Assembly: GCA_947631645.1 (NCBI GenBank)
Contig: CANRMD010000001.1
Span: forward strand, 1 to 64,000
Source of the DNA: Candidatus Gastranaerophilales bacterium
GTDB taxonomy: Bacteria > Cyanobacteriota > Vampirovibrionia > Gastranaerophilales > Gastranaerophilaceae
DNA: 64,000 nt
Reading direction: 5' to 3'
The notes beneath the pieces were generated by a model that was not told where the DNA came from, did not search any database, and worked only from the letters and a program-made list of their open reading frames with translations. The translations under genes were made by a program, and so were the position numbers. Positions within the stretch are counted from its first letter, which is position 1; every line of letters begins with the position of its first letter. This document shows positions 1 to 64,000 of the stretch, in pieces.

Positions 1-85
1 TGAGCTGAGGCTGTAGTGGCGGATGCGTTGAGCATTCGACACGTAATGCCGTTAAATGCGAACGAACAAGACAATCGTGCAGGTG
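1..85 (+). ncRNA. Candidate structured RNA/DNA element, copy A
   Basis: This is a GC-richer island in AT-rich sequence. It can fold into a hairpin (GGATGC 21-26, loop GTTGA 27-31, GCATTC 32-37) followed by a second helix (CACG 40-43 with CGTG 76-79) that encloses CGTTAAATGCGAAC (50-63) and CAAGACA (67-73). The same order of helices and the same loop words recur at 29209-29287, with different but still complementary stem bases. The element may start upstream of the window. It could be a small RNA or the end of a mobile element. An open frame through 4-120 exists, but spacing differs from copy B by amounts not divisible by three, so coding is unlikely. Confidence 0.5.
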
Positions 86-139
86 TATTTTTAGTGTCTA
101 TTAATTTCGCTTTTTTGTAATTAATAATATGTTTTAAAT

Positions 140-171
140 AAAAAGGTGCTTATTTTATAAAGCACCTTTTT
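140..171 (-). terminator. Intrinsic terminator after ribH
   Basis: Perfect 10-bp inverted repeat (arms 141-150 and 161-170) flanked by A and T runs. It lies just past the ribH stop and could also work in the opposite direction for the element at 1-85. Confidence 0.75.
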
Positions 172-194
172 AATATGATAATAAATTAAAAAGT

Positions 195-659
195 TTATAT
201 TTTTTGAATTAAATTAGCCATTTCAATAGCAGATTTAGCGGCATCAGCCCCTTTATTACCTGATTTGGTTCCTGCTCTTTCAATTGCTTGTTCAATATTA
301 TCACAAGTTAATACTCCAAATATAACGGGAATTCCCGTTTCAAGTCCTACTGAAGCAACACCTTTTGAAACTTCCGCACATACATAATCATAATGAGAAG
401 TTGAACCCTTAATTACGGCACCGAGAGTAATAATTGCATTATATTTGCCTGATTTTGCCGCTCTTTTAGCAATAATTGGAATTTCAAAAGCCCCGGGTAC
501 CCATATTACATCAATATTTTCTTCTTTTGTTCCGTGGCGTGTAAGTTCATCTTTTGCCCCCGATAACAGTTTTGAACCTATAAATTCATTAAATCTTGCA
601 ACGATTATACAAAATTTTTCATTATTAACTGTCAGCATTCCTTCTATTATGTTTGTCAT
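195..659 (-). CDS. ribH: 6,7-dimethyl-8-ribityllumazine synthase
   Basis: This enzyme makes the riboflavin precursor lumazine by condensing 5-amino-6-ribitylamino-uracil with 3,4-dihydroxy-2-butanone 4-phosphate in the cytosol. The 154-residue length is normal for the family. Visible family segments are the ARFNEFI start, the VPGAFEIP segment, the [14 protein letters not shown] segment and the FGVLTCDN segment. An AAGGAG ribosome binding site precedes the ATG. No other riboflavin ring-forming genes are adjacent; ribF lies about 700 bases away on the same strand, separated by an oppositely oriented gene. No FMN riboswitch is seen upstream. Confidence 0.95.
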
Positions 660-921
660 TTTATCTCCTTACGAATTTTGTTAATTTGATTTTACAATAT
701 ACAAAATTATTATAAAAGAATAATATATAAAATTTTACATCAGTTTATTTTATATATTTTTGTTTTGTGTATAATTATATTATTGTAACAAAATATTAAC
801 TCTAATTTTTTAAAATATTATTGTTTTTGAAGATATTATTGTATGTTTAAAAATTTTTATTGGCAAAATTTTTTATAAATAATTTTTAATTATTATAGTT
901 AATTTTTATAGGAGAATTATA

Positions 922-1323
922 ATGGATATTCAAAATGTCGGACAACCTTTAAATGCTGGTGTTGTTGAAACAGGGAAACCTGTAAATTGTCAACCAAAAG
1001 TTGATTTAACTCAAAAGGAAGATTCTGTTGAATTGTCTACTAAACAGGCTGCAGTAAAAAAAGATGCTCCAACATCTAAAAAAATAGGAGTGGGTATTGC
1101 TTCAGCTTTATATCCCGGTTTTGGACAACTTATAAACGGTCAAGTAGGAAAAGGTGCTAAATTCTTTTTTGGACAAATAGGATTAGATGCATTAAGTTAT
1201 GCAGGAACAATTGCTTTATATGCTGTTAATCCGGGATTAGCATTGGCTGTTGGGGTAGCTGGCGGTTTGGCTCATCTTGGTGTTGGTATTGCATCTATTG
1301 TTGATGCTGTTAAAAATGCTTAG
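922..1323 (+). CDS. Small membrane protein with TM2-like PGxGQ motif
   Basis: This 133-residue protein has no assigned function. Residues 1-45 are polar and look disordered, and include a DSVELST segment that recurs as DTVELSS in the protein at 25016-25480. From about residue 50 a hydrophobic Gly-rich region begins with YPGFGQLINGQVGKG, which resembles the start of TM2/DUF5683-type membrane domains. Two or three short transmembrane segments follow. A GGAG ribosome binding site is well placed. It is monocistronic and ends at a shared convergent terminator with ribF. It has no signal peptide, so a cytoplasmic-membrane location is inferred. Confidence 0.7.
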   Translation: MDIQNVGQPLNAGVVETGKPVNCQPKVDLTQKEDSVELSTKQAAVKKDAPTSKKIGVGIASALYPGFGQLINGQVGKGAKFFFGQIGLDALSYAGTIALYAVNPGLALAVGVAGGLAHLGVGIASIVDAVKNA

Positions 1324-1347
1324 ATAAATTGTTTATTTAATAATCAT

Positions 1348-1372
1348 AAAAGAGAGCTTTTAGCTCTCTTTT
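1348..1372. terminator. Bidirectional terminator between convergent genes
   Basis: Inverted repeat with arms of about 11 bp (1348-1358 and 62-72 of the same hundred) around AGAGAGC/GCTCTCT, with T runs on both strands. It serves the small membrane protein upstream and ribF on the other strand. Confidence 0.75.
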
Positions 1373-2270
1373 ATTTTATAAAGTGTTTATATATTTGAGT
1401 AAACGCAATATCCCGTTTTATTTGAGCTTGTAATTTTTCTTTATTTTCAAAATTTATTTGATTTCTTATTTTTGTAATAAATGAAATTTGTATTTTTTCA
1501 CCGTAAATGTCTTTGTTAAAATCAATAATATGGACTTCTGTTTTTAAATCAGGGCTGATTGCGTGGTTTAGGACTCCGGTATATTCTTTTCCGTTTACAT
1601 TTACAAGTACAAAATAAACCCCATACGGAATTTTTATTTTATCATCGGGATAATTAATATTTGCACTAGGAAATCCCAAAGTTGAAGCTATTTTTTCCCC
1701 TTTTATGACTGTCCCTTTAATAAAAAAGTTATATCCCAAAAGTTCATTAGCTTCGGGAAAATTTCCCAAATGTAAGTAATTTCTTATAACTGAGCAGCTT
1801 ACAATATTATTATGAACAACAAAAGGCGGTACTTCATAGTATTTATATCCGAATTTTTTTTCGTTCTCTTTTAAAAATTTCGGATTGCCCAAACGATTAA
1901 ACCCAAAATTGTGATTAAAACCTGTTGTTATTGCAATTGGTGAAAAATTTTTAACAAGAATATTTTCAAGATAATTTTGTGCACTTAGTGAAGCATAGTC
2001 TTCAAAATTAAGCAAAATTACATTATCAAGTCCGATTTTGTCCATTATTTCAAGTTTTTCATCAAGTGTTAATATTTGTTCCACTTTATTGGGGCTTAAT
2101 ATTATTGACGGATGATTTTTAAATATTACGGCACAGGATTGTGTATTATTTTCTTTTGCTATGTGTATTGCATTTTTTAACACAACATTATGCCCTAAAT
2201 GCAATCCGTCAAAAAAGCCAAGTGCTAGGGATGATTTTTGTATTTTTACTAATTCGTCAAAAATTTGCAT
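1371..2270 (-). CDS. ribF: Bifunctional riboflavin kinase/FAD synthetase
   Basis: This enzyme converts riboflavin to FMN and then FAD. The N-terminal half is the FAD-synthetase nucleotidylyltransferase with LGFFDGLHLGH (the HxGH-type nucleotide site). The C-terminal half is the flavokinase domain with GTVIKGEKIASTLGFPSANI, where the conserved G-x-PTAN-type motif reads G-F-P-S-A-N. The length of 299 residues is normal. It is divergent from the GH13 gene with only 46 bases between the starts, so the two promoters must overlap or be very compact. Confidence 0.93.
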   Translation of the reverse strand: MQIFDELVKIQKSSLALGFFDGLHLGHNVVLKNAIHIAKENNTQSCAVIFKNHPSIILSPNKVEQILTLDEKLEIMDKIGLDNVILLNFEDYASLSAQNYLENILVKNFSPIAITTGFNHNFGFNRLGNPKFLKENEKKFGYKYYEVPPFVVHNNIVSCSVIRNYLHLGNFPEANELLGYNFFIKGTVIKGEKIASTLGFPSANINYPDDKIKIPYGVYFVLVNVNGKEYTGVLNHAISPDLKTEVHIIDFNKDIYGEKIQISFITKIRNQINFENKEKLQAQIKRDIAFTQIYKHFIK

Positions 2271-2316
2271 AATGTAATTATAGACAAAAATAAAATATTG
2301 TTGAATACTAATTAAT

Positions 2317-4434
2317 ATGCATATAAATAATTACATACATAATATAAATAAACATAAATCACCTTGTGTGTTTGATACTTGGAGCAAGTATTTTGGTGCA
2401 TATTTTACTGATAACGGCAGTGCCTTTTTCAGATTATTTACATTTTATGATGTAAAAAATGTTATTTTAGAGATAAAGCCTTATAATAAAGAAATTTTAA
2501 AATTTGATATGCAGCATGTTCAGGAATGTGTTTGGCAAATTGAAATAGAAAAGGGTTTAATTGAAAACGGAGACAGATATAGATTTATAATTGATTATAA
2601 AGATGAATTAATATCCGTAAAAGACCCTTGCTCAATGTGGCAAGACTACTATTTTAAGTGGTCAAGAATATATAATCATTCTCTTTTTGAATGGACTGAT
2701 GCTGAGTGGATATGCTCAGAAAACAGCAAAAGAATTTCACGACTTGCAAATATTACAAATAAACTTACTCCTGTTCAGGCTTTAAGAATATATGAACTTC
2801 ATATAGGTACCTTTACAGATGAAGGTACTTTTAAAAGTGCAAAAAATGCTCTTGAGAGAATTGCAAATGAACTTCATTTTAATGCTATAGAAATTATGCC
2901 TGTTGAAAATACGTATTCTTTTAACTGGGGCTATGACGGAGTTGATAAATATGCCCCAAATCACACTTACGGCACTCCCGATGATTTAAAAGAACTAATT
3001 AATTATGCCCACGAACTCGGATTAAATGTAATTATGGATATTGTCCCAAATCATTTAGGTCCTGATATCGCTCAATTGCAAAAAACCGGACCTTATATTG
3101 AGGGTGAAAATTGCTTCGGATATAAATTTAATTTTGAAAAAGATAAATATAGTATTTACGTAAGAGATTTTATTGTCGGTGCGGCTTTAAATTGGATTAT
3201 AAACTACCACGTTGACGGGTTAAGAGTTGATATGACAAAGTTTATGTGCTCTGATTATACGATGAAACAGATGTCAGCTGAAATTAATTATCACATGCCT
3301 GATGCTTTTTTAATTGCAGAAGACGGACGTGACAACGATGAAAGAGTTACAAGAGCTTTTCCTTCGGATGAAGCAGATGAAAATGAATTAAATCATGAAA
3401 AATATATTGAAAAAATTAGGAATAATGATGTTTCATTGCATGCTTTAGGTTTTGACAGCGAGTGGGATTTCCCGTTCCATAAACAGATTGCGTCTATGAT
3501 TTTGGGTATATGGGATTGCAGAATTAAGGACTTGTGTGCGTTTGATTATTCGTTAAGGGCAGCTCAATCCCGTGTTAAATACCCAATGAGTCATGATGAA
3601 ATAGGTAATATTGACGGAACAAGGCTTATTTCAAAAATAATGGTTAATGAATTAAATTTAAATGATAAGATATGTGATTGCTGTCATTCTTTAAAGTGCA
3701 AAAGAGCTGCACATGCTGCTCATAGAGTATTGATTGCCCTTTTGAACGGTGAACTTGAAAATATGTCCGAGTCTGAACGACATATATTTTATGAAAATAA
3801 TTATTTAACACATGATTTTTCTGTTGATGAAATTTTTTCGGCATATTTAAACGCTGTTTCAATGCACAAACTTGCAATAGGTAAAGTATATTCAATTCCG
3901 GGCCCTAAGATGATATTTCAGGGAGATGAGTCTGCAAATGCTGCGTATTTTAAGTTTTTCAGAAAGTTTTCAACCGGCCCCGAGTATTATTTACGAGAAA
4001 AAGGTTATGAACCCGGGTTAAGTGCTTTTCTTGATTCTAAACTTAATTCTGTAAAAGTTATTGATAAATATAGTTATATTAATAAATCTGTTGAAAAATA
4101 TGTTTCAGATTTAAATAATTTATGTGAAAGAAATATTGCACTTTCTTCGGGGCACATAGAAAAAACTTTTGTTAATTCTCAAGCTAATGTACATGGTATT
4201 TATGCAAGAAAAATTTATAACGAAATTTGTTCGTTTTCTAATTTTTCATCAACTGCATTTAATGCCAGCTATGGTTTAATGTTCCCAAAAGGTAAATGGC
4301 GAGAGGTTTTAAACTCTGATAATAAAGAATATGCGGGCTCCGGAGAATGCTTAAATATTAATAAAACCTTTGAACAGTATTCGTATATATCATTAGCTCC
4401 ATATTCAATAGCATTTTTTGAAAAAGCGGACTAA
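2317..4434 (+). CDS. GH13 alpha-glucan enzyme, branching enzyme/TreZ-like
   Basis: This is a GH13 alpha-amylase superfamily protein of 705 residues with an N-terminal CBM48-like beta domain (about 1-130) and a TIM-barrel core starting at LRIYELHIGTF. The catalytic set is visible: nucleophile D305 in GLRVD, acid/base E335 in LIAED and D427 in SHDE. The ELHIGTFTDEGTF and WGYDGV segments are shared by glycogen branching enzymes and by malto-oligosyltrehalose trehalohydrolase (TreZ). With no TreY neighbour, an alpha-glucan branching or trimming role in glycogen metabolism is more likely, but the exact specificity is open. The stop overlaps the waaA stop by 4 bases, tail to tail. Confidence 0.78.
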   Translation: MHINNYIHNINKHKSPCVFDTWSKYFGAYFTDNGSAFFRLFTFYDVKNVILEIKPYNKEILKFDMQHVQECVWQIEIEKGLIENGDRYRFIIDYKDELISVKDPCSMWQDYYFKWSRIYNHSLFEWTDAEWICSENSKRISRLANITNKLTPVQALRIYELHIGTFTDEGTFKSAKNALERIANELHFNAIEIMPVENTYSFNWGYDGVDKYAPNHTYGTPDDLKELINYAHELGLNVIMDIVPNHLGPDIAQLQKTGPYIEGENCFGYKFNFEKDKYSIYVRDFIVGAALNWIINYHVDGLRVDMTKFMCSDYTMKQMSAEINYHMPDAFLIAEDGRDNDERVTRAFPSDEADENELNHEKYIEKIRNNDVSLHALGFDSEWDFPFHKQIASMILGIWDCRIKDLCAFDYSLRAAQSRVKYPMSHDEIGNIDGTRLISKIMVNELNLNDKICDCCHSLKCKRAAHAAHRVLIALLNGELENMSESERHIFYENNYLTHDFSVDEIFSAYLNAVSMHKLAIGKVYSIPGPKMIFQGDESANAAYFKFFRKFSTGPEYYLREKGYEPGLSAFLDSKLNSVKVIDKYSYINKSVEKYVSDLNNLCERNIALSSGHIEKTFVNSQANVHGIYARKIYNEICSFSNFSSTAFNASYGLMFPKGKWREVLNSDNKEYAGSGECLNINKTFEQYSYISLAPYSIAFFEKAD

Positions 4435-5681
4435 ATTCTGTCAAGTACGTATTTGATAGCACCTTTATTTTCATTAAATATAGTTTTTGCATTTCTTGAG
4501 AATTTAATGTATTTGTCTTTATTAAGATAAAAAGATATAAGTTCTGCTTTAAGTTCATCTTTATTATTTACGATTACGGCAGCTTCCTTTTCGCATACAG
4601 TTTTATAGATATCTTTAAAGTTAAATACGCAAGGCCCTGATATAACAGGTTTACTCCAAATATTTGCTTCAAGAGGATTATGTCCGCCTGTAGAAGAAAA
4701 ACTTCCGCCGATAAATGCAAGATAACATATTGAATAAAGCTTAGAAAGTTCGCCCATCGTATCGAGAAGAATTATTTCATTATCTTTAAAATTTGCATTT
4801 TCACTTCTTCTGCCCCATAAATATCCGCAATTATTTAGTAAATCAATAACTTCCTGATATCTTTGGGGGTGCCTTGGAACAAGAAGTAATTTTGCATCTG
4901 CTTGTTCTTGTTTTAATGCATTAAAGGCATTTAATACAATTTCATCTTCGCCTTTATGTGTACTTGCTGCAATAAATATCCTAAAATCATTTGTTTTAAG
5001 TTCATCTTTATACTTATAAATTATATCTTGAGGCAAGTCGGCATTAATATCAAATTTTAAATTGCCCATAACTTCTGTTTTGTCAGATTTTGCACCGATT
5101 TCAATTATTCTTTTTGCATCTTCCGATGTTTGCATAAATATTTTTTCATATTTTTGAAGAACAGGTTTTATAAAAATTTTTAATTTTTTATATCCGTCAA
5201 ATGAATGCGGTGAAATTCTTCCGTTAACCGTATAAACTTTTATTTTTAATAATTTTGCCAAGCTTATAAAACAAGGCCATATCTCAGTTTCCGCAATTAT
5301 AATTTTTTCCGGTTTATATGTATATAAAAATGATAAAACGCTGAAGAAAAAATCATAAGGGAAATAAGTTATACATGAAGCAATATCGGAAAAAGATTTT
5401 TTTGCAATTTCCTGACCTGTTTTTGTTGTTGTTGTTATTACTATATTTTCTTCAGGATGCCTGTAAGAATATTGAATAACAAGCTCTTTTATTGCATTTG
5501 CTTCTCCAACAGAAACAGCGTGAAATATAGTCGATTTTTGACCTTTTTTATTAAATTTATAAAAGCCTAATTTTTGCCAAAAACCGGCTCTGAATTTTGG
5601 TTGAATAATAAATGCGATAATTATAATGGGTAGCAGTATTATTGATAAAATTATTAAAACAACATTATAAATAAAAACCAT
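4431..5681 (-). CDS. waaA: 3-deoxy-D-manno-octulosonic acid (Kdo) transferase
   Basis: WaaA adds Kdo to lipid IVA in LPS inner-core synthesis, on the cytoplasmic side of the inner membrane. The N-terminal hydrophobic segment (about 1-28) is the expected membrane anchor. Family segments include AVSVGEANAIKELV, AETEIWPC and NGRIS, and a GT-B C-terminal half with FIGGSFSSTGGHNPLEA, the conserved GGHN donor-site motif. Its length of 416 is typical. It follows secA with only two bases between, so it is probably co-transcribed. Its presence shows that the organism makes Kdo-containing LPS and has an outer membrane. Confidence 0.93.
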   Translation of the reverse strand: MVFIYNVVLIILSIILLPIIIIAFIIQPKFRAGFWQKLGFYKFNKKGQKSTIFHAVSVGEANAIKELVIQYSYRHPEENIVITTTTKTGQEIAKKSFSDIASCITYFPYDFFFSVLSFLYTYKPEKIIIAETEIWPCFISLAKLLKIKVYTVNGRISPHSFDGYKKLKIFIKPVLQKYEKIFMQTSEDAKRIIEIGAKSDKTEVMGNLKFDINADLPQDIIYKYKDELKTNDFRIFIAASTHKGEDEIVLNAFNALKQEQADAKLLLVPRHPQRYQEVIDLLNNCGYLWGRRSENANFKDNEIILLDTMGELSKLYSICYLAFIGGSFSSTGGHNPLEANIWSKPVISGPCVFNFKDIYKTVCEKEAAVIVNNKDELKAELISFYLNKDKYIKFSRNAKTIFNENKGAIKYVLDRI

Positions 5682-5683
5682 AA

Positions 5684-8371
5684 TTAATTCTCTTTTTTAT
5701 CATCTAACATAATAGTTTCCGGTAAAGAATTTGTATTACCTTGCATTAATTGTTCGGGAGATACAATTTGTATACCAAATTTAGTTCTGAATAAATGCTT
5801 GACTGTTTCTGATTGAATATCATACATCATATTGTTAAATAAATCATATGCTTCTTTTTTGTATTCAAGAAGCGGGTTTTTCTGCCCGTATGCTCTTAAA
5901 CCTATACCGTCACGAAGCATATCAATATTGTGTAAGTGGTCTATCCATCTGTTATCAACAACTCTTAATAAAATATCTTTTTCTAAACCTCTCATAACAT
6001 TATTTGAACTGAATGCTTCTTCTCTTTGATAATCAAGATTGTACTGTTCTGCTACATTGTTATAGAAATCAACGGTTTTTTGTTCATGTTCTTTGTATGC
6101 TTCAAGAGCAAAGTCTCTTATTTTTGAATATACATTTTCAAATTTTAAACCTTGAATGTCTTTAACTTCAATGTAAGAAAGCTGCGGAATTTCGGAATGA
6201 ATTTCTTTAACCAAAGATACTAAATCTTCATAGATATATTCATCAGGGTTCATTCCCGGAGCTATATATGTTTTAAGAAGTCTATCCACTTCCCGTTCAA
6301 TCATATACATTATATCTTCTCTTAAGTCAGAGCCCTCAAGGACTTTGTTTCTTTGGGAATAGAATTTTTCACGCTGAAGATTCATAACATCATCGTATTC
6401 AAGTACGCTTTTTCTTGCATCAAAATGGAAAGTTTCAACTTTCTTTTGATTACTTTCAATTTGTCTTGTGATAATCCTGTTTTCAATAGCCATATCATCA
6501 TCAATATTAAAAGTATTCATAAGAGCCATCATTTGCTGACCGCCGAATATACGCATTAAACTGTCTTCCATAGACAAGAAAAATCTTGTTGAGCCGGGGT
6601 CGCCTTGTCTTGCGGCACGACCTCTCAACTGATTATCAATACGTCGGGATTCGTGTCTTTCTGTTCCTATAACATGTAATCCGCCTGCTTCTACAACTTT
6701 TGCGTGCTCTTCTTCTGTTATTTTTCTTGTCTTTTCTAAAATTTGATTTTTGTGGAATTCATAATCGGGATTATCCGTTTTTATTCCTTTTGCATCAAGT
6801 TCTTGTTTTGCAAGATATTCGGGGTTACCGCCTAAAAGAATATCTGTACCTCTGCCGGCCATGTTAGTTGCTATTGTAACTGCACCAAATCTGCCGGCTT
6901 GAGCAATAATATATGCTTCTTTTTCGTGATGTTTTGCGTTTAATATATTATGTTTTATCCCGCGTTTTTTTAGTAAATCGGATACAAGTTCCGATTTTTC
7001 AATACTGATTGTACCGACTAAAACGGGTCTGCCTTGTTTGTGCATTTTAATTATTTCATCAACAACAGCATTGTATTTAATTTTTTCCGTCTTATAAATA
7101 ATGTCCGGTAAATCAATTCTTATATCAGATTTATTTGTCGGAATTCTTGTAACTTCAAGGTTATAAATTTTACCGAATTCAGCTTCTTCCGTCATTGCGG
7201 TACCTGTCATGCCCGCAAGTTTAGGGTATAATCTGAATAAGTTTTGGAATGTAATGCTTGCCAAAGTTTGAGTTTCATCTTGAATTTGAACTCCCTCTTT
7301 TGCTTCAACAGCCTGATGCAGACCGTCAGACCAACGTCTTCCTTCCATTAATCTGCCTGTGAATTCATCAACTATAATAACTTCACCGTTTTTTATAACA
7401 TAGTCCGTATTTAAGTGGAAAAGTTCTTTAGCTTTTAATGCCTGTAAAAGATGGTGAGCATATTGGTTATTAATATCAAAAAGGTCTTTAATTTCAAGAA
7501 TTTCTTGGGCTTTATCAATACCTTCTTCCGTCAAAATAACGTTTTTATTTTTTTCATCCACTTCATAATGCTTTGTTTTTTCCAGTTGTGGTGCAACAGC
7601 CGCCATTGTTCTGTATAATTCTGCTGATTTTTCAAGTCTGCCGCTTATAATTAAAGGAGTTCTTGCTTCATCTATTAAAATACTGTCAACTTCATCAATT
7701 ATTGCATAGTTATAAGGTCTTTGAACTCTTTGTTCAACAGCTGTTGCCATATTATCTCTTAAATAGTCAAAGCCGAATTCATTGTTTGTTCCGTATGTAA
7801 TATCACATTCATAAGCTTGTTTTTTTAGATTAAAACTGTCATAATCATTCATTCCCGAAAGTATTACGCCGACTGATAATCCAAGAAATTTAAATATTTT
7901 GCCCATCCATTCGGAGTCTCTTTGAGCCAAATAATCATTAACCGTGACAATGTGAACACCTTTCCCCGTAAGTGCATTTAAGTATGCGGGTAAAGTTGCA
8001 ACTAAAGTTTTACCCTCACCTGTTCTCATTTCTGCTATTTGACCTTCATGCAGAAATATTCCGCCTAAAAGTTGAACATCAAAGTGACGCATATTTAAAA
8101 CTCTTTTTCCCGCTTCTCTAACGGTTGCAAAAGCTTCGGGTAAAATAGAATCAAGTGCTTGTTTTTCAAGTTCTCTGTCTTTTTTTATATCTGTTGAAGT
8201 TTCTCTTTGAGAAAGAATTTTTTTAAATTCTGCTGTTTTGTTTTTTAATTCTTCATCGGTTAATTCATTAAAAGACGGTTCTAAAGCATTTATGTGATCT
8301 ACAATAGGCATCATCTTTTTAATTTTATTGTTATTAGGATCGCCTAATAATTTTAGCAAAAAGTCTATCAT
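5684..8371 (-). CDS. secA: Preprotein translocase ATPase SecA
   Basis: SecA drives export of unfolded proteins through SecYEG. The 895-residue protein has the first nucleotide-binding domain with MRTGEGKTL (Walker A) and IIDEVDSILIDEARTPL (DEAD-like Walker B), the preprotein cross-linking region, and a second motor domain with TNMAGRGTDI and GRAARQGDPGS. The C terminus ends in acidic residues and lacks the Cys-rich zinc/SecB-binding tail found in many proteobacterial SecAs. A GGGAG ribosome binding site sits close to the ATG. It leads a likely secA-waaA transcription unit. Confidence 0.97.
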   Translation of the reverse strand: MIDFLLKLLGDPNNNKIKKMMPIVDHINALEPSFNELTDEELKNKTAEFKKILSQRETSTDIKKDRELEKQALDSILPEAFATVREAGKRVLNMRHFDVQLLGGIFLHEGQIAEMRTGEGKTLVATLPAYLNALTGKGVHIVTVNDYLAQRDSEWMGKIFKFLGLSVGVILSGMNDYDSFNLKKQAYECDITYGTNNEFGFDYLRDNMATAVEQRVQRPYNYAIIDEVDSILIDEARTPLIISGRLEKSAELYRTMAAVAPQLEKTKHYEVDEKNKNVILTEEGIDKAQEILEIKDLFDINNQYAHHLLQALKAKELFHLNTDYVIKNGEVIIVDEFTGRLMEGRRWSDGLHQAVEAKEGVQIQDETQTLASITFQNLFRLYPKLAGMTGTAMTEEAEFGKIYNLEVTRIPTNKSDIRIDLPDIIYKTEKIKYNAVVDEIIKMHKQGRPVLVGTISIEKSELVSDLLKKRGIKHNILNAKHHEKEAYIIAQAGRFGAVTIATNMAGRGTDILLGGNPEYLAKQELDAKGIKTDNPDYEFHKNQILEKTRKITEEEHAKVVEAGGLHVIGTERHESRRIDNQLRGRAARQGDPGSTRFFLSMEDSLMRIFGGQQMMALMNTFNIDDDMAIENRIITRQIESNQKKVETFHFDARKSVLEYDDVMNLQREKFYSQRNKVLEGSDLREDIMYMIEREVDRLLKTYIAPGMNPDEYIYEDLVSLVKEIHSEIPQLSYIEVKDIQGLKFENVYSKIRDFALEAYKEHEQKTVDFYNNVAEQYNLDYQREEAFSSNNVMRGLEKDILLRVVDNRWIDHLHNIDMLRDGIGLRAYGQKNPLLEYKKEAYDLFNNMMYDIQSETVKHLFRTKFGIQIVSPEQLMQGNTNSLPETIMLDDKKEN

Positions 8372-8552
8372 TCTCCCTAATCTCCGATAATATGTATTTA
8401 TTTGAATTTTAACATATAAATATTATTTTTAAACAGTATTAATGATTAAAAAAAATTGTAAATATTTTGTTACATTTAATTCTTTTTAGGCAATTATTAA
8501 TCTTGATTGTTTTATTAAAAATACAAAAGTGTAAGTTTAGAAAGGTAAAAAA

Positions 8553-9149
8553 ATGAGTGTTTCTTCCGTAAATGGTGTTTCTGCAGTTTCTCAACAACAA
8601 GAACAAGTTAAAGATGTTGATTATAAAAGAGCTTTAGAAATTACATCAAGAATGAATGATGAATATGTTTCTACAGGTGATATTAAAACTCCCTTTCAGG
8701 TTGTTGCATCTGTCGGATTTGCTGGTTTTAAAACATTTTTAACAGGTGCATCTACTTTTGCAGGTATTGACTTTTTATTCCAAGGCGGTGTTTCCGGTGC
8801 GATAAAATCAGGTGCAAAAAAAGGTTTAGAGTTTGTTAATAAAGCAGTTACAAAATTGGAAACCGGTGCATCTTCTAAAGTAAAAGATTTTGCACTTAAA
8901 GGTTTAAAAGGTATTCAAGAAAAGGCACCTAAATTTGCGGAGAAATTCGGAAATAAATTACCGTTCTTAGCAGGTCTTGCATCTATAGCACTTTTAGTTC
9001 CTGCTATATGTACTCGTGATAACAACGGCGACGGAATTAAAGATATTGCTCAAAAATCACAAAGTGCATATGATAACTTTGAAAAGACATCTCGTGGTTT
9101 TATAACAGGAGCAAGTGAAGTTGCTTCATTAATGCAAGTTTTATCATAA
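8553..9149 (+). CDS. Unknown protein, tandem paralogue 1, with EF-hand-like loop
   Basis: The function is not recognised. This 198-residue protein is a close paralogue of the next gene (9305-9904), sharing most residues from about 25 to the end and long identical DNA blocks, so the duplication is recent or maintained. Features are a polar Ser/Gln/Val N terminus, a Gly/Ala/Lys amphipathic centre, a hydrophobic segment LPFLAGLASIALLVPAI (about 138-154) and then DNNGDGIKD, which fits a DxNxDGxxD calcium-binding loop. There is no signal peptide. It has its own terminator and so is probably a separate transcription unit from its twin. Confidence 0.75.
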   Translation: MSVSSVNGVSAVSQQQEQVKDVDYKRALEITSRMNDEYVSTGDIKTPFQVVASVGFAGFKTFLTGASTFAGIDFLFQGGVSGAIKSGAKKGLEFVNKAVTKLETGASSKVKDFALKGLKGIQEKAPKFAEKFGNKLPFLAGLASIALLVPAICTRDNNGDGIKDIAQKSQSAYDNFEKTSRGFITGASEVASLMQVLS

Positions 9150-9167
9150 GTAATTAATTTTTAATAA

Positions 9168-9198
9168 AAAAGACTGCTTAACAAAGCAGTCTTTTTTT
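9168..9198 (+). terminator. Intrinsic terminator
   Basis: Eleven-bp stem around GACTGCTT/AAGCAGTC with a 4-base loop and a following run of seven T. It ends the first paralogue gene. Confidence 0.85.
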
Positions 9199-9304
9199 GT
9201 ATACTTTTGTAAATTTTAAAAAAATATTTTTATAAATATAGCAAAAAATAATATTGATTGATTTAATTATGATAGAATAATTGAAGGAAAGGTAAGTATA
9301 AAAC

Positions 9305-9904
9305 ATGAACGTTTCAGCAATTAATTGTACACCAATAAAACCTCAAGCATCTTTTGGTAAAAAAGGTGAAGTTGATTATAAATCAGCTTTAGCTATAGCA
9401 AGCCAAATGAGTGACAAATATGTACATACGGATGATATTAAAACTCCGACTCAAGTTGTTGCTTCTGTAGGTTTTGCAGGCTTTAAAACATTTTTAAAAG
9501 GTGCATTTACTTTCGCCGGTATTGATACATTATTCCACGGTGGTGCATCCGGTGCGATAAAATCAGGTGCAAAAAAAGGTTTAGATTTCGTTAATAAAGC
9601 AGTTACAAAATTAGAAACAAGTGCATCTTCTAAAGTAAAAGATTTTGCACTTAAAGGTTTAAAAGGTATTCAAAAAATGGCACCTAAATGTGCGGAGAAA
9701 TTCGGAAATAAATTACCGTTCTTGGCAGGGCTTGCATCTATGGCAATTTTAGTTCCGGCTATATGTACACGTGATAACAACGGCGACGGAATTAAAGATA
9801 TTGCTCAAAAATCACAAAGTGCTTATGATACTTTTGATAAGAAAACTACAGGTTTAATGGGTGGTGTTTCTGATATTGCACAATTAGCTCAAATTTTATC
9901 ATAA
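9305..9904 (+). CDS. Unknown protein, tandem paralogue 2, with EF-hand-like loop
   Basis: This is a 199-residue twin of the preceding gene, with the same central helix-rich region, hydrophobic segment and DNNGDGIKD loop. The first 25 residues differ: here they contain PQASFGKKGEVDYK, with an SFG motif also seen near the N termini of the proteins at 19746-21767 (TVSFGQ) and 30911-31867 (TTSFGN). The C-terminal 20 residues also differ. The rest is nearly identical, including runs of identical DNA. A GGAAAGG ribosome binding site lies upstream. Divergent ends on a constant core suggest that the ends carry specificity; this is inference. Confidence 0.75.
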   Translation: MNVSAINCTPIKPQASFGKKGEVDYKSALAIASQMSDKYVHTDDIKTPTQVVASVGFAGFKTFLKGAFTFAGIDTLFHGGASGAIKSGAKKGLDFVNKAVTKLETSASSKVKDFALKGLKGIQKMAPKCAEKFGNKLPFLAGLASMAILVPAICTRDNNGDGIKDIAQKSQSAYDTFDKKTTGLMGGVSDIAQLAQILS

Positions 9905-9920
9905 GAGTTTAAATATTTAT

Positions 9921-9955
9921 AAAAAAGGACTACTTTTTAAAGTAGTCCTTTTTTT
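9921..9955 (+). terminator. Intrinsic terminator
   Basis: Stem of about 15 bp around GGACTACT/AGTAGTCC with a T run. It sits between the second paralogue and folP, only 14 bases before the folP start. Confidence 0.85.
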
Positions 9956-9968
9956 ATATAATGTTTTT

Positions 9969-11141
9969 ATGGAAGATGTTATTGTTAAATACGCGGATAA
10001 AAATATATTTAAAGAACTTGTTTCAGTCGGGTTTGATAAAGCTTATTTAGATGAAGCTGAAAAAAAGTATTCAGGTGAAGTTTATAAAGTTTTCAAACTA
10101 AAACCGCATGAAGCAAATATTTTAAAACAACTGTGTTTGTCGTTGGGGTTTGATTGTGCCGTAAGCAGAGGCACTGTTATGTGTGCTTGCGATTATACTG
10201 ATGCAATAATTTTTGCTTCAATTTCACAGGTTGTAAATCTTATTGAAAAATTAAAATTACAGCCTTTTAATTTAAAAAGATTGGCTTTAGAATTTCAAAG
10301 AATAGTAGAGTCTAAATTAGAAACACTGTATATAAGAAATTACGTTTTTGATTGGTCAAGACCTTATATAATGGGTATTTTAAATGTTACTCCCGATTCT
10401 TTTTCCGATGGAGGCAATTATACAAATATTGATAGTGCCCTTAATCATGTAAATGAAATGATAAAAGACGGGGCTGATATTATAGATATCGGAGGTGAGT
10501 CGACACGCCCTGATGCGGAAAATATTTCTCCTGAAGAAGAAATATCAAGAATCATTCCTGTTTTAAAGGCAATTCGCTCTAACGGTATTGATATACCCGT
10601 AAGTATTGATACAAGAAATTACGAAACCGCTAAGGCTGCTATTGAGGCAGGAGCTGATATTATTAATGATGTTTCGGGGTTTGATTATGACCTTAAATTA
10701 TTTGATTTTGTTTGCAGAGAAGATATTCCTTCTATTATTGTTCATTCCGATTCTGTTCCCGCTAAATCTAATGATTATACAACTAACGATATTGTAGACG
10801 AAGTTTATTTGTCTTTATACAAAAAAATAAATAAAATGTATCAAGCAGGTTTGAAACCTGAAAATATAATTGCTGATGTTGGAATCGGGTTTGGAAAATC
10901 AAAAAAGAATTGTTTTGAACTTTTAAGACGTCATAGTGAATTTTCTTCATTAAAAGTTCCGATGGTGCTGGGTATATCAAGAAAATCATTTATAACAAAT
11001 GAGTTTAATTTGTCTTGTGAAGATGCTGATGTTCCGACTGCTATGTATTCAGCTATGGCTCAAAGTGTTAATATACATAGAGTGCATAATGTTAAATTAG
11101 CAAAAGAGTATTTAAATTATTCACAAATCTTTGTTTCTTAA
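9969..11141 (+). CDS. folP: Dihydropteroate synthase with N-terminal extension
   Basis: DHPS joins p-aminobenzoate to 6-hydroxymethyl-dihydropterin pyrophosphate in folate synthesis and is the sulfonamide target. The catalytic barrel begins near residue 133 with GILNVTPDSFSDGG, followed by DIIDIGGESTRP, VSIDTRN and INDVSGFD, all family signatures. The first 125 residues are an extra domain absent from the roughly 280-residue E. coli enzyme; similar extended forms are known in some clostridia and relatives. The start is 14 bases after a terminator, so the promoter must overlap it or lie upstream. The 3' end overlaps the convergent Cys-cluster gene by 21 bases. Confidence 0.92.
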   Translation: MEDVIVKYADKNIFKELVSVGFDKAYLDEAEKKYSGEVYKVFKLKPHEANILKQLCLSLGFDCAVSRGTVMCACDYTDAIIFASISQVVNLIEKLKLQPFNLKRLALEFQRIVESKLETLYIRNYVFDWSRPYIMGILNVTPDSFSDGGNYTNIDSALNHVNEMIKDGADIIDIGGESTRPDAENISPEEEISRIIPVLKAIRSNGIDIPVSIDTRNYETAKAAIEAGADIINDVSGFDYDLKLFDFVCREDIPSIIVHSDSVPAKSNDYTTNDIVDEVYLSLYKKINKMYQAGLKPENIIADVGIGFGKSKKNCFELLRRHSEFSSLKVPMVLGISRKSFITNEFNLSCEDADVPTAMYSAMAQSVNIHRVHNVKLAKEYLNYSQIFVS

Positions 11142-11531
11142 TTGTTTATTTAATATTTCCTCAAAACTGTCTATGGGTTTAAAATAGAACCCGCAATTTT
11201 TTGACATTACGCCGTGCATTTTTAAAATTACTTCTGACGGATACCTTCTGCATATTCCGGGGCGAAATTTATGTATTGTGCAGATGTGTTTTTCTTTATC
11301 AAATTTATTGCATTTAAATACAAGTCCGTTTTCATCTTTATCTACAACTTCAAGAAATGTATAAAAAGGATGCAGTTTTTTTAAAAATAAAAATTCTTTT
11401 TCATCTTTTATTGTGCCGCTTTTGTGGTTGACATATATTTTGCTGCAGCAATCTCCGCATCTTTTACAGCTGCCATAGCGGTAGTATTTTCGTCTTAAAA
11501 TGTATTTGTAAATAAATTTTTTAATAAACAT
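11121..11531 (-). CDS. YkgJ-family cysteine-cluster (metal-binding) protein
   Basis: This is a 136-residue protein of the PF03692 type (CxxCxxCC zinc/iron-chelating family), whose biochemical role is unsettled. The signature is visible: CKRCGDCC near residue 21, then FKCNKF, CTIHKFRPGICRRYP and a late Cys, giving about eight Cys that could bind a metal or cluster. There is no signal peptide. It is divergent from uvrC with only 29 bases between the starts, a TATAAT-like box lying in that gap. Confidence 0.85.
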   Translation of the reverse strand: MFIKKFIYKYILRRKYYRYGSCKRCGDCCSKIYVNHKSGTIKDEKEFLFLKKLHPFYTFLEVVDKDENGLVFKCNKFDKEKHICTIHKFRPGICRRYPSEVILKMHGVMSKNCGFYFKPIDSFEEILNKQLRNKDL

Positions 11532-11560
11532 AAAAACATTATATCAGTTATAATATTGAT

Positions 11561-13405
11561 ATGGAAATAAAAGAACAGTTAAGATTAATACCGGAGTCAA
11601 GCGGTTCTTATCAATTTTTTGATAAGGATAATACGATAATTTATGTAGGAAAGGCTAAAAATCTTAAAAGACGTGTATCAAGTTATTTTAATAAAAAGCA
11701 CGATTCGGTTAAGTTAGCTGTTATGGTGCCTCAAATTGTCAGGATTGAATTTATTATTACAAATTCAGAAATTGAAGCTTTAATTTTAGAATCACATTTA
11801 ATAAAAAAATATAAACCTAAATATAATGTTCTTTTAAAAGATGATAAGAAATTTCCTTATTTTTTAATAACAAAAGAAGATTATCCCAGAATTTTAGTTA
11901 CACGTAAACGTAATAAAAATATGCTGGAAGGCAAATATTTCGGACCTTATACTAATGCAAAATCTATGTATACGACATTAGATTTGTTAAAAAAACTATT
12001 TCCTCTTAAACAGTGTAAGACACCAAAATTTAAAGACAGACCTTGTATTTATTATCAAATCGGAAGATGTCTTGCCCCTTGCCAAAAAATGGTAACTCCG
12101 CAAGAATATAAAAAACTTATTAAAAATGTTGAATTATTTTTATCAGGCAAACAGATGCAGCTGGTTGATGAATTAAAATCTTTAATGGAAAGGTATTCGG
12201 CATCACAGGAATATGAAAAAGCCGCAAGATACAGGGACAGTTACTATGATGTTTTAAAAACAATAGAAAAACAAAAAGTTGTTTATGAAAATACAAAAAT
12301 TAATCAGGATATTATTTCAGTAAGTACAAATGATTATTTGGGCGGAATTTCGCTTCTGCAAATCAGAGACGGCAGACTTACAAATAAAAAAGATTTTGAA
12401 ATTTCAAAAAATGACTTTGATGATGAAAAGGAGATAATTTCTTATTTTATTAAAGAATACTATTTAATGGCATCAGAAGAAGAAATTCCGAAAGAAATAT
12501 TGTTTTCTTCAGATATTGATGAAGAAGATAAAAAAGTTTTTGAAGAATGGCTTTCAAATAAAAAAGGTGAAAAAGTTAAAATTCAACCTAAATCAAATAA
12601 AAAGAATGATGATATTTTAGAACTTGCAAATAAAAATTCAACCTATCATCTGGAAGAATTGAAAGTTAAATCTTTACAGGATATTCAAAACAACTATAAT
12701 GAAACAGGTTCCTATATACAGGAAAAATTAGGTTTAAAAAAATTCCCTCATGTTGTTGAGTGTTTTGATATCTCTCATATACAAGGAACAAATACTGTCG
12801 CATCTATGGTCAGTTTTTTTAACGGAATGCCTAAAAAAAGTGAGTATAAGAGATATAAAATTAAAACGGTTGATGAAGGCAAACCTGATGATTTTAAATC
12901 TATGCGGGAGGTTGTAGCAAGACGTTATTCAAGATTGTTAAAAGAAAATAAACCTTTCCCCGATTTGATTATAATAGATGGAGGTAAAGGACAATTATCA
13001 AGTGCGGTTGAGATTTTAAATGAGCTTGGTGTTAAAAATCAAGATATTATTTCACTTGCAAAAAGAATAGAAGAAGTATTTCTGCCTTATAAATCAGAAT
13101 CGGTAATTTTCCCGATTAATTCACAGGCATTATACTTTTTTCAGAGAATAAGAGATGAAGCACACCGTTTTGCCATAACTTTTCACAGGCATTTAAGAGA
13201 AAAATCTGCTACTCACTCGGAATTAGATGAGATTAAAGGTCTTTATCAAAAAAACAAAAAACTTCTTCTTGATAAATATTCAAGTGTCGCAAAAATCTCA
13301 AAGCTTACAAAAGAAGAATTAATGCTGATTGTATCTAAAAATCAGGCAAAAATAATTTATGAATATTTTAATAAAAACTTAAAAGATATTGAATATAAAG
13401 AATAA
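11561..13405 (+). CDS. uvrC: Excinuclease ABC subunit C
   Basis: UvrC makes the dual incisions in nucleotide excision repair with UvrAB. The 614-residue protein has the N-terminal GIY-YIG nuclease (GSYQFFDKDNTIIYVGKAKNLKRR), a central Cys cluster (QCKTPKF, CIYYQIGRCLAPC), the UVR UvrB-binding motif near residue 205 (ASQEYEKAARYRD), an RNase H-like nuclease domain (CFDISHIQG, IIDGGKGQL) and C-terminal helix-hairpin-helix repeats. The length is normal. It appears monocistronic. Confidence 0.96.
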   Translation: MEIKEQLRLIPESSGSYQFFDKDNTIIYVGKAKNLKRRVSSYFNKKHDSVKLAVMVPQIVRIEFIITNSEIEALILESHLIKKYKPKYNVLLKDDKKFPYFLITKEDYPRILVTRKRNKNMLEGKYFGPYTNAKSMYTTLDLLKKLFPLKQCKTPKFKDRPCIYYQIGRCLAPCQKMVTPQEYKKLIKNVELFLSGKQMQLVDELKSLMERYSASQEYEKAARYRDSYYDVLKTIEKQKVVYENTKINQDIISVSTNDYLGGISLLQIRDGRLTNKKDFEISKNDFDDEKEIISYFIKEYYLMASEEEIPKEILFSSDIDEEDKKVFEEWLSNKKGEKVKIQPKSNKKNDDILELANKNSTYHLEELKVKSLQDIQNNYNETGSYIQEKLGLKKFPHVVECFDISHIQGTNTVASMVSFFNGMPKKSEYKRYKIKTVDEGKPDDFKSMREVVARRYSRLLKENKPFPDLIIIDGGKGQLSSAVEILNELGVKNQDIISLAKRIEEVFLPYKSESVIFPINSQALYFFQRIRDEAHRFAITFHRHLREKSATHSELDEIKGLYQKNKKLLLDKYSSVAKISKLTKEELMLIVSKNQAKIIYEYFNKNLKDIEYKE

Positions 13406-13559
13406 TTCTATATTGTTCTTTTTTTTATTTTAAACAAAAAATATTAGATTTAAAACCAATATAAATCTTAAAAATTTTTAATAAATTATTAAAAATTGTC
13501 AATTTAAATAAAATAGAAATCTTAATATTAATAGGAATAGTTTTGGATTAATTAATTTT

Positions 13560-14399
13560 ATGACAAACGTTAGTTCAGTTAATAATAATCAATATATTAT
13601 TTTCAGACAAAATCAAACACAACCTAAAAATATAGCAATGTCTGAAGATATTTCTAAGACTAAGAATGTATTAAATAATGACAAAGTAAAAAAAATTGCT
13701 GAAGTTATTATTGATCCATATGAAGAGATAGATAAAAAAAATAATGAATTTATATCCAATTGTACGGACGGTAAAGATGACGGAAAGTTGTCCTTTGGAG
13801 AAAAAGTACAATGTTTAGCTAAAGGTTTTTCAGATCATTTTACAGAGGGTTTTAAAACAATAAAAACATTAATAAAAGAGCATCCTAAAGAAACATTGGC
13901 TACTGTTTCAGTATGTATAATTACTGCTGCATTCAATATTGCATTTTATGGAGCATCGACATTAATGGCCGGAATTAGTATCGGTGGGATTTGTTTGGGT
14001 GTAGTCGGTATTCTAAAAGACATTAAAAATATTATTAAAGGTGTAAAACAAGCAAAAAATTCAACTTCTGATGCTGAGGCAAAGCAAGCATATTCAAATA
14101 TCGGTAATAATACTGCTGATTTTGCTCAAAATGCATTACTGGTTTATTCGGGTTGTAAAGGATTTTCAAGTAAGAAAAAAATTTTATATGAAGCTAACTA
14201 TGATGTTACAGATAAAGAAGCCTTAAATAATATGGAAAATTTCTTAAATCGTTTTTCTAATGGTAAACTTTCTTCTGAGGAAATTGATTATTTTAAAGAA
14301 GCTATTGGGCGTACTCCTGACTTAGCTAATGATTCTATAAAATTATCACAAACAATAAAAAATTTTACATCAAATTTATTTAAGAAAAGTGTTAACTAG
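13560..14399 (+). CDS. Unknown membrane protein with EF-hand-like loop
   Basis: The function is not recognised. The 279-residue protein starts with MTNVSSVNN, similar in style to MSVSSVNG of the gene at 8553, followed by a polar stretch. Residues about 65-80 read DGKDDGKLSFGEK, a good EF-hand-like DxxDDGxxxxxE loop. A hydrophobic hairpin (about 115-155: LATVSVCIITAAFN and IGGICLGVVGIL) precedes a second polar half. No clear Shine-Dalgarno motif is visible upstream. It belongs by style with the other proteins in this window that have polar N termini and short hydrophobic hairpins. Confidence 0.65.
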   Translation: MTNVSSVNNNQYIIFRQNQTQPKNIAMSEDISKTKNVLNNDKVKKIAEVIIDPYEEIDKKNNEFISNCTDGKDDGKLSFGEKVQCLAKGFSDHFTEGFKTIKTLIKEHPKETLATVSVCIITAAFNIAFYGASTLMAGISIGGICLGVVGILKDIKNIIKGVKQAKNSTSDAEAKQAYSNIGNNTADFAQNALLVYSGCKGFSSKKKILYEANYDVTDKEALNNMENFLNRFSNGKLSSEEIDYFKEAIGRTPDLANDSIKLSQTIKNFTSNLFKKSVN

Positions 14400-14600
14400 T
14401 AATATATGTAAATATTTTTTTTACAAAATTAAACAATAAATAAATTTAAATAATTTTTTTTCTTTAATTTCAATTGCTTTTAATTATTGATTTCTATTCG
14501 TTTTATTATTAAAAAATTTGTGTTCATATAGGTCATAAAAAATTATTTTTAGCCACTTGACTAATATTTATTAAATTCTCAGCTCTATATCATAGTCAAC

Positions 14601-14873
14601 ATGGGCACAGGAATAAATACAAATTTTAAAACCTATACTACGTATGAAAAAGTTATTTTAACAAATAGAGAGTTAGAATATTTATCTCTTGTTGCCTTAG
14701 GATACAGAAATAAAAAAATTGCGGAAAAATTATTCGTAACAAAAAGTACGGTAAAGAAAATGCTTGAAATTATATATAAAAAGCTGAATGCAAAAGATAG
14801 GGCAAATGCTATTGCAATTGCTTTTATACATAATTTAATTGATGCTGAAAGTTTAACACGATTTAGTAAATAG
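14601..14873 (+). CDS. Stand-alone LuxR-type HTH protein
   Basis: This 90-residue DNA-binding protein is almost entirely a GerE/LuxR helix-turn-helix domain: LTNRELEYLSLVALGYRNKKIAEKLFVTKSTVKKMLEIIYKKLNAKDR in pieces fits the family (E of the T-x-R-E motif, the IA-x-x-L-x-x-S-x-x-TV core). There is no receiver or ligand domain, so activity is probably set by its level or by a partner. It lies 115 bases upstream of the radical SAM/ATPase pair on the same strand and might control it; that is a guess from position. The start lacks an obvious Shine-Dalgarno. Confidence 0.8.
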   Translation: MGTGINTNFKTYTTYEKVILTNRELEYLSLVALGYRNKKIAEKLFVTKSTVKKMLEIIYKKLNAKDRANAIAIAFIHNLIDAESLTRFSK

Positions 14874-14988
14874 TTAATATTCTTAAATAATTAAAATTTT
14901 AAAGTTAACAAAAGCGTTATTGATGATATTATAATCTATGAAACAAAGATAAATTGTTTATAATTACATTAAAACAGGAAAAATAAAA

Positions 14989-16080
14989 ATGAATAATACG
15001 CTTTTAAAACCACAGCAAATAACGTTTGATATTACTGACAGATGTCAAATGCAGTGTGTTACTTGTGCAAAGTGGAGCACAGTTCCGTCTGATGTAATAA
15101 ATAAAGAACTGACAACTGAAGAATGGAAAAAGGTTCTTTCTGATTTAAGAAATTGGCTCGGCGAGGGCTTTTGGTTCTGCTTTTCGGGTGGTGAACCCTT
15201 TTTAAGACAAGATATTTTTGAACTTGCTGATTATGCACATTCTCTCGGCATTAAAGTTGCATCTATGACTAACGGTTTTAGTATTCAGCATTTATACGAA
15301 AAAATTGTTGATTCGCCTATTGAATCATTAAATTTCTCATTAAATGCAATAAATAATCCTTTAATACATGATGAGTCAAGAGGACGAAACGGTTCTTATG
15401 AAAAGATTATTGACGCAATAAATGAAATAAAAAGTCTAAAAGATGAAAAAAAATCTTCAATCGGGCTTAATATAGCAACAATTATGTTACCTGAGAACTT
15501 AGAAGAAATTATACCGCTTGTTGAATTTGTAACTTTGAATAAGTTAAACGGAATAATGTTTCAGCTTCTTGATGACAAAGAATCTTTTCAGGCATATTGC
15601 GTAAGGTCAAGTTCAAAAACCTCAAAATATGTTATGCCAAAAGAACTGCGTATTAAGTATAAAAATATGTCAAAACGTGCAATTGAAATTATAGACAAAT
15701 TAATTGAAATGAAACAAGCGGGACATTCAATATATAATTCATACGAGCAGTTAAATGCAATGAAAGTATTCTTCAATAATCCTGATGATATTTTGCGGGA
15801 TATTAAATGTGATGTGGGCTCTACTAATTTTGCCATAGACCCGTATGGTGATGTCAGACTTTGCTTTAATATGGATCCTGTTGGCAATATTAAATCGGAA
15901 TTACCTGAAATGATTTGGGAAAATGCACAGTCGCAAAACTGCCGTTTGCTGACAAAATCTTGCAAAATGTATTGCAGAATGCTTAATTGTAACTTTAAAC
16001 AGAATTTTACCAATTTCAATAAAAGTTTTCTTGAAAAATGTTTTAATAAAGCGGTTAAAATATTGTCAGGCAGGCATTAA
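14989..16080 (+). CDS. Radical SAM protein with SPASM-like C terminus
   Basis: This is a 363-residue radical SAM enzyme. The 4Fe-4S/SAM motif CxxxCxxC is C19, C23 and C26 (DRCQMQCVTC), followed by the FSGGEPFLR segment that binds SAM. A later Cys-rich region (IKCDVGSTNFAIDPYGDVRLC, then CKMYCRMLNC in the last 40 residues) resembles a SPASM/Twitch auxiliary cluster, as in peptide- or cofactor-modifying members. The substrate is unknown; no precursor peptide is adjacent. Its stop codon overlaps the ATG of the next gene by one base, so the two are translationally coupled. Confidence 0.85.
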   Translation: MNNTLLKPQQITFDITDRCQMQCVTCAKWSTVPSDVINKELTTEEWKKVLSDLRNWLGEGFWFCFSGGEPFLRQDIFELADYAHSLGIKVASMTNGFSIQHLYEKIVDSPIESLNFSLNAINNPLIHDESRGRNGSYEKIIDAINEIKSLKDEKKSSIGLNIATIMLPENLEEIIPLVEFVTLNKLNGIMFQLLDDKESFQAYCVRSSSKTSKYVMPKELRIKYKNMSKRAIEIIDKLIEMKQAGHSIYNSYEQLNAMKVFFNNPDDILRDIKCDVGSTNFAIDPYGDVRLCFNMDPVGNIKSELPEMIWENAQSQNCRLLTKSCKMYCRMLNCNFKQNFTNFNKSFLEKCFNKAVKILSGRH

Positions 16081-17291
16081 TGAGCGAATTGACGACTTCT
16101 TTACTTTTAATTTCAATTTTTAAACAAGTTTTATCTGATGAAGTAGTTTCTTCATTTATTAGTTTTATAAAAACTTTAAATACTTCTGATGATATTGAGA
16201 TTGTTTTAAAAGAGTATTCGGAATTTATATACAAACTATACGAAAAAGAGCAAAACCAAAACTTATATAATTATTTAAAATACTTAATTTATACCGATGA
16301 AAATATAATTTCAAAAGGCTGTGGAAAATGTATAAAAGAAAATGAACAGATTCTGCGAAGTGCAAATTATGAGCTTGAACTTTTTGATAAACTTCTAAAT
16401 TATGATTATCAGATGATTAAAGATACATTATTAAAAAAGTTCAGCAGTATGTCTGATTTGATAAATCACTTGCCGTCATTTTCAATAGAGGGAAAATTAA
16501 ACTTCGATTTATCGGATATATTAGCTTCATACACAAATAAGGGATACGGAATTTTTGCTTGCTATAATGCATTTAAGTATACTGAAAATAAGGAAATTAT
16601 CCCTGTTGTTAATTTTGACAATATTACTTTTTATGATTTAAAAAATTACGAATATCAAAAAAGTGTTATTAAACAGAATACAACGGCATTTTTACAGGGT
16701 AAAGAAGCAAATAATATTCTTTTATACGGGGATAGAGGCTGCGGAAAATCTTCTACTGTAAGAGCATTAATAAATGAGTTTTCTGATTATAATTTAAAAA
16801 TTATTCAGGTATATAAAGAAAGCTTTATTTATTTGACAAATCTGTACGATAAATTAAGAAATTTACCTTTAAAATTTGTTATTTTTGCCGATGACATAAG
16901 TTTTGATGAGAATGATAAAAATTTTTCGTCAATAAAGGCGGTTATAGAAGGTTCATTATCTAATCGTCCTAAAAATACTGTTATCTATGCAACTACAAAC
17001 AGGATGCATCTTGTAAAAGAAACTTTTTCCGCACGAGAGGGAAACGAAATTCATTATAATGATACTATTGATGAGATGGTTTCATTATCTGACAGATTTG
17101 GTATTATGCTTACTTTTTCTCTTCTTACAAAAGATGAGTATCTTGATATTGTTAGTAAAATCGCAAATGACTGCTGTATTTTTGTTAATGATGAATTAAA
17201 TAAAAAAGCATTGGAATTTGCCCTACTTAAAGGAATAAGAACCCCCAGAGTTGCAAGACAGTTTATTGTTGATTATTTGGCTAATAATTAA
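16080..17291 (+). CDS. DUF815-type AAA ATPase
   Basis: This is a 403-residue ATPase of the DUF815 type. The Walker A motif is G217-DRGCGKSS; the Walker B-like segment is FVIFADDISF; the NTVIYATTNRMHLV segment is the family's sensor region. The first 190 residues are helical and hold a Cys pair (CGKC). It is coupled to the radical SAM gene, overlapping its stop. A radical SAM/DUF815 pair could mean that the ATPase loads or remodels the radical enzyme or its substrate, but that is inference; no such function is established to my knowledge. Confidence 0.8.
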   Translation: MSELTTSLLLISIFKQVLSDEVVSSFISFIKTLNTSDDIEIVLKEYSEFIYKLYEKEQNQNLYNYLKYLIYTDENIISKGCGKCIKENEQILRSANYELELFDKLLNYDYQMIKDTLLKKFSSMSDLINHLPSFSIEGKLNFDLSDILASYTNKGYGIFACYNAFKYTENKEIIPVVNFDNITFYDLKNYEYQKSVIKQNTTAFLQGKEANNILLYGDRGCGKSSTVRALINEFSDYNLKIIQVYKESFIYLTNLYDKLRNLPLKFVIFADDISFDENDKNFSSIKAVIEGSLSNRPKNTVIYATTNRMHLVKETFSAREGNEIHYNDTIDEMVSLSDRFGIMLTFSLLTKDEYLDIVSKIANDCCIFVNDELNKKALEFALLKGIRTPRVARQFIVDYLANN

Positions 17292-17342
17292 TATTAATTA
17301 TATATTATTGCAAGGATTAACATTTAAGATATAATAATTGAT

Positions 17343-18461
17343 ATGAAAGTAAGTGATGCAAAAAGAATTGTTTTTAAATTCGGGACAAATGTTTTAAGGA
17401 ACGATGATAAAGAAATATCATTATCCAGAATATATTCATTTATTGAAGAAATATCAAAACTTCATAAAGCTGGGAAAGAAATAATAATTGTAACTTCGGG
17501 GGCTGTCGGTCTCGGTTCAAAAAGGCTTTGTGTTGATTCATCTGAAAGTCTAGCTATTAAACAAGCTTGTGCTGCCGTTGGACAGTGCCAGTTAATGTCT
17601 ATATATGAAGACGGTTTCGGAAAATATTCCATAAATACAGCTCAAGTGCTTTTAACTGAAGATGACTTTACTAACAGGGTAAAATATTTAAGTCTTAGTA
17701 ATGCTTTAAACACCCTTTTGGAATTAAAAGTTATACCGATAATTAATCAAAATGATACTGTTTCTACTTCTGAGATAGAGTGTTTTGGGGTAAGTTTTTC
17801 GGATAACGATAAACTTTCCGCCCTTGTAGCAAGCAAATTAGATGCAGATTTGCTCGTTATTTTATCTGATATTGACGGTTTGTTTGATGATAACCCGAAA
17901 GAAAATCCTAATGCAAGATTGATTAGTGAAATAAAAGAATTAACGCAGAAAATAGAAAATTATGCCGGAGATTCTTCAAAAGGCGGCAGAGGGGGAATGA
18001 AAACAAAACTGCAAGCTGCAAAAGTTGTGACACATTCAGGCGGTTTTGTTGTTATTGCAAACGGTAAAGAACCTCATGTTATTAAAAGGCTTTTTGATAA
18101 TGAATGTCTTGGCTCTAAGTTTTATCCCGTAGAACAACTATCTCAAAAAAAACGTTGGATTGCATATGCTACAAATATTACGGGACAAATTATTGTTAAT
18201 GATGGTGCAAAAAAAGCCCTTACTGATAGAAATACAAGTTTGCTCCCTATCGGTTTGCTTAAAATTAACGGTTATTTTGATTGCGGAGATGTTGTTTCGA
18301 TATTGGATGAGGATAATAACGAATTTGCAAGAGGTATTGCAAATTATTCATCATCTGACACGGAAAAAATTATGGGATTGCATTCAGACAATATTTATGA
18401 AGCTATAGGTCATAAAAATTATGATGCTGTTGTTTCAAAAGATAATATTGCTTTGTTATAG
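17343..18461 (+). CDS. proB: Glutamate 5-kinase
   Basis: ProB phosphorylates glutamate as the first step of proline synthesis. The 372-residue protein has the amino-acid-kinase domain (KFGTNVLR, TSGAVGLGSKRL, INQNDTVSTSEIECFGVSFSDND in pieces, GRGGMKTKLQAA) and a C-terminal PUA domain (about 275-372). It is followed by proA after 9 bases and forms a proBA operon. Feedback control by proline on the kinase domain is known for the family. Confidence 0.95.
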   Translation: MKVSDAKRIVFKFGTNVLRNDDKEISLSRIYSFIEEISKLHKAGKEIIIVTSGAVGLGSKRLCVDSSESLAIKQACAAVGQCQLMSIYEDGFGKYSINTAQVLLTEDDFTNRVKYLSLSNALNTLLELKVIPIINQNDTVSTSEIECFGVSFSDNDKLSALVASKLDADLLVILSDIDGLFDDNPKENPNARLISEIKELTQKIENYAGDSSKGGRGGMKTKLQAAKVVTHSGGFVVIANGKEPHVIKRLFDNECLGSKFYPVEQLSQKKRWIAYATNITGQIIVNDGAKKALTDRNTSLLPIGLLKINGYFDCGDVVSILDEDNNEFARGIANYSSSDTEKIMGLHSDNIYEAIGHKNYDAVVSKDNIALL

Positions 18462-18470
18462 GAGAGTTTT

Positions 18471-19700
18471 ATGTCTGACGTTATAAATATGGCTATTAAT
18501 GCAAAAAAAGCTTCTATTGATGCCCTTATGCTTTCATCGGAGGTTAAAAATACAGCTTTAAACAAAATTGCTGATTCTCTTGAGGAAAATATAAATAAAA
18601 TATTTGATGCTAATAAAATTGATTTAAATAATGCAAAAGATATTTCATCGTCAATGTATAATCGTTTAAAACTTGATGAAAATAAAATTAAAGATATGAT
18701 TCAAGGAGTTAGAGATATTGTAAAATTAAATGACCCTGTTAATCAAATTTTATGGGAAAAAGATATTGCAGATGGTATAACTCTAAAAAAAGTAACATGT
18801 CCTATCGGAGTTATCGGGGTTATTTTTGAAGCAAGACCTGATGTAATTACTCAAATTTCTGCATTGGCAATAAAATCAGCAAATGCAATAATTTTAAAAG
18901 GCGGCAGTGAAGCAGAAAACACTAATCAAACTTTTTTTGAGATTATAATAAATGCACTAAGTGAAATAGACAATTTCCCCAAAAGTATAGTTAATTTAAT
19001 ACATACCAGAGATGACGTAAAAGAAATGCTTGGAGCGGATAAATATATCGACTTAATTATACCAAGAGGCTCTAATAATCTTGTTAAATATATTAAATCA
19101 AATACAAAAATTCCGGTTTTGGGGCATGCTGACGGGGTTTGTCATATATATGCAGATGAATTTGCAGATTATGAAAAGGCATTAAATGTTATTATCGATG
19201 CGAAATGCCAATATCCGAGTGCTTGTAATGCTGTTGAAACAGTGCTTATTAATTCAAAAATAAAAGATAGCTTTTTGCCGCTTTTAGAAAATAAGTTAAA
19301 AGAGAACGGTGTTCAATACACTATGAAGCCGAATGAATGGCATAAGGAATACGGAGAAAAATCTCTTTCCATAAAGATAGTTGATAATTTAGATGCTGCA
19401 ATAACTCATATTAATACATACGGCTCAGGACATACGGATTGTATAATTACGGAAAATAAAGAAAATGCCGAAAAATTTATGACCTATGTTGATTCTGCAG
19501 GTGTATATTTAAATATTTCAACGCGATTTGCCGATGGTTACAGATACGGTTTTGGTGCAGAGGTAGGTATATCCGCAAATAAAACGCATGCTCGCGGGCC
19601 TGTCGGTCTTGATGGACTTACTATATATAAATATAAATTATATGGTAACGGTGATATAGTTGATGATTTTGTTAAAGGAAAAAGGCAATTTATAAAATAA
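18471..19700 (+). CDS. proA: Glutamate-5-semialdehyde dehydrogenase (gamma-glutamyl phosphate reductase)
   Basis: ProA reduces gamma-glutamyl phosphate with NADPH to glutamate semialdehyde, the second step of proline synthesis. The 409-residue aldehyde-dehydrogenase-fold protein shows VIGVIFEARPDV, LKGGSEA, PRGSNNLV and the catalytic Cys segment CQYPSACNAVET, plus TYGSGHTDCIIT and RFADGYRYGFGAEVGIS. A GGAGAG ribosome binding site lies in the short gap after proB. A strong terminator follows. Confidence 0.96.
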   Translation: MSDVINMAINAKKASIDALMLSSEVKNTALNKIADSLEENINKIFDANKIDLNNAKDISSSMYNRLKLDENKIKDMIQGVRDIVKLNDPVNQILWEKDIADGITLKKVTCPIGVIGVIFEARPDVITQISALAIKSANAIILKGGSEAENTNQTFFEIIINALSEIDNFPKSIVNLIHTRDDVKEMLGADKYIDLIIPRGSNNLVKYIKSNTKIPVLGHADGVCHIYADEFADYEKALNVIIDAKCQYPSACNAVETVLINSKIKDSFLPLLENKLKENGVQYTMKPNEWHKEYGEKSLSIKIVDNLDAAITHINTYGSGHTDCIITENKENAEKFMTYVDSAGVYLNISTRFADGYRYGFGAEVGISANKTHARGPVGLDGLTIYKYKLYGNGDIVDDFVKGKRQFIK

Positions 19701-19735
19701 AAAGAGGAGGTTTACAAACCTCCTCTTTCTCTTTT
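19700..19735. terminator. Intrinsic terminator after proBA
   Basis: Thirteen-bp perfect stem around GAGGAGGTTT/AAACCTCCTC with a 2-base loop and T runs. It lies between the convergent proA and nucleotidyltransferase genes and can serve both. Confidence 0.85.
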
Positions 19736-19745
19736 ACATTCCTAA

Positions 19746-21767
19746 TTATTTGGGTTGGTTAACAGTAATTAACCCTTTTTTGATATATTTATCAACAATG
19801 CTTTGAGATACTTTTTTAGCTCTGGGTACAACCATTACTTGACCGTTAATATCGTATTTAGATTCAATTTCGGCTTTTTGTTCAGGTGTTGAAGCTATTA
19901 AACCTGTTTGAGTATTAATTGAATCAAGAACATGTTTTCTTTCAAAATCTTCTAACGGGAATGCACCGCTTGCAATTTCCATTGTAGTATGATAAAGCTG
20001 ATTTAAAGTACCGCAATCTGCCCAAGGTTCATCTGTAGGAACGGCATATATCTTTTGGTCACCAAGAACAGCTTTTGCTTCAGCAATAACGCCTGCCGGA
20101 ATATTAACTATATCCCAAGCTTCACCCTTTTTCTTCTTAACGTTAATTGCTTTTGTTATGTATTCATTAATATCATTTGCATTATCTAATTGAGTTAATG
20201 CCATTAATATCGGAACAAATGTGCCTGACCAGTCTTTTGGTTCTTTACCTTTAGCAGCCGGGAAGTGTTGTTCTACAAGTGATAACGCTTTAAATGCTTC
20301 TTTAGAAACTGAGAATTGGAAAGTATTTGTTAAGCATTTACCGTTTTTCGCGTATCCTTCCGGAATTTCTTTCGGCTTTTCGGCAAATTCCAAAATTTCA
20401 TTATCTTTACCAAGTTTCATAATACCAAAGTTGCCTTTTGCATCATCAGCTTTAACTTCTTTTGCAATCATAGCTATAGCAGCTTTGCCTGAGTTCATAA
20501 TATCAAACATTTTGCCTGTTGCTTCAGTCATTCTTGACATTGAATCATTCGGGAATAATGTTAAACTTTTTCTTCCTTCACGTTCCATTTTGTCATATAA
20601 GTCAACAGTAAATCCGCCGTTACCTTTATTTACGCCTGATGAGTTAAGATAGAACTTAATGTTATCTCCTATTTTTAATTTTCCTTTTGAACAATCAAGC
20701 AGACCGGCATTATGAAGAGTAATAAATGTTGTTTCCATAGGCGTTAAACCTGTAGCGGTTCTAAATACACCTTTTGTTGATTGAGCACCGCCGTCTTTTG
20801 AATGGAAAATTCCGTCAGAGGATGCATTTGTATATTCTGCTCTGGAACCAAAACCGCCAGCTAACATTGATAATTGTGTACTTTGTGCATTAGCTCTTGC
20901 GTGGAATTGATCAAGAACGATTTCTCCGTCATTAACCTTTTTTATAAATTCGTTAATACTGTCAATTATTTCAGGAACAAAACGTCCGTCTTCCATACCA
21001 ATAACAATTTCAGTACCTTTACCGATAGATGGTTGTTCTGTTCTTAATTTTACACTTTGCGGTTCGGGAGTAAATGGGGTAAATTTATTTGATTTTTGAG
21101 TTGCATTAACAATGAGTCTTGCTCCCGGTTCATCCAAGTGTTTAGAGAATGAACCTGCATTTGTAAGCATTACATTATCATTATCTTCAACTACAGCCAT
21201 TAATTTGCCTTTGGTATTTAATACGTAAGCTTTTTCTTCAGGTTTTTTACCTTGTGTTATTTGTATATTTTGTTGTAATTGTGATGTTCTATCAGCTATT
21301 TCAAATGAATTTCTCGGTTGTCTTACTGACATTTCATATAATAAACCGTTATAGTTACGTTTTAATTGGGTTCTTGCTTCAGTTATTGTATCTTTATCTT
21401 TTGATACAACTACGTTTGTTTTAATAGCATCTTCTAATTGAGGTAAGTCATCATAGTATCTTCCGATTAATTCTGATACATCAATTTTAGAGCCGACAAC
21501 TTCACCTTCTTTGCCTTTTCTCATGTCACGGCATGTAACCATTGATGTGTTTAATTGTTGTAAAACACTTGTTAAACTTTGTCCAAAACTTACTGTTTTA
21601 GCAAGGTTAATACCATGATATGCCTGATAAGCATTTACCAGTGATGTTGCAGTATAATTTGATGAAAATGATGGTGTTGTAACATTTGATTTTACTGCAG
21701 GTCTTTCCTGTACTTGAGTAAATCTGGGTAATTGACTTACTACGCCTGCACCGATTTTTTGTATCAT
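19746..21767 (-). CDS. Sugar-phosphate nucleotidyltransferase-like protein with 300-residue N-terminal extension
   Basis: The catalytic part begins at residue 302 with LAGGFGSR, the nucleotide-binding loop of sugar-nucleotidyltransferases (GlgC, GalU and relatives). It continues with GIMKLGKDNEILEFAEKPKE (the usual product-loop region) and ends in WADCGTLNQLYHTTMEI. The usual GlgC stretch with RAKPAVPF is absent, so calling it ADP-glucose pyrophosphorylase would be too firm. Residues 1-300 match no family I recognise. The N terminus is Ser/Thr/Pro-rich and contains KTVSFGQS. Given the glycogen genes nearby, supplying a nucleotide sugar for glucan synthesis is a reasonable inference. It has an AAAGG ribosome binding site. 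Confidence 0.7.
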   Translation of the reverse strand: MIQKIGAGVVSQLPRFTQVQERPAVKSNVTTPSFSSNYTATSLVNAYQAYHGINLAKTVSFGQSLTSVLQQLNTSMVTCRDMRKGKEGEVVGSKIDVSELIGRYYDDLPQLEDAIKTNVVVSKDKDTITEARTQLKRNYNGLLYEMSVRQPRNSFEIADRTSQLQQNIQITQGKKPEEKAYVLNTKGKLMAVVEDNDNVMLTNAGSFSKHLDEPGARLIVNATQKSNKFTPFTPEPQSVKLRTEQPSIGKGTEIVIGMEDGRFVPEIIDSINEFIKKVNDGEIVLDQFHARANAQSTQLSMLAGGFGSRAEYTNASSDGIFHSKDGGAQSTKGVFRTATGLTPMETTFITLHNAGLLDCSKGKLKIGDNIKFYLNSSGVNKGNGGFTVDLYDKMEREGRKSLTLFPNDSMSRMTEATGKMFDIMNSGKAAIAMIAKEVKADDAKGNFGIMKLGKDNEILEFAEKPKEIPEGYAKNGKCLTNTFQFSVSKEAFKALSLVEQHFPAAKGKEPKDWSGTFVPILMALTQLDNANDINEYITKAINVKKKKGEAWDIVNIPAGVIAEAKAVLGDQKIYAVPTDEPWADCGTLNQLYHTTMEIASGAFPLEDFERKHVLDSINTQTGLIASTPEQKAEIESKYDINGQVMVVPRAKKVSQSIVDKYIKKGLITVNQPK

Positions 21768-21842
21768 TATTGTCCCTTTCTATATGCAGAAAATTTTATA
21801 TCGTTTATAAAAAAACTCCTAAAAATAAATTTTGCTAATATA

Positions 21843-21883
21843 TTAAAAAGAAGTTACTAAATTATTTAGTAACTTCTTTTTAA
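21843..21883 (-). terminator. Long-stem intrinsic terminator
   Basis: Nineteen-bp perfect inverted repeat (21843-21861 and 21865-21883) with a 3-base loop, placed just past the stop of the WG-repeat gene on the minus strand. A T run follows on either strand. Confidence 0.85.
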
Positions 21884-21895
21884 TATATTTTTATT

Positions 21896-23086
21896 TTATA
21901 CACTTAATAAATTAATAAAAAGTTCATTTACTTTATGCATGCTAAATATAGAAAAACCTGTTTTCTTAAACTTATATTTGTCAACACCATCAAGTTTTAC
22001 AAGTTTGCCAATCTTCTTATTTTTTACTTTTACATCCCAAATTCTGTCAGAAACTTGAGTGTATGTATATGTTTTTCTGTGCCAAAATACGTTTGCAACA
22101 TTATTGCTCATATTTGCAAGCTCTTTGCCGTCAAGATTGTATATTGATGTTTTATTATCATTTTTACCGATAACTATAGGCTCTTTAAAGTGCTTGCAAG
22201 GTGTATCAATATCAATTTTATCAAATATCATTGGGGCAATTTCTTCTCCAAATATGTTTGTTAAACCTATTTTATCGTTCTTTTTAAGTGCAAAAAACTG
22301 TAAATTTCCGTAGCTTACCTCTGAAGTTTCTGCGGGAGTATCATCAACATATGTTTTTGCAACAGCTTCGTGTACATTTTTTTCAACTTGTGCCGTTTTT
22401 ACATTATTAGCAATTAAATTACCATCTTCATTCCTTTGCTCAAGTTTTTTTGCTATAAGATAATCTTTAATTTCTTGCTTTAAATCTTTAATTAAATCAG
22501 AATAATCACTATCAGTAATATTTACGGAATATAAGTCTTCTTCTGCAATTTCTTTACCATCAATTGTAAACATTTTGTATTTGTTACCTGCTTTTGCAGC
22601 AATAGTTTTAATACCGTCTTGATTAATAATATTAATTTTGTCATAATCCGCAGGTATAATTACATCAGAATTTAATGACATTAAACCGTATTTGTTTTCT
22701 TTTTTGAATTTTAAAAATTCGTCTAATAAAGTAATATCGGAAAACTGAGTTAGTACCTTTGTATCATTATCAATGTTAATAAAACCGATTTTTCCGCTAA
22801 TAATAATTTTGTATAAATTAGGTTTGGACTCATCAAATAAATAAATTTCATCAACAATAGGTTTTAAAATGTAAGATTTAGTTTCTTTATTGTAAACAGC
22901 ATATTTATCATCTTGTTTAAGAATTTGTATATTCCCTGATTCGCTAACAACATTTAATTCCGGTTCTTGAGCTTTCACTTCTTGTACATCAGAAACTGTT
23001 TTTTGTTGATCTTCTTCAGAAAATGCTTTATTTTCTATACAAAACATAAATGAAAGTAGGAGCAAACAAATTAAACTCTTCTTCAT
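21896..23086 (-). CDS. Exported WG-repeat protein
   Basis: A 396-residue protein with a clear signal peptide (MKKSLICLLLLSFMFC, cleavage probably around residue 20-23; a Cys at 16 leaves a lipoprotein possible). Several degenerate WG repeats follow (pattern K-x-G-L/F-x-N-x-x-G-x-x-I-x-P-x-x-x-D-x-I): about residues 60-80, 97-120 (GKIGFINID), 135-155 (NKYGLMSLN, PADYDKI) and 265-290 (KIGLTNIFGEEIAP). Such repeats form beta structures of mostly unknown role in envelope proteins. An AAGGAG-type ribosome binding site is present. Confidence 0.8.
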   Translation of the reverse strand: MKKSLICLLLLSFMFCIENKAFSEEDQQKTVSDVQEVKAQEPELNVVSESGNIQILKQDDKYAVYNKETKSYILKPIVDEIYLFDESKPNLYKIIISGKIGFINIDNDTKVLTQFSDITLLDEFLKFKKENKYGLMSLNSDVIIPADYDKINIINQDGIKTIAAKAGNKYKMFTIDGKEIAEEDLYSVNITDSDYSDLIKDLKQEIKDYLIAKKLEQRNEDGNLIANNVKTAQVEKNVHEAVAKTYVDDTPAETSEVSYGNLQFFALKKNDKIGLTNIFGEEIAPMIFDKIDIDTPCKHFKEPIVIGKNDNKTSIYNLDGKELANMSNNVANVFWHRKTYTYTQVSDRIWDVKVKNKKIGKLVKLDGVDKYKFKKTGFSIFSMHKVNELFINLLSV

Positions 23087-23109
23087 AAATTCTCCTTAAT
23101 TATAAATCT

Positions 23110-24096
23110 TTATTCTATTATATTATACACGATATTTTTTATTTCAGAAGTAATATCAGAATTATATTTAACATTTTTAGCAATAATTTTAGACAGTTTT
23201 GATTTTTTAAATTCGCCCAGTTTTCGTATTTTATAAAATTCTTCAATATTTATGCACATTTTTTTATTTTTTCTTAATTCAGAAATTGAAATAGGAGTTG
23301 CCGGCAAGTATTCTTTGTTAAGTGAACGTTTAATAAGGTTCTGTGACAGAATATCTTCAAATTCTCCGTTATTTATCATAATTATAGAGTCTTTTTTTAA
23401 AATATATTTTTTTAGAACTTTATAAACTTCTTGAGCATCAGCGTCAAAAAGAAATATAACAGGAATTTTAAGTTTATCTTTAATTTTCATATAAATAGTC
23501 GGACTTTTACTTTTTCCGCCTGCACCAAGTATAAATACCCCCTCTTTATCAAAATCTTTGTTTAATTTTTTTGCAAACACTGGTAAAAGTATTTCTTCTG
23601 TAACTCCCTCAACTATTAAAAGTTTTTTAATCGGTAATTTTAGCGAAAACTTTTTTCTTAAATTTTCATAATCTTCATTTGAGGTATATGCCTTTATTAG
23701 AAATCTTAGATTAAAACAACAATCATTGTAATTTAGTTTAAGTAATATAGGTTTAATATCTAATTTCGTGTCAATGTATGTTTGAGTTCTTTTATCAATA
23801 TTTTTAAATGTTGAATTTATTAGTTCTTTTAATACGTTTTTTTCTGTTTTAATATTTTTACAAGGACAAGAAGCTTTAACAGACGCATTCCAAATAGTTT
23901 TTACAATATCAGAAATATATTTAGGTTCAAGCATTTCTATTTCTGATTTTGAATATTTAGGTGAAATTAAATATTTTAAAATAATACCGTGAAAAACTCT
24001 TATAAAAGACTCATCAGGTAATTTAAACCTTGAAAGTCTATCTAAATTAACAGTTAATTCATAAAAAGATAAGAGTTTATATTTTAATAACTCCAA
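23110..24096 (-). CDS. Stand-alone Toprim (OLD-type) domain protein
   Basis: A 328-residue protein starting at TTG with a GGGAG ribosome binding site 7 bases upstream. From residue 157 it carries a Toprim domain: LLIVEGVTEE (E163) and FLFDADAQE (D218 and D220), the acid residues that bind Mg2+. The spacing and the VEG-x-T/S-E form resemble the Toprim half of OLD-family nucleases. The OLD ABC-ATPase is missing; the first 155 residues are helical with a CPC pair. It could be a nuclease or a defence or repair remnant; no partner ATPase is adjacent. Confidence 0.65.
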   Translation of the reverse strand: MELLKYKLLSFYELTVNLDRLSRFKLPDESFIRVFHGIILKYLISPKYSKSEIEMLEPKYISDIVKTIWNASVKASCPCKNIKTEKNVLKELINSTFKNIDKRTQTYIDTKLDIKPILLKLNYNDCCFNLRFLIKAYTSNEDYENLRKKFSLKLPIKKLLIVEGVTEEILLPVFAKKLNKDFDKEGVFILGAGGKSKSPTIYMKIKDKLKIPVIFLFDADAQEVYKVLKKYILKKDSIIMINNGEFEDILSQNLIKRSLNKEYLPATPISISELRKNKKMCINIEEFYKIRKLGEFKKSKLSKIIAKNVKYNSDITSEIKNIVYNIIE

Positions 24097-24115
24097 GTAA
24101 CACTCCCTAAAAAAT

Positions 24116-24143
24116 AAAGGAGCGAGTTATTCGCTCCTTTAAA
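24116..24143 (-). terminator. Intrinsic terminator after ycf23
   Basis: Ten-bp stem (24116-24125 with 24131-24140) around GGAGCGA/TCGCTCC and a T run on the minus strand. It separates ycf23 from the Toprim gene. Confidence 0.75.
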
Positions 24144-24149
24144 ATAAAC

Positions 24150-24908
24150 TTATGCGTTAATAAATTCTCTTGAAGATTTCTTTGAAGCAGCTTCAACAAG
24201 AGATTTAACAACAGCGACCATAGCAATTGTAGAATTTAATTTATTTACACAAGAACCGACACCAATTGCACTAGCACCTGAAGCAAAAGCTAAAGGAGCA
24301 GTAGTTGTTGTAATTCCTGATGCTGTCATAACAGGAATTGAAACATTTCTAACAAGTTCCATTGTATTAGCGATTGAAACTTCAGCCGTTTGAAGCAATC
24401 CTCTTGCACCTGAAGCAGAAGCATTAACAGTAGCGGCACCTTCGGTTTGAATTAAATCAATGCCCATTTCTTCAAGTTTAACAGCCAAAGAAATTTGTTC
24501 CGCAATATCAATGTGCCCGGGAACTGTAACACAAATAAATGTTTCTTTTCCGTTTAATAAGTTCAATGTTTCTTTAACAATATTTAAAACTTCATCCGCA
24601 CCAACTCTTTGACCTTTTTTATAAAGTGCATCAAAATTACCGACTTCAATAGCGTCGGCACCAAGTTCTACAGCTCTGTTTAATTCTTCAGGAACGATTG
24701 AAGATACGAAAACCGGTAAATTTGTCATTTCTTTAACCATTGAAATAATTTCTTCGTTAAAACAAATATCAACTGCACTTGCCCCGCCCATTTGTGCTGC
24801 ATTAACAACATTTTTTACTATATCCGTGTTAAAGTTATCAATACCTGATATAACTTTTACTGCTCTTTTTTCTTCCAATGCTCTTTTAAATAATTCAATT
24901 CTGTTCAT
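24150..24908 (-). CDS. ycf23: Ycf23/DUF561 family protein
   Basis: A 252-residue protein of the DUF561/Ycf23 family, known from cyanobacterial and red-algal plastid genomes and without an established biochemical function. It has a TIM-barrel-like pattern with repeated GADAIEVGNFDALY, VTVPGHI, IQTEGA and VMTASGITTTTAPLAFASGA segments. The ATG at 24908 is chosen over an upstream one at 25007 because a GGAGG ribosome binding site lies 5 bases before it and the extra 33 residues are not typical. Its presence supports a cyanobacterial relative. Confidence 0.88.
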   Translation of the reverse strand: MNRIELFKRALEEKRAVKVISGIDNFNTDIVKNVVNAAQMGGASAVDICFNEEIISMVKEMTNLPVFVSSIVPEELNRAVELGADAIEVGNFDALYKKGQRVGADEVLNIVKETLNLLNGKETFICVTVPGHIDIAEQISLAVKLEEMGIDLIQTEGAATVNASASGARGLLQTAEVSIANTMELVRNVSIPVMTASGITTTTAPLAFASGASAIGVGSCVNKLNSTIAMVAVVKSLVEAASKKSSREFINA

Positions 24909-24963
24909 ATTACCTCCATTAATAACAATTACGAGTGTTATTATAGCATAATATAAAAAAAAT

Positions 24964-24996
24964 AAAACAGACCTTATATTCAAGGTCTGTTTTTTA
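24964..24996 (-). terminator. Intrinsic terminator
   Basis: Twelve-bp stem around CAGACCTT/AAGGTCTG with flanking A and T runs. It ends the small membrane-protein gene at 25016-25480 on the minus strand. Confidence 0.8.
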
Positions 24997-25015
24997 TTAA
25001 TTAACATAAAAGTAA

Positions 25016-25480
25016 TTATTTTTTATTATTTAATCCTTCATATCTCAAATCAATTTCAGAATTTCTTTGAGTTGCATTTAATGAAGCATTCCAAAGGTTA
25101 ATAGCTAAAGCCCCTACTGCGACAATACCACCAATTATTGCACTTGGAATATTCTTTGATGATTTGCTGAATTTATTAATAATTTTACCGGCTGTATATA
25201 CTAAAGAACCGGCAACAGCACCTGTTCCAACACCTTTAATTGCTCCTTTTGTATATGCCCCTGCCGATGCAAAGAATTTTTTAACATTTGCAACAAAACT
25301 CTTTAAAGATTTAATAGGACCTTTCTTTTCCTTTTTTGCTGATGATAATTCAACAGTGTCAGGTTTTACTTCTGCCGCCGGAGTTGGTGCATCAGATGCA
25401 ACTTTAACACTTGTAGGAGCAGATGAGGGAGCTACTGTTGGAGCTGCTGTGTATACCATATCATTAAATACATTTGCCAT
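25016..25480 (-). CDS. Small membrane protein with VELSS motif
   Basis: A 154-residue protein of unknown function. Residues 1-45 are Ala/Pro/Ser/Thr-rich; MANVFNDM at the start resembles VFSDF and VFSNF in the large anchored proteins at 26437-29004 and 55472-58135. The segment DTVELSSAKKEKKG matches DSVELSTKQAAVKK of the protein at 922-1323. Two Gly/Ala-rich hydrophobic segments follow (about 78-100 and 117-135). No signal peptide is present. A cytoplasmic membrane location is inferred. Confidence 0.65.
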   Translation of the reverse strand: MANVFNDMVYTAAPTVAPSSAPTSVKVASDAPTPAAEVKPDTVELSSAKKEKKGPIKSLKSFVANVKKFFASAGAYTKGAIKGVGTGAVAGSLVYTAGKIINKFSKSSKNIPSAIIGGIVAVGALAINLWNASLNATQRNSEIDLRYEGLNNKK

Positions 25481-25559
25481 ATATTAACCTCACTTCTTGA
25501 ATACAATGTAAATATATAAAACAATTGAATATTTTTTTTTGACTAAATTGATTAATTTG

Positions 25560-26276
25560 TTAACTTTTGTTAATAATATTTAAAATTTCTTTTACGGCAT
25601 TGTCGAGACCGACAAAAACAGCTCTGGAAATTATACTGTGACCAATATTAAGCTCATTAATACCTTGAATTTCATTCATTCTGTGAACATTTGAGTAATT
25701 AAGCCCATGTCCGGCATTAACTGTAAGTCCTAATATATGAGCCAAAGAAGCAGCCTGTTTTAGGTAAGAAAATTCTTCATCTTCATTCTTTTTACCGAAA
25801 GCTCTCGAATAGGAACCGGTATGTAATTCAACATATTCAACTCCAATATCGGAAGATGCAGTAATCTGTTTTTTATCAGGATCAATAAACATACTGACTT
25901 TTATACCCGCATCCAATAACGGTTTGACAAATGCAGCCAATTTATCTTTTTGGGAAACAACATCAAGACCGCCTTCAGTCGTAACTTCTTGTCTGTTTTC
26001 AGGAACTATACAACAAGCGTAGGGCAATACTTCTAATGCAATTTTTTGCATTTCATAAGTGGCAGCCATTTCCATGTTTAGTTTACATTTTAAATCATTT
26101 TTTAATGAAAAAATGTCATAATCACATATATGACGCCTATCTTCACGAAGATGTGCGGTAATACAATTTGCTCCAGCATCAAGGCAAATTTTTGCAGCTT
26201 CAATTACTGAAGGTTCTGATTCACCTCGTGCATTTCGCAAGGTTGCTATGTGATCTATATTTACTCCTAAAAGCAT
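25560..26276 (-). CDS. pdxJ: Pyridoxine 5'-phosphate synthase
   Basis: PdxJ condenses 1-deoxy-xylulose 5-phosphate with 3-amino-2-oxopropyl phosphate to form pyridoxine phosphate (vitamin B6). The 238-residue TIM barrel shows the family start LGVNIDHIATLRNARG, HLREDRRHI, CIVPENRQEVTTEGG, VELHTGSYS, NAGHGLNY and LNIGHSIISRA, covering the catalytic His and Glu regions. The length is normal. An AAGGAG ribosome binding site precedes the ATG. Confidence 0.97.
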   Translation of the reverse strand: MLLGVNIDHIATLRNARGESEPSVIEAAKICLDAGANCITAHLREDRRHICDYDIFSLKNDLKCKLNMEMAATYEMQKIALEVLPYACCIVPENRQEVTTEGGLDVVSQKDKLAAFVKPLLDAGIKVSMFIDPDKKQITASSDIGVEYVELHTGSYSRAFGKKNEDEEFSYLKQAASLAHILGLTVNAGHGLNYSNVHRMNEIQGINELNIGHSIISRAVFVGLDNAVKEILNIINKS

Positions 26277-26436
26277 AATTACTCCTTATATATTATAGCC
26301 ATTATTATAATAAAAATACAATATATAATTTTATTAATTTATTAAGAATATTTAATATTATTTATATTTAAGACAATTATTAAATATGTTTTTATTTATT
26401 GAAATTAAATTAATAAAGTAAAGGAGTATATAATTT

Positions 26437-29004
26437 ATGGTAAATAGTGTATTCTCTGATTTTTCTGTGCAACCATACACCGGTAGTTCTGTTAAGGTTG
26501 TAAAAGATGAACAGAAAAATGAAGATATTAAAAAAGTTACTTCTCCTGAGCTTACTAAAAAAGAGAAAATAATTAATACCGCAAAAAAAATTGCCCCTGT
26601 AGTAATTCCATTAGCTGCAATTCCGTTGACAGCATTAATTACATATAAATTATCATCAAAGAATATCAAGTATTTAAATAATAAAATTGAAACTTTATCA
26701 TTGCAAGTAGAAAGAGCCGGCAAAAATGCTGAAAAAATTTCAAAAGCACTGGAAGAAACAGGTAAAAGTGTTGCAACCCAAACAGAAAAAGTTGCGAAAT
26801 TAGATAATAAAGTTGCAAAGATTGTTGCAATGCTTGCAGGCGGGGTTGGAACATATCAATTTGGAAAAAATGCGGGTAGAAGTGAAGATGAAAAATCTAT
26901 TTATTATAAAAATATTATAAATGACAGTAATTTGCCTTATGATCCGCTTACTCCTCCAGTATTAAAAACTGATGAGTACAGTATTATTTCAAAAGATTTT
27001 CCCTTTAAAGATTTATCTGATAAAGTTACTCCAAAGACGGAGGATAATTATATTAATAATCTGATTAATCAACTAAACAAATTTGGAGAAATAAATATTC
27101 CTTTATCAACTCAGAAACATAGTGATGAAGAATTTAAAAAAGCTTCAATAGACAATATTAATTCATCTGACCTTAATTTAGGACAATTTATTCCAATAGG
27201 AATGAGCGTTAAATACGGAAAACGTACAAATTGGAGTAATGAAAAAATATCAAGAGATATACTGCAAAATTTTTATGATGCAAATAATCATACTTTGGAC
27301 GGAGTAGGTTTCAGTATTATTAGGGATGGTGAAAAATACAGAGTCAAGATTACAGGTAGTGCATTATTTGACTGTAAAGAGTTATTAGAACTTGGATCAG
27401 GTAATAAATCAGAAGAAAGTCCATATAATGCCGGCGGTTTCGGAGAAGGGTCAAGGCTTGTTGTTGCAAGTTTACTGGGACAAGATAAGGTTGAAAATAT
27501 AAAATTCAGTAGTGCAGACTGGAAATTAACATTTAATCAAAAAGACGGCTCAATAAGGAGAATGTTGGAAAAAACGTCTGAATGTATTGATGGTAATTAT
27601 ATTGAATTTGAAACAAATGACAGAAAATTTACGGAATCACTTATAAAATCATTAAATTATTTTAACAGTTCAAACAATGGGGATTATCAAAATCTTAATT
27701 ATGACAGCAAAGACTTTGGTTTTAAAATATTATACCCCAGACAGTCCGGCAATTTATATATGACACAAAGATTTGAGTATGGTGCTGACAACAAATGGGA
27801 TAACGGACTTGAAGGGTTAACTTTAATATTTAAAAGAAAACCTGATGCACAAAAATTTTATGATTTAACTAAAAAAGATTTTTCTAAAGGACGTGACAGA
27901 ATTTATTATACAGGTGATGATATCTTTGATTTAACAAGATATTTTGCTAAAGATATGTCTGATAGCGATTTGATTGATGCTATTTTATTGACAAAAGATT
28001 TTTGGACCTCATCACGAAATGATAATAAAAGGGCAATAGATTATTTTATAAATGGTCTATGTAAAGAGGCAAACGCCAGAAGAATTGGTATAAATTTTGA
28101 AAATGAAAAATATTGTATAACCGATTGTTTTTCTAATAATGCAATAATTGATTATGTAAAAAATATGGGCTATAAAGTGATTTCATCAGGCTTGTCATTA
28201 AATATGGTTGGAATGCCAACAGTAAGTGAAATAAAAGATAAATCATCCGCACATAAGCCATTAAAACCGACAGATGTTGAAATTAAAAAAATTAAATTAC
28301 TTGATGAGGCGGCAAGGGTTATTCAAGAATCTATCAAAGAGGCGTACACAAATAAGTCATTGTCTTTATATACAGAATTAAAGGATAAGTATACTGACGG
28401 TAATTTGCTTGTAGATGATTACACAACAAGAATGAGAATAGCAGGATATATTATTAAACATGACACAAATTCAGAGTTTGTAAAAAAATACGGCAGTAAA
28501 ATAATTGATGATCCTCAACAATTTACAAAAGATTTATTTGAATATCTTGATAATATTATTTGGGATAATGATAAAAAATTACTTTTTGGTAAAATCATAA
28601 AAGAAATGCTGCCTGAAGAAAGTGAAGAAAGGAAAGAATTAAAATCAGATCTTGATATTTTGGGCTTAATATTAGATGCAGATATAAATATGCCACGATA
28701 TATATTTGATAGCAACTCTGAAATAAGTACAAATACTCTTGGAGAGGCAATAATCGATACTTCAAATTTTGGCAGAAAGTATATGGGTCATTGGATAGAC
28801 AGAACCTATTTAAATAAAGGTGATTTTTATGACCTATTAGCAACGTGGTTGCATGAAATGTCACATAAAACAGGCGGTGATGGCAGTTCGACATTTACTT
28901 ATGCTTTAACTGATTTAATACAGGCCTTAATAAAAGCCGGTGTAAAGTGTGATTCAATGCAAAAAGATTTAAGTGTAATAGAAAAATTGTTTAATACATT
29001 ATAA
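26437..29004 (+). CDS. Membrane-anchored GHKL-like ATPase/HExxH protein
   Basis: An 855-residue protein of unknown function. The N terminus (1-42) is polar and starts MVNSVFSDF. A hydrophobic segment (about 52-70, APVVIPLAAIPLTALITYK), a coiled coil and a second short hydrophobic segment (about 125-140) form a module shared with the glycogen synthase at 55472-58135. Residues 273-283 (RDILQNFYDAN) look like a GHKL N-box, and G333-GFGEGSR like the G2 box of Hsp90/MutL-type ATPases; a classical DxGxG box is not obvious. Near the C terminus, H806-EMSH fits an HExxH zinc-peptidase motif. Ribosome binding site AAAGGAG. The ATPase-plus-protease reading is inference from motifs. Confidence 0.65.
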   Translation: MVNSVFSDFSVQPYTGSSVKVVKDEQKNEDIKKVTSPELTKKEKIINTAKKIAPVVIPLAAIPLTALITYKLSSKNIKYLNNKIETLSLQVERAGKNAEKISKALEETGKSVATQTEKVAKLDNKVAKIVAMLAGGVGTYQFGKNAGRSEDEKSIYYKNIINDSNLPYDPLTPPVLKTDEYSIISKDFPFKDLSDKVTPKTEDNYINNLINQLNKFGEINIPLSTQKHSDEEFKKASIDNINSSDLNLGQFIPIGMSVKYGKRTNWSNEKISRDILQNFYDANNHTLDGVGFSIIRDGEKYRVKITGSALFDCKELLELGSGNKSEESPYNAGGFGEGSRLVVASLLGQDKVENIKFSSADWKLTFNQKDGSIRRMLEKTSECIDGNYIEFETNDRKFTESLIKSLNYFNSSNNGDYQNLNYDSKDFGFKILYPRQSGNLYMTQRFEYGADNKWDNGLEGLTLIFKRKPDAQKFYDLTKKDFSKGRDRIYYTGDDIFDLTRYFAKDMSDSDLIDAILLTKDFWTSSRNDNKRAIDYFINGLCKEANARRIGINFENEKYCITDCFSNNAIIDYVKNMGYKVISSGLSLNMVGMPTVSEIKDKSSAHKPLKPTDVEIKKIKLLDEAARVIQESIKEAYTNKSLSLYTELKDKYTDGNLLVDDYTTRMRIAGYIIKHDTNSEFVKKYGSKIIDDPQQFTKDLFEYLDNIIWDNDKKLLFGKIIKEMLPEESEERKELKSDLDILGLILDADINMPRYIFDSNSEISTNTLGEAIIDTSNFGRKYMGHWIDRTYLNKGDFYDLLATWLHEMSHKTGGDGSSTFTYALTDLIQALIKAGVKCDSMQKDLSVIEKLFNTL

Positions 29005-29039
29005 AAATAAATATAAAAAATTAAATATTTATGTTAATC

Positions 29040-29045
29040 TATAAT
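29040..29045 (+). promoter_or_regulatory. Probable -10 box for tRNA-Val
   Basis: TATAAT 12 bases upstream of the mature tRNA 5' end. No convincing -35 hexamer is seen at the usual spacing. Confidence 0.4.
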
Positions 29046-29057
29046 CATAAAACAAAT

Positions 29058-29133
29058 GGGCGGTTGGCGCAGTTGGTAGCGTATCACATTGACATTGTGG
29101 TGGTCGCTGGTTCGAGTCCAGTACCGCCCACCA
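29058..29133 (+). tRNA. tRNA-Val(GAC), CCA encoded
   Basis: The full cloverleaf can be drawn. The acceptor stem is GGGCGGT (29058-29064) with ACCGCCC (29123-29129), and the D arm is GCGC/GCGT. The anticodon stem TCACA/TGTGG closes the loop TTGACAT, which gives anticodon GAC (29091-29093). The T arm is GCTGG TTCGAGT CCAGT. The 3' CCA is encoded at 29131-29133. The last 27 bases around the 3' end recur imperfectly 164 bases downstream. Confidence 0.97.
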
Positions 29134-29160
29134 TTTTCAAAAGATACATAATATGATTTT

Positions 29161-29195
29161 ATACGGACGAGAACCACAAAGCGGAGCTTTTTAGG
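29161..29195 (+). repeat. Nested hairpin downstream of tRNA-Val
   Basis: Within 29161-29200 an outer GAACC/GGTTC pair encloses an inner AAAGC-GGA-GCTTT hairpin. It lies inside the sequence bracketed by the duplicated tRNA end, just before element copy B. A hairpin of similar design occurs after ssrA at 30391-30431. Confidence 0.4.
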
Positions 29196-29208
29196 TTCGA
29201 GCTACCTG

Positions 29209-29287
29209 TGAGCAGAGGGCGGACGGTCAAGGCGATGAGCCTTGCCGGAAGACCCGTTTAATGCGAACAGGTCAAGACAGTCCGGTA
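29209..29287 (+). ncRNA. Candidate structured RNA/DNA element, copy B
   Basis: Second copy of the element at 1-85. The hairpin is CAAGGC (29228-29233), loop GATGA, GCCTTG (29239-29244). The next helix is CCGGA (29245-29249) with TCCGG (29281-29285), and it encloses CGTTTAATGCGAAC (29255-29268) and CAAGACA (29273-29279). An extra inner GACC/GGTC pair is possible. Compared with copy A, the stem bases change on both sides while the loop words stay, which is the mark of a conserved secondary structure. It lies between tRNA-Val and a terminator and may be cotranscribed with the tRNA. Confidence 0.55.
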
Positions 29288-29325
29288 CCACCCACCATTT
29301 TCACAAGAATATTTATTTTGCTTAT

Positions 29326-29356
29326 AAAAAAAAAGAGCTTTTGTGCTCTTTTTTTA
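29326..29356. terminator. Bidirectional intrinsic terminator
   Basis: Stem AAAAAAAAAGAGC / GCTCTTTTTTT with a loop of 6. It ends the tRNA-Val/element B unit on the plus strand and the SGNG-repeat peptide gene on the minus strand. Confidence 0.75.
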
Positions 29357-29539
29357 TAGATTTAATCCGTTTCCGCTTATTCCGTTTCCTGATAGTCCGT
29401 TCCCCGATAAACCGTTGCCGGACATAACCTCAACATCAAACATCATAAAAGGAAACAGATTGATATCTAAATCTTTTTCTTCGTCAATAATTTCTGAAAT
29501 ATTATTAAGAACAACTTTTTTTTCTTTTTCGAAACTCAT
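29354..29539 (-). CDS. Small protein with four C-terminal SGNG(L/I) repeats
   Basis: A 61-residue protein with a well-placed AAGGAG ribosome binding site and a terminator directly after the stop, both arguing that it is real. Residues 1-39 form an acidic leader-like region (EKEKKVVLNNISEIIDEEKD, then a hydrophobic LFPFMMFDV). Residues 40-59 are four perfect pentads SGNGL, SGNGL, SGNGI, SGNGL. The Ser codons are TCC, TCG, TCA and AGC, so the DNA has drifted while the peptide is kept, implying selection on the residues. It resembles a ribosomally made, modified peptide precursor, but no maturase is adjacent. A structural or adhesive peptide is the alternative. Confidence 0.7.
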   Translation of the reverse strand: MSFEKEKKVVLNNISEIIDEEKDLDINLFPFMMFDVEVMSGNGLSGNGLSGNGISGNGLNL

Positions 29540-29627
29540 ATAAAACTCCTTATATATAGTTACATATAATGAGTATCGACATTTATAAAAATAACTTTAG
29601 AAAAAAATGCTTAATGTTAAGTTTTAT

Positions 29628-30317
29628 TTATAAAGACTTAAGAATATTTTCAGCTGTAATAATATCTGCAGGGTATGTAATTTTAATGTTATTTTCTGAA
29701 CCGTTAATAACAAAAATATCAGCCAGATTATATTTTAAAATAAGAGAGCAATCATCAGTAGCTGAATTAAACCCATTTTCTAAAGCAAGATTATGAGCTT
29801 TTTTTATTAAATTGACTTTAAAACATTGAGGAGTCTGACATCTTCTTAAATATTTACGTTGAGGTACACTTTTAATAAGATTATCATCATTTATCTCTAT
29901 AATAGTATCAGTTGTTTCAACAGTTGTATTAACGGCAGAATATTTATCAAGAGCATTAACGCAATCAGAAATAATTTTGTTACTTACAAAAGGTCTTACT
30001 GCATCGTGAATAAGAACATTTGCATTTTCATTGTCAATCTTGTGAACCCCGATGTAAGAGCTTTCTTGACGGGTTTTTCCGCCTTTTATAATATTCGAAA
30101 CTTTTGTAAAAACATTTTTATCAACAATAGAAGTTGTTAAATCAATAAAATCAGGATTGGAAACAACAATAATTTCATCAATATCTTTGTGATTTTGAAA
30201 TGCCGAAACAGAGTATTCCAAAACAGTTTTTCCTAGGATTTTATAGAATTGTTTTGGAATATTTAGGCCCATACGAGAGCCCGTACCTGAAGCTAATATA
30301 AGTGCGATATTTTTCAT
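29628..30317 (-). CDS. ispD: 2-C-methyl-D-erythritol 4-phosphate cytidylyltransferase
   Basis: IspD makes CDP-ME in the MEP isoprenoid pathway. The 229-residue protein has the CTP-binding start LILASGTGSRMGLNIPKQF, HDAVRPFVS, a TTVETTDTI segment, VPQRKYLRRCQTPQCF and DDCSLI, all family signatures (Lys/Arg of the P-loop and the catalytic Arg and Lys regions are present). No Shine-Dalgarno is obvious. It lies downstream of ssrA on the same strand. Confidence 0.93.
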   Translation of the reverse strand: MKNIALILASGTGSRMGLNIPKQFYKILGKTVLEYSVSAFQNHKDIDEIIVVSNPDFIDLTTSIVDKNVFTKVSNIIKGGKTRQESSYIGVHKIDNENANVLIHDAVRPFVSNKIISDCVNALDKYSAVNTTVETTDTIIEINDDNLIKSVPQRKYLRRCQTPQCFKVNLIKKAHNLALENGFNSATDDCSLILKYNLADIFVINGSENNIKITYPADIITAENILKSL

Positions 30318-30390
30318 AGTTAATTTTTAATTTCACTTGAATCGTAGGCGAGGAATGCGAGCCGTACGAGTCAGGATACTCGAGAGAGCA

Positions 30391-30431
30391 GAACTCAATT
30401 ATTTGCGACAACGAGAGCAAATAATCAGTTC
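30391..30431. repeat. Long hairpin between ispD and ssrA
   Basis: GAACT and ATTATTTGC pair with GCAAATAAT and AGTTC (14 bp in two helices with small bulges; loop about 10). It lies just downstream of the ssrA 3' end in a GC-richer island (30340-30440) that also holds short GAGT/ACTC and GGC/GCC palindromes. It may be an ssrA terminator-like or processing structure, or an intergenic repeat; no T run follows. Confidence 0.5.
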
Positions 30432-30469
30432 GAAATCTCTTTGCCGAACATAATAATTTAGTTTATTAA

Positions 30470-30861
30470 TGGAGACGGAGAGATTCGAACTCTCGTCCGG
30501 AATGGGATATAAACCAGCCTCTACGAGCGTAGGCCTGTTAATTTAGGTAAAATTACGGCACGAACCAATCCTAAAAAAATACCATAGCAGATTATACTGA
30601 TACGCAGTTTGGAAGTAAAACTTAACTCCGCTACTTCCGTCACGAAGCTGCAGCTTGCATATTGACGCTATATTAAACGGCAAGCTGGTCTAATATAACG
30701 GCTGAACTGCACTTATGCAGCAAGAGCAGCAGCTCTTGAAAAATCAGCTTTTACTACGTTGTTTGTAGCGTTTATTTTAGTTTGCCCGTTGATAACCGAG
30801 CACAGCTCTCGGACCCGCAGCTTGAATACACCGATCCACCCGTCAAATCCAAAACGTCCCC
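30470..30861 (-). ncRNA. ssrA: tmRNA (one-piece), tag ATNNVVKADFSRAAALAA
   Basis: tmRNA rescues stalled ribosomes. Reading the minus strand, the 5' end GGGGACG (30861-30855) pairs with the 3' CGTCTCC (30477-30471), and the T arm is GAGAGTTCGAATCTCT. The tag frame (30769-30713) encodes ATNNVVKADFSRAAALAA and then TAA, taking GCT as the resume codon. NNVVK recalls the cyanobacterial NNIVK core and the AALAA end fits proteolysis tagging. The tag is 18 residues. CCA is not encoded, unlike the nearby tRNA-Val. A TATAAT lies 22 bases upstream, compatible with a processed 5' leader. Confidence 0.97.
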
Positions 30862-30910
30862 ATATTTAATTTTCAATGTACTTATTATATTATTACACAA
30901 ATATTCAATA

Positions 30911-31867
30911 TTATAAAGTACTTAGAAGTATTTGAAGATTTAATGATTTATCTAATTTAATACCTTTTTTTTCTAAAGCCATTATAAATTTTGAAAAAAT
31001 TTCATTTGAATATCTTTGTGCTTCAAATTTTCTTCCGATTGAATTAACAGCCCTGTTAAAATTAATTGCAAATTCACCGTCTAACATACAATAAAGAATA
31101 TCGGGTAATTGGTTTTTAAGCGGATAAATATCTTCTTCCGTGACATCAACAAAACCAATTTTTTTATTATCTTCATCAATCAAAATATTATTTGGATTAT
31201 AGTAATCAAATTTAAAACCTGCATTGTTTGCGGTTATAACGTCATCAATCATATCAGAATATGCTTCTAAAGGAAGCGAAGACATTTTTTTTAAGGAACT
31301 GATATGCATATCAATATTTTCTTTAGAGACTGTTGTCCTAATATCATAAGGAACGCCAAAAGAATAGCCTTTTTGTCTTTTTAATATGTATAGAGTTCTT
31401 GTTGCATTTTTGGAAACCGGTTTTTTAATATAGGCAATCATTTGACCAATATTAAGAGAAGGAGCTTTATCCTTGATTTCGACAATTTGAGGTTTTTCCG
31501 TTTTATAGAACGAAATAGCGGAACGCTTATCCTCTTTTACAACCCATTTATCAGTACCGGGGATACCGTATGTAGTACCTTCAAATCCAGAACCAAGGTA
31601 CTCACCGGTCGAATCAACAATTTCTTCAACATTATCAATAAAGTTTGTTTCTTCCGCCCATTTTTTAAATTCTTCAAACGATTGATTTTTAGATGTATTA
31701 CCAAACGATGTAGTGCGTACAAATGTATCAGCACTAATATTATTATTTTTTTTGTAATTATTAGTTTTAAAACCAGTGTATGAAATTAAATTAATATTAG
31801 AAATTATCATATTGTAATTAAAAATTCTAAAATAATAATTTGTTAGTTTCATAATTTTTGTAAACAA
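30911..31867 (-). CDS. Protein kinase-like fold protein
   Basis: A protein of up to 318 residues with kinase-like elements: glycine loop G92-SGFEG, lysine K111 in WVVKE, catalytic-loop-like D221-YYNPN226, and metal-site-like D241 in GFVDV (standing in for DFG). This order fits eukaryotic-like or aminoglycoside-phosphotransferase-type kinases. The substrate lobe is short, as in small bacterial effector kinases. The N terminus contains TTSFGNT, matching SFG motifs in two other proteins here. The TTG at 31867 gives the longest form; ATG at 31852 or 31810 is possible and none has a clear ribosome binding site. Substrate unknown. Confidence 0.65.
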   Translation of the reverse strand: MFTKIMKLTNYYFRIFNYNMIISNINLISYTGFKTNNYKKNNNISADTFVRTTSFGNTSKNQSFEEFKKWAEETNFIDNVEEIVDSTGEYLGSGFEGTTYGIPGTDKWVVKEDKRSAISFYKTEKPQIVEIKDKAPSLNIGQMIAYIKKPVSKNATRTLYILKRQKGYSFGVPYDIRTTVSKENIDMHISSLKKMSSLPLEAYSDMIDDVITANNAGFKFDYYNPNNILIDEDNKKIGFVDVTEEDIYPLKNQLPDILYCMLDGEFAINFNRAVNSIGRKFEAQRYSNEIFSKFIMALEKKGIKLDKSLNLQILLSTL

Positions 31868-31955
31868 TACTTTAGAATTAATACTATAGGGTTATATTTT
31901 TTTTTAAATTGTGTTATAAATAGAGAGTATTTACATAAAAAGGTCGGAGGACATT

Positions 31956-33677
31956 ATGTCATTAGGTTCATTTGTATTTATGTTACACTCACATCTTCCA
32001 TATTACAGAATGGCAGGTATGTGGCCGTTCGGGGAAGAAAATTTGTATGAATGTATGTCGGAAACATACGTTCCGTTGTTGAATGCAATTTCGGAATTGT
32101 ATGAAGAAGAAGGAATTAAAGCAAAATTAACAGTCGGTATAACTCCGATTTTGGCAGAACAGTTAAATGATGAACATCTTAAAAACGGGTTTGTAGAGTA
32201 TTTAGACTCAAGAATAAAGTCTGTTTCTGAAGATTTAGACAGATATCCGGATCCGAATGTTCCTCATTCACAACACTTAAAATACTTGGCAAAATATTAT
32301 TTTGACTGGTATAACCATATAAAAGACAGCTTTGTAAATAAATATAATAAAGATTTAGTTGGTGCTTTTAAAAAGTATCAAGATTTAGGTTGTATAGAAA
32401 TAACAACATCAGGTGCAACTCACGGTTTTTCACCGTTATTAGCAACAGATTCGAACTTAAATGCACAATTTAAAGTCGGACAGGATACGACAAAACGCTT
32501 GTTCGGTAAAAAAGCTAAAGGATGCTGGCTTCCGGAATGTGCATACAGACAAGGGTATGAATTTACAGGTAAAGACGGACAAAAGAAATGGCGTCCTGCT
32601 ATTGAAGTTACTCTTCAGAATAACGATATTGAATATTTCTTCACTGAATCGCACGTAATTGAAGGTGGAAATTCAGTAGGAGAAAGAAGAGTAGTAGGTA
32701 TATACGGAAATATTGAATATATTCCGCTGCCAAAACGTGAAGCAACGGGATATGATACATATTCTGCATATTGGTTGCCTGATGCACAAGTTGCTGTTAT
32801 GGGCAGAAATGACAGAGCAGGTTTTCAGGTTTGGTCGGCTGCTGACGGTTATCCGGGAGACGGAGTTTATCGTGAATTCCATAAAAAAGATGATAAATCA
32901 GGTATGAATTACTGGAGAATTACATCACCAAAAACAGATTTGGGCGACAAAATGCTTTATGACCCTGTTTTGGCATTAAACCAAGTAAACTCAAATTCAG
33001 ACCACTACACAACTCTTATATATCACTTATTAAATGACTACAAAAAAGCTAAAAATAAAGAAGGCTTGATTATGGTATCATTTGATACAGAATTGTACGG
33101 ACACTGGTGGTTTGAGGGTGTAGAATTTATTAAACAGGTAATCAGAAAATTAAATAATTTCTTGCCTGAAATTGAAAGATGCACCGCCGGCGAATACTTG
33201 GAAAAACATCCGCCTGTTGATACAATTCAAATTCCTGAAAGTTCTTGGGGACAAGGCGGTCATTTCTACGTATGGATGAATCATTTGACGGAATGGATGT
33301 GGCCGATTATTCACGGATGCGAAAAACGTATTATTGATATAGTTAAAAATTATGAAAAAATTCCTGAAAATAAGCTATTACACAGAGCTTTAAATCAATT
33401 AGCAAGAGAAAATCTTTTATTACAAAGTTCAGATTGGCCATTTTTAATTACAACATGGCAAGCTAAAGATTACGCAACAGAAAGATTTCAAGAGCACGTT
33501 AAAAGATTTGAACAAATTGCGGACATGATTGAATCAGGTAATATAAATGATGAAGAACTTAAAAAGATTGAAGCGATAGATAATTGCTTCCCTGTTATTG
33601 ATTACAGGGTATATCTTCCTATTGAAGAGGGTGTTATACCTCAACAAGAAGCAAAACTTGCTCCTTTATACCAATAA
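31956..33677 (+). CDS. GH57 alpha-glucan branching enzyme-type protein
   Basis: A 573-residue GH57 (DUF1957-type) protein, the class that includes cyanobacterial and thermophile branching enzymes acting on alpha-1,4-glucan. Visible are the N-terminal FMLHSHLPYYR, the nucleophile segment CWLPECAY (E194) and the acid segment VSFDTELYGHWW (D377), followed by the C-terminal helical domain with SSWGQGGHFYVW. A GGAGG ribosome binding site is present. With the GH13 enzyme at 2317 it gives the organism two candidate branching activities. Monocistronic, ending at a terminator. Confidence 0.9.
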   Translation: MSLGSFVFMLHSHLPYYRMAGMWPFGEENLYECMSETYVPLLNAISELYEEEGIKAKLTVGITPILAEQLNDEHLKNGFVEYLDSRIKSVSEDLDRYPDPNVPHSQHLKYLAKYYFDWYNHIKDSFVNKYNKDLVGAFKKYQDLGCIEITTSGATHGFSPLLATDSNLNAQFKVGQDTTKRLFGKKAKGCWLPECAYRQGYEFTGKDGQKKWRPAIEVTLQNNDIEYFFTESHVIEGGNSVGERRVVGIYGNIEYIPLPKREATGYDTYSAYWLPDAQVAVMGRNDRAGFQVWSAADGYPGDGVYREFHKKDDKSGMNYWRITSPKTDLGDKMLYDPVLALNQVNSNSDHYTTLIYHLLNDYKKAKNKEGLIMVSFDTELYGHWWFEGVEFIKQVIRKLNNFLPEIERCTAGEYLEKHPPVDTIQIPESSWGQGGHFYVWMNHLTEWMWPIIHGCEKRIIDIVKNYEKIPENKLLHRALNQLARENLLLQSSDWPFLITTWQAKDYATERFQEHVKRFEQIADMIESGNINDEELKKIEAIDNCFPVIDYRVYLPIEEGVIPQQEAKLAPLYQ

Positions 33678-33695
33678 GATAAGATATTAATAAAT

Positions 33696-33724
33696 AAAAA
33701 GACGGTAATTATACCGTCTTTTTA
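33696..33724. terminator. Bidirectional intrinsic terminator
   Basis: Twelve-bp stem AAAAAGACGGTA/TACCGTCTTTTT with a 4-base loop. It lies between the convergent GH57 gene and the first vWA gene. Confidence 0.85.
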
Positions 33725-34456
33725 TTTATTAATAATTTTCCCTTGAACTTCTTTTTGCAAATTAAGCGAATCTTGCAGACTATTTTTAAGTTCATTCGCT
33801 GTATTTGCGTTATAAAATTTCCCCGAAGTAACTAAAGCTACACATTTTAATTGATTATTAGCATCCTGATCACCAACGGCAAGTGCAATAACATCAATTC
33901 TGATATCATCTCTGTATTTCATTAACTCAATAACGAAATCGCAAGGACTTTCGTCACAATTTTCTCCGCCGTCAGAAATCAAAATAATTCTTTTCTTTGC
34001 TGTATAATTACCGAAATCAAAGAAAACAGCTTGTTTTAAAGAGTATGTAATTGGGGTCCAACCGACAGCATCTATTGAACTCAAACGAGAATAAATATTA
34101 ACTGAATTATTAGGTTGAATAGGTGCAACGAGCTGGGAAGCCGTACAACTTTGCTTGGGTGTAAAACCGGTCTTATGTCCGTATACTCGAAGACCGACTT
34201 CTGCATTATTGGGAATCATTTGCAAAGTATCTTTCATTGTAGAAAGTGCAACATCAAGCTTTGTTTTATATCCCAGTCTTTCATTCATACTATTTGAAAA
34301 ATCAACTATAAATAAAATTTTTTCTTTTGAATCCGAATCATCACTTGGTGTAAATTTGTAATTATCCGGAGTTGAATACGTAAAATTTGTATCTGCAATA
34401 ACCTTTGCGGAACAAATTACACCTAAAAATATAAATAATAAAATTAACTTTTTCAT
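33722..34456 (-). CDS. Exported vWA-domain protein 1
   Basis: A 244-residue protein with a signal peptide (MKKLILLFIFLGVICSAKVIA). The ATG at 34456 is preferred to one at 34489 because it has a GAGTG ribosome binding site and gives a proper signal peptide. The von Willebrand A domain carries the MIDAS metal site D52-FSNS, and a disulfide-like pair lies in SDGGENCDESPC. It is the last of three tandem paralogues. It lacks the YKNYTF tail found in the other two. The role is unknown; vWA proteins commonly bind partners through Mg2+. Confidence 0.82.
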   Translation of the reverse strand: MKKLILLFIFLGVICSAKVIADTNFTYSTPDNYKFTPSDDSDSKEKILFIVDFSNSMNERLGYKTKLDVALSTMKDTLQMIPNNAEVGLRVYGHKTGFTPKQSCTASQLVAPIQPNNSVNIYSRLSSIDAVGWTPITYSLKQAVFFDFGNYTAKKRIILISDGGENCDESPCDFVIELMKYRDDIRIDVIALAVGDQDANNQLKCVALVTSGKFYNANTANELKNSLQDSLNLQKEVQGKIINK

Positions 34457-34522
34457 AAAACACTCGTAATTATATGAATATACTATCAAAAATTTTGTTT
34501 AAAGTCATTAACCAATTGTAGA

Positions 34523-35371
34523 TTAATTAAAAAATTCAAAAGTATAATTTTTATATTTAGTATCGTCGATGATTTGTTTTTCTTCAGGCATTTTAACTTG
34601 AGGCATAGTAAAATTAGGTTTAATATTATGAGTTGAATTAAGTGCCTCTTTAAATTTAACTTTAAAATCAGAAGGAGAATTAACTGAATAGTAATTTCCT
34701 TTAGCAGCATTTGCTATACATTTTAACTGAGAAAAAGCATTTTCATCAACAGTAATACCGATAACGTCAATTTTATAATCATCTCTAAGCTGCATTAAGT
34801 TTCTTATAAATAAACAAGGGTCATCACCGCAATTTTCAACCCCATCTGAAATCAATATAATATGCTTTAAAGGAGCATTAGGACTAAAATCATTTTGAAC
34901 TGCCTGACGTAGAGAGTATCCAATGGGTGTTGCCCCTTTAGGGCTATATTTTGATAATTTATTGGATATATTTGAAGAATTGTATCTTGCAATAGGCATA
35001 ACAAGAGAAGAAGCAGTACAAAGTACTTTTTCATTAAGAATTAATTTATTTCCCACTCTTTCAACTGCTCGTTTATCAGTAACTCCAAATATTCTTAAGC
35101 CTATTTTTGTTGAAGCACCTACTTCAGACATGATGTCTCGCAATGCATCAATGGCCAAATATATTTTTGGGGTATAGCCTAATTTCTTTTGCATACTTCC
35201 TGAAAAATCCATAATAAACAGAACTTCTTCATCTGATGAAGATGATATATTTATATTATTTTGGGATGAATTTACCTCTTGATATGAATAATTATTTAAA
35301 GTATATGATTTTGACAATATACCTTGGCAAATAAAGGTCAATATAATAAATAGTAAAATATATTTTTTCAT
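34523..35371 (-). CDS. Exported vWA-domain protein 2
   Basis: A 282-residue paralogue of its neighbours with a signal peptide (MKKYILLFIILTFICQG; Cys15 is in a possible lipobox-like position but the motif is weak). The MIDAS is D55-FSGS, with SDGVENCGDDPC as the Cys pair. The C terminus ends in KYKNYTFEFFN, nearly the same as the end of vWA protein 3. The second ATG is not needed; a start at 35371 gives the signal peptide directly. Only 18 bases separate it from vWA 3, so they are probably cotranscribed. Confidence 0.82.
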   Translation of the reverse strand: MKKYILLFIILTFICQGILSKSYTLNNYSYQEVNSSQNNINISSSSDEEVLFIMDFSGSMQKKLGYTPKIYLAIDALRDIMSEVGASTKIGLRIFGVTDKRAVERVGNKLILNEKVLCTASSLVMPIARYNSSNISNKLSKYSPKGATPIGYSLRQAVQNDFSPNAPLKHIILISDGVENCGDDPCLFIRNLMQLRDDYKIDVIGITVDENAFSQLKCIANAAKGNYYSVNSPSDFKVKFKEALNSTHNIKPNFTMPQVKMPEEKQIIDDTKYKNYTFEFFN

Positions 35372-35389
35372 TAATTAAAGTTTATCACA

Positions 35390-36118
35390 TCAATCATAAA
35401 ACTGAAAAGTATAATTTTTATACTTAATACCTGTTTCTATAAAATTAGTGGTAGTATTAAATGTTGGTTTTAAAGACTTATTGAAAGCCATATTCATTTC
35501 TTTGTTATTTTTTACGTTAAATAAGGTTCCTGAAGTTGAGCTTGAAATACAGTTTAGTTGCTTAAAATCATCAGCATTAACACCAATAGCAATAATATCA
35601 ATTTTTATATCATTTCTTGTTGACATAAGTTCTCTTATATATCTGCATGGATTGCCATTGCAGCTGTCAGCACCGTCAGTTATGAGAATTATATGCTTTT
35701 GAATATAATTCCCCTCGGAAAAATCTCTGTTAACAGCCAAAGAAAGAGTATATTCTAAAGGAGTTGTACCAAGGGGAAAAATTTCATCAAGGCTTGAATT
35801 TATTTTTGATACGGAGTTTTGTGAAATAGGCACTTGCAATGTTGTTGATTTGCAAAGTTCATTTGGGTTTTGCAATAGTGATAATAATGCATTGTCAATA
35901 GAAACACCGATAGTTCTAAGCCCTATTTTTGAGTTTTGAGGTAATTTGTTTAATACTGATTTAGCTTGTTTTATTGCACTAATATATTTTGGGCTTCCGT
36001 CAAAAATATCGAGCATGCTAACTGATGCATCAAATATAATTAATATTTCTTCCTGTGCAATTGAAGGAAGATTTATCATAAAAAATATAAATAAAATTAT
36101 TAAAACAAATCTTTTCAT
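35390..36118 (-). CDS. Exported vWA-domain protein 3
   Basis: A 242-residue protein with a signal peptide (MKRFVLIILFIFFMINLPSIA) followed almost at once by the vWA domain. Its MIDAS is D30-ASVS, slightly divergent from the DxSxS form of its neighbours but still a valid pattern. The Cys pair is in TDGADSCNGNPC. It ends in IKYKNYTFQFYD, conserved with vWA 2. The upstream ATG at 36124 adds only two residues. It is the first gene of the vWA cluster, after a terminator that separates it from the 54-residue peptide gene. Confidence 0.82.
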   Translation of the reverse strand: MKRFVLIILFIFFMINLPSIAQEEILIIFDASVSMLDIFDGSPKYISAIKQAKSVLNKLPQNSKIGLRTIGVSIDNALLSLLQNPNELCKSTTLQVPISQNSVSKINSSLDEIFPLGTTPLEYTLSLAVNRDFSEGNYIQKHIILITDGADSCNGNPCRYIRELMSTRNDIKIDIIAIGVNADDFKQLNCISSSTSGTLFNVKNNKEMNMAFNKSLKPTFNTTTNFIETGIKYKNYTFQFYD

Positions 36119-36151
36119 ATACATATATTAGCAAATTAACTTTATTTAATC

Positions 36152-36182
36152 AAAAAAGAACCTCCAACGCGGAGGTTCTTTT
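36152..36182 (-). terminator. Intrinsic terminator after small peptide gene
   Basis: Stem AAGAACCTCC/GGAGGTTCTT of about 12 bp with a 5-base loop AACGC and an A/T flank. It is read on the minus strand past the 36203 stop and could partly attenuate transcription into the vWA genes. Confidence 0.85.
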
Positions 36183-36202
36183 CAAACTGCTTTTATATAA
36201 AT

Positions 36203-36367
36203 CTAACAACCTATGCCTAACATTTTTTTATACCAACTGAAAGTTTCAATATCACAACCGTTAAAAGTAGCTTTTAATGATTGTTTTTTAAGATATTTTT
36301 CAAATTCTTCGGTAAACTTTGAATTAATTAACTTATTTGTAGTTGTTTGTGTTGCAGTGTTTGACAT
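36203..36367 (-). CDS. 54-residue peptide, C terminus LGIGC
   Basis: This short gene was found by reading the minus strand. A strong AAGGAGG-type ribosome binding site lies 5 bases before the ATG at 36367, and a strong terminator follows the stop at 36203. The peptide has a Thr/Asn-rich start (MSNTATQTTTNK), an amphipathic middle (FTEEFEKYLKKQSLK) and the end NGCDIETFSWYKKMLGIGC, with two Cys. It is not recognised. Its place downstream of a winged-helix regulator and a response regulator suggests a regulated small peptide, perhaps a signal or modified peptide, but nothing in the sequence proves it. Confidence 0.65.
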   Translation of the reverse strand: MSNTATQTTTNKLINSKFTEEFEKYLKKQSLKATFNGCDIETFSWYKKMLGIGC

Positions 36368-36553
36368 AGGAGCCTCCTTAATTTTCTAGTACATTTATGA
36401 AATGTCTAACGACGAATTACTATTTAATTGTAACATTTTTTTTAAGTTCTTGCATTCTTGTATTTACTATTTTTTTTTACAATTCAATTATCGTAATAAT
36501 TTGAGTTATGTAAAAAATAATTAAAGTAATTGTTTTTTTAATTTTAAATCATA

Positions 36554-37693
36554 TTATATATACTCCGGATTGATAGACAGCCATTGAAACTTCTGAATAT
36601 CAATATTATTAGGCTTTTCAATAAGAAAAGTACCGCCAAACCGACCTCTTGAGAATGTAACAATACCGTCTTGTTCTAACGAAATTAATGCTTTTCTTAT
36701 TGTATTTGTACTAACATCAAACATTTTTGATAATTGGGACATAGAAGGAAGTTTATCACCAGATGAAAAATTATCGTTTATGTATTTAATGAGTTGAGAT
36801 TCAATTTTTTGATAGCTGTAAAAAGCAGCATCTTGTGCATGAGCGAAAATTGAATTTTCTTTTAATGGTTCAAACGCAGGGTTCATAGGGTCTTGAGCAA
36901 GTATGGTACCGTACTTGCCACGTCTTGATATAACAATTCCTTCTTTATTTAATTGCTGAAGTGAATCATGAATAGTTTTAATGCTTACATTAAAATATTT
37001 TGATAAATTATCATGAGATGGAATTTTGTCGCCAATTTTACAATTATCAGCTAAGTACGATTTTAAATCATCGATGAGTTTTACAACAATTGTATCTGCA
37101 TTCATGTGATCAAAATTTTTAATCTCGTTTGCATTAAGGACAGGAATACTTTTCAAATACCAATTTGAGTCTTTGCCTCTTGTTTGAAGAGATTCTAATA
37201 TACCTGTTGAGCACAAATATTCATAAGCAAGTCTTGTAGTATTTTGTGAAATTCCGATATACTCTGACATTTTTCTTGTAGAAGCAATCGGTTTACCTAT
37301 TTTATATCCCTTTTGCAAAATAACTTTTTTTATTGCAAAAACTGCTTTTTCTCTTTTTGATGTTGCCCGAATTGAATCTTTTATCGGATTAGAAATGTTT
37401 GAAATCATCGTTCCGAGTTTTTGTTTAGATTTCAAAAAACCTTCATCTTCAACATATCTGATTGCATTTTGTACCGTCCCGACGCTAACACCCAAATAAT
37501 CTGATATTTCAGACTTACTTGGCAATATATCATTTTCTTTAATAGATTTTTTAGATATTGAAGACAGTATCCAGTTAATAATCCAACGTTTAATTATTGA
37601 TTCTTTAGGCTCATATGTTGAAGAAAAATCAGGAACTTCATGAGGCAATTCCGAAATATTAATTTTTCTCTGCTTGTTTATAATATCAGTCAT
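36554..37693 (-). CDS. Regulator with four tandem GntR-type winged helices
   Basis: A 379-residue protein built from four winged helix-turn-helix units at about residues 31-98, 113-180, 198-265 and 288-359. Units 1, 3 and 4 share the GntR N-domain pattern: a D-x-L/I-P-S-x-x-x-L/I-S-x-x-x-x-V-S core, then recognition helix and wing (GTVQNAIRYVEDEGF, KTIHDSLQQLNKEGI, NTIRKALISLEQDGI, and wings RGKYGT and RGRFGG). Unit 2 is more divergent. No effector-binding domain is visible, which is unusual. ATG at 37693 is chosen over GTG at 37699 because GGAG lies 5 bases upstream. The target is unknown. Confidence 0.78.
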   Translation of the reverse strand: MTDIINKQRKINISELPHEVPDFSSTYEPKESIIKRWIINWILSSISKKSIKENDILPSKSEISDYLGVSVGTVQNAIRYVEDEGFLKSKQKLGTMISNISNPIKDSIRATSKREKAVFAIKKVILQKGYKIGKPIASTRKMSEYIGISQNTTRLAYEYLCSTGILESLQTRGKDSNWYLKSIPVLNANEIKNFDHMNADTIVVKLIDDLKSYLADNCKIGDKIPSHDNLSKYFNVSIKTIHDSLQQLNKEGIVISRRGKYGTILAQDPMNPAFEPLKENSIFAHAQDAAFYSYQKIESQLIKYINDNFSSGDKLPSMSQLSKMFDVSTNTIRKALISLEQDGIVTFSRGRFGGTFLIEKPNNIDIQKFQWLSINPEYI

Positions 37694-37797
37694 TATCACT
37701 CCGAATTTTTTATTTATTATAAGTCAGATTAAGATATTTTTTGTTAGTTTTAATATAATTTTTAATATTTTGTTACTTTAAATAATCAATCATATAA

Positions 37798-38466
37798 TTA
37801 AACAAGCCCCTCTTTTATTGCTTTAACTGCAGCTTGAGTTCTGTCATCAACAACAAGTTTTTGAATAATATTGCAAACGTGGGCCTTAGCTGTATGCTCA
37901 CTTATACATAAATCTTTTGCAATATCTGAATTAGATTTTCCGTCAACAACGAGCTTTAGAACCTCATATTCTCTTTGAGTCAAATTTGAATGAGTATTCC
38001 TAAAACCGGCCCTTGATGTTTTTTTCTGCGGAATAATATTATCTGATTTAAGTCTTAATTTTGGTACAATTTTCGGATCAAACCACATCGCACCCTCATT
38101 AACGCTTTTAACAATGTATAATAACATTTCTGTATTAATATCTTTAATTACGTAAGCATACACCCCAAGCGAAAAACACTTTGTTATCTCATCATCATTG
38201 TTATGTGAGCTCAAAACAATTATTTTAGACTCCGGTTTAATCTCCTGCAGCTTTGAAATCAATGTTAATCCTGACATATCAGGCAGTCCTAAATCAAGTA
38301 AAATTACATTAATTACAAAGTTTTTAGCGTTTATAACAGCTTCTTTTCCGTTCTCTGCTTCGGTTACAACCATATAACCATCTGTTTCATCAAAAAGAGT
38401 CTTTATTCCTACCCTTAATAACTTATGGTCTTCTACCAGCATTATTTTTATATCATTACTCTCCAT
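37798..38466 (-). CDS. NarL/FixJ-type response regulator
   Basis: A 222-residue two-component response regulator. The receiver domain has the acidic pair E12-D13, the phospho-acceptor D58 in LLDLGLPDMSG, the switch Ser in VLSSHN and the Lys in YVIKD. The C-terminal LuxR-type HTH has LTQREYEVLKLVVDGKSN and IAKDLCISEHTAKAHV. A start at 38466 is chosen because GGAGG lies 6 bases upstream and the upstream 26 residues are not typical. No histidine kinase gene is adjacent. It is on the same strand as the winged-helix regulator. Confidence 0.93.
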   Translation of the reverse strand: MESNDIKIMLVEDHKLLRVGIKTLFDETDGYMVVTEAENGKEAVINAKNFVINVILLDLGLPDMSGLTLISKLQEIKPESKIIVLSSHNNDDEITKCFSLGVYAYVIKDINTEMLLYIVKSVNEGAMWFDPKIVPKLRLKSDNIIPQKKTSRAGFRNTHSNLTQREYEVLKLVVDGKSNSDIAKDLCISEHTAKAHVCNIIQKLVVDDRTQAAVKAIKEGLV

Positions 38467-38600
38467 ATTCGCCTCCGAGGTTATAATAAAAAAATTAAAA
38501 GCTAAATTTATCCCTCTATATAAACTTTTTTTGTTTATTTGCATTTTTTTAAAAAAAATTATTAAAATAAAAAAACAGATTAAAAATTTTATGTCTGAAT

Positions 38601-38667
38601 TATAATTCTAATAGATATATAGCAATAATATTTTATTATAATTCTATAAGACATATAGCGATAAAAT
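38601..38667 (+). repeat. Two-copy direct repeat upstream of MnmD-like gene
   Basis: Two copies of about 30 bases starting TATAATTCTA begin at 38601 and 38637 (36-base period) and both contain ATATAGC-ATAA-like ends. The second abuts the start codon at 38669. They could form an operator or tandem promoter region. Motifs such as AATAGATATAT recur just downstream of the gene (39730-39745). Confidence 0.45.
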
Positions 38668-38668
38668 A

Positions 38669-39715
38669 ATGATAATAAATAATATAGAATTTAAAAAAAC
38701 AGAAGATAATTCTGTAGGATTATTTGATAAAAATGTAAATGATATTTTACATTCAAATACAGGTGCTCTTAAAGAAGCTTACGATAAATTTGTAATACCG
38801 TGCAGATTAAAAGAACTGTCACAAATTAAAAGTAGTATAAATATTTTAGATATTTGCTACGGGGTCGGATATAATACAAAAGCCGCATTAAATTCAATAT
38901 CAGATTGTAAAATAAATATTGATGCACTGGAAATAAATAAAGAGTTAATATATTTATCACCTTTCATTTATGACAATATAGAATGTATTGAATTAAAAAT
39001 ATTTATTATTGAGCAAATATTAAATAATTATGAGTTAAGAGATGAATTTTTAAATTACATATTAAAAATAAAAGAAGATGGAGAAAGAGAATTTTTTTGC
39101 CCGTTTATACGGCAATTTAAGGAGGCTATTTTAAATGATGGGTATATTAACTACCCTGAAGATATTAAAAATCGATTTTTACATAATATATATTATAATT
39201 ATATATCTTCTAATAATAAAATCAACTCCAAAAGCAATAAATACAACAAATGTACTATTGACTTTCATGTTGACGATGCAAGAGCTTCTGTTAATAAACT
39301 AAATAAAATTTATGATGTTGTTTTCCTTGATGCATACTCGCCTCAAATTGACCCGACATTGTGGACAATTGATTTTTTATCCCTGATAAAAGATAAAATG
39401 AATAAATATTCTATTCTTGTTTCATATTCAAAATCAACCCCTTTCAGAAGTGCACTTATTAAGCTCGGTTTTTTTGTCGGTAAAACTTACATTGATAATA
39501 TTGATATGGGTACTGTTGCATCATTGACGGCAAATAATATTCAAAACAATTTAAATAATTATGATTTGGGTTTATTAAATACCAGAAGTTCTATTCCCTA
39601 TAAAGATCCGCATCTTAATCTTTCTGCAAAAGAAATTATTTATAACAGAAAAATCGAATCAGATAATTCTAATTTACAATCTCATACATCATTTTTAAAA
39701 TCATATTTAAAATAA
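38669..39715 (+). CDS. MnmD-like tRNA-modification methyltransferase
   Basis: A 348-residue SAM methyltransferase. It shows motif I ILDICYGVGYNTKAAL, VDDARASVNKL, and VVFLDAYSPQIDPTLW, which matches the D-A/G-F/Y-x-P-x-x-x-P-x-x-W signature of the MnmC methyltransferase domain (PF05430) that makes mnm5U at tRNA wobble positions. Residues about 90-190 are an insertion relative to the compact bacterial MnmD. No Shine-Dalgarno is visible; the start directly follows a repeat. An FAD oxidoreductase gene follows, but it belongs to a different family from the MnmC oxidase half, so a shared tRNA role is not supported. Confidence 0.75.
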   Translation: MIINNIEFKKTEDNSVGLFDKNVNDILHSNTGALKEAYDKFVIPCRLKELSQIKSSINILDICYGVGYNTKAALNSISDCKINIDALEINKELIYLSPFIYDNIECIELKIFIIEQILNNYELRDEFLNYILKIKEDGEREFFCPFIRQFKEAILNDGYINYPEDIKNRFLHNIYYNYISSNNKINSKSNKYNKCTIDFHVDDARASVNKLNKIYDVVFLDAYSPQIDPTLWTIDFLSLIKDKMNKYSILVSYSKSTPFRSALIKLGFFVGKTYIDNIDMGTVASLTANNIQNNLNNYDLGLLNTRSSIPYKDPHLNLSAKEIIYNRKIESDNSNLQSHTSFLKSYLK

Positions 39716-39854
39716 TTTTATCGATATATGTTTAATAGATATATTATCTATAATAATTTTATCATTATATATCTTATCGAATTAATTTATGAACAAATTT
39801 AAAAAAATTTTTTTTTATAAAAAAATATTATAAAATTTTTTAAAAGGGAAATTT

Positions 39855-41141
39855 ATGAAATATGATTTAATAGTTTTTGGCGGTGGTACTTCGGGTGTTG
39901 CAGCTGCTTATATTGCATCAAAAAATGGACTGCGTACCCTTCTTGTAGAAAAGACAGATACTCTCGGCGGTGCTATTACGCAGGGGCTTGTAATACCATC
40001 TATGAAAACTGATACGCAAAATATTAATACCGATTTTTTCAATGACCTAATGATTTATGCCGATAAGTATTCGTCGAGACATAAGTATATTGATGGTAAT
40101 GAAGCATGGTTTAACCCTGAATTATTAAAAATTGTGCTTGATGATATGCTTAATAGTGTTAATTGCAATGTATTGTTTAATTCTCAGCCTATAAGTATTA
40201 ATTATAACGATAATACATGCATATTTGAAACTAATATAAATCATAAATTATTATCGATATATGTCGAAACGAATTATATTGTAGACGCTACTGCAGAGGG
40301 AGAAATTTTTAAACTATTAAACTGCAATTTTCAAAAAAATTCAGAAACATTTCAAACCCCAACACTCAGATTTATGATGTCGGGGGTTAACATAACTAAA
40401 TTCGCTGATTGGCTTGAAAAATTTGACCAAGACAGAAATGTTACAACTATAGATAGAGCCTCATCACAAATTCACCTATCTACTGCGTATACGTGGGATA
40501 CAAATAAAGCATGGGCTTTAAGACCGATATTTCAACGGGGTGTTTGTGATGAAGTCCTTGAATATGAAGATACCGCTTATTTTCAAGTATTTACAATTCC
40601 ATCAATGCCTGAAACCCTTGCTTTTAATTGTCCAAGGGTAATTCTTGATGATGAAGACAATATTCTTGACCCTTTTGTATATTCAAGAGCCTTGTTTCAG
40701 GCAAGAAAGCGTATATTCAGACTGGCAAATTTTTGTAAAAAATATTTTACGGGTTTTGAGAATTCATTTATATCTCATATCGCTGACACATTTGGGATAA
40801 GAGAATCAAACAGAGTTAAATGTAAATACACTGTTACAAAAGATGATATAATTAATCCAAAAAAGTTTGACAATATTGCTTTTGCCGGAGATTATCCTAT
40901 TGATATACACTCAAATAAAAATAACAAAGACAAATTAGAGTTTGTCAAAAAGACATATTTTGTGCCTATTGAAGCATTAATTTCGGAGAAATATGATAAT
41001 TTATATGCTGTAGGGCGTATAATAAGTTCAGAATTTGAAGCCCAAGCTGCACTTAGAACACAAATGAGCTGCTTTTCCATGGGAGAAGCAGCTGCAAAAG
41101 ATATATATAATAAACTAACTAGTCAAGATAAAAAGCAGTAA
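39855..41141 (+). CDS. FAD-dependent oxidoreductase (FAD_oxidored type)
   Basis: A 428-residue flavoprotein with the dinucleotide-binding start YDLIVFGGGTSGVAAAYIASKNG, the LVEKTDTLGGAITQGL segment and the YIVDATAEGEIFKLLNC segment; these fit the PF12831 FAD-dependent oxidoreductases. The C-terminal segment (YAVGRIISSEFEAQAALRTQ) has the second FAD contact region. The substrate is unknown. It may be cotranscribed with the methyltransferase gene 139 bases upstream. Its 3' end overlaps the convergent DprA-like gene by 23 bases. Confidence 0.8.
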   Translation: MKYDLIVFGGGTSGVAAAYIASKNGLRTLLVEKTDTLGGAITQGLVIPSMKTDTQNINTDFFNDLMIYADKYSSRHKYIDGNEAWFNPELLKIVLDDMLNSVNCNVLFNSQPISINYNDNTCIFETNINHKLLSIYVETNYIVDATAEGEIFKLLNCNFQKNSETFQTPTLRFMMSGVNITKFADWLEKFDQDRNVTTIDRASSQIHLSTAYTWDTNKAWALRPIFQRGVCDEVLEYEDTAYFQVFTIPSMPETLAFNCPRVILDDEDNILDPFVYSRALFQARKRIFRLANFCKKYFTGFENSFISHIADTFGIRESNRVKCKYTVTKDDIINPKKFDNIAFAGDYPIDIHSNKNNKDKLEFVKKTYFVPIEALISEKYDNLYAVGRIISSEFEAQAALRTQMSCFSMGEAAAKDIYNKLTSQDKKQ

Positions 41142-41679
41142 CAACCTTATGAGAATCTTCAGCATGTTGTATTGCTTTATGAAGAGTGTTTGATGTATGT
41201 GACAAGAAACATATTAACTGCTGACACTCATCAATAATTTCTCTGTTGCATATACGGCTCGCATCAGCAAGAGTCATCATTGAACGATCAGGATGTTCAA
41301 GAATATTCGGAACACCAATCAGTTGGTCTTGAACGTCAGAGGGTTGTTGTCCGATAGTTTGAGGCAAAATAACTCTCAATTTATCAGGGTTTGCTTTCAT
41401 TGCACCTCTGATTGTTGCAGCATTTGTACCTGATGAGCCGCCGCTTGTAATAACTGTATTACCTTGTATAACCAAAGCATATGATAAAATTTCAATAATT
41501 TGTTGATGAGTTATCGGCAAATTTCGGCTGCCAATTATTGCAACTTTTTTTGCAGATTGCTGAATTGTAGCAAGTTCCATTGCAAGTGCATCTAATGCGT
41601 GAGGATCTGATGAATCTACCTTATCCATATCATCTAACGGAACCATAATCTGCTGTTCATTTTTACTATCTTCTGACAT
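41119..41679 (-). CDS. Cyanobacterial-type DprA-like Rossmann protein
   Basis: A 186-residue protein with the DprA/LOG-like nucleotide-binding pattern: VAIIGSRNLPIT, then VITSGGSSGTNAATIRGAM and LRVILPQ. Cyanobacterial genomes carry short proteins of this kind annotated as DNA recombination-mediator protein A. The usual DprA C-terminal winged helix and N-terminal SAM domain are absent, so a role in loading RecA on incoming DNA is uncertain. The N terminus is acidic. It is convergent with the FAD gene and divergent from the helicase gene. Confidence 0.75.
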   Translation of the reverse strand: MSEDSKNEQQIMVPLDDMDKVDSSDPHALDALAMELATIQQSAKKVAIIGSRNLPITHQQIIEILSYALVIQGNTVITSGGSSGTNAATIRGAMKANPDKLRVILPQTIGQQPSDVQDQLIGVPNILEHPDRSMMTLADASRICNREIIDECQQLICFLSHTSNTLHKAIQHAEDSHKVVTAFYLD

Positions 41680-41746
41680 ATATTTTCCTATAATTTTATT
41701 TATAATATAATAATAATAGCATTAATTTTAAAAAAATAAAAGATAC

Positions 41747-44200
41747 ATGTCAAATATTTTAGAGGGATTAAACAGGGAGCAAAAAGAAGCTGTACTTATT
41801 GACAAAGGTACGGTTCTTATTCTTGCGGGAGCAGGGTGCGGAAAAACAAAAGTTTTAACTACCAGAATTGCACATCTTATAAATTCCGGCATTTCACCTT
41901 ATGAAATACTTGCTGTTACTTTCACAAATAAAGCTGCAAAAGAAATGCTTGAACGTTTAAGTTCAATGGTTGGGGAAGAAAAAGCAAAAAAAATGTGGAT
42001 TGGGACTTTTCACTCTATTTCAGGACGCATTTTACGAACAGATATTCAGGAATATAAAGACGAAAACGGTTATACTTATAATAATAAATTTGTAATATAT
42101 GATGATAATGATACGCTCTCACTTGTTAAAACAGCAATAAAACACTGTAATCTTGATGAGAAAGTATACGACCCTAAACTTCTCAGAATTATTATTTCTA
42201 ATGCAAAAAATAAAATGCAGGACGCATATACTTTTGCAACAAGAGCAAGGGACTATCGCTCAGAACGTCATGCTCAAATTTTTACGGAGTATCAAAAACT
42301 TTTGCATGAAAATAATGCTTTAGATTTTGATGATATGCTCGTATTAGCTGTTAAATTGTTGGAAAATTCATCAGTTGTCAGAGAAAAATATTTTAACAGA
42401 TTTAAACACATACTTGTTGATGAGTTTCAGGATACAAACCTTTGCCAATACAATATGATTAAATCAATATATACAAATAATCTTAATGAGGATGAAATAC
42501 CGCATGAAAAAAGTCTTTGTGTAGTCGGTGATGTTGACCAATCCATCTACAGTTGGAGAGGAGCCGACTATAAAATACTTTTAAATCTTCAATCTGCGTT
42601 TAAAAAGACTCATCTTGTTAAGTTAGAACAAAACTACCGTTCAAATGAAATTATTCTTGAAGCGGCAAATGCCGTAATATGCAACAACAAGCAGCGTATA
42701 AGCAAAAATTTATATTCTAACCTTGGCAGAGGTGAAATTATTGACTATTATCAAGCTAATGATGAGGCAGACGAAGCATTAAATTTAATTAACGAAGTAA
42801 AAAGATTGTCTTACAAAAAAAGTCTTGCGGATATTGCAGTTTTATACAGAACAAACTCTCAATCAAGAGCTATTGAAGAAGCTTGCATGGCAAATAATGT
42901 ACCATATAAGGTTGTTGGCGGTCTTAAATTCTACGACAGAAAGGAAATCAAAGACGCAATTGCATATTTGAAGCTCATTTATAATCCTTCTGATACAATA
43001 AGCCTCAGAAGAATAATTAATGTTCCGAAACGTTCTCTCGGAACGGCAACAGTTGATAAACTTTTTGCTCTTGCAGATGAATTAAAGCTTAGATATATTG
43101 ATATTTTACAAGATATTGATAATTATGACGAATTTTCTTCTGCGGTTAAATCAAAACTAAAAAACTTTTATAATATGCTTTCAGATTTTCAAATAAGGCA
43201 ATACAATATGGAATTGCCTGAATTTATAGGATACGTGCTTGAAAAATCAGGATACATACAAGATATAAAAGATACCGAAGATGAAGTAACCGCAGAAAGC
43301 CGAATTGAAAATTTAAACGAATTAATTAATGTTGCAAAAGAATTTACACCTCAAGATGAAGATGTTTTAGGTGAATTTTTGTCACAAGTATCACTGGTAA
43401 GTGATATTGATTCATACGTTGATGAATCGCAAGCACTGACTTTGATGACAATACACAGTGCAAAAGGCTTAGAATTTGATACTGTATTTCTCCCCGGCCT
43501 TGATGAGGGAATTTTCCCTCATAACCGTTCGCTTGATTCTTTATCCGAAATGGAGGAAGAAAGACGTCTTATGTATGTTGCTGTTACAAGAGCAAAACAT
43601 AAGCTTTATATAAGTTCGGCTAAACGCAGAAAAATGTGGGGTAATTACAGGTACTATAACCCGAGTCGTTTTATTTCGGAAATTCCCGAAAATCTTTTAA
43701 ATTCTACTGTTTCTGATAACGTATCAAATGAACAATCTTCTTATACTTTTAAAAAGGCTGTTAATACAATAAAATCGAATTATTTATCTGAAAACGCAGA
43801 CGGAAGTATTAAATCAGTAACATCTTTCGGTAAAAATTTTGTTGCTCCAAAACGTAACATTACCCACAATACAAGCTTTGTCATAAAAAGTAAAAATCAC
43901 GATAAAAATGCTCAGGAACGAAAAGCCGGTGAAGAAGAACAAATAAAAAATATTCTTGAAAATAATCCCATAAAAAAAATGCTTGAGGAAAAGAAAGCAC
44001 GTGAAGCAAAACTCAATTCTTCACTTAATTCTCAGAGTTTAGAATTAAAATCCGGCGACAGAGTATTTCACTCTAAATTCGGAATAGGTAAAATTACAAA
44101 AATTGAAGATGTAGGTTCTTCTTCCATGATAATTGTAGACTTTGGTAAAATGGGTCAAAAAGCTTTAGATGCTGCCTTTTCAGGATTAAAAAAATTCTAG
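41747..44200 (+). CDS. pcrA: UvrD/PcrA-type ATP-dependent DNA helicase
   Basis: An 817-residue superfamily 1A helicase that unwinds DNA 3' to 5' in repair and replication. Helicase motifs in order are Q-motif LNREQKEAV, Walker A AGAGCGKTKVL, TFTNKAAKEM (Ia), VDEFQDTN (II), VGDVDQSIYSWRGA (III), LEQNYRS (IV), MTIHSAKGLEFDTVFLPG (V) and VAVTRAKHKLYIS (VI). The C-terminal tail ends in a Tudor-like domain (GDRVFHSKFGIGKI), which is typical of PcrA. Monocistronic by spacing. Confidence 0.95.
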   Translation: MSNILEGLNREQKEAVLIDKGTVLILAGAGCGKTKVLTTRIAHLINSGISPYEILAVTFTNKAAKEMLERLSSMVGEEKAKKMWIGTFHSISGRILRTDIQEYKDENGYTYNNKFVIYDDNDTLSLVKTAIKHCNLDEKVYDPKLLRIIISNAKNKMQDAYTFATRARDYRSERHAQIFTEYQKLLHENNALDFDDMLVLAVKLLENSSVVREKYFNRFKHILVDEFQDTNLCQYNMIKSIYTNNLNEDEIPHEKSLCVVGDVDQSIYSWRGADYKILLNLQSAFKKTHLVKLEQNYRSNEIILEAANAVICNNKQRISKNLYSNLGRGEIIDYYQANDEADEALNLINEVKRLSYKKSLADIAVLYRTNSQSRAIEEACMANNVPYKVVGGLKFYDRKEIKDAIAYLKLIYNPSDTISLRRIINVPKRSLGTATVDKLFALADELKLRYIDILQDIDNYDEFSSAVKSKLKNFYNMLSDFQIRQYNMELPEFIGYVLEKSGYIQDIKDTEDEVTAESRIENLNELINVAKEFTPQDEDVLGEFLSQVSLVSDIDSYVDESQALTLMTIHSAKGLEFDTVFLPGLDEGIFPHNRSLDSLSEMEEERRLMYVAVTRAKHKLYISSAKRRKMWGNYRYYNPSRFISEIPENLLNSTVSDNVSNEQSSYTFKKAVNTIKSNYLSENADGSIKSVTSFGKNFVAPKRNITHNTSFVIKSKNHDKNAQERKAGEEEQIKNILENNPIKKMLEEKKAREAKLNSSLNSQSLELKSGDRVFHSKFGIGKITKIEDVGSSSMIIVDFGKMGQKALDAAFSGLKKF

Positions 44201-44244
44201 GCTGTATTATTATTTTTATGATAAAATAGCCACAAGGATATATT

Positions 44245-44745
44245 ATGATTCATCAATTATCAGACGTACAGAGTAAAAATATAGGTGAAAATACAGATAT
44301 TTGGCAATATTGTGTTGTATTGAAAAACGCCGTAATCGGTAAAAATTGTAATATTTGTTCTCATTGTTTTATTGAAAATGATGTTGTTATCGGAGATAAT
44401 GTTACAATAAAATGCGGCGTTCAAATATGGAATGGTATAAGAATAGAAGATAATGTTTTTATCGGGCCGAATGTTACTTTTTGCAATGACAGATACCCTG
44501 TATCTAAAAATAAAAATTTTAAATTAGAACCTGTAATCATTAAAAAGGGTGCAAGAATTGGAGCTAATTCTACAATATTACCCGGTGTAACTATAGGAGA
44601 AAATGCTCTTATTGCAGCAGGCTCAATTGTTACAAAAGATATTGCTCCAAATACAAAATATCTAATTCCAATTACCCCCCCCCCAATACAAAATGTAGCA
44701 ATATATAGTGATAAAAGAAATCTTGTGAGGTATTATGCCGCATAA
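44245..44745 (+). CDS. Hexapeptide-repeat sugar acyltransferase with poly-C tract
   Basis: A 166-residue left-handed beta-helix acyltransferase of the WxcM-N/FdtC type (dTDP-3-aminohexose N-acyltransferases). Hexapeptide turns such as [26 protein letters not shown] are visible, followed by [12 protein letters not shown] and [34 protein letters not shown] in pieces. Ten C's at 44675-44684 encode part of TPPP near the C terminus. Loss or gain of one C stops translation at 44696 or 44706, before the coupled ATG of the next gene at 44735 (overlap of 11 bases). It is the first gene of a six-gene operon. Confidence 0.8.
44675..44684 (+). repeat. Poly-C tract 1 (10 C)
   Basis: Homopolymer of ten C in otherwise AT-rich coding sequence, in frame as part of ACC CCC CCC CCA. 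A one-base loss leads to TAG at 44696-44698, a one-base gain to TAG at 44706-44708. Such tracts are known to slip during replication in phase-variable loci. Confidence 0.9.
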
Positions 44746-45655
44746 TATTTGCATTGCAGGGAAAAATGATATCGCTGTTAATTCACTTTTATATTTAATT
44801 AATGAATTAAATATTAATAAAAATAATATTATTGCTTTGCCAAATAAAACTGATAACGGAATTGATACTTGGCAAAAATCTTTTTTAAAGTGTGCAATAG
44901 AAAATGATATTAAAATATACAATCTTGAAGATATATATGAAATTAATGATTTAATATTTATTTCATTAGAGTTTGACAGAATTATAAAAACTCAAAAATT
45001 CAAAACAAAAAATTTATATAATATTCATTTTTCAAAACTGCCTAAATATAAAGGGATGTATACATCTGTATTACCTATTATTAATGGAGAAAGTTACAGC
45101 GGAGTAACTTTACACAAAATTGATGACGGTATTGATACGGGAGATATAATTGCTCAAAAAGTATTTAAAATTTCAGTTAATGATACATCAAGAGATTTAT
45201 ATTTTAAATATTTAAAATATTCCTTTAAACTTTTTAAAGAAAATATCGAAAATATATTGACGAATTCTTTTACTGCCAAAAAACAGCCATTTATTAACTC
45301 AAGCTACTACAGCACAAAAAGTATCAATTTTAAATCTATTAATATTGATTTTAATAAAACAAGTTATGAAATACATAATCAAATAAGAGCTTTTTGCTTT
45401 AAAGAGTATCAATATCCGCAAATAAATAACTGTTATGTAGAAAATTCTATTTTTAACGGAGAATTTATAGGATATAACAAATTCGTTGAGGAAAAAGACA
45501 AATTTATTATATCAGGAATTGACGGGTATAAAATTATTGTATTAAAACTACATTCTAACAATAATTTTGATTTTAATTACCCCCCCCCCCTGAAAAGAAT
45601 TTTTAGCTGCATAGATAAACCCAATATGAAAATCAGGAGGCTATATGCAGCCTGA
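44735..45655 (+). CDS. Formyltransferase-like sugar N-formyltransferase with poly-C tract
   Basis: A 306-residue protein of the methionyl-tRNA formyltransferase fold used by dTDP-sugar N-formyltransferases (10-formyl-THF dependent). It shows the catalytic N96-I-H98 with [11 protein letters not shown] and then [14 protein letters not shown], giving the Asn/His/Asp catalytic trio. Its start overlaps the acyltransferase stop by 11 bases. Eleven C's at 45580-45590 encode YPPPL near the C terminus; loss of one C gives an immediate TGA and gain gives TAG at 45604. The GGAGG for the next gene lies inside the 3' end of this one. Confidence 0.8.
45580..45590 (+). repeat. Poly-C tract 2 (11 C)
   Basis: Eleven C in frame as TAC CCC CCC CCC CTG. 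A one-base loss puts TGA directly after the tract; a one-base gain reaches TAG at 45604-45606. Both lie upstream of the next start at 45645. Confidence 0.9.
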
Positions 45656-47243
45656 TATAAATGTTTTAGTTCTTTCTGCAGGACTTAGTTCCGCATTTCA
45701 TTTTATAAAAACAATCAAAAAAAAGTTTAAAAATAAATTCTTTATTGTTGCAGCTGATATTAATGAAGAATATATGATATCTGCGTGTAAATTTATTGAT
45801 AAATTTTATAAAGTGCCTTTATCTGTCAGCCCTGATTATTATAATATTATTATTGATATTATTAAGAAAGAAAAAATTGATTACATTCTTCCTCTGTTAG
45901 ATAAAGACAGATCACTTTTTTACCCGCAAAATGAAGATTTAATAAAATTAAATGTAAAATCTCTCAGCAGTTCAAATGTTGAGTTTAGTAAAGAAGAAAT
46001 AAATAAATTACTAAAATTAAACGGCTTTAAAATTCCAAAAGAGTATAAAATTAACGAGCTTTGTGATAATGAAAAATATTTTGTTAAGCCAAAATTAGGA
46101 ATCGGCTCAATTGATGCACAAATCTTGTCAAAAGAACAAATATTGTCTAAATATAATAATTCAGGTTATTTAATTCAAGAAATTTGCAAAAAACCTGAAA
46201 TTACTCTTGAATGTTTTTATCATAACGGTCGAATGTCAACTGTTGCAAGAGAAAGAATTGAAGCAAAAGCCGGCATATGCTCTAAAGCAAAAGTATATAA
46301 AGACAAAGAACTTGAAAACATTGCTAAAAAATTTATCGAAAAATTCAAGCCAAACCGTTTTTTCAATCTTCAGTTTATGAAAAATTCAAAAAATGAATTT
46401 GTAATAACCGATGTCAATTACAGGCTTGCAGGTGCAATGGGTTTATCGTATGAGGCCGGTTGGGATGAGGTTAGTGCTTTAGCAAATATTATGATGGATA
46501 AAAACGATGATGAAATTTTTTCATCTTTTAAATTAAACCATTCAGTTCAATATGTTTTGAGGACATATAATAATCTGGTAACAAAGTCTATTGATACGAT
46601 AGCTTTTGACCTTGACGGTACAATACTTAACAGCTTTGACAGGCATAAATATGTGTTAAGCATTGCACTAAAGAAATACGATGTTTCTCTTAACCTTGAT
46701 GATTATATTACTTCAAAAAGAATGGGGTTAAATAATATTAAATATTTGATAAAAAAAGGTGTTGACAGAATTTTGGCTGATAATATTCAAACTTTTTGGA
46801 TAAAAAACATAGAAAATTATGAATATTTGAAACTTGATTTCATTTATCCGCAAGCATTAAAATTATTGAACAAATTGAAAGAAAATTCTAATTTAGTATT
46901 AATTACGGCAAGAAATAATAAGCAAACTTGCAAAGTGCAGATTAATAATCTTAAATTAGACAGCTATTTTTCTGAGATTTATATAGTTGATTCATGCAAA
47001 AATACTCCCATTTTAAAATCTGAAGTGCTAATAAACACTTTAGCTAAAGAAATGTACGGAGATACGGAAACGGATATGCTGGCTTGCAGAATTGCAGATA
47101 TTAAATTTAATCCTGTATTTTACGGGTTTAGAGACAAAAACCTGCTAAATCAAACTCCCCCCCCCGGCAGCAAAAATAAGGTTTTAAATAATATTTTATT
47201 TGTAAAAATTCATAATTTCTTCCATAAAAAGGAGGCGGCTTAG
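45645..47243 (+). CDS. ATP-grasp/HAD fusion protein with poly-C tract
   Basis: A 532-residue fusion. Residues 1-310 are an ATP-grasp ligase-like part (VLVLSAGLSSAFHF Rossmann start, YFVKPKLGIGSID, ECFYHNGRMS, EFVITDVNYRLAGAMG). Residues from about 318 form a HAD phosphatase domain with D322-LDGTILNS and YGDTETDMLAC. ATP-grasp enzymes of this kind build amide or peptide-like links, so it may attach an amino acid or acid to a sugar; the exact product is unknown. Nine C's at 47157-47165 lie near the 3' end; both single-base shifts terminate within 22 bases. The start overlaps the previous gene by 11 bases. Confidence 0.75.
   Translation: MQPDINVLVLSAGLSSAFHFIKTIKKKFKNKFFIVAADINEEYMISACKFIDKFYKVPLSVSPDYYNIIIDIIKKEKIDYILPLLDKDRSLFYPQNEDLIKLNVKSLSSSNVEFSKEEINKLLKLNGFKIPKEYKINELCDNEKYFVKPKLGIGSIDAQILSKEQILSKYNNSGYLIQEICKKPEITLECFYHNGRMSTVARERIEAKAGICSKAKVYKDKELENIAKKFIEKFKPNRFFNLQFMKNSKNEFVITDVNYRLAGAMGLSYEAGWDEVSALANIMMDKNDDEIFSSFKLNHSVQYVLRTYNNLVTKSIDTIAFDLDGTILNSFDRHKYVLSIALKKYDVSLNLDDYITSKRMGLNNIKYLIKKGVDRILADNIQTFWIKNIENYEYLKLDFIYPQALKLLNKLKENSNLVLITARNNKQTCKVQINNLKLDSYFSEIYIVDSCKNTPILKSEVLINTLAKEMYGDTETDMLACRIADIKFNPVFYGFRDKNLLNQTPPPGSKNKVLNNILFVKIHNFFHKKEAA
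47157..47165 (+). repeat. Poly-C tract 3 (9 C)
   Basis: Nine C in frame as ACT CCC CCC CCC GGC. A one-base loss leads to TAA at 47185-47187, a one-base gain to TAA at 47177-47179. The next gene starts at 47245. Confidence 0.9.
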
Positions 47244-47244
47244 T

Positions 47245-48843
47245 ATGCAAAAATATATAAATCTCCAGAAATTTCTTTTTGAAAATTCCGTAAACAGGAT
47301 TGATTTAATCAATTATAAACCTTTATCAGATAAGAAATATAAAATATTTGTATATAGAAATCACTCTTTTGAACTTATTCAAAATGTTTCAAATGCTTAT
47401 TTAGATTACGCGGACATTAATGCGGAATTTATATACAGTGATTATGATGATACGCTGTCTTTTATTAATCTTGATTTAACTTCGGATATGCTTATTATAT
47501 GGTTTGATTTAACAAGGTATAATATTAAAAATATTGATGAATTAATTAATGAAAGATTAAATTATCTTACTAAAAAATTTTTTAAACCGATAATACTGGC
47601 TCCTTTCGGCAAAAATATTAAAATAAATAACGATAAAATTATTGTATACAACTTTGAAAAAATTATTGATGAACTAAAAGATGAATTTACGGACGAAAGG
47701 CTTGAAAACTTTAGCGGAACAAAATTAAGTACAAAAGCTTTGACTAAATGTGCAATGGATTTATCATTAAACTACATTCCCTCATTGATTAAAACAAATT
47801 TAAAAGCAATAATTACAGATTTAGACAATACTTTATATAAAGGTATACTTGGTGAAGATTTAATTAGTGGTATAGAATTAACTGATGGGCATAGAAAATT
47901 ACAGGAAACATTGAAACAAAAAGCAAAAGAGGGATATTTTTTATGTATCAGTTCAAAAAATAATAAGGATGATGTTATAAAACTCTTTACGCAGAGGAAA
48001 GACTTTCCTTTAAAATTGGAAGATTTTACATTTATTTCTGCTTCATGGGATACAAAATCAAAGGGAATAAATGATATCCTTAAATTTTTAAATATATCTT
48101 CTGATGCTGCACTGTTTATTGATGATAATTTAGGTGAGCTTGCACAGGTAACTTCAGTTTATCCTGAAATTAAAATTATTTTTGCAAATAATGATGCAGA
48201 TATTACTAATAATATTTTAAAAAACTTTCCCGGCTTGTCAAAATTTTCTACAAAGCATGAAGATGCAATTAGAAGCAGAGATACAAAGGCTAATGAAGAA
48301 CGTAAACAGCTTATGAATAACTGTAATTTTGACGAATACTTAAAAAGTTTGAATGTTAAGATTTTATATGAAATAAACAATACAGAAAATATAGCAAGAA
48401 TATCGGAATTATCAAAAAAAACAAATCAATTTATTTTTAATTACAAAAGGTATTCTGAAACAGAATTAACAGATTTAATAAAAAATACGAAATGTGCAGT
48501 TGTAAATACAAAACTGGAAGATAAACTTTCAGATAGCGGCATTATTTGCGTTTGTACGGGCAGAAAAAATGATGAAGGTGTATTGCTGGAAGAATGCTTT
48601 GTTAGCTGCAGAGCTTTGGGGCGAGGGCTCGATGAAGTTATTGTTCTTGGTTCAATACAATTTTTGCTTGATTACTTAAATAGTAATAAACTTAAAATTC
48701 AGTTTTTAAAAGGTGAAAAAAATATTCCTGCCGAAAAATTTGTTTTAAAGTATCTCAATGAACACTTAAACGACTATTCAAATTTTAAATACCACAATGA
48801 CAATAAAAATATTATTCAGCTATACAAGGAGAAAATTAAATGA
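47245..48843 (+). CDS. FkbH-like HAD protein
   Basis: A 532-residue protein of the FkbH (HAD-IIIC) type. The HAD nucleophile region is D192-LDNTLYKG, followed by FLCISSKNN and FIDDNLGELAQV. A C-terminal GNAT-like region follows (EEVIVLG in context with RGLDEVIVLG, CFVSCRALGRG). FkbH proteins are known to load glyceryl units from 1,3-bisphosphoglycerate onto an acyl carrier protein. The next gene is an ACP overlapping the end by 4 bases, which fits that role. Here the likely use is in surface sugar modification instead of polyketide synthesis, which is inference. Confidence 0.85.
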   Translation: MQKYINLQKFLFENSVNRIDLINYKPLSDKKYKIFVYRNHSFELIQNVSNAYLDYADINAEFIYSDYDDTLSFINLDLTSDMLIIWFDLTRYNIKNIDELINERLNYLTKKFFKPIILAPFGKNIKINNDKIIVYNFEKIIDELKDEFTDERLENFSGTKLSTKALTKCAMDLSLNYIPSLIKTNLKAIITDLDNTLYKGILGEDLISGIELTDGHRKLQETLKQKAKEGYFLCISSKNNKDDVIKLFTQRKDFPLKLEDFTFISASWDTKSKGINDILKFLNISSDAALFIDDNLGELAQVTSVYPEIKIIFANNDADITNNILKNFPGLSKFSTKHEDAIRSRDTKANEERKQLMNNCNFDEYLKSLNVKILYEINNTENIARISELSKKTNQFIFNYKRYSETELTDLIKNTKCAVVNTKLEDKLSDSGIICVCTGRKNDEGVLLEECFVSCRALGRGLDEVIVLGSIQFLLDYLNSNKLKIQFLKGEKNIPAEKFVLKYLNEHLNDYSNFKYHNDNKNIIQLYKEKIK

Positions 48844-49064
48844 TTAATGATGTAATAGAAGTTATTTCAAAAATAACCAAATTAAGTACTGACGAATTAA
48901 AAAATAATCCGGATAAAGATAATTTATGGGAATCTTTTTCACATATTGAAATAATTATGGAACTTGAAAGCAAGTATAATCTTCGGTTTTCCGAGGACGA
49001 AATTGCAGACATGCACAGCATAAACAGTATTGTAAATGTATTAGAAAGTAAGCTTAATAAATAA
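48840..49064 (+). CDS. Acyl carrier protein
   Basis: A 74-residue stand-alone ACP. The attachment Ser is S32 in the segment LWESFSHIEI, equivalent to the W-D-S-L-x-H form of FkbH-partner carrier proteins. The four-helix pattern and length are typical. It overlaps the FkbH-like gene by 4 bases (ATGA) and the next gene by 1 base, so expression is tightly linked. It probably carries the acyl unit made by FkbH to an acyltransferase. Confidence 0.88.
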   Translation: MINDVIEVISKITKLSTDELKNNPDKDNLWESFSHIEIIMELESKYNLRFSEDEIADMHSINSIVNVLESKLNK

Positions 49065-50050
49065 TGAAAAAAACTATTATTAAAGAAGGTTTTTTATACA
49101 AATTAAGACCTGTTGATTATACAGATGCAGAATTTATCGTAGAAATCAGAAATTCTGATTACCAAAGGACAAAATATATTCATTCAGTCAGCAATGATTT
49201 ATCTGTTCAGCTTGACTGGCTGAAAGATTATTTTGAACGGGATAATGATTATTACTTTGTTATTGAGAACAGAATATCAGGTAATAAAGAGGGACTTATT
49301 TCGATTTATAATATTGAAAACAAAAAAGCAGAATGGGGCAGATGGATTGTAAAAAACGGCTCTCTTGCTTCAATAGAAAGCGTATTATTGATGTATAATG
49401 CTGCTTTTGATGATTTAAATCTTGATGAATTATATTCACGTACAATAAAAGATAATATATCTGTTGTTAAATTTCATGAACAAATAAACGAAATAAAAAG
49501 AGGTGTACTGCAAAATTTCTTTTCTCTTGACGGAATATACTACGATGCTGTTGAATATTATGCTGATAGTGAATATTATTACAATAAAATTAAGAATTTA
49601 TTAGAAGATAAATCATTTAAAATATTTATGAGAGAACTGGATATTCAAACAGGAGGTTTGAAATTTCATCATATAGGTATTGCATCTGATGATATTAACA
49701 AAGAATATTCCGCTTTTCGGCTTATTGGCTATAATAGCGGCTCTGATATTTTTTATGATGAAAATCAAGGAATTAAAGGACTGTTTATTGAGTCAAATTG
49801 TATGCCGAGATTAGAACTTTTAGAGAATTTGGAAAATAGCACAACTCTCAATTATTTTACAGATAAAAAAATTAAAATGTATCATTTTGGCTATTTTACC
49901 GAAAATATTGATAAAACAAAAGATATTCTTTGTTCACTGGGAGCAAAAGTAATTTCACCAATAAAAAAATCAACTTACTTTAAAACAAATATATGTTTTT
50001 TAATGCTTAAAAATACATTTATTATTGAGTTAATTGATAATACAGATTAA
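49064..50050 (+). CDS. GNAT acetyltransferase/VOC fusion protein
   Basis: A 328-residue two-domain protein. Residues 1-165 look like a GNAT acyltransferase of the RimJ/PseH kind (LRPVDYTDAEFIVEIRN, WGRWIVKNGSLASIESVLLMYNAAFDDLN in pieces). Residues 200-328 are a VOC/glyoxalase-like domain (KFHHIGIASDDINKE, then MYHFGYFTENIDKTK with metal-ligand-like His and Glu). Fused, they may transfer and then rearrange an acyl group on a sugar; the pairing is unusual. It is the last gene of the operon and meets the convergent methyltransferase gene with no gap. Confidence 0.75.
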   Translation: MKKTIIKEGFLYKLRPVDYTDAEFIVEIRNSDYQRTKYIHSVSNDLSVQLDWLKDYFERDNDYYFVIENRISGNKEGLISIYNIENKKAEWGRWIVKNGSLASIESVLLMYNAAFDDLNLDELYSRTIKDNISVVKFHEQINEIKRGVLQNFFSLDGIYYDAVEYYADSEYYYNKIKNLLEDKSFKIFMRELDIQTGGLKFHHIGIASDDINKEYSAFRLIGYNSGSDIFYDENQGIKGLFIESNCMPRLELLENLENSTTLNYFTDKKIKMYHFGYFTENIDKTKDILCSLGAKVISPIKKSTYFKTNICFLMLKNTFIIELIDNTD

Positions 50051-51415
50051 TTATTTTAAATCAATTTTTGCAAATAAACACAATGTTTCCACGTGATAAG
50101 TATTTGGAAACATATCAAACGGTTGGACATATTTAGGATAAAAACCTTTTGATATTAAATGTTTCATATCTCTTGCCAATGTAGATACATTGCAGCTTAC
50201 ATAAATAATGTATTTGGAAGTTAAATTAACAAGATAGTTTAATGCTTCTTCTGAGGAACCTTTTCGTGGCGGGTCTATTATTGATATATCAAATTTTTCT
50301 TTATTATCAATTAATTTTTTAAAATTTTCTGAAGCATCGCCATTAATAATTTCAATATTATTAATATTATTCAACCTAATATTTTCTTCAGCATCATTTG
50401 TTGCTGCTTGTACTTCCTCAATACAGGTAACTTTTTGAGCAACCGAGCTCAACCAAACACCAAAGCTTGAAACACCGGAATATGCGTCTAAAATTGCCGG
50501 TTTATTAATATCTGATATTGATTTTACCTTTTCAAATATAAGTTTTGCACAATAAGGATTAACCTGAAAAAAACTGTTAGCACTGACTTTATATTTTATA
50601 TTGTCAAGATTTTCAACATAGTAATCACTTCCTTTTACAGTTTTTGTAGTGTCAGACATAATAACATTTGTATTTTTTGTATTAAAATTCACGCAAACTC
50701 CTACAATAATTTGATATTTCGACATAATCATATCAGCAATTTTTTTGAGTTTATCGTCAATATTATTTGAATTTACAACAAATATTATTAACAGTTGATT
50801 TAAGTCGGAAGAAAATCTGTAAATAATGTGTCTTAATAAACCTTTTTTTGTTTTCTCGTTATATGCGGAAATATTTAACTCTTGTGCAAGAGTTTTTATT
50901 TCTTCATTTATCTCATTAATTTTTTGAGAGTGAAGTTTGCAGTACTTTATATTAATTAACTCATGAGAATTTTTTTTATAATACCCTGTTAAAATACGCA
51001 TGGAAACCTTTGTTTGCGACACGGGAAGCTGTACTTTACATCTGTACTCATATATTTTCGGTGATGCAATTGTATCTTCAATTTTTAAATCAACACCGGC
51101 AATATTTTTTATAGTTTCATATACAATATTTTTTTTCTGTTTTAATTGTTCTGAATATTCTATATGAAGCCAGCTGCAGCTTCCGCATTTCCCGTGAAAG
51201 GGGCAAACACTCAACACTCTATATTCAGATGGACTAATTATTTCAACTAATTCAGCAACAGAATATGTTTTATTTACTTTTACAATTTTAACTCTAACAG
51301 TATCATCAGTACAAACATCATCAATAAAAACAGGGATATTATCAATTCTTGCAAGTCCCGAACCGCCGTATACCATTTTTTCAATTTTAACTTTGAATTC
51401 ATCACCTACTTGCAT
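50051..51415 (-). CDS. 23S rRNA (uracil-C5)-methyltransferase, RlmD/TrmA family
   Basis: A 454-residue RNA uracil-C5 methyltransferase. It has an N-terminal TRAM domain (GDEFKVKIEKMVYGGSGLARI), a CPFHGKCGSC iron-sulfur cluster segment, the SAM-binding core LDAYSGVSSFGVWLS, DPPRKGSSEEAL and catalytic-Cys YVSCNVSTLARD. RlmD modifies U1939, while the paralogous RlmCD acts on U747 and U1939 in Gram-positives; which applies here cannot be told from sequence alone. Its start overlaps the TPR-glycosyltransferase gene stop by 10 bases, so they share a transcript. Confidence 0.9.
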   Translation of the reverse strand: MQVGDEFKVKIEKMVYGGSGLARIDNIPVFIDDVCTDDTVRVKIVKVNKTYSVAELVEIISPSEYRVLSVCPFHGKCGSCSWLHIEYSEQLKQKKNIVYETIKNIAGVDLKIEDTIASPKIYEYRCKVQLPVSQTKVSMRILTGYYKKNSHELINIKYCKLHSQKINEINEEIKTLAQELNISAYNEKTKKGLLRHIIYRFSSDLNQLLIIFVVNSNNIDDKLKKIADMIMSKYQIIVGVCVNFNTKNTNVIMSDTTKTVKGSDYYVENLDNIKYKVSANSFFQVNPYCAKLIFEKVKSISDINKPAILDAYSGVSSFGVWLSSVAQKVTCIEEVQAATNDAEENIRLNNINNIEIINGDASENFKKLIDNKEKFDISIIDPPRKGSSEEALNYLVNLTSKYIIYVSCNVSTLARDMKHLISKGFYPKYVQPFDMFPNTYHVETLCLFAKIDLK

Positions 51416-53418
51416 ATTATATCAATCTCATTTTGAATATCACTTATAACACTGCTCCAATCATTCAATTTATCTTGTTTGAATATAGTTACACTATCAT
51501 ACCAAGGGGTTTTCTTTTTATCATCAAACCATCGCCATTCAGGGCAAAACGGAAGCATTAAGAATGTTTTAACGCCAAGAGCCCCCGCTAAATGAGCAAC
51601 AGCTGAATCAACCGTAATTAAGACATCCATTTCTTTGAGCAAACTTGCACTGTCACTAAAATCATTTATATATTTATTTAAATTATTAATTTCATTATAT
51701 TCACTATCAGGCTGAAATGAATAAAATTCAAACTTATCATTTTTTATTATTTCTTTAAATAATTCAAAAGATACAGACCTATTTGTAAATACTTTATCAC
51801 TGCCTTTAAAATACAAACCGATTTTTTTCTTGTTAGTAAGAATACTCTTTGATTTCTTTGCTTTTAAATATCCCCTTGACCCCGGTATATTATCAAAATC
51901 CATATCTAAAGCATATTGAATATCCATAAACGGAATAACCACATCATAATCAGAGGGAATTATTCCCTTTTTAATAATTTCAATATCTTTAAAATTATAT
52001 TTTAAAAGACTTATAAGCTCATTGTCCGTTTCAATTATAAGTTTTTTAACTTTGTCTTTTAGAATATTAATGTATCTTGAATACATTATAGTATCACCAA
52101 ACCCGCAATTTGAATAAACTATCACATTCTTATCGTCAAAATTAACATTTTTATTCCATATTTTTTCAGGGGAAAATACATTTGTAATTTTTGTGTCTTT
52201 ATTTCTGTTTCTGTATAATTTATACCCCTTCTCAAAATTCTTTTCTGTCAAATAAATCATTCCTAATGATATATCTGAAATGTAATTGTGGTTTGGAACT
52301 TTGACAATTTTTTCCAAAATACATTTAGCTTCCTCTACTTTACCAAGATTTCTAAGTGCGTAAGCTTTCCCTTGTAATATATTTAATGTAATACCTGATA
52401 TATTTAATGCATTGTCAAAACAACTATTTGCTTTTTCATAATCACCTGTTTCTAAATATCTTGAAGCAAGCATTGAGTATGCATGTGCATTTTTTGGAGT
52501 AACTTTTACCAATTCACTAAGTACTTCTATACATTCATTTATTTTATCTTGGAAATACAGTACATTTGATAAATTTATATATGAGTTAACGTGATTTTTA
52601 TTAAGTTGAATTGAGTTTTTGAAATCAATAACAGCATTATTTTCTATTGAATTTTTTAATAAAATAAATGAAAAGTATAAAAACATAAATGTATTTATAT
52701 CAAACATATTTACATAATTAATCATAAATTTTTTAAAGTTATTTTCTAATTCAACAGAAGATTTAACGTATAAACAGGCGGAATTATAATAATATAAATT
52801 ATTCTTCTTATTATATGATATTGCTTTATTAATATATTCCAAAGCCAGTTTATAATCTTTTTTTAAGTCATAACATTCCGATAACATACTATATAAATCA
52901 TCATCATCCGGTTTTATTCGTATACATAGATTTATATAATATATTGCACTATCAATATCTGATTTATTTTTATAAATAAGTGCAAGATTATACATTGCAT
53001 TGTAGTTATCAGGGTTTAACTCAATCGCTTTTAAATAACATTCAATAGCTTTATCAAACTCCCTCAATTTTTTATAAGCAATCGCTAAAGAATAATATAA
53101 ATCATCCGATTGACCAAATTCTAATGCTGTATTGTACAATTTAACAGCATCTTTAATTTGGTTATTTAAAAAATATGCTTTTGCTAAATTAGTTGCCAAA
53201 TAAGAAGTTTTTTTCAACAGAAAAGCTTTTGAGATATATTTAATAGCATCATCATATTTTTTTGTAACTATATATAAAGTACCTAAAAGATTTAATATGT
53301 TTACGTCATCAGGATTTATTTGCAGTAATTGCAAATAAATTTCTTCGGCCTGTTTAAATTGATTATTTGAATGATAGTAGTATGCTCTATCTGATAAATC
53401 TTTATAATGTACACTCAT
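51406..53418 (-). CDS. TPR/GT9-like glycosyltransferase 2
   Basis: A 670-residue protein. Residues 1-400 hold about nine TPR repeats (for example FDKAIECYLKAIELNPDNYNAMYNLA). The C-terminal 270 residues look like a heptosyltransferase/GT9-type domain: GFGDTIMYSRYINIL, KKIGLYFKGS, and VDSAVAHLAGALGVKTFLMLPFCPEWRW. The TPR part may choose a protein acceptor, as in O-GlcNAc-type enzymes, but that is inference. It overlaps the upstream paralogue by 17 bases and the rRNA methyltransferase by 10. Confidence 0.82.
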   Translation of the reverse strand: MSVHYKDLSDRAYYYHSNNQFKQAEEIYLQLLQINPDDVNILNLLGTLYIVTKKYDDAIKYISKAFLLKKTSYLATNLAKAYFLNNQIKDAVKLYNTALEFGQSDDLYYSLAIAYKKLREFDKAIECYLKAIELNPDNYNAMYNLALIYKNKSDIDSAIYYINLCIRIKPDDDDLYSMLSECYDLKKDYKLALEYINKAISYNKKNNLYYYNSACLYVKSSVELENNFKKFMINYVNMFDINTFMFLYFSFILLKNSIENNAVIDFKNSIQLNKNHVNSYINLSNVLYFQDKINECIEVLSELVKVTPKNAHAYSMLASRYLETGDYEKANSCFDNALNISGITLNILQGKAYALRNLGKVEEAKCILEKIVKVPNHNYISDISLGMIYLTEKNFEKGYKLYRNRNKDTKITNVFSPEKIWNKNVNFDDKNVIVYSNCGFGDTIMYSRYINILKDKVKKLIIETDNELISLLKYNFKDIEIIKKGIIPSDYDVVIPFMDIQYALDMDFDNIPGSRGYLKAKKSKSILTNKKKIGLYFKGSDKVFTNRSVSFELFKEIIKNDKFEFYSFQPDSEYNEINNLNKYINDFSDSASLLKEMDVLITVDSAVAHLAGALGVKTFLMLPFCPEWRWFDDKKKTPWYDSVTIFKQDKLNDWSSVISDIQNEIDIICK

Positions 53419-55432
53419 TTTTTACTCTATTAATAACTTCATACCAGTCATTAGGTATAACTTGCTTAAATATTTTAACAGAATTATACCATGGTGTAGT
53501 ATTATTATCATAAAACCATCTCCATTCCGGTGAATATGGAAGTAACAAAAAAGTCTTTATTCCAAGAGCACCGGCTAAATGAGCAATAGATGTATCAATC
53601 GTAACTAATAAATCAATATTTTTTAATAATGCAGCTGTATCTGTATAATTTTTAATATACGGAGCCAAATCAATTATCGGGTATTTCTTTTTTTCATTTT
53701 CGGATTCCGAGTCGATTTTCGATATTTGAAATGAATAAATTTGCGTATTTTCAAGTTTAAATAACTCTTCAAAATTATGAAGTTTCATAGACCTGTTTGA
53801 TAAAAGAGTAGGATTACCCTGCCAGTAAATACCAATCTTTTTCTTATTAGTTTTAACTAACGAAGCTTTTTCTTGAACTAATTTATCATCAACTTTTAAA
53901 TAATTATCAGTCGTATTGATGTTATTTAAATCAATATTTAAATTATAAATTAATCCAAAGAAAGATGCACAGTAATCATATTCACTTTCAGGAATTTTAT
54001 CATTCAGCGAAAAAACTTTTAAGTCGGGGAAATTATACTTAAACAAATCAAGACAAGAATTATTAACAGCAAGCATTACCTCGCCTGCCATTTTCTTAAC
54101 TTCATCAATATATCGGGAAAACATTAATAAATCACCAACTCCCTCTCCCGAATATACTAAAAGTTTCTTTCCTTTTATGTCCTCATTTTTCCAAACTTTC
54201 TCTTTAATAAACTTAAATGATGTATTTTTGACCTTATTTTTATTTTCAATAAAAGCTTTTTCGCTAATTGCATACTTTTTGTCTAAGTTATACTTATAAA
54301 ATACTTTTATAAGCTTATTATCTTTAATAATATCGCTGGTATAGATATGTTTAAAAAATGTTTCTTTTATCTCATTAAACTTTTTCTCTTTAAGCATAAA
54401 AAACATATAATCATCAGTAAATAAAGGATTATCTTTGTACTCAATATATATTTTTTCGGCTTCTTCTCGTCTTCCTAAAAGATTAATAACATATGAGTAT
54501 TCTAATATTAATGACTCATTACGTCCGAATTTTTCCATTGCCTGCTTATATAGAACTTCAGCATCTTCATATTTATAATCTGATATATAGGATTCACCTA
54601 ATATCAAATAATAATCAATGTTATCAGGATATATTTGTACAAGTTTTTTCCCAATATCACATGCATTTTTGTAATCCGCAATATTATAATATGTAATTAA
54701 AATATTACTTAAAATTAATTCATCATCAGGATAATTTTTTAATAAATATTCAAAAATGTTAGCAGATATTTTTTGATTGTAAGTCTGATATAAAATTGCA
54801 ATATTAAAAATAGCATATTTATTATCAGGTTCGATAGCAGTAACTTTAGAAAAATATTCTATAGCTTTTTCTGCATTATCCATGTCCTTGTATAACAACG
54901 CAATATTATACAGTAATCCAACATCCCGAGGATTATATTTTTCAGTTATTAATGCAGTTTTTAAAGCATTCTCGGTATCATTTATTTTTTTATATGAAAA
55001 AAATAAATTATAATAATCATTATATGTCATTAAATTTGAACTTATCAATTTTTTATAAACATCAATTGCAGAATTAAAATCTTCTGTTTTAATATATGCA
55101 TAAGCAAGAAGCTTTATTTCCTCAACATTAATTTTTTCGTTTTTTGATAAAATATCAATAACATTAGCATAATCCGCTATAGAATAATAAACTTTTGCAA
55201 TATTAATAAGGACGTCATTTAAATTAGTTTTTTCATACACTAGTTTAAAATATTTTAAAGCTTCATCATAATTTTTGAGAGAAAAACAAAGCTGTGCATA
55301 AAGATTTTGAACATTAACATCATCAGGTCTTAAAGAAAGCAATTTTGTATAAACAGCTTTAGCATCATCAAGCTTGCCTGCTTTGTGCATTTGAAAAGCA
55401 ATATCTACAAGATTAGAATATTCTTCACTCAT
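53402..55432 (-). CDS. TPR/GT9-like glycosyltransferase 1
   Basis: A 676-residue paralogue of the next gene with the same layout: N-terminal TPR (about residues 1-390) and C-terminal GT9-like domain with GEGVGDLLMFSRYIDEV, KKIGIYWQGNPTLLSNRS and VTIDTSIAHLAGALGIKTFLLLPYSPEWRW. The same Asp-x-Ser-x-x-His-x-x-Gly core is present in both. The first gene of a three-gene overlapping unit. A sugar donor cannot be assigned. Confidence 0.82.
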   Translation of the reverse strand: MSEEYSNLVDIAFQMHKAGKLDDAKAVYTKLLSLRPDDVNVQNLYAQLCFSLKNYDEALKYFKLVYEKTNLNDVLINIAKVYYSIADYANVIDILSKNEKINVEEIKLLAYAYIKTEDFNSAIDVYKKLISSNLMTYNDYYNLFFSYKKINDTENALKTALITEKYNPRDVGLLYNIALLYKDMDNAEKAIEYFSKVTAIEPDNKYAIFNIAILYQTYNQKISANIFEYLLKNYPDDELILSNILITYYNIADYKNACDIGKKLVQIYPDNIDYYLILGESYISDYKYEDAEVLYKQAMEKFGRNESLILEYSYVINLLGRREEAEKIYIEYKDNPLFTDDYMFFMLKEKKFNEIKETFFKHIYTSDIIKDNKLIKVFYKYNLDKKYAISEKAFIENKNKVKNTSFKFIKEKVWKNEDIKGKKLLVYSGEGVGDLLMFSRYIDEVKKMAGEVMLAVNNSCLDLFKYNFPDLKVFSLNDKIPESEYDYCASFFGLIYNLNIDLNNINTTDNYLKVDDKLVQEKASLVKTNKKKIGIYWQGNPTLLSNRSMKLHNFEELFKLENTQIYSFQISKIDSESENEKKKYPIIDLAPYIKNYTDTAALLKNIDLLVTIDTSIAHLAGALGIKTFLLLPYSPEWRWFYDNNTTPWYNSVKIFKQVIPNDWYEVINRVKNECTL

Positions 55433-55471
55433 AAAATTAATGATAAATTATAGTTACATAAATTTCAAGTA

Positions 55472-58135
55472 TTATGCAACTTCCGGAAGTTTTTCAATAT
55501 CAATGCCTAACTTTTCAAGATATTCAAATATAGGACCTTGCTTACCTTTTTGAATCCAGCTGAAATCTTCATCAATTGAATCTTGAACCATTTTTTTGTA
55601 TTGTTCTTTATCGTTATAGTAGATATCTAAACCTTTCTTCATTGCTTCATAAAATTCTTTAGCAGATAATGGCACTGACTTATCGGTTAAAATACCATTA
55701 GTTTTACCGTCGCGATTAACAGTATCAACGATACCACCTACTGCACTACCAATAACGGGAGTTGCAACCGCAAATGCTTCACCTTGAGTTAAACCGCAGG
55801 GTTCAAAAATACTCGGTAATAAGAAGAAGTCAGATGATGCCGTTAATCCTGCCATCGGAGCAAAACCATGTGCAAATATAACTCGTTGGGTGTCTTTATC
55901 AGAAAGTTTCTTAGTTTTTAAATTTTCAATGTACTTTCTCTGTACACCGCCTTCACCGTCTTGGCCCGCAAGATAGAATATAGGTTTGTTTTTACCCGGG
56001 AAATCTTTTTCCCAATTATCAAACAGCATTTTAATAGCATCTGTCATTATATTTATACCTTTTTGAGATACTAATCTTCCAACGGATGTAATAACAGGTG
56101 TCTCTTCTAATTCTTCCTTTGATAATCCTGTTAAAACTGTTTTTCCTTGAGGATCAACGTATTCAAGCTTGCTTGATAAATTTCTTATATTTTTAACATC
56201 TTCGGAATTGTCTGTCTCATCATTCTTTCTTGAAAGAGGAACCATATATTCATTATAAAAATTAACTTTATTTTCAAGTCTTGCCGCCATTATTTCATCA
56301 ATAGATGACATTTTATTGTATGTTTTAGGGGTAATACCTGTTTGGCTTTTTATTTGACCTTGTTTTGCTTCAATTGATAAATTGTTAAAATCATTACCGT
56401 TAATTATACCAACAAGAGAGCCGGAATTATTTTTTTGAGTTAATGCCCATCTTAATTCCCCTGCAAGTTCCGGATGTTCATCAGATATTATTTCATCGGC
56501 ATAATTTTTTGAAACAGGATGGAAGTAATCACTCAAACATACGCCAATGTTTAACAAATTAGCATGATTAGAACCTGTATCGTGTTCATTAAACAGAAGA
56601 ACATTATCTAAATTCTTAAGCCCTGAATCTGTTTCATCTGTTTGAGATGCCCCGGTTACAGCGTTTGATACAATATCATAAGCAAAGTTATCAAATAATG
56701 TATTTAAAATATTAGAAGTTGCTTCTCTTCTTTGCCCGTCATTATTGTTATTTTGTGTTGAACCTTGATACATAGCATTATGACCGATAGTAATAATAGT
56801 CATTTCAGAAAGTTTTTTAGCCGCATCATCAGAAAGTTGACCGTATGCATTTTCCATCGGAGCTTTATATCTTGCAAGAGCAGCTATAGGAGAAGCCTGC
56901 CAATCATTCAATACAAGAGCATCAGGGCTCTTAATTGAATCAAATACATCTTTATTTGCAATAACTAAATCTTTAACACTTCTTATATCTTCTTTAGCTT
57001 TAGCAAGTTCATATACAACCTTTGAGAAAAATGCAAATTTTTCAGGTTCTTCAGTCTTTTCTGTTGTTTGATAAATTGTTCCGTTAAAGTAGTTATCATT
57101 TTTTACAAATATTAACTGTTTATCATTACCGTCTGCATCTTTTGTGTGGCTCACATAAATTTCAACATTTTCAGTTTTTGATTTTCCGCCTTGATACGTA
57201 TCAACTTTAAATGATGCAGCTTTTTCAAGATTAAATTCTCTTCCTTTATAAGTATATATATATTTGCCGTTTTCAGTTCTGAACGAAGCTTGTCCTTTTT
57301 GTTGATACATTGGTATAAATGAAGGCATGTTAATACCTAATTTAGTTATATTATTTTGAAGTTCAACAGGTACAGAACCTAAACCGCCTTCTTTAATAGG
57401 AGCAAATTCAGAAGTTACCGACCAAAGAGTAGGATGTTCTTTTGTAATTGGTTTTACATTCGGTGCTTCATATAAACGTTTTGGAGCTGCTTGTCTGATT
57501 TGCTTTACAGCTGAAGCATATTTTTGTTCATTTTTATTAATTGAGTCTGAATTCTGCAATAACGGAATTTGATAATATCCTTTTGTGTATTTTTCCAGAA
57601 GACTGTTTGAAGACAGTGTACTTGTGTGTCTTGCAATATCAACTGCTTCAGATGATTTTGACTGCATATCTTTAATTCTTTCGGAAATTTTATCCGTTAC
57701 TTTCTCCTTTTGACCATCTGTCATTTCGGATGCTTTATAAACACCGGCCATTCCACCGACAGCCAACAGGGCTGCCCAGATTTGAGCATTATCTTTTTTT
57801 GCAACATTAGCAGCATTTTGAATTGTATTTGTCGCAATATTTGCTCTTTCTTCGGCAACAGCTTGAAGTTTTGCTATGTCTCTTGTAAGATTTTTAACTT
57901 CATCTTTCAATAAATTTGCACTCTTTGATGAAACTTTATAAGTAATTGCAGCGGTAACAGGTATTGCAATTAAGGGAATTGCAACAGGGGCAACTGTTTT
58001 TATTGTATTAATAACCTTCTTTTTTTTATCTGACTGAGATTTATCATCATTATTCGGAGAACTTTTCATTGCCGGAATGTGGCTTACCGGTGCGGCACTT
58101 ATAGGTGCAAAATTTGAAAATACGCCAATACTCAT
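55472..58135 (-). CDS. glgA: Glycogen/starch synthase (GT5) with N-terminal membrane module
   Basis: The catalytic part (from about residue 235) is a GT5 glycogen synthase, elongating alpha-1,4-glucan from ADP-glucose. K248-EGGLG is the donor-binding loop, with NDWQASPIAAL, TSVGRLVSQKGIN and LPSIFEPCGLTQGEAFAVATPVIG, all family signatures. Residues 1-230 are extra: a polar start MSIGVFSNF, a hydrophobic APVAIPLIAIPVTAAITYK segment (about 49-67), a coiled coil and a second hydrophobic stretch around 120-140, matching the protein at 26437-29004. The usual enzyme has about 480 residues. Membrane attachment is inferred. An AAGGGG ribosome binding site is present. Confidence 0.9.
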   Translation of the reverse strand: MSIGVFSNFAPISAAPVSHIPAMKSSPNNDDKSQSDKKKKVINTIKTVAPVAIPLIAIPVTAAITYKVSSKSANLLKDEVKNLTRDIAKLQAVAEERANIATNTIQNAANVAKKDNAQIWAALLAVGGMAGVYKASEMTDGQKEKVTDKISERIKDMQSKSSEAVDIARHTSTLSSNSLLEKYTKGYYQIPLLQNSDSINKNEQKYASAVKQIRQAAPKRLYEAPNVKPITKEHPTLWSVTSEFAPIKEGGLGSVPVELQNNITKLGINMPSFIPMYQQKGQASFRTENGKYIYTYKGREFNLEKAASFKVDTYQGGKSKTENVEIYVSHTKDADGNDKQLIFVKNDNYFNGTIYQTTEKTEEPEKFAFFSKVVYELAKAKEDIRSVKDLVIANKDVFDSIKSPDALVLNDWQASPIAALARYKAPMENAYGQLSDDAAKKLSEMTIITIGHNAMYQGSTQNNNNDGQRREATSNILNTLFDNFAYDIVSNAVTGASQTDETDSGLKNLDNVLLFNEHDTGSNHANLLNIGVCLSDYFHPVSKNYADEIISDEHPELAGELRWALTQKNNSGSLVGIINGNDFNNLSIEAKQGQIKSQTGITPKTYNKMSSIDEIMAARLENKVNFYNEYMVPLSRKNDETDNSEDVKNIRNLSSKLEYVDPQGKTVLTGLSKEELEETPVITSVGRLVSQKGINIMTDAIKMLFDNWEKDFPGKNKPIFYLAGQDGEGGVQRKYIENLKTKKLSDKDTQRVIFAHGFAPMAGLTASSDFFLLPSIFEPCGLTQGEAFAVATPVIGSAVGGIVDTVNRDGKTNGILTDKSVPLSAKEFYEAMKKGLDIYYNDKEQYKKMVQDSIDEDFSWIQKGKQGPIFEYLEKLGIDIEKLPEVA

Positions 58136-58357
58136 TACATAACCCCTTATATAAACACACTATATTAAGACTTGTAAAGCCTTTTTTTGCCAGTTTTATA
58201 TACTTTTGTAACAACATTGTTACAAACGAGACCAACAAATTTATTATAATATATCCTTTCAATATTTCAAATATTTAACATATATTTTTTTACACTGTAA
58301 ACTTAAATTTATTCATTATAAAATGTTATAAATAGAACATGTATAAGGATAATAATA

Positions 58358-60172
58358 ATGAAGCTTAAAGATACACAAGCATTAACAGCATTCAAATATG
58401 GCTGGCTGTTAAAAAGAATGTTTCCGTATATAAAAAAAGTTTTGGGAAGAGTTATATTAGGTTTTCTTGTTGCAATACCTGTCGGTATGATGGACGGTAT
58501 AGTCGCTATAGCTTTAAAACCATATATGGATTATGTTGTAGGAAAGCAAAATTTTGTATTTCACGGTTATGAAATTTCATACTCACTTATAGCTATAATG
58601 GTGCCCTTTACTATAATTTTCTTTGCTATAGTTCAAGGATTGTTGAAATATTTAAACTCATATTTAACGGATTGGATAAGCTATAAAATTACAAATAACG
58701 TAAAAATAGATTTATTTTCCAGGCTTGTATATTTGGATACGTCATTTTTTGATGAAAATCCGTCAGGTCTTGTTATTAACAGATTTCTTTCAGATCCGGA
58801 TAATGCATCAAGAACTGTTGTTGATGAACTAACATCATTGGTTGTAAGTGTATTTGGTGCAATTTCTTTGATTGTGGTAATGTTATACAGCTCGTACAGA
58901 CTGGCAATTGTCGGAATATTAGTCCTTTCTATATCATTTTTCCCGATTTTTATGCTGAGAAAAAGAATTAAAACCGTTTCAAATATAAATACAGTTATTA
59001 CAGGCGGTATTTTAACAACTATGAATGAATCTTATTCGGGGAATAAAGTAATAAGTGCATATAATCTTCAAGAAAGACAAAAAGAACAATTCATTCACAA
59101 TATTAATGAAAACTTTAATTATTCAATTTCTTTAACAAAAAGACTGGCATGGGTTTCTCCCATAATGTATTTAATTGCTTCATTTGGTATCGCATTTGTA
59201 TTATATTACGGTACATCACTTATATATAATGGGTTATTATCAGCCGGGTCATTTGCCTCTTTTGTGACTTCTCTGCTTTTACTCTACAAACCCGTAAAGA
59301 ATATGGGCTATACTTTATCTAAAATTCAGAACATATTTGTTGCAATGGGAAGAGTTTTTGAACTATTTGACTATGTTCCGCAAATTATTGATAAGGATGA
59401 TTCAATTGAACTTAAAACTTTTACAGGTTCGGTAGAATTTGAAAATGTTTGTTTTTCATACAATGAAGAAAGAACAATACTTGATAACATTAATTTAAAA
59501 GTAGCAAAAGGAGAGACTCTTGCCATAGTCGGCAATTCGGGAGGAGGAAAATCTACGTTGGTCAACCTTATCCCCAGATTTTACGATGTTAATTCAGGTG
59601 CTGTAAAATTAGACGGAACAGATATAAGAAACTTTAAATTAAAAAGTCTGAGAGATAATATTTCAATGGTATTTCAAGATAATTTTCTTTTTACGGGGAC
59701 AATTAAAGAAAATATTTTACTCGCTAATCCTAATGCAACAAATGAAGACTTAAAAAATGTATTAGAGGCATCTCACTTAACAGAGTTGATAGACAGCCTG
59801 CCAAAAGGACTGGATACAATGCTTGGAGAACGCGGACTTACATTATCGGGCGGGCAAAGACAAAGAGTTGCAATTGCCAGAGCAATGATAAAAAATACAC
59901 CTTTAGTCATTCTTGATGAAGCGACTTCAGCTCTTGATAATGAATCTGAAGCCGTTGTTCAAAAAGCACTTGATAATCTTATACAAAACAGAACAGTATT
60001 TGTAATTGCCCACAGGCTTTCAACAATTAAAAATGCCGACAGGATTGCGGTTATAAATGACGGTAAATTAGTTGAAATTGGCACTCATGATGAGTTAATG
60101 TCAATAAATAACGGACACTATAAACGTTTATACGAAATGCAATTTAAATCAAAAGAAGAAATAATAGCATGA
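58358..60172 (+). CDS. msbA: MsbA-type ABC exporter
   Basis: A 604-residue half-transporter, with six transmembrane segments in residues 1-325 and a nucleotide-binding domain after it: Walker [12 protein letters not shown]-loop [10 protein letters not shown], signature [15 protein letters not shown], Walker [13 protein letters not shown] and H-loop IAHRLST. MsbA flips lipid A-core across the inner membrane; other lipid exports are possible for this family. It starts an operon with UDP-xylose synthase (ATGA overlap) and a beta-barrel-like protein, in keeping with LPS or surface polysaccharide. Confidence 0.85.
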
Positions 60173-61095
60173 AACGTATATTGATTACAGGCGGAGCCGG
60201 TTTTATAGGTTCACATTTATCAGAAAGGTTATTAAATGAGGGAAATGATATTATTTGCCTCGACAACTTTTATACAGGTTCAAAAGATAACATCAGACAT
60301 TTAATCGGTAACAACCGCTTTGAACTCGTAAGGCATGATGTAATTAACGAATATAATATTGAAATTGATGAAATATACAATTTAGCATGTCCCGCATCAC
60401 CTGTGCATTACCAATATAATCCGGTAAAAACAATGAAAACCTCTGTAATGGGAATTATTAATATGCTTGAGCTTGCAAAAAGATGTAATGCAAAGATACT
60501 TCAAGCAAGTACAAGTGAAGTATACGGCGACCCTAAAATTCATCCTCAAACTGAAGAATACTGGGGCAATGTAAATCCTATAGGATTAAGAAGCTGTTAT
60601 GATGAGGGTAAACGTGCGGCAGAAACTTTAATGATTGATTACCGCAGACAAAATAATGTTAACATTAGAATTGCAAGGATATTTAATACCTACGGACCAA
60701 AAATGGCATTAAATGATGGCAGAGTTGTTTCTAATTTTATTATTCAAGCTTTAAAAAATGAACCTATTACCGTATATGGTACAGGTTCTCAAACCAGAGC
60801 ATTTTGCTATGTATCTGATATTGTTGATGCTCTTATTAAATTAATGAATTCATCTTATTCTTTACCTGTTAATCTTGGTAATCCTGATGAACATTCAATA
60901 TTAGATTTTGCTAAATATATTATAGAGTTGACTAATTCTAAATCGGAAATTATATTTAAAGAATTGCCAATGGATGATCCTATGCAAAGAGAACCTGATA
61001 TCTCTCTTGCGAAAAGTATTCTGAATTGGGAGCCTAAAGTCTCTTTAAAAGAAGGCTTATTAAATACAATTAAATATTTTGAAGAAAGAATTTAA
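60169..61095 (+). CDS. UDP-glucuronate decarboxylase (UDP-xylose synthase)
   Basis: A 308-residue extended SDR enzyme that makes UDP-xylose from UDP-glucuronate. It shows the NAD site [10 protein letters not shown], the catalytic STSEVYGD Ser region and SCYDEGKR, where Tyr and Lys are catalytic and the YDEGKR form is characteristic of [21 protein letters not shown] and [12 protein letters not shown] follow. It overlaps msbA by 4 bases. The family match is strong, so xylose in surface glycans is likely. Confidence 0.88.
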
Positions 61096-61098
61096 TTT

Positions 61099-62217
61099 TT
61101 GAAAAAGATATTTATTATTTTTATTACCGCTTGTTTATCTGTATTACCTGCTTTTTCTATTGAAGAAGTAATTTTAGATGCACAATCCAATAAATTTGAT
61201 TATATATCAGATGTTTATTACGGAAAAATTGAAGACAATAATAATGTTTCACCTGTACTAAGATTGTTTACAAAAGACGGGCTTGTTTTTGATAATTCAT
61301 ATATTAATTCAGTAAAATTATCATTTTTATATGGCGGAAATTTATCCTTTGATAAAATACATAATAAGTCCTTAAATACGCTTTATGACGTTACATCTGT
61401 AGAACCATCAATTAAAATTAAATTTAATGAAAACAAATCTCAATTTTTCTTTGATTATAATTTTATGAGAGATTATGAAGGATATTCACATAAATTTGCC
61501 CACAGAATATCACAATTAAATGTTTCACATAAAATTAATGAAAATCAATCAATAATAATTGGACAAGGGAAAAGACTCCCTACGATTGTAAACGGCAGTT
61601 TATCAACGATGACACAGGAAATGGTACTAAAATCACAAATCGGTCGAACACTCGGTAATTCACGCTCTGTCGGAATAAGGAATATCGGTGATTATAAATA
61701 TGTTGACTATGATATAGGTATATATGACAGTACAAGGTACATGCAAGATTTTGGAAGAGGTCTTGATTTTTCAGGACACATAATGTTTAAACCGCTCGCA
61801 AATATTGAAGATAAAGCAGGTTCACTAAAAATCGGCAGCGGATACAATATTGGTGATTATTACGGGAGTTATCAGCTATTTTCAGTGTATACAGGTTATG
61901 ACTACAAAAAATTTCATATAAAGGGTGAATATGCTAATGCAAACGGATATAATTCAGTACAATTTTCAAAAAATGATGCAGAGGGTTTTTATGGAACAGT
62001 TGAATATGATATTCATCCAAAACTTCAATTGATAGGCAGATATGATTATTTTATTCCTAATAAATTATTTTCCTGTGATAATTCTCAAGAATATACTGTC
62101 GGCATTACATATAAGCCTTTTGAAAATATGAAAATTATGCTTAATTACGTTAAACGTGAAATGTCTGAAAATGCCGATTCAAATATGATATTATTTGCTA
62201 CAAGGTTTTTTATTTAG
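61099..62217 (+). CDS. Exported beta-barrel-like outer membrane protein
   Basis: A 372-residue protein starting at TTG with a signal peptide (MKKIFIIFITACLSVLPAFS). It continues with many alternating hydrophobic/polar strands and aromatic-ended repeats (GSGYNIGDYYGSYQLFSVYTGYDY in pieces, then YTVGITYKPFENMKIMLNYVKRE) and ends in a Phe/Ile-rich terminal strand ATRFFI. That terminal pattern is typical of outer membrane barrels. It may be a porin-like or surface polysaccharide protein. It starts 3 bases after the UDP-xylose synthase gene ends. Confidence 0.65.
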   Translation: MKKIFIIFITACLSVLPAFSIEEVILDAQSNKFDYISDVYYGKIEDNNNVSPVLRLFTKDGLVFDNSYINSVKLSFLYGGNLSFDKIHNKSLNTLYDVTSVEPSIKIKFNENKSQFFFDYNFMRDYEGYSHKFAHRISQLNVSHKINENQSIIIGQGKRLPTIVNGSLSTMTQEMVLKSQIGRTLGNSRSVGIRNIGDYKYVDYDIGIYDSTRYMQDFGRGLDFSGHIMFKPLANIEDKAGSLKIGSGYNIGDYYGSYQLFSVYTGYDYKKFHIKGEYANANGYNSVQFSKNDAEGFYGTVEYDIHPKLQLIGRYDYFIPNKLFSCDNSQEYTVGITYKPFENMKIMLNYVKREMSENADSNMILFATRFFI

Positions 62218-62230
62218 TATAATAACAATT

Positions 62231-63292
62231 ATGGAAGCTGAAAATAATACAGAACAAATTGAATTTTTATCAAAAAAAATTATTGAAGAACCTAATAATT
62301 CAGATAATTACCTAAAACTGGCAAGTATATATATGGTTCAAAATAACCATGATTTAGCAATTAAGACATATGAAAATCTGCTTGATATTGAACCATCTAA
62401 TTATATAGCCTTAACCAATTTAGGCAGTTTATACATTTCAAAAAATAACTATCATAAAGCAATTAATTATTATTCAAGAGCTGCAAGTATAGGGGTTGAT
62501 AATTTTAACGTCTTATTTAATTTAGCTAATGCCTATGCAGTTGTCGGCGAGTTTAAACATGCCATGTCTAATTATATTAAAGCTTTAAATGTTGATAAAA
62601 ATAATTATCAGGTATATACAGCCATTGCACTTTTATACCAAGATAAAAATAATTATGAAGAAGCTCTAATATATTTTGATAAAGCATTAAAACTTAATCC
62701 AAATTATGCGGAAAATTACGTAAATATCGGTCTTATATTGTATAAAACAAATAAGTTACTTGAAGCAATTGAGAATTTTGAAAAAGCTTACAAACTTTCA
62801 CCTGAAAATATTATATATTTGCTTCATTGTGCAAATACGTATTCTTCTCTAAAAAACTACGAAAAATCAAATGAATTATATGAAAAAGCATTATCTTTAA
62901 ATAAGAATAATTATCAATCATATATTTGTTATGCTATTTCATTATATAATCAGAATAACATTGATAAAGCTATAGAAATGTATAATAAGGCAATTTTAAT
63001 ATGTCCTGATATTATTAATGCTTATCTACTTTTAGGAAATTTATATTGTTCTTTACGCAAATATGAAGATGCTATAGAAAATTATAAAAAAGTTTTGGAA
63101 CGTCAACCTGCAAATGCGGATGTATATGTTCTTCTTGGAAATGCTTATGCTGTTTGTGGTGATTTACGTTCCGCAATATCTGTATACAAGCAGGCAATTG
63201 ATATTCAACCGGATAACGATGAGTTGAAGTTAGTTTATATTGATGTAATACAAGAATTCATAAATGCTAAGGAAAATTCAGATGCAAAATAA
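62231..63292 (+). CDS. TPR-repeat protein
   Basis: A 353-residue protein built almost wholly of tetratricopeptide repeats (about nine, such as NYEEALIYFDKALKLNPNYA). No signal peptide and no catalytic domain is visible. The ATG at 62231 is used because an upstream in-frame start would overlap the previous gene. It probably serves as a scaffold. The 3' end overlaps the next gene by 11 bases. Confidence 0.85.
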   Translation: MEAENNTEQIEFLSKKIIEEPNNSDNYLKLASIYMVQNNHDLAIKTYENLLDIEPSNYIALTNLGSLYISKNNYHKAINYYSRAASIGVDNFNVLFNLANAYAVVGEFKHAMSNYIKALNVDKNNYQVYTAIALLYQDKNNYEEALIYFDKALKLNPNYAENYVNIGLILYKTNKLLEAIENFEKAYKLSPENIIYLLHCANTYSSLKNYEKSNELYEKALSLNKNNYQSYICYAISLYNQNNIDKAIEMYNKAILICPDIINAYLLLGNLYCSLRKYEDAIENYKKVLERQPANADVYVLLGNAYAVCGDLRSAISVYKQAIDIQPDNDELKLVYIDVIQEFINAKENSDAK

Positions 63293-63710
63293 TAATACAA
63301 TACATCCTATTGAAAAGATTATTTCAGTTCTTTCATATATTTCAATGGGACTTATTGGTTTTATTTGGCTTATTATTGCATATTTCCTAAAAATGAAAAC
63401 TCGTCCTTTTCTAATGTATAATATTACTCAATCAATAATTATTTCATTAATATTTGCATTATTTAAGCTTCTTATAAACATTATATTATCAATTATAGCT
63501 TTAGTGCCTTTTTTAGACTTTGTAGTTGCATTATTAAATTTGATTATTTCGCTAAAAGTTATATCTGTTAGTTTTATGCATTTGTCGTTTTCAATTTTTG
63601 AATTTTTAGTATTTATACTATTGTGTTATATTATTGCAGGCGTTTGTATGGGCAAAATATTTTATATACCCAAATTAACAAAACTAATGCAAAAGATATT
63701 AAAAACTTAA
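63282..63710 (+). CDS. Four-helix membrane protein, Tic20-like (tentative)
   Basis: A 142-residue membrane protein with four hydrophobic segments. The order IEKIISVLSYISMGLIGF, then KTRPFLMYNITQSIIISLIF, resembles Tic20/DUF4870 proteins, where an R-P-F-x-x-x-x-x-x-Q motif sits before the second helix. Those are common in cyanobacteria. The match is by pattern only. An in-frame ATG at 63264 is an alternative start. It overlaps the TPR gene by 11 bases and is probably cotranscribed with it. Confidence 0.5.
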   Translation: MQNNNTIHPIEKIISVLSYISMGLIGFIWLIIAYFLKMKTRPFLMYNITQSIIISLIFALFKLLINIILSIIALVPFLDFVVALLNLIISLKVISVSFMHLSFSIFEFLVFILLCYIIAGVCMGKIFYIPKLTKLMQKILKT

Positions 63711-63713
63711 AAT

Positions 63714-64000
63714 TTATTTAGATTTTTTAACTGCATTTTCTTCTTGTTTAGAAAGACTTTCATAAATAACGTCACAACCGTCTTTAATTTTCTTTAATTT
63801 ATTAAAATCTAACTCTTCAGGTACTCTGCCTTCAAAACCGAGTTCTTTAATTGAGGGGAAAGAATTATCTTTTCTTTCTTCAGGTCCCAATGCTCTTTGT
63901 GCCAAGTAAAGAGCATAGGTATAATCGTCAAACGCATCTTTTATATCATCTGTATAATACTTTTTAAAATAGTCAACAAAAGTCTTATACCCACGATGTA
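63714..64000 (-). CDS. Partial gene at right edge, unknown
   Basis: The frame is open from the window's right edge to a stop at 63714. It reads HRGYKTFVDYFKKYYTDD at the edge side and ends in SLSKQEENAVKKSK, giving at least 95 residues. The region is acidic/basic helical, with YALYLAQRALGPEERKD in the middle. The start lies beyond the window, so neither length nor function can be given; an internal TTG at 63905 is not a likely start. It converges on the membrane protein gene. Confidence 0.6.
   Translation of the reverse strand, partial: HRGYKTFVDYFKKYYTDDIKDAFDDYTYALYLAQRALGPEERKDNSFPSIKELGFEGRVPEELDFNKLKKIKDGCDVIYESLSKQEENAVKKSK

Follow-up and report, generated by a model that had tools for sequence, protein, structure and literature searches.

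A short SGNG-repeat gene of the Gastranaerophilales as a candidate precursor for cobalamin-type radical SAM enzymes

A 61-residue gene ending in four SGNG(L/I) pentads was analysed in a 64,000-nucleotide stretch of DNA from a Candidatus Gastranaerophilales bacterium (the window; its genome is referred to as G000). Gene content also points to a Gastranaerophilales-like, non-photosynthetic relative of cyanobacteria. The reading favoured here, at a probability of about 0.45, is that of a RiPP-like precursor, with a cobalamin-type radical SAM enzyme that would act in trans to modify its GNG units. Short GNG-repeat peptides recur in relatives, where they are linked by placement and co-occurrence to one radical SAM family; the probability is kept at this value chiefly because G000 has no enzyme of the clade that holds all peptide-linked enzymes (the core clade).

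The repeat peptide gene

The gene is read on the minus strand, from an ATG at 29537-29539 to a TAA at 29354-29356 (61 codons), and its product is MSFEKEKKVVLNNISEIIDEEKDLDINLFPFMMFDVEVM-SGNGL-SGNGL-SGNGI-SGNGL-NL, the final 22 residues comprising four pentads, each with a perfect S-G-N-G, and a closing NL (Table 1). The original prediction, made from the letters of the window, had described a 61-residue gene ending in these pentads, with a good ribosome binding site, a terminator and an acidic leader, and all of these were recovered; 3' of the gene, a 14-bp inverted repeat and a T run make up the candidate terminator (fold −12.2 kcal/mol, z −3.85). This hairpin was not picked up by a simple terminator scan, probably owing to the way the stem continues into the T run, and the palindrome could act as a terminator for both strands. 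As in RiPP precursors, a leader-like part and a separate core are combined in a short gene, and by eye the residues just before the first GNG are like those of the relatives' peptides.

Table 1. Features of the repeat peptide gene and its surroundings in the window
Feature	Position	Strand	Basis
61-aa repeat peptide gene	29354..29539	-	ATG-to-TAA open frame; AAGGAG 6 nt upstream; syntenic 75-aa ortholog in G028
Acidic leader-like region, residues 1-39	29423..29539	-	10 D/E and 4 K/R
Putative core, residues 40-59, four SGNG(L/I) pentads	29363..29422	-	
Ribosome binding site AAGGAG	29546..29551	-	Read from sequence
Hairpin and T run, likely terminator	29325..29358	-	Inverted repeat and fold
ispD	29628..30317	-	88 nt upstream of peptide gene, same strand; same neighbour in G028

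Searches with the 61-aa peptide against Pfam (E up to 1), NCBIfam and PHROGs returned no match. An Rfam element was rejected as the identity of the gene, as was a phage origin of the peptide, the PHROGs search having given nothing; a scan of viral contigs produced just one 29-aa ORF.

Two further features of this part of the window were recorded. The 855-aa product of 26437-29004 (+) was not clearly matched by any family; close to its end there is a HEMSH motif of HExxH-like form. The 3' end of a tRNA-Val gene and its flank occur as a 30-nt direct repeat (90%) at 29115-29144 and 29279-29308, 164 bp apart; the arrangement resembles a duplicated attachment site on either side of the remnant of a small element.

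The codons of the repeat were then compared. Serine is encoded differently in all four pentads (TCC, TCG, TCA and AGC), as the original prediction had pointed out, and the first Gly codons are GGC, GGG, GGA and GGA. Between units of one peptide, Gly third codon positions differed in 122 of 190 comparisons, showing that the units did not arise by recent DNA copying; third positions are near saturation while the peptide motif is retained. The six non-degenerate GNG sites were identical in every comparison, which is true by construction, the units having been picked by GNG. When the peptide's own residues were shuffled, three or more SGNG motifs were obtained in none of 200,000 trials. Against the ortholog in G028, the window gene gave NG86 values of dN 0.41 and dS 0.86 (dN/dS about 0.47). 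Together with the near-saturated third positions and homologues of two to eight units, this ratio supports the earlier proposal that the repeat is maintained as peptide, with selection acting at that level.

Homologues in the order

Homologues were sought by genome search, by pattern searches (98 relatives; 383 genomes of the order) and by reading enzyme neighbourhoods. In G000 itself, the genome search found a single copy of the gene. Short ORFs with two to eight (S/A/G/Q)GNG(I/L/F/M) units were found at different chromosomal sites in 14 other genomes of the same order, bringing the set to 15 genomes; a repeat number that varies among relatives, suggested beforehand as something to look for, was thereby found. 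The units are spaced by exactly five residues in 34 of 38 cases, GNG being preceded by S, A, G or Q in 47 of 53 and followed by I, L, F or M in 46 of 53, and the peptides of many relatives bear a conserved acidic tail.

A clear ortholog lies beside ispD in G028, as in the window; it encodes 75 aa with seven units (E 7e-11). Where the 3' flank of ispD could be read in other members of the genus, it contained no copy of the peptide gene, leaving G000 and G028 only. Elsewhere, peptide genes are found at a HydF-like GTPase locus (G002 and G003), downstream of chromate-transporter-like genes (four g55 genomes) and after the gene for a 671-aa EF-hand protein (G052). At the HydF-like locus of the window's genome, an 82-aa acidic peptide without GNG units is encoded (L073:4675-4923, +), where G003 and G002 have GNG peptides. 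The motifs on which homology between sites is based are short and simple, and the resemblance of the peptides may reflect either descent or convergence on the recognition motif of one enzyme.

How far the peptides extend beyond the order was judged solely from a sample of genomes taken from the order and the class. At the DNA level, the repeat has a 15-nt spacing (pattern GGNAAYGGNNTNNNNGGNAAYGGNNTNNNNGGNAAYGG); a scan of 84,980 species genomes used a 14-nt spacing rather than that of the repeat itself and gave 26 matches, with no in-frame GNG repeat. Class-level matches in G455 and G456 were rejected as homologues, being larger glycine-rich ORFs or DNA-level tandem repeats, and single matches of the type seen in G084, G206 and G232/G356 were set aside, with no GNG-repeat ORF at them. 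In the literature searched, neither an SGNG or GNG-repeat precursor nor radical SAM peptides of this lineage were described.

FPPQW radical SAM enzymes and their neighbours

In G013 and G067, 600-aa radical SAM proteins beginning with an (F/I)PPQW motif are encoded near the peptide, and peptide genes adjoin FPPQW genes in six relatives in all (G005, G009, G013, G021, G023 and G067); no FPPQW gene stands beside the window gene. The original prediction had raised a radical SAM link and a neighbouring modifying enzyme. The link holds in relatives, by placement and by co-occurrence, but with a cobalamin-type enzyme in place of the SPASM protein encoded at 14989, and the adjacency is seen in those six relatives and not in the window.

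Across 14 genomes, an FPPQW gene was located no more than 2 kb from 5 of the 14 strict-pattern peptides, against 0.12 expected in a genome-wide placement test (P 5e-8), and the remaining 9 of 14 are not beside the enzyme. Enzyme genes were counted at E 1e-60 in relatives and at E 1e-15 in g55 genomes. With phylogeny ignored, the core clade was present in 9 of 10 peptide genomes and 17 of 88 others (Fisher p 1.6e-5); with the same caveat, the figures were 7 of 8 and 13 of 33 within the genus (p 0.018), and 4 of 4 and 3 of 7 in g55 (p 0.11, weak alone). About 40 enzyme loci were fetched and read for neighbouring genes. An ORF-level test in the fetched loci was not significant (short GNG ORFs in 7 of 56 near the enzyme and 7 of 130 far from it, p 0.086), partly because G067 and G009 escaped the enzyme filter and the far set included loci that had been selected for their peptides; the genome-wide placement test was relied on in its place. 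The enzyme is frequently present without any GNG peptide, and other short GNG peptides, GNGNGNGNGNN and DANGNGKLDCNGNGRYD, occur in the same kind of neighbourhood (G061, G073).

TIGR03975, the model for RiPP maturation radical SAM C-methyltransferases (rSAM_ocin_1), was the best or near-best NCBIfam model for every FPPQW member tested (E 1e-34 to 1e-42), with scores of 117-147 bits against a curated cut-off of 281.85 bits; on these scores, the FPPQW enzymes are classed as relatives of TIGR03975 and not as members. Their cysteine motif is CX4CX2C, whereas the usual one is CX3CX2C. When two members were compared with Pfam, PF04055 exceeded its cut-off and PF02310 reached 26.1 bits (cut-off 32.1) in one and was absent from the other; a cobalamin-binding domain is accordingly predicted from the TIGR03975-type models and this single sub-threshold match. 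In the tree, all peptide-linked enzymes fall within one well-supported clade of 42 rows, the core clade.

Several other observations were made at FPPQW loci. Six FPPQW-like genes stand in tandem within 12 kb in G002 (C5:103982-115935), and the enzyme cassette of G013 adjoins genes read by eye as a B12 uptake operon (BtuF/BtuC/BtuB-like; L038:2127-6683). Genes with flagellar readings (FliP/FliQ, FliD, FlgF/FlgG, FliS) recur nearby in L074, L145, L172, L242, L245, L246 and L036, noted without statistics.

The constant neighbours of the enzyme are a partner of about 115-130 aa and a larger protein with an EF-hand-like D-x-[ND]-G-[ND]-G loop. This loop was found in 31 of 132 ORFs of at least 130 aa lying no more than 1.5 kb from the enzyme and in 1 of 284 elsewhere (Fisher p 6e-16, uncorrected for relatedness), and the EF-loop proteins are more consistently linked to the enzyme than the GNG peptides are. 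One subfamily, family A, shows almost no variation across GGEIKIADANGNG, a stretch that suits an EF-hand loop and has no more than weak Pfam matches. EF-loop proteins encoded beside the enzyme in L075, L036 and L169 also carry MCGMGMGMG, a second motif of repeat-like form. A wider role, in which the FPPQW enzymes, as a lineage-specific family, would recognise G-[ND]-G and modify both the multi-unit GNG peptides and the EF-hand-like loops of larger proteins, is considered unlikely.

Proposed modification, alternatives and known systems

Under the favoured reading, the acidic 39-residue leader and the multi-unit core, (SGNG L/I)x4, would together form a RiPP-like precursor. The leader, or the acidic tail in many relatives, would present the peptide to an FPPQW/TIGR03975-like cobalamin-type radical SAM enzyme, which would act on each G-N-G unit in turn. 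Since GNG is the invariant part, Asn or a neighbouring Gly is indicated as the site, and the chemistry would most likely be C-methylation at or beside Asn, by analogy with B12/radical SAM enzymes for which C-methylation of ribosomal peptides is described (ApyD in PMC11117315, the group in PMC11285071). What is inferred here comprises the substrate role of the peptide, the modified residue, the type of chemistry and what becomes of the product.

In G000, the enzyme would have to act in trans from another locus. Five FPPQW-like paralogs, on C9, C12, C36, C42 and C5, are encoded in this assembly, which is 94% complete, and all fall outside the core clade, making G000 the sole peptide genome in the co-occurrence table without a core-clade enzyme. 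The nearest paralog, on C9, stops 0.3 kb short of a contig end; in the tree it groups with a G023 enzyme next to which neither a peptide nor an EF-loop protein is encoded. The core enzyme may be missing from the draft, one of the five paralogs may serve, or the peptide may have lost its enzyme. Beside the window gene, no leader protease or exporter was identified.

The lack of a core-clade enzyme in G000 would also fit a peptide that is never modified. It would then be a small acidic protein with GNG repeats that themselves serve, for instance, as a flexible, metal-binding or partner-binding tail, with a function related to that of the EF-loop proteins of the same neighbourhoods. The G-[ND]-G element that the peptides have in common with the EF-hand-like loop of the enzyme-linked larger proteins (31 of 132 ORFs against 1 of 284) and the position of the G052 peptide after an EF-hand protein agree with this. 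The pentads, however, have no Asp residues of the kind that ligate calcium in EF-type loops, and the radical SAM linkage and co-occurrence would be left unexplained; this explanation is regarded as doubtful.

The greater constancy of the EF-loop protein as neighbour, the near-invariance of GGEIKIADANGNG in family A and the GNG element common to peptide and EF-loop protein would suit a different role, with the peptide as a partner or decoy whose GNG units bind the enzyme and regulate it or deliver it to its real substrate, the DANGNG EF-loop protein. Up to eight near-perfect units would suit a repeated core better than a regulator, and single-peptide loci lie far from EF-loop proteins in G002, G003 and G190, which makes this role rather improbable.

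A precursor modified by an unrelated enzyme, either the SPASM protein or another, draws on the same gap in G000, where no cognate enzyme is assigned, and on the presence of the SPASM gene (14989-16080; PF04055 and PF13186 matches) on the same contig. This gene belongs to a separate group 14 kb from the peptide gene, with unrelated genes between and no shared operon, in line with the original observation that the two are not adjacent. No GNG peptide lies beside it, and its best models, of heme d1/AhbD/PqqE type, scored well below their cut-offs. With nothing linking the SPASM protein to the peptide and relatives pointing to another enzyme family, it was dropped as a partner and is probably unrelated to the peptide, and modification by an unrelated enzyme is judged improbable. 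Finally, a spurious ORF or decaying gene, which the confinement of the ispD-linked copy to G000 and G028 within the genus might suggest, is hardly credible against the ribosome binding site, the hairpin, the ortholog dN/dS below 1 and the many independent homologues.

Several known systems resemble the proposed pairing of precursor and FPPQW enzyme. TIGR03975 systems have enzymes of the same superfamily and, as in several relatives here, a short repeat-core peptide beside the enzyme; they differ in that a GNG core is found here, often with an EF-loop protein and a helical-looking partner of about 115 aa in place of a known leader type. In the aminopyruvate-forming Apy cluster (ApyA/ApyD), ApyD C-methylates Tyr at C-beta, an unactivated carbon, in a RiPP (PMC11117315), and NF050148, a B12/radical SAM C-methyltransferase model, matches the FPPQW family below cut-off. 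ApyD, however, targets one Tyr and not a repeated GNG unit, and no MNIO, P450 or RRE protein was recognised beside GNG peptides. Proteusins such as polytheonamide have an Asn-rich periodic core, with B12/radical SAM methyltransferases in the pathway (PMC11285071), but Asn methylation in polytheonamide is N-methylation by PoyE, the period is six where it is five here, and the GNG peptide has no nitrile-hydratase-like leader. The five-residue period is also that of pentapeptide-repeat proteins (PF00805 type), an identity rejected on the absence of a Pfam match, the presence of only two to eight units and an invariant GNG that differs from A(D/N)LXX.

The product of the window gene is probably the starting material of a chemically modified peptide whose kind is without description in the databases and papers searched. 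If so, a new ribosomal modified-peptide group would be at hand, with an unusually regular, countable core of two to eight units and a link to radical SAM enzymes whose family is expanded in a lineage that is little studied and for the most part uncultured. Substrates of the FPPQW enzymes would become directly testable, and the shared GNG would predict EF-hand-like loops as a second substrate class; were the wider role also true, a new modified-peptide class and a new loop modification would be combined in one system.
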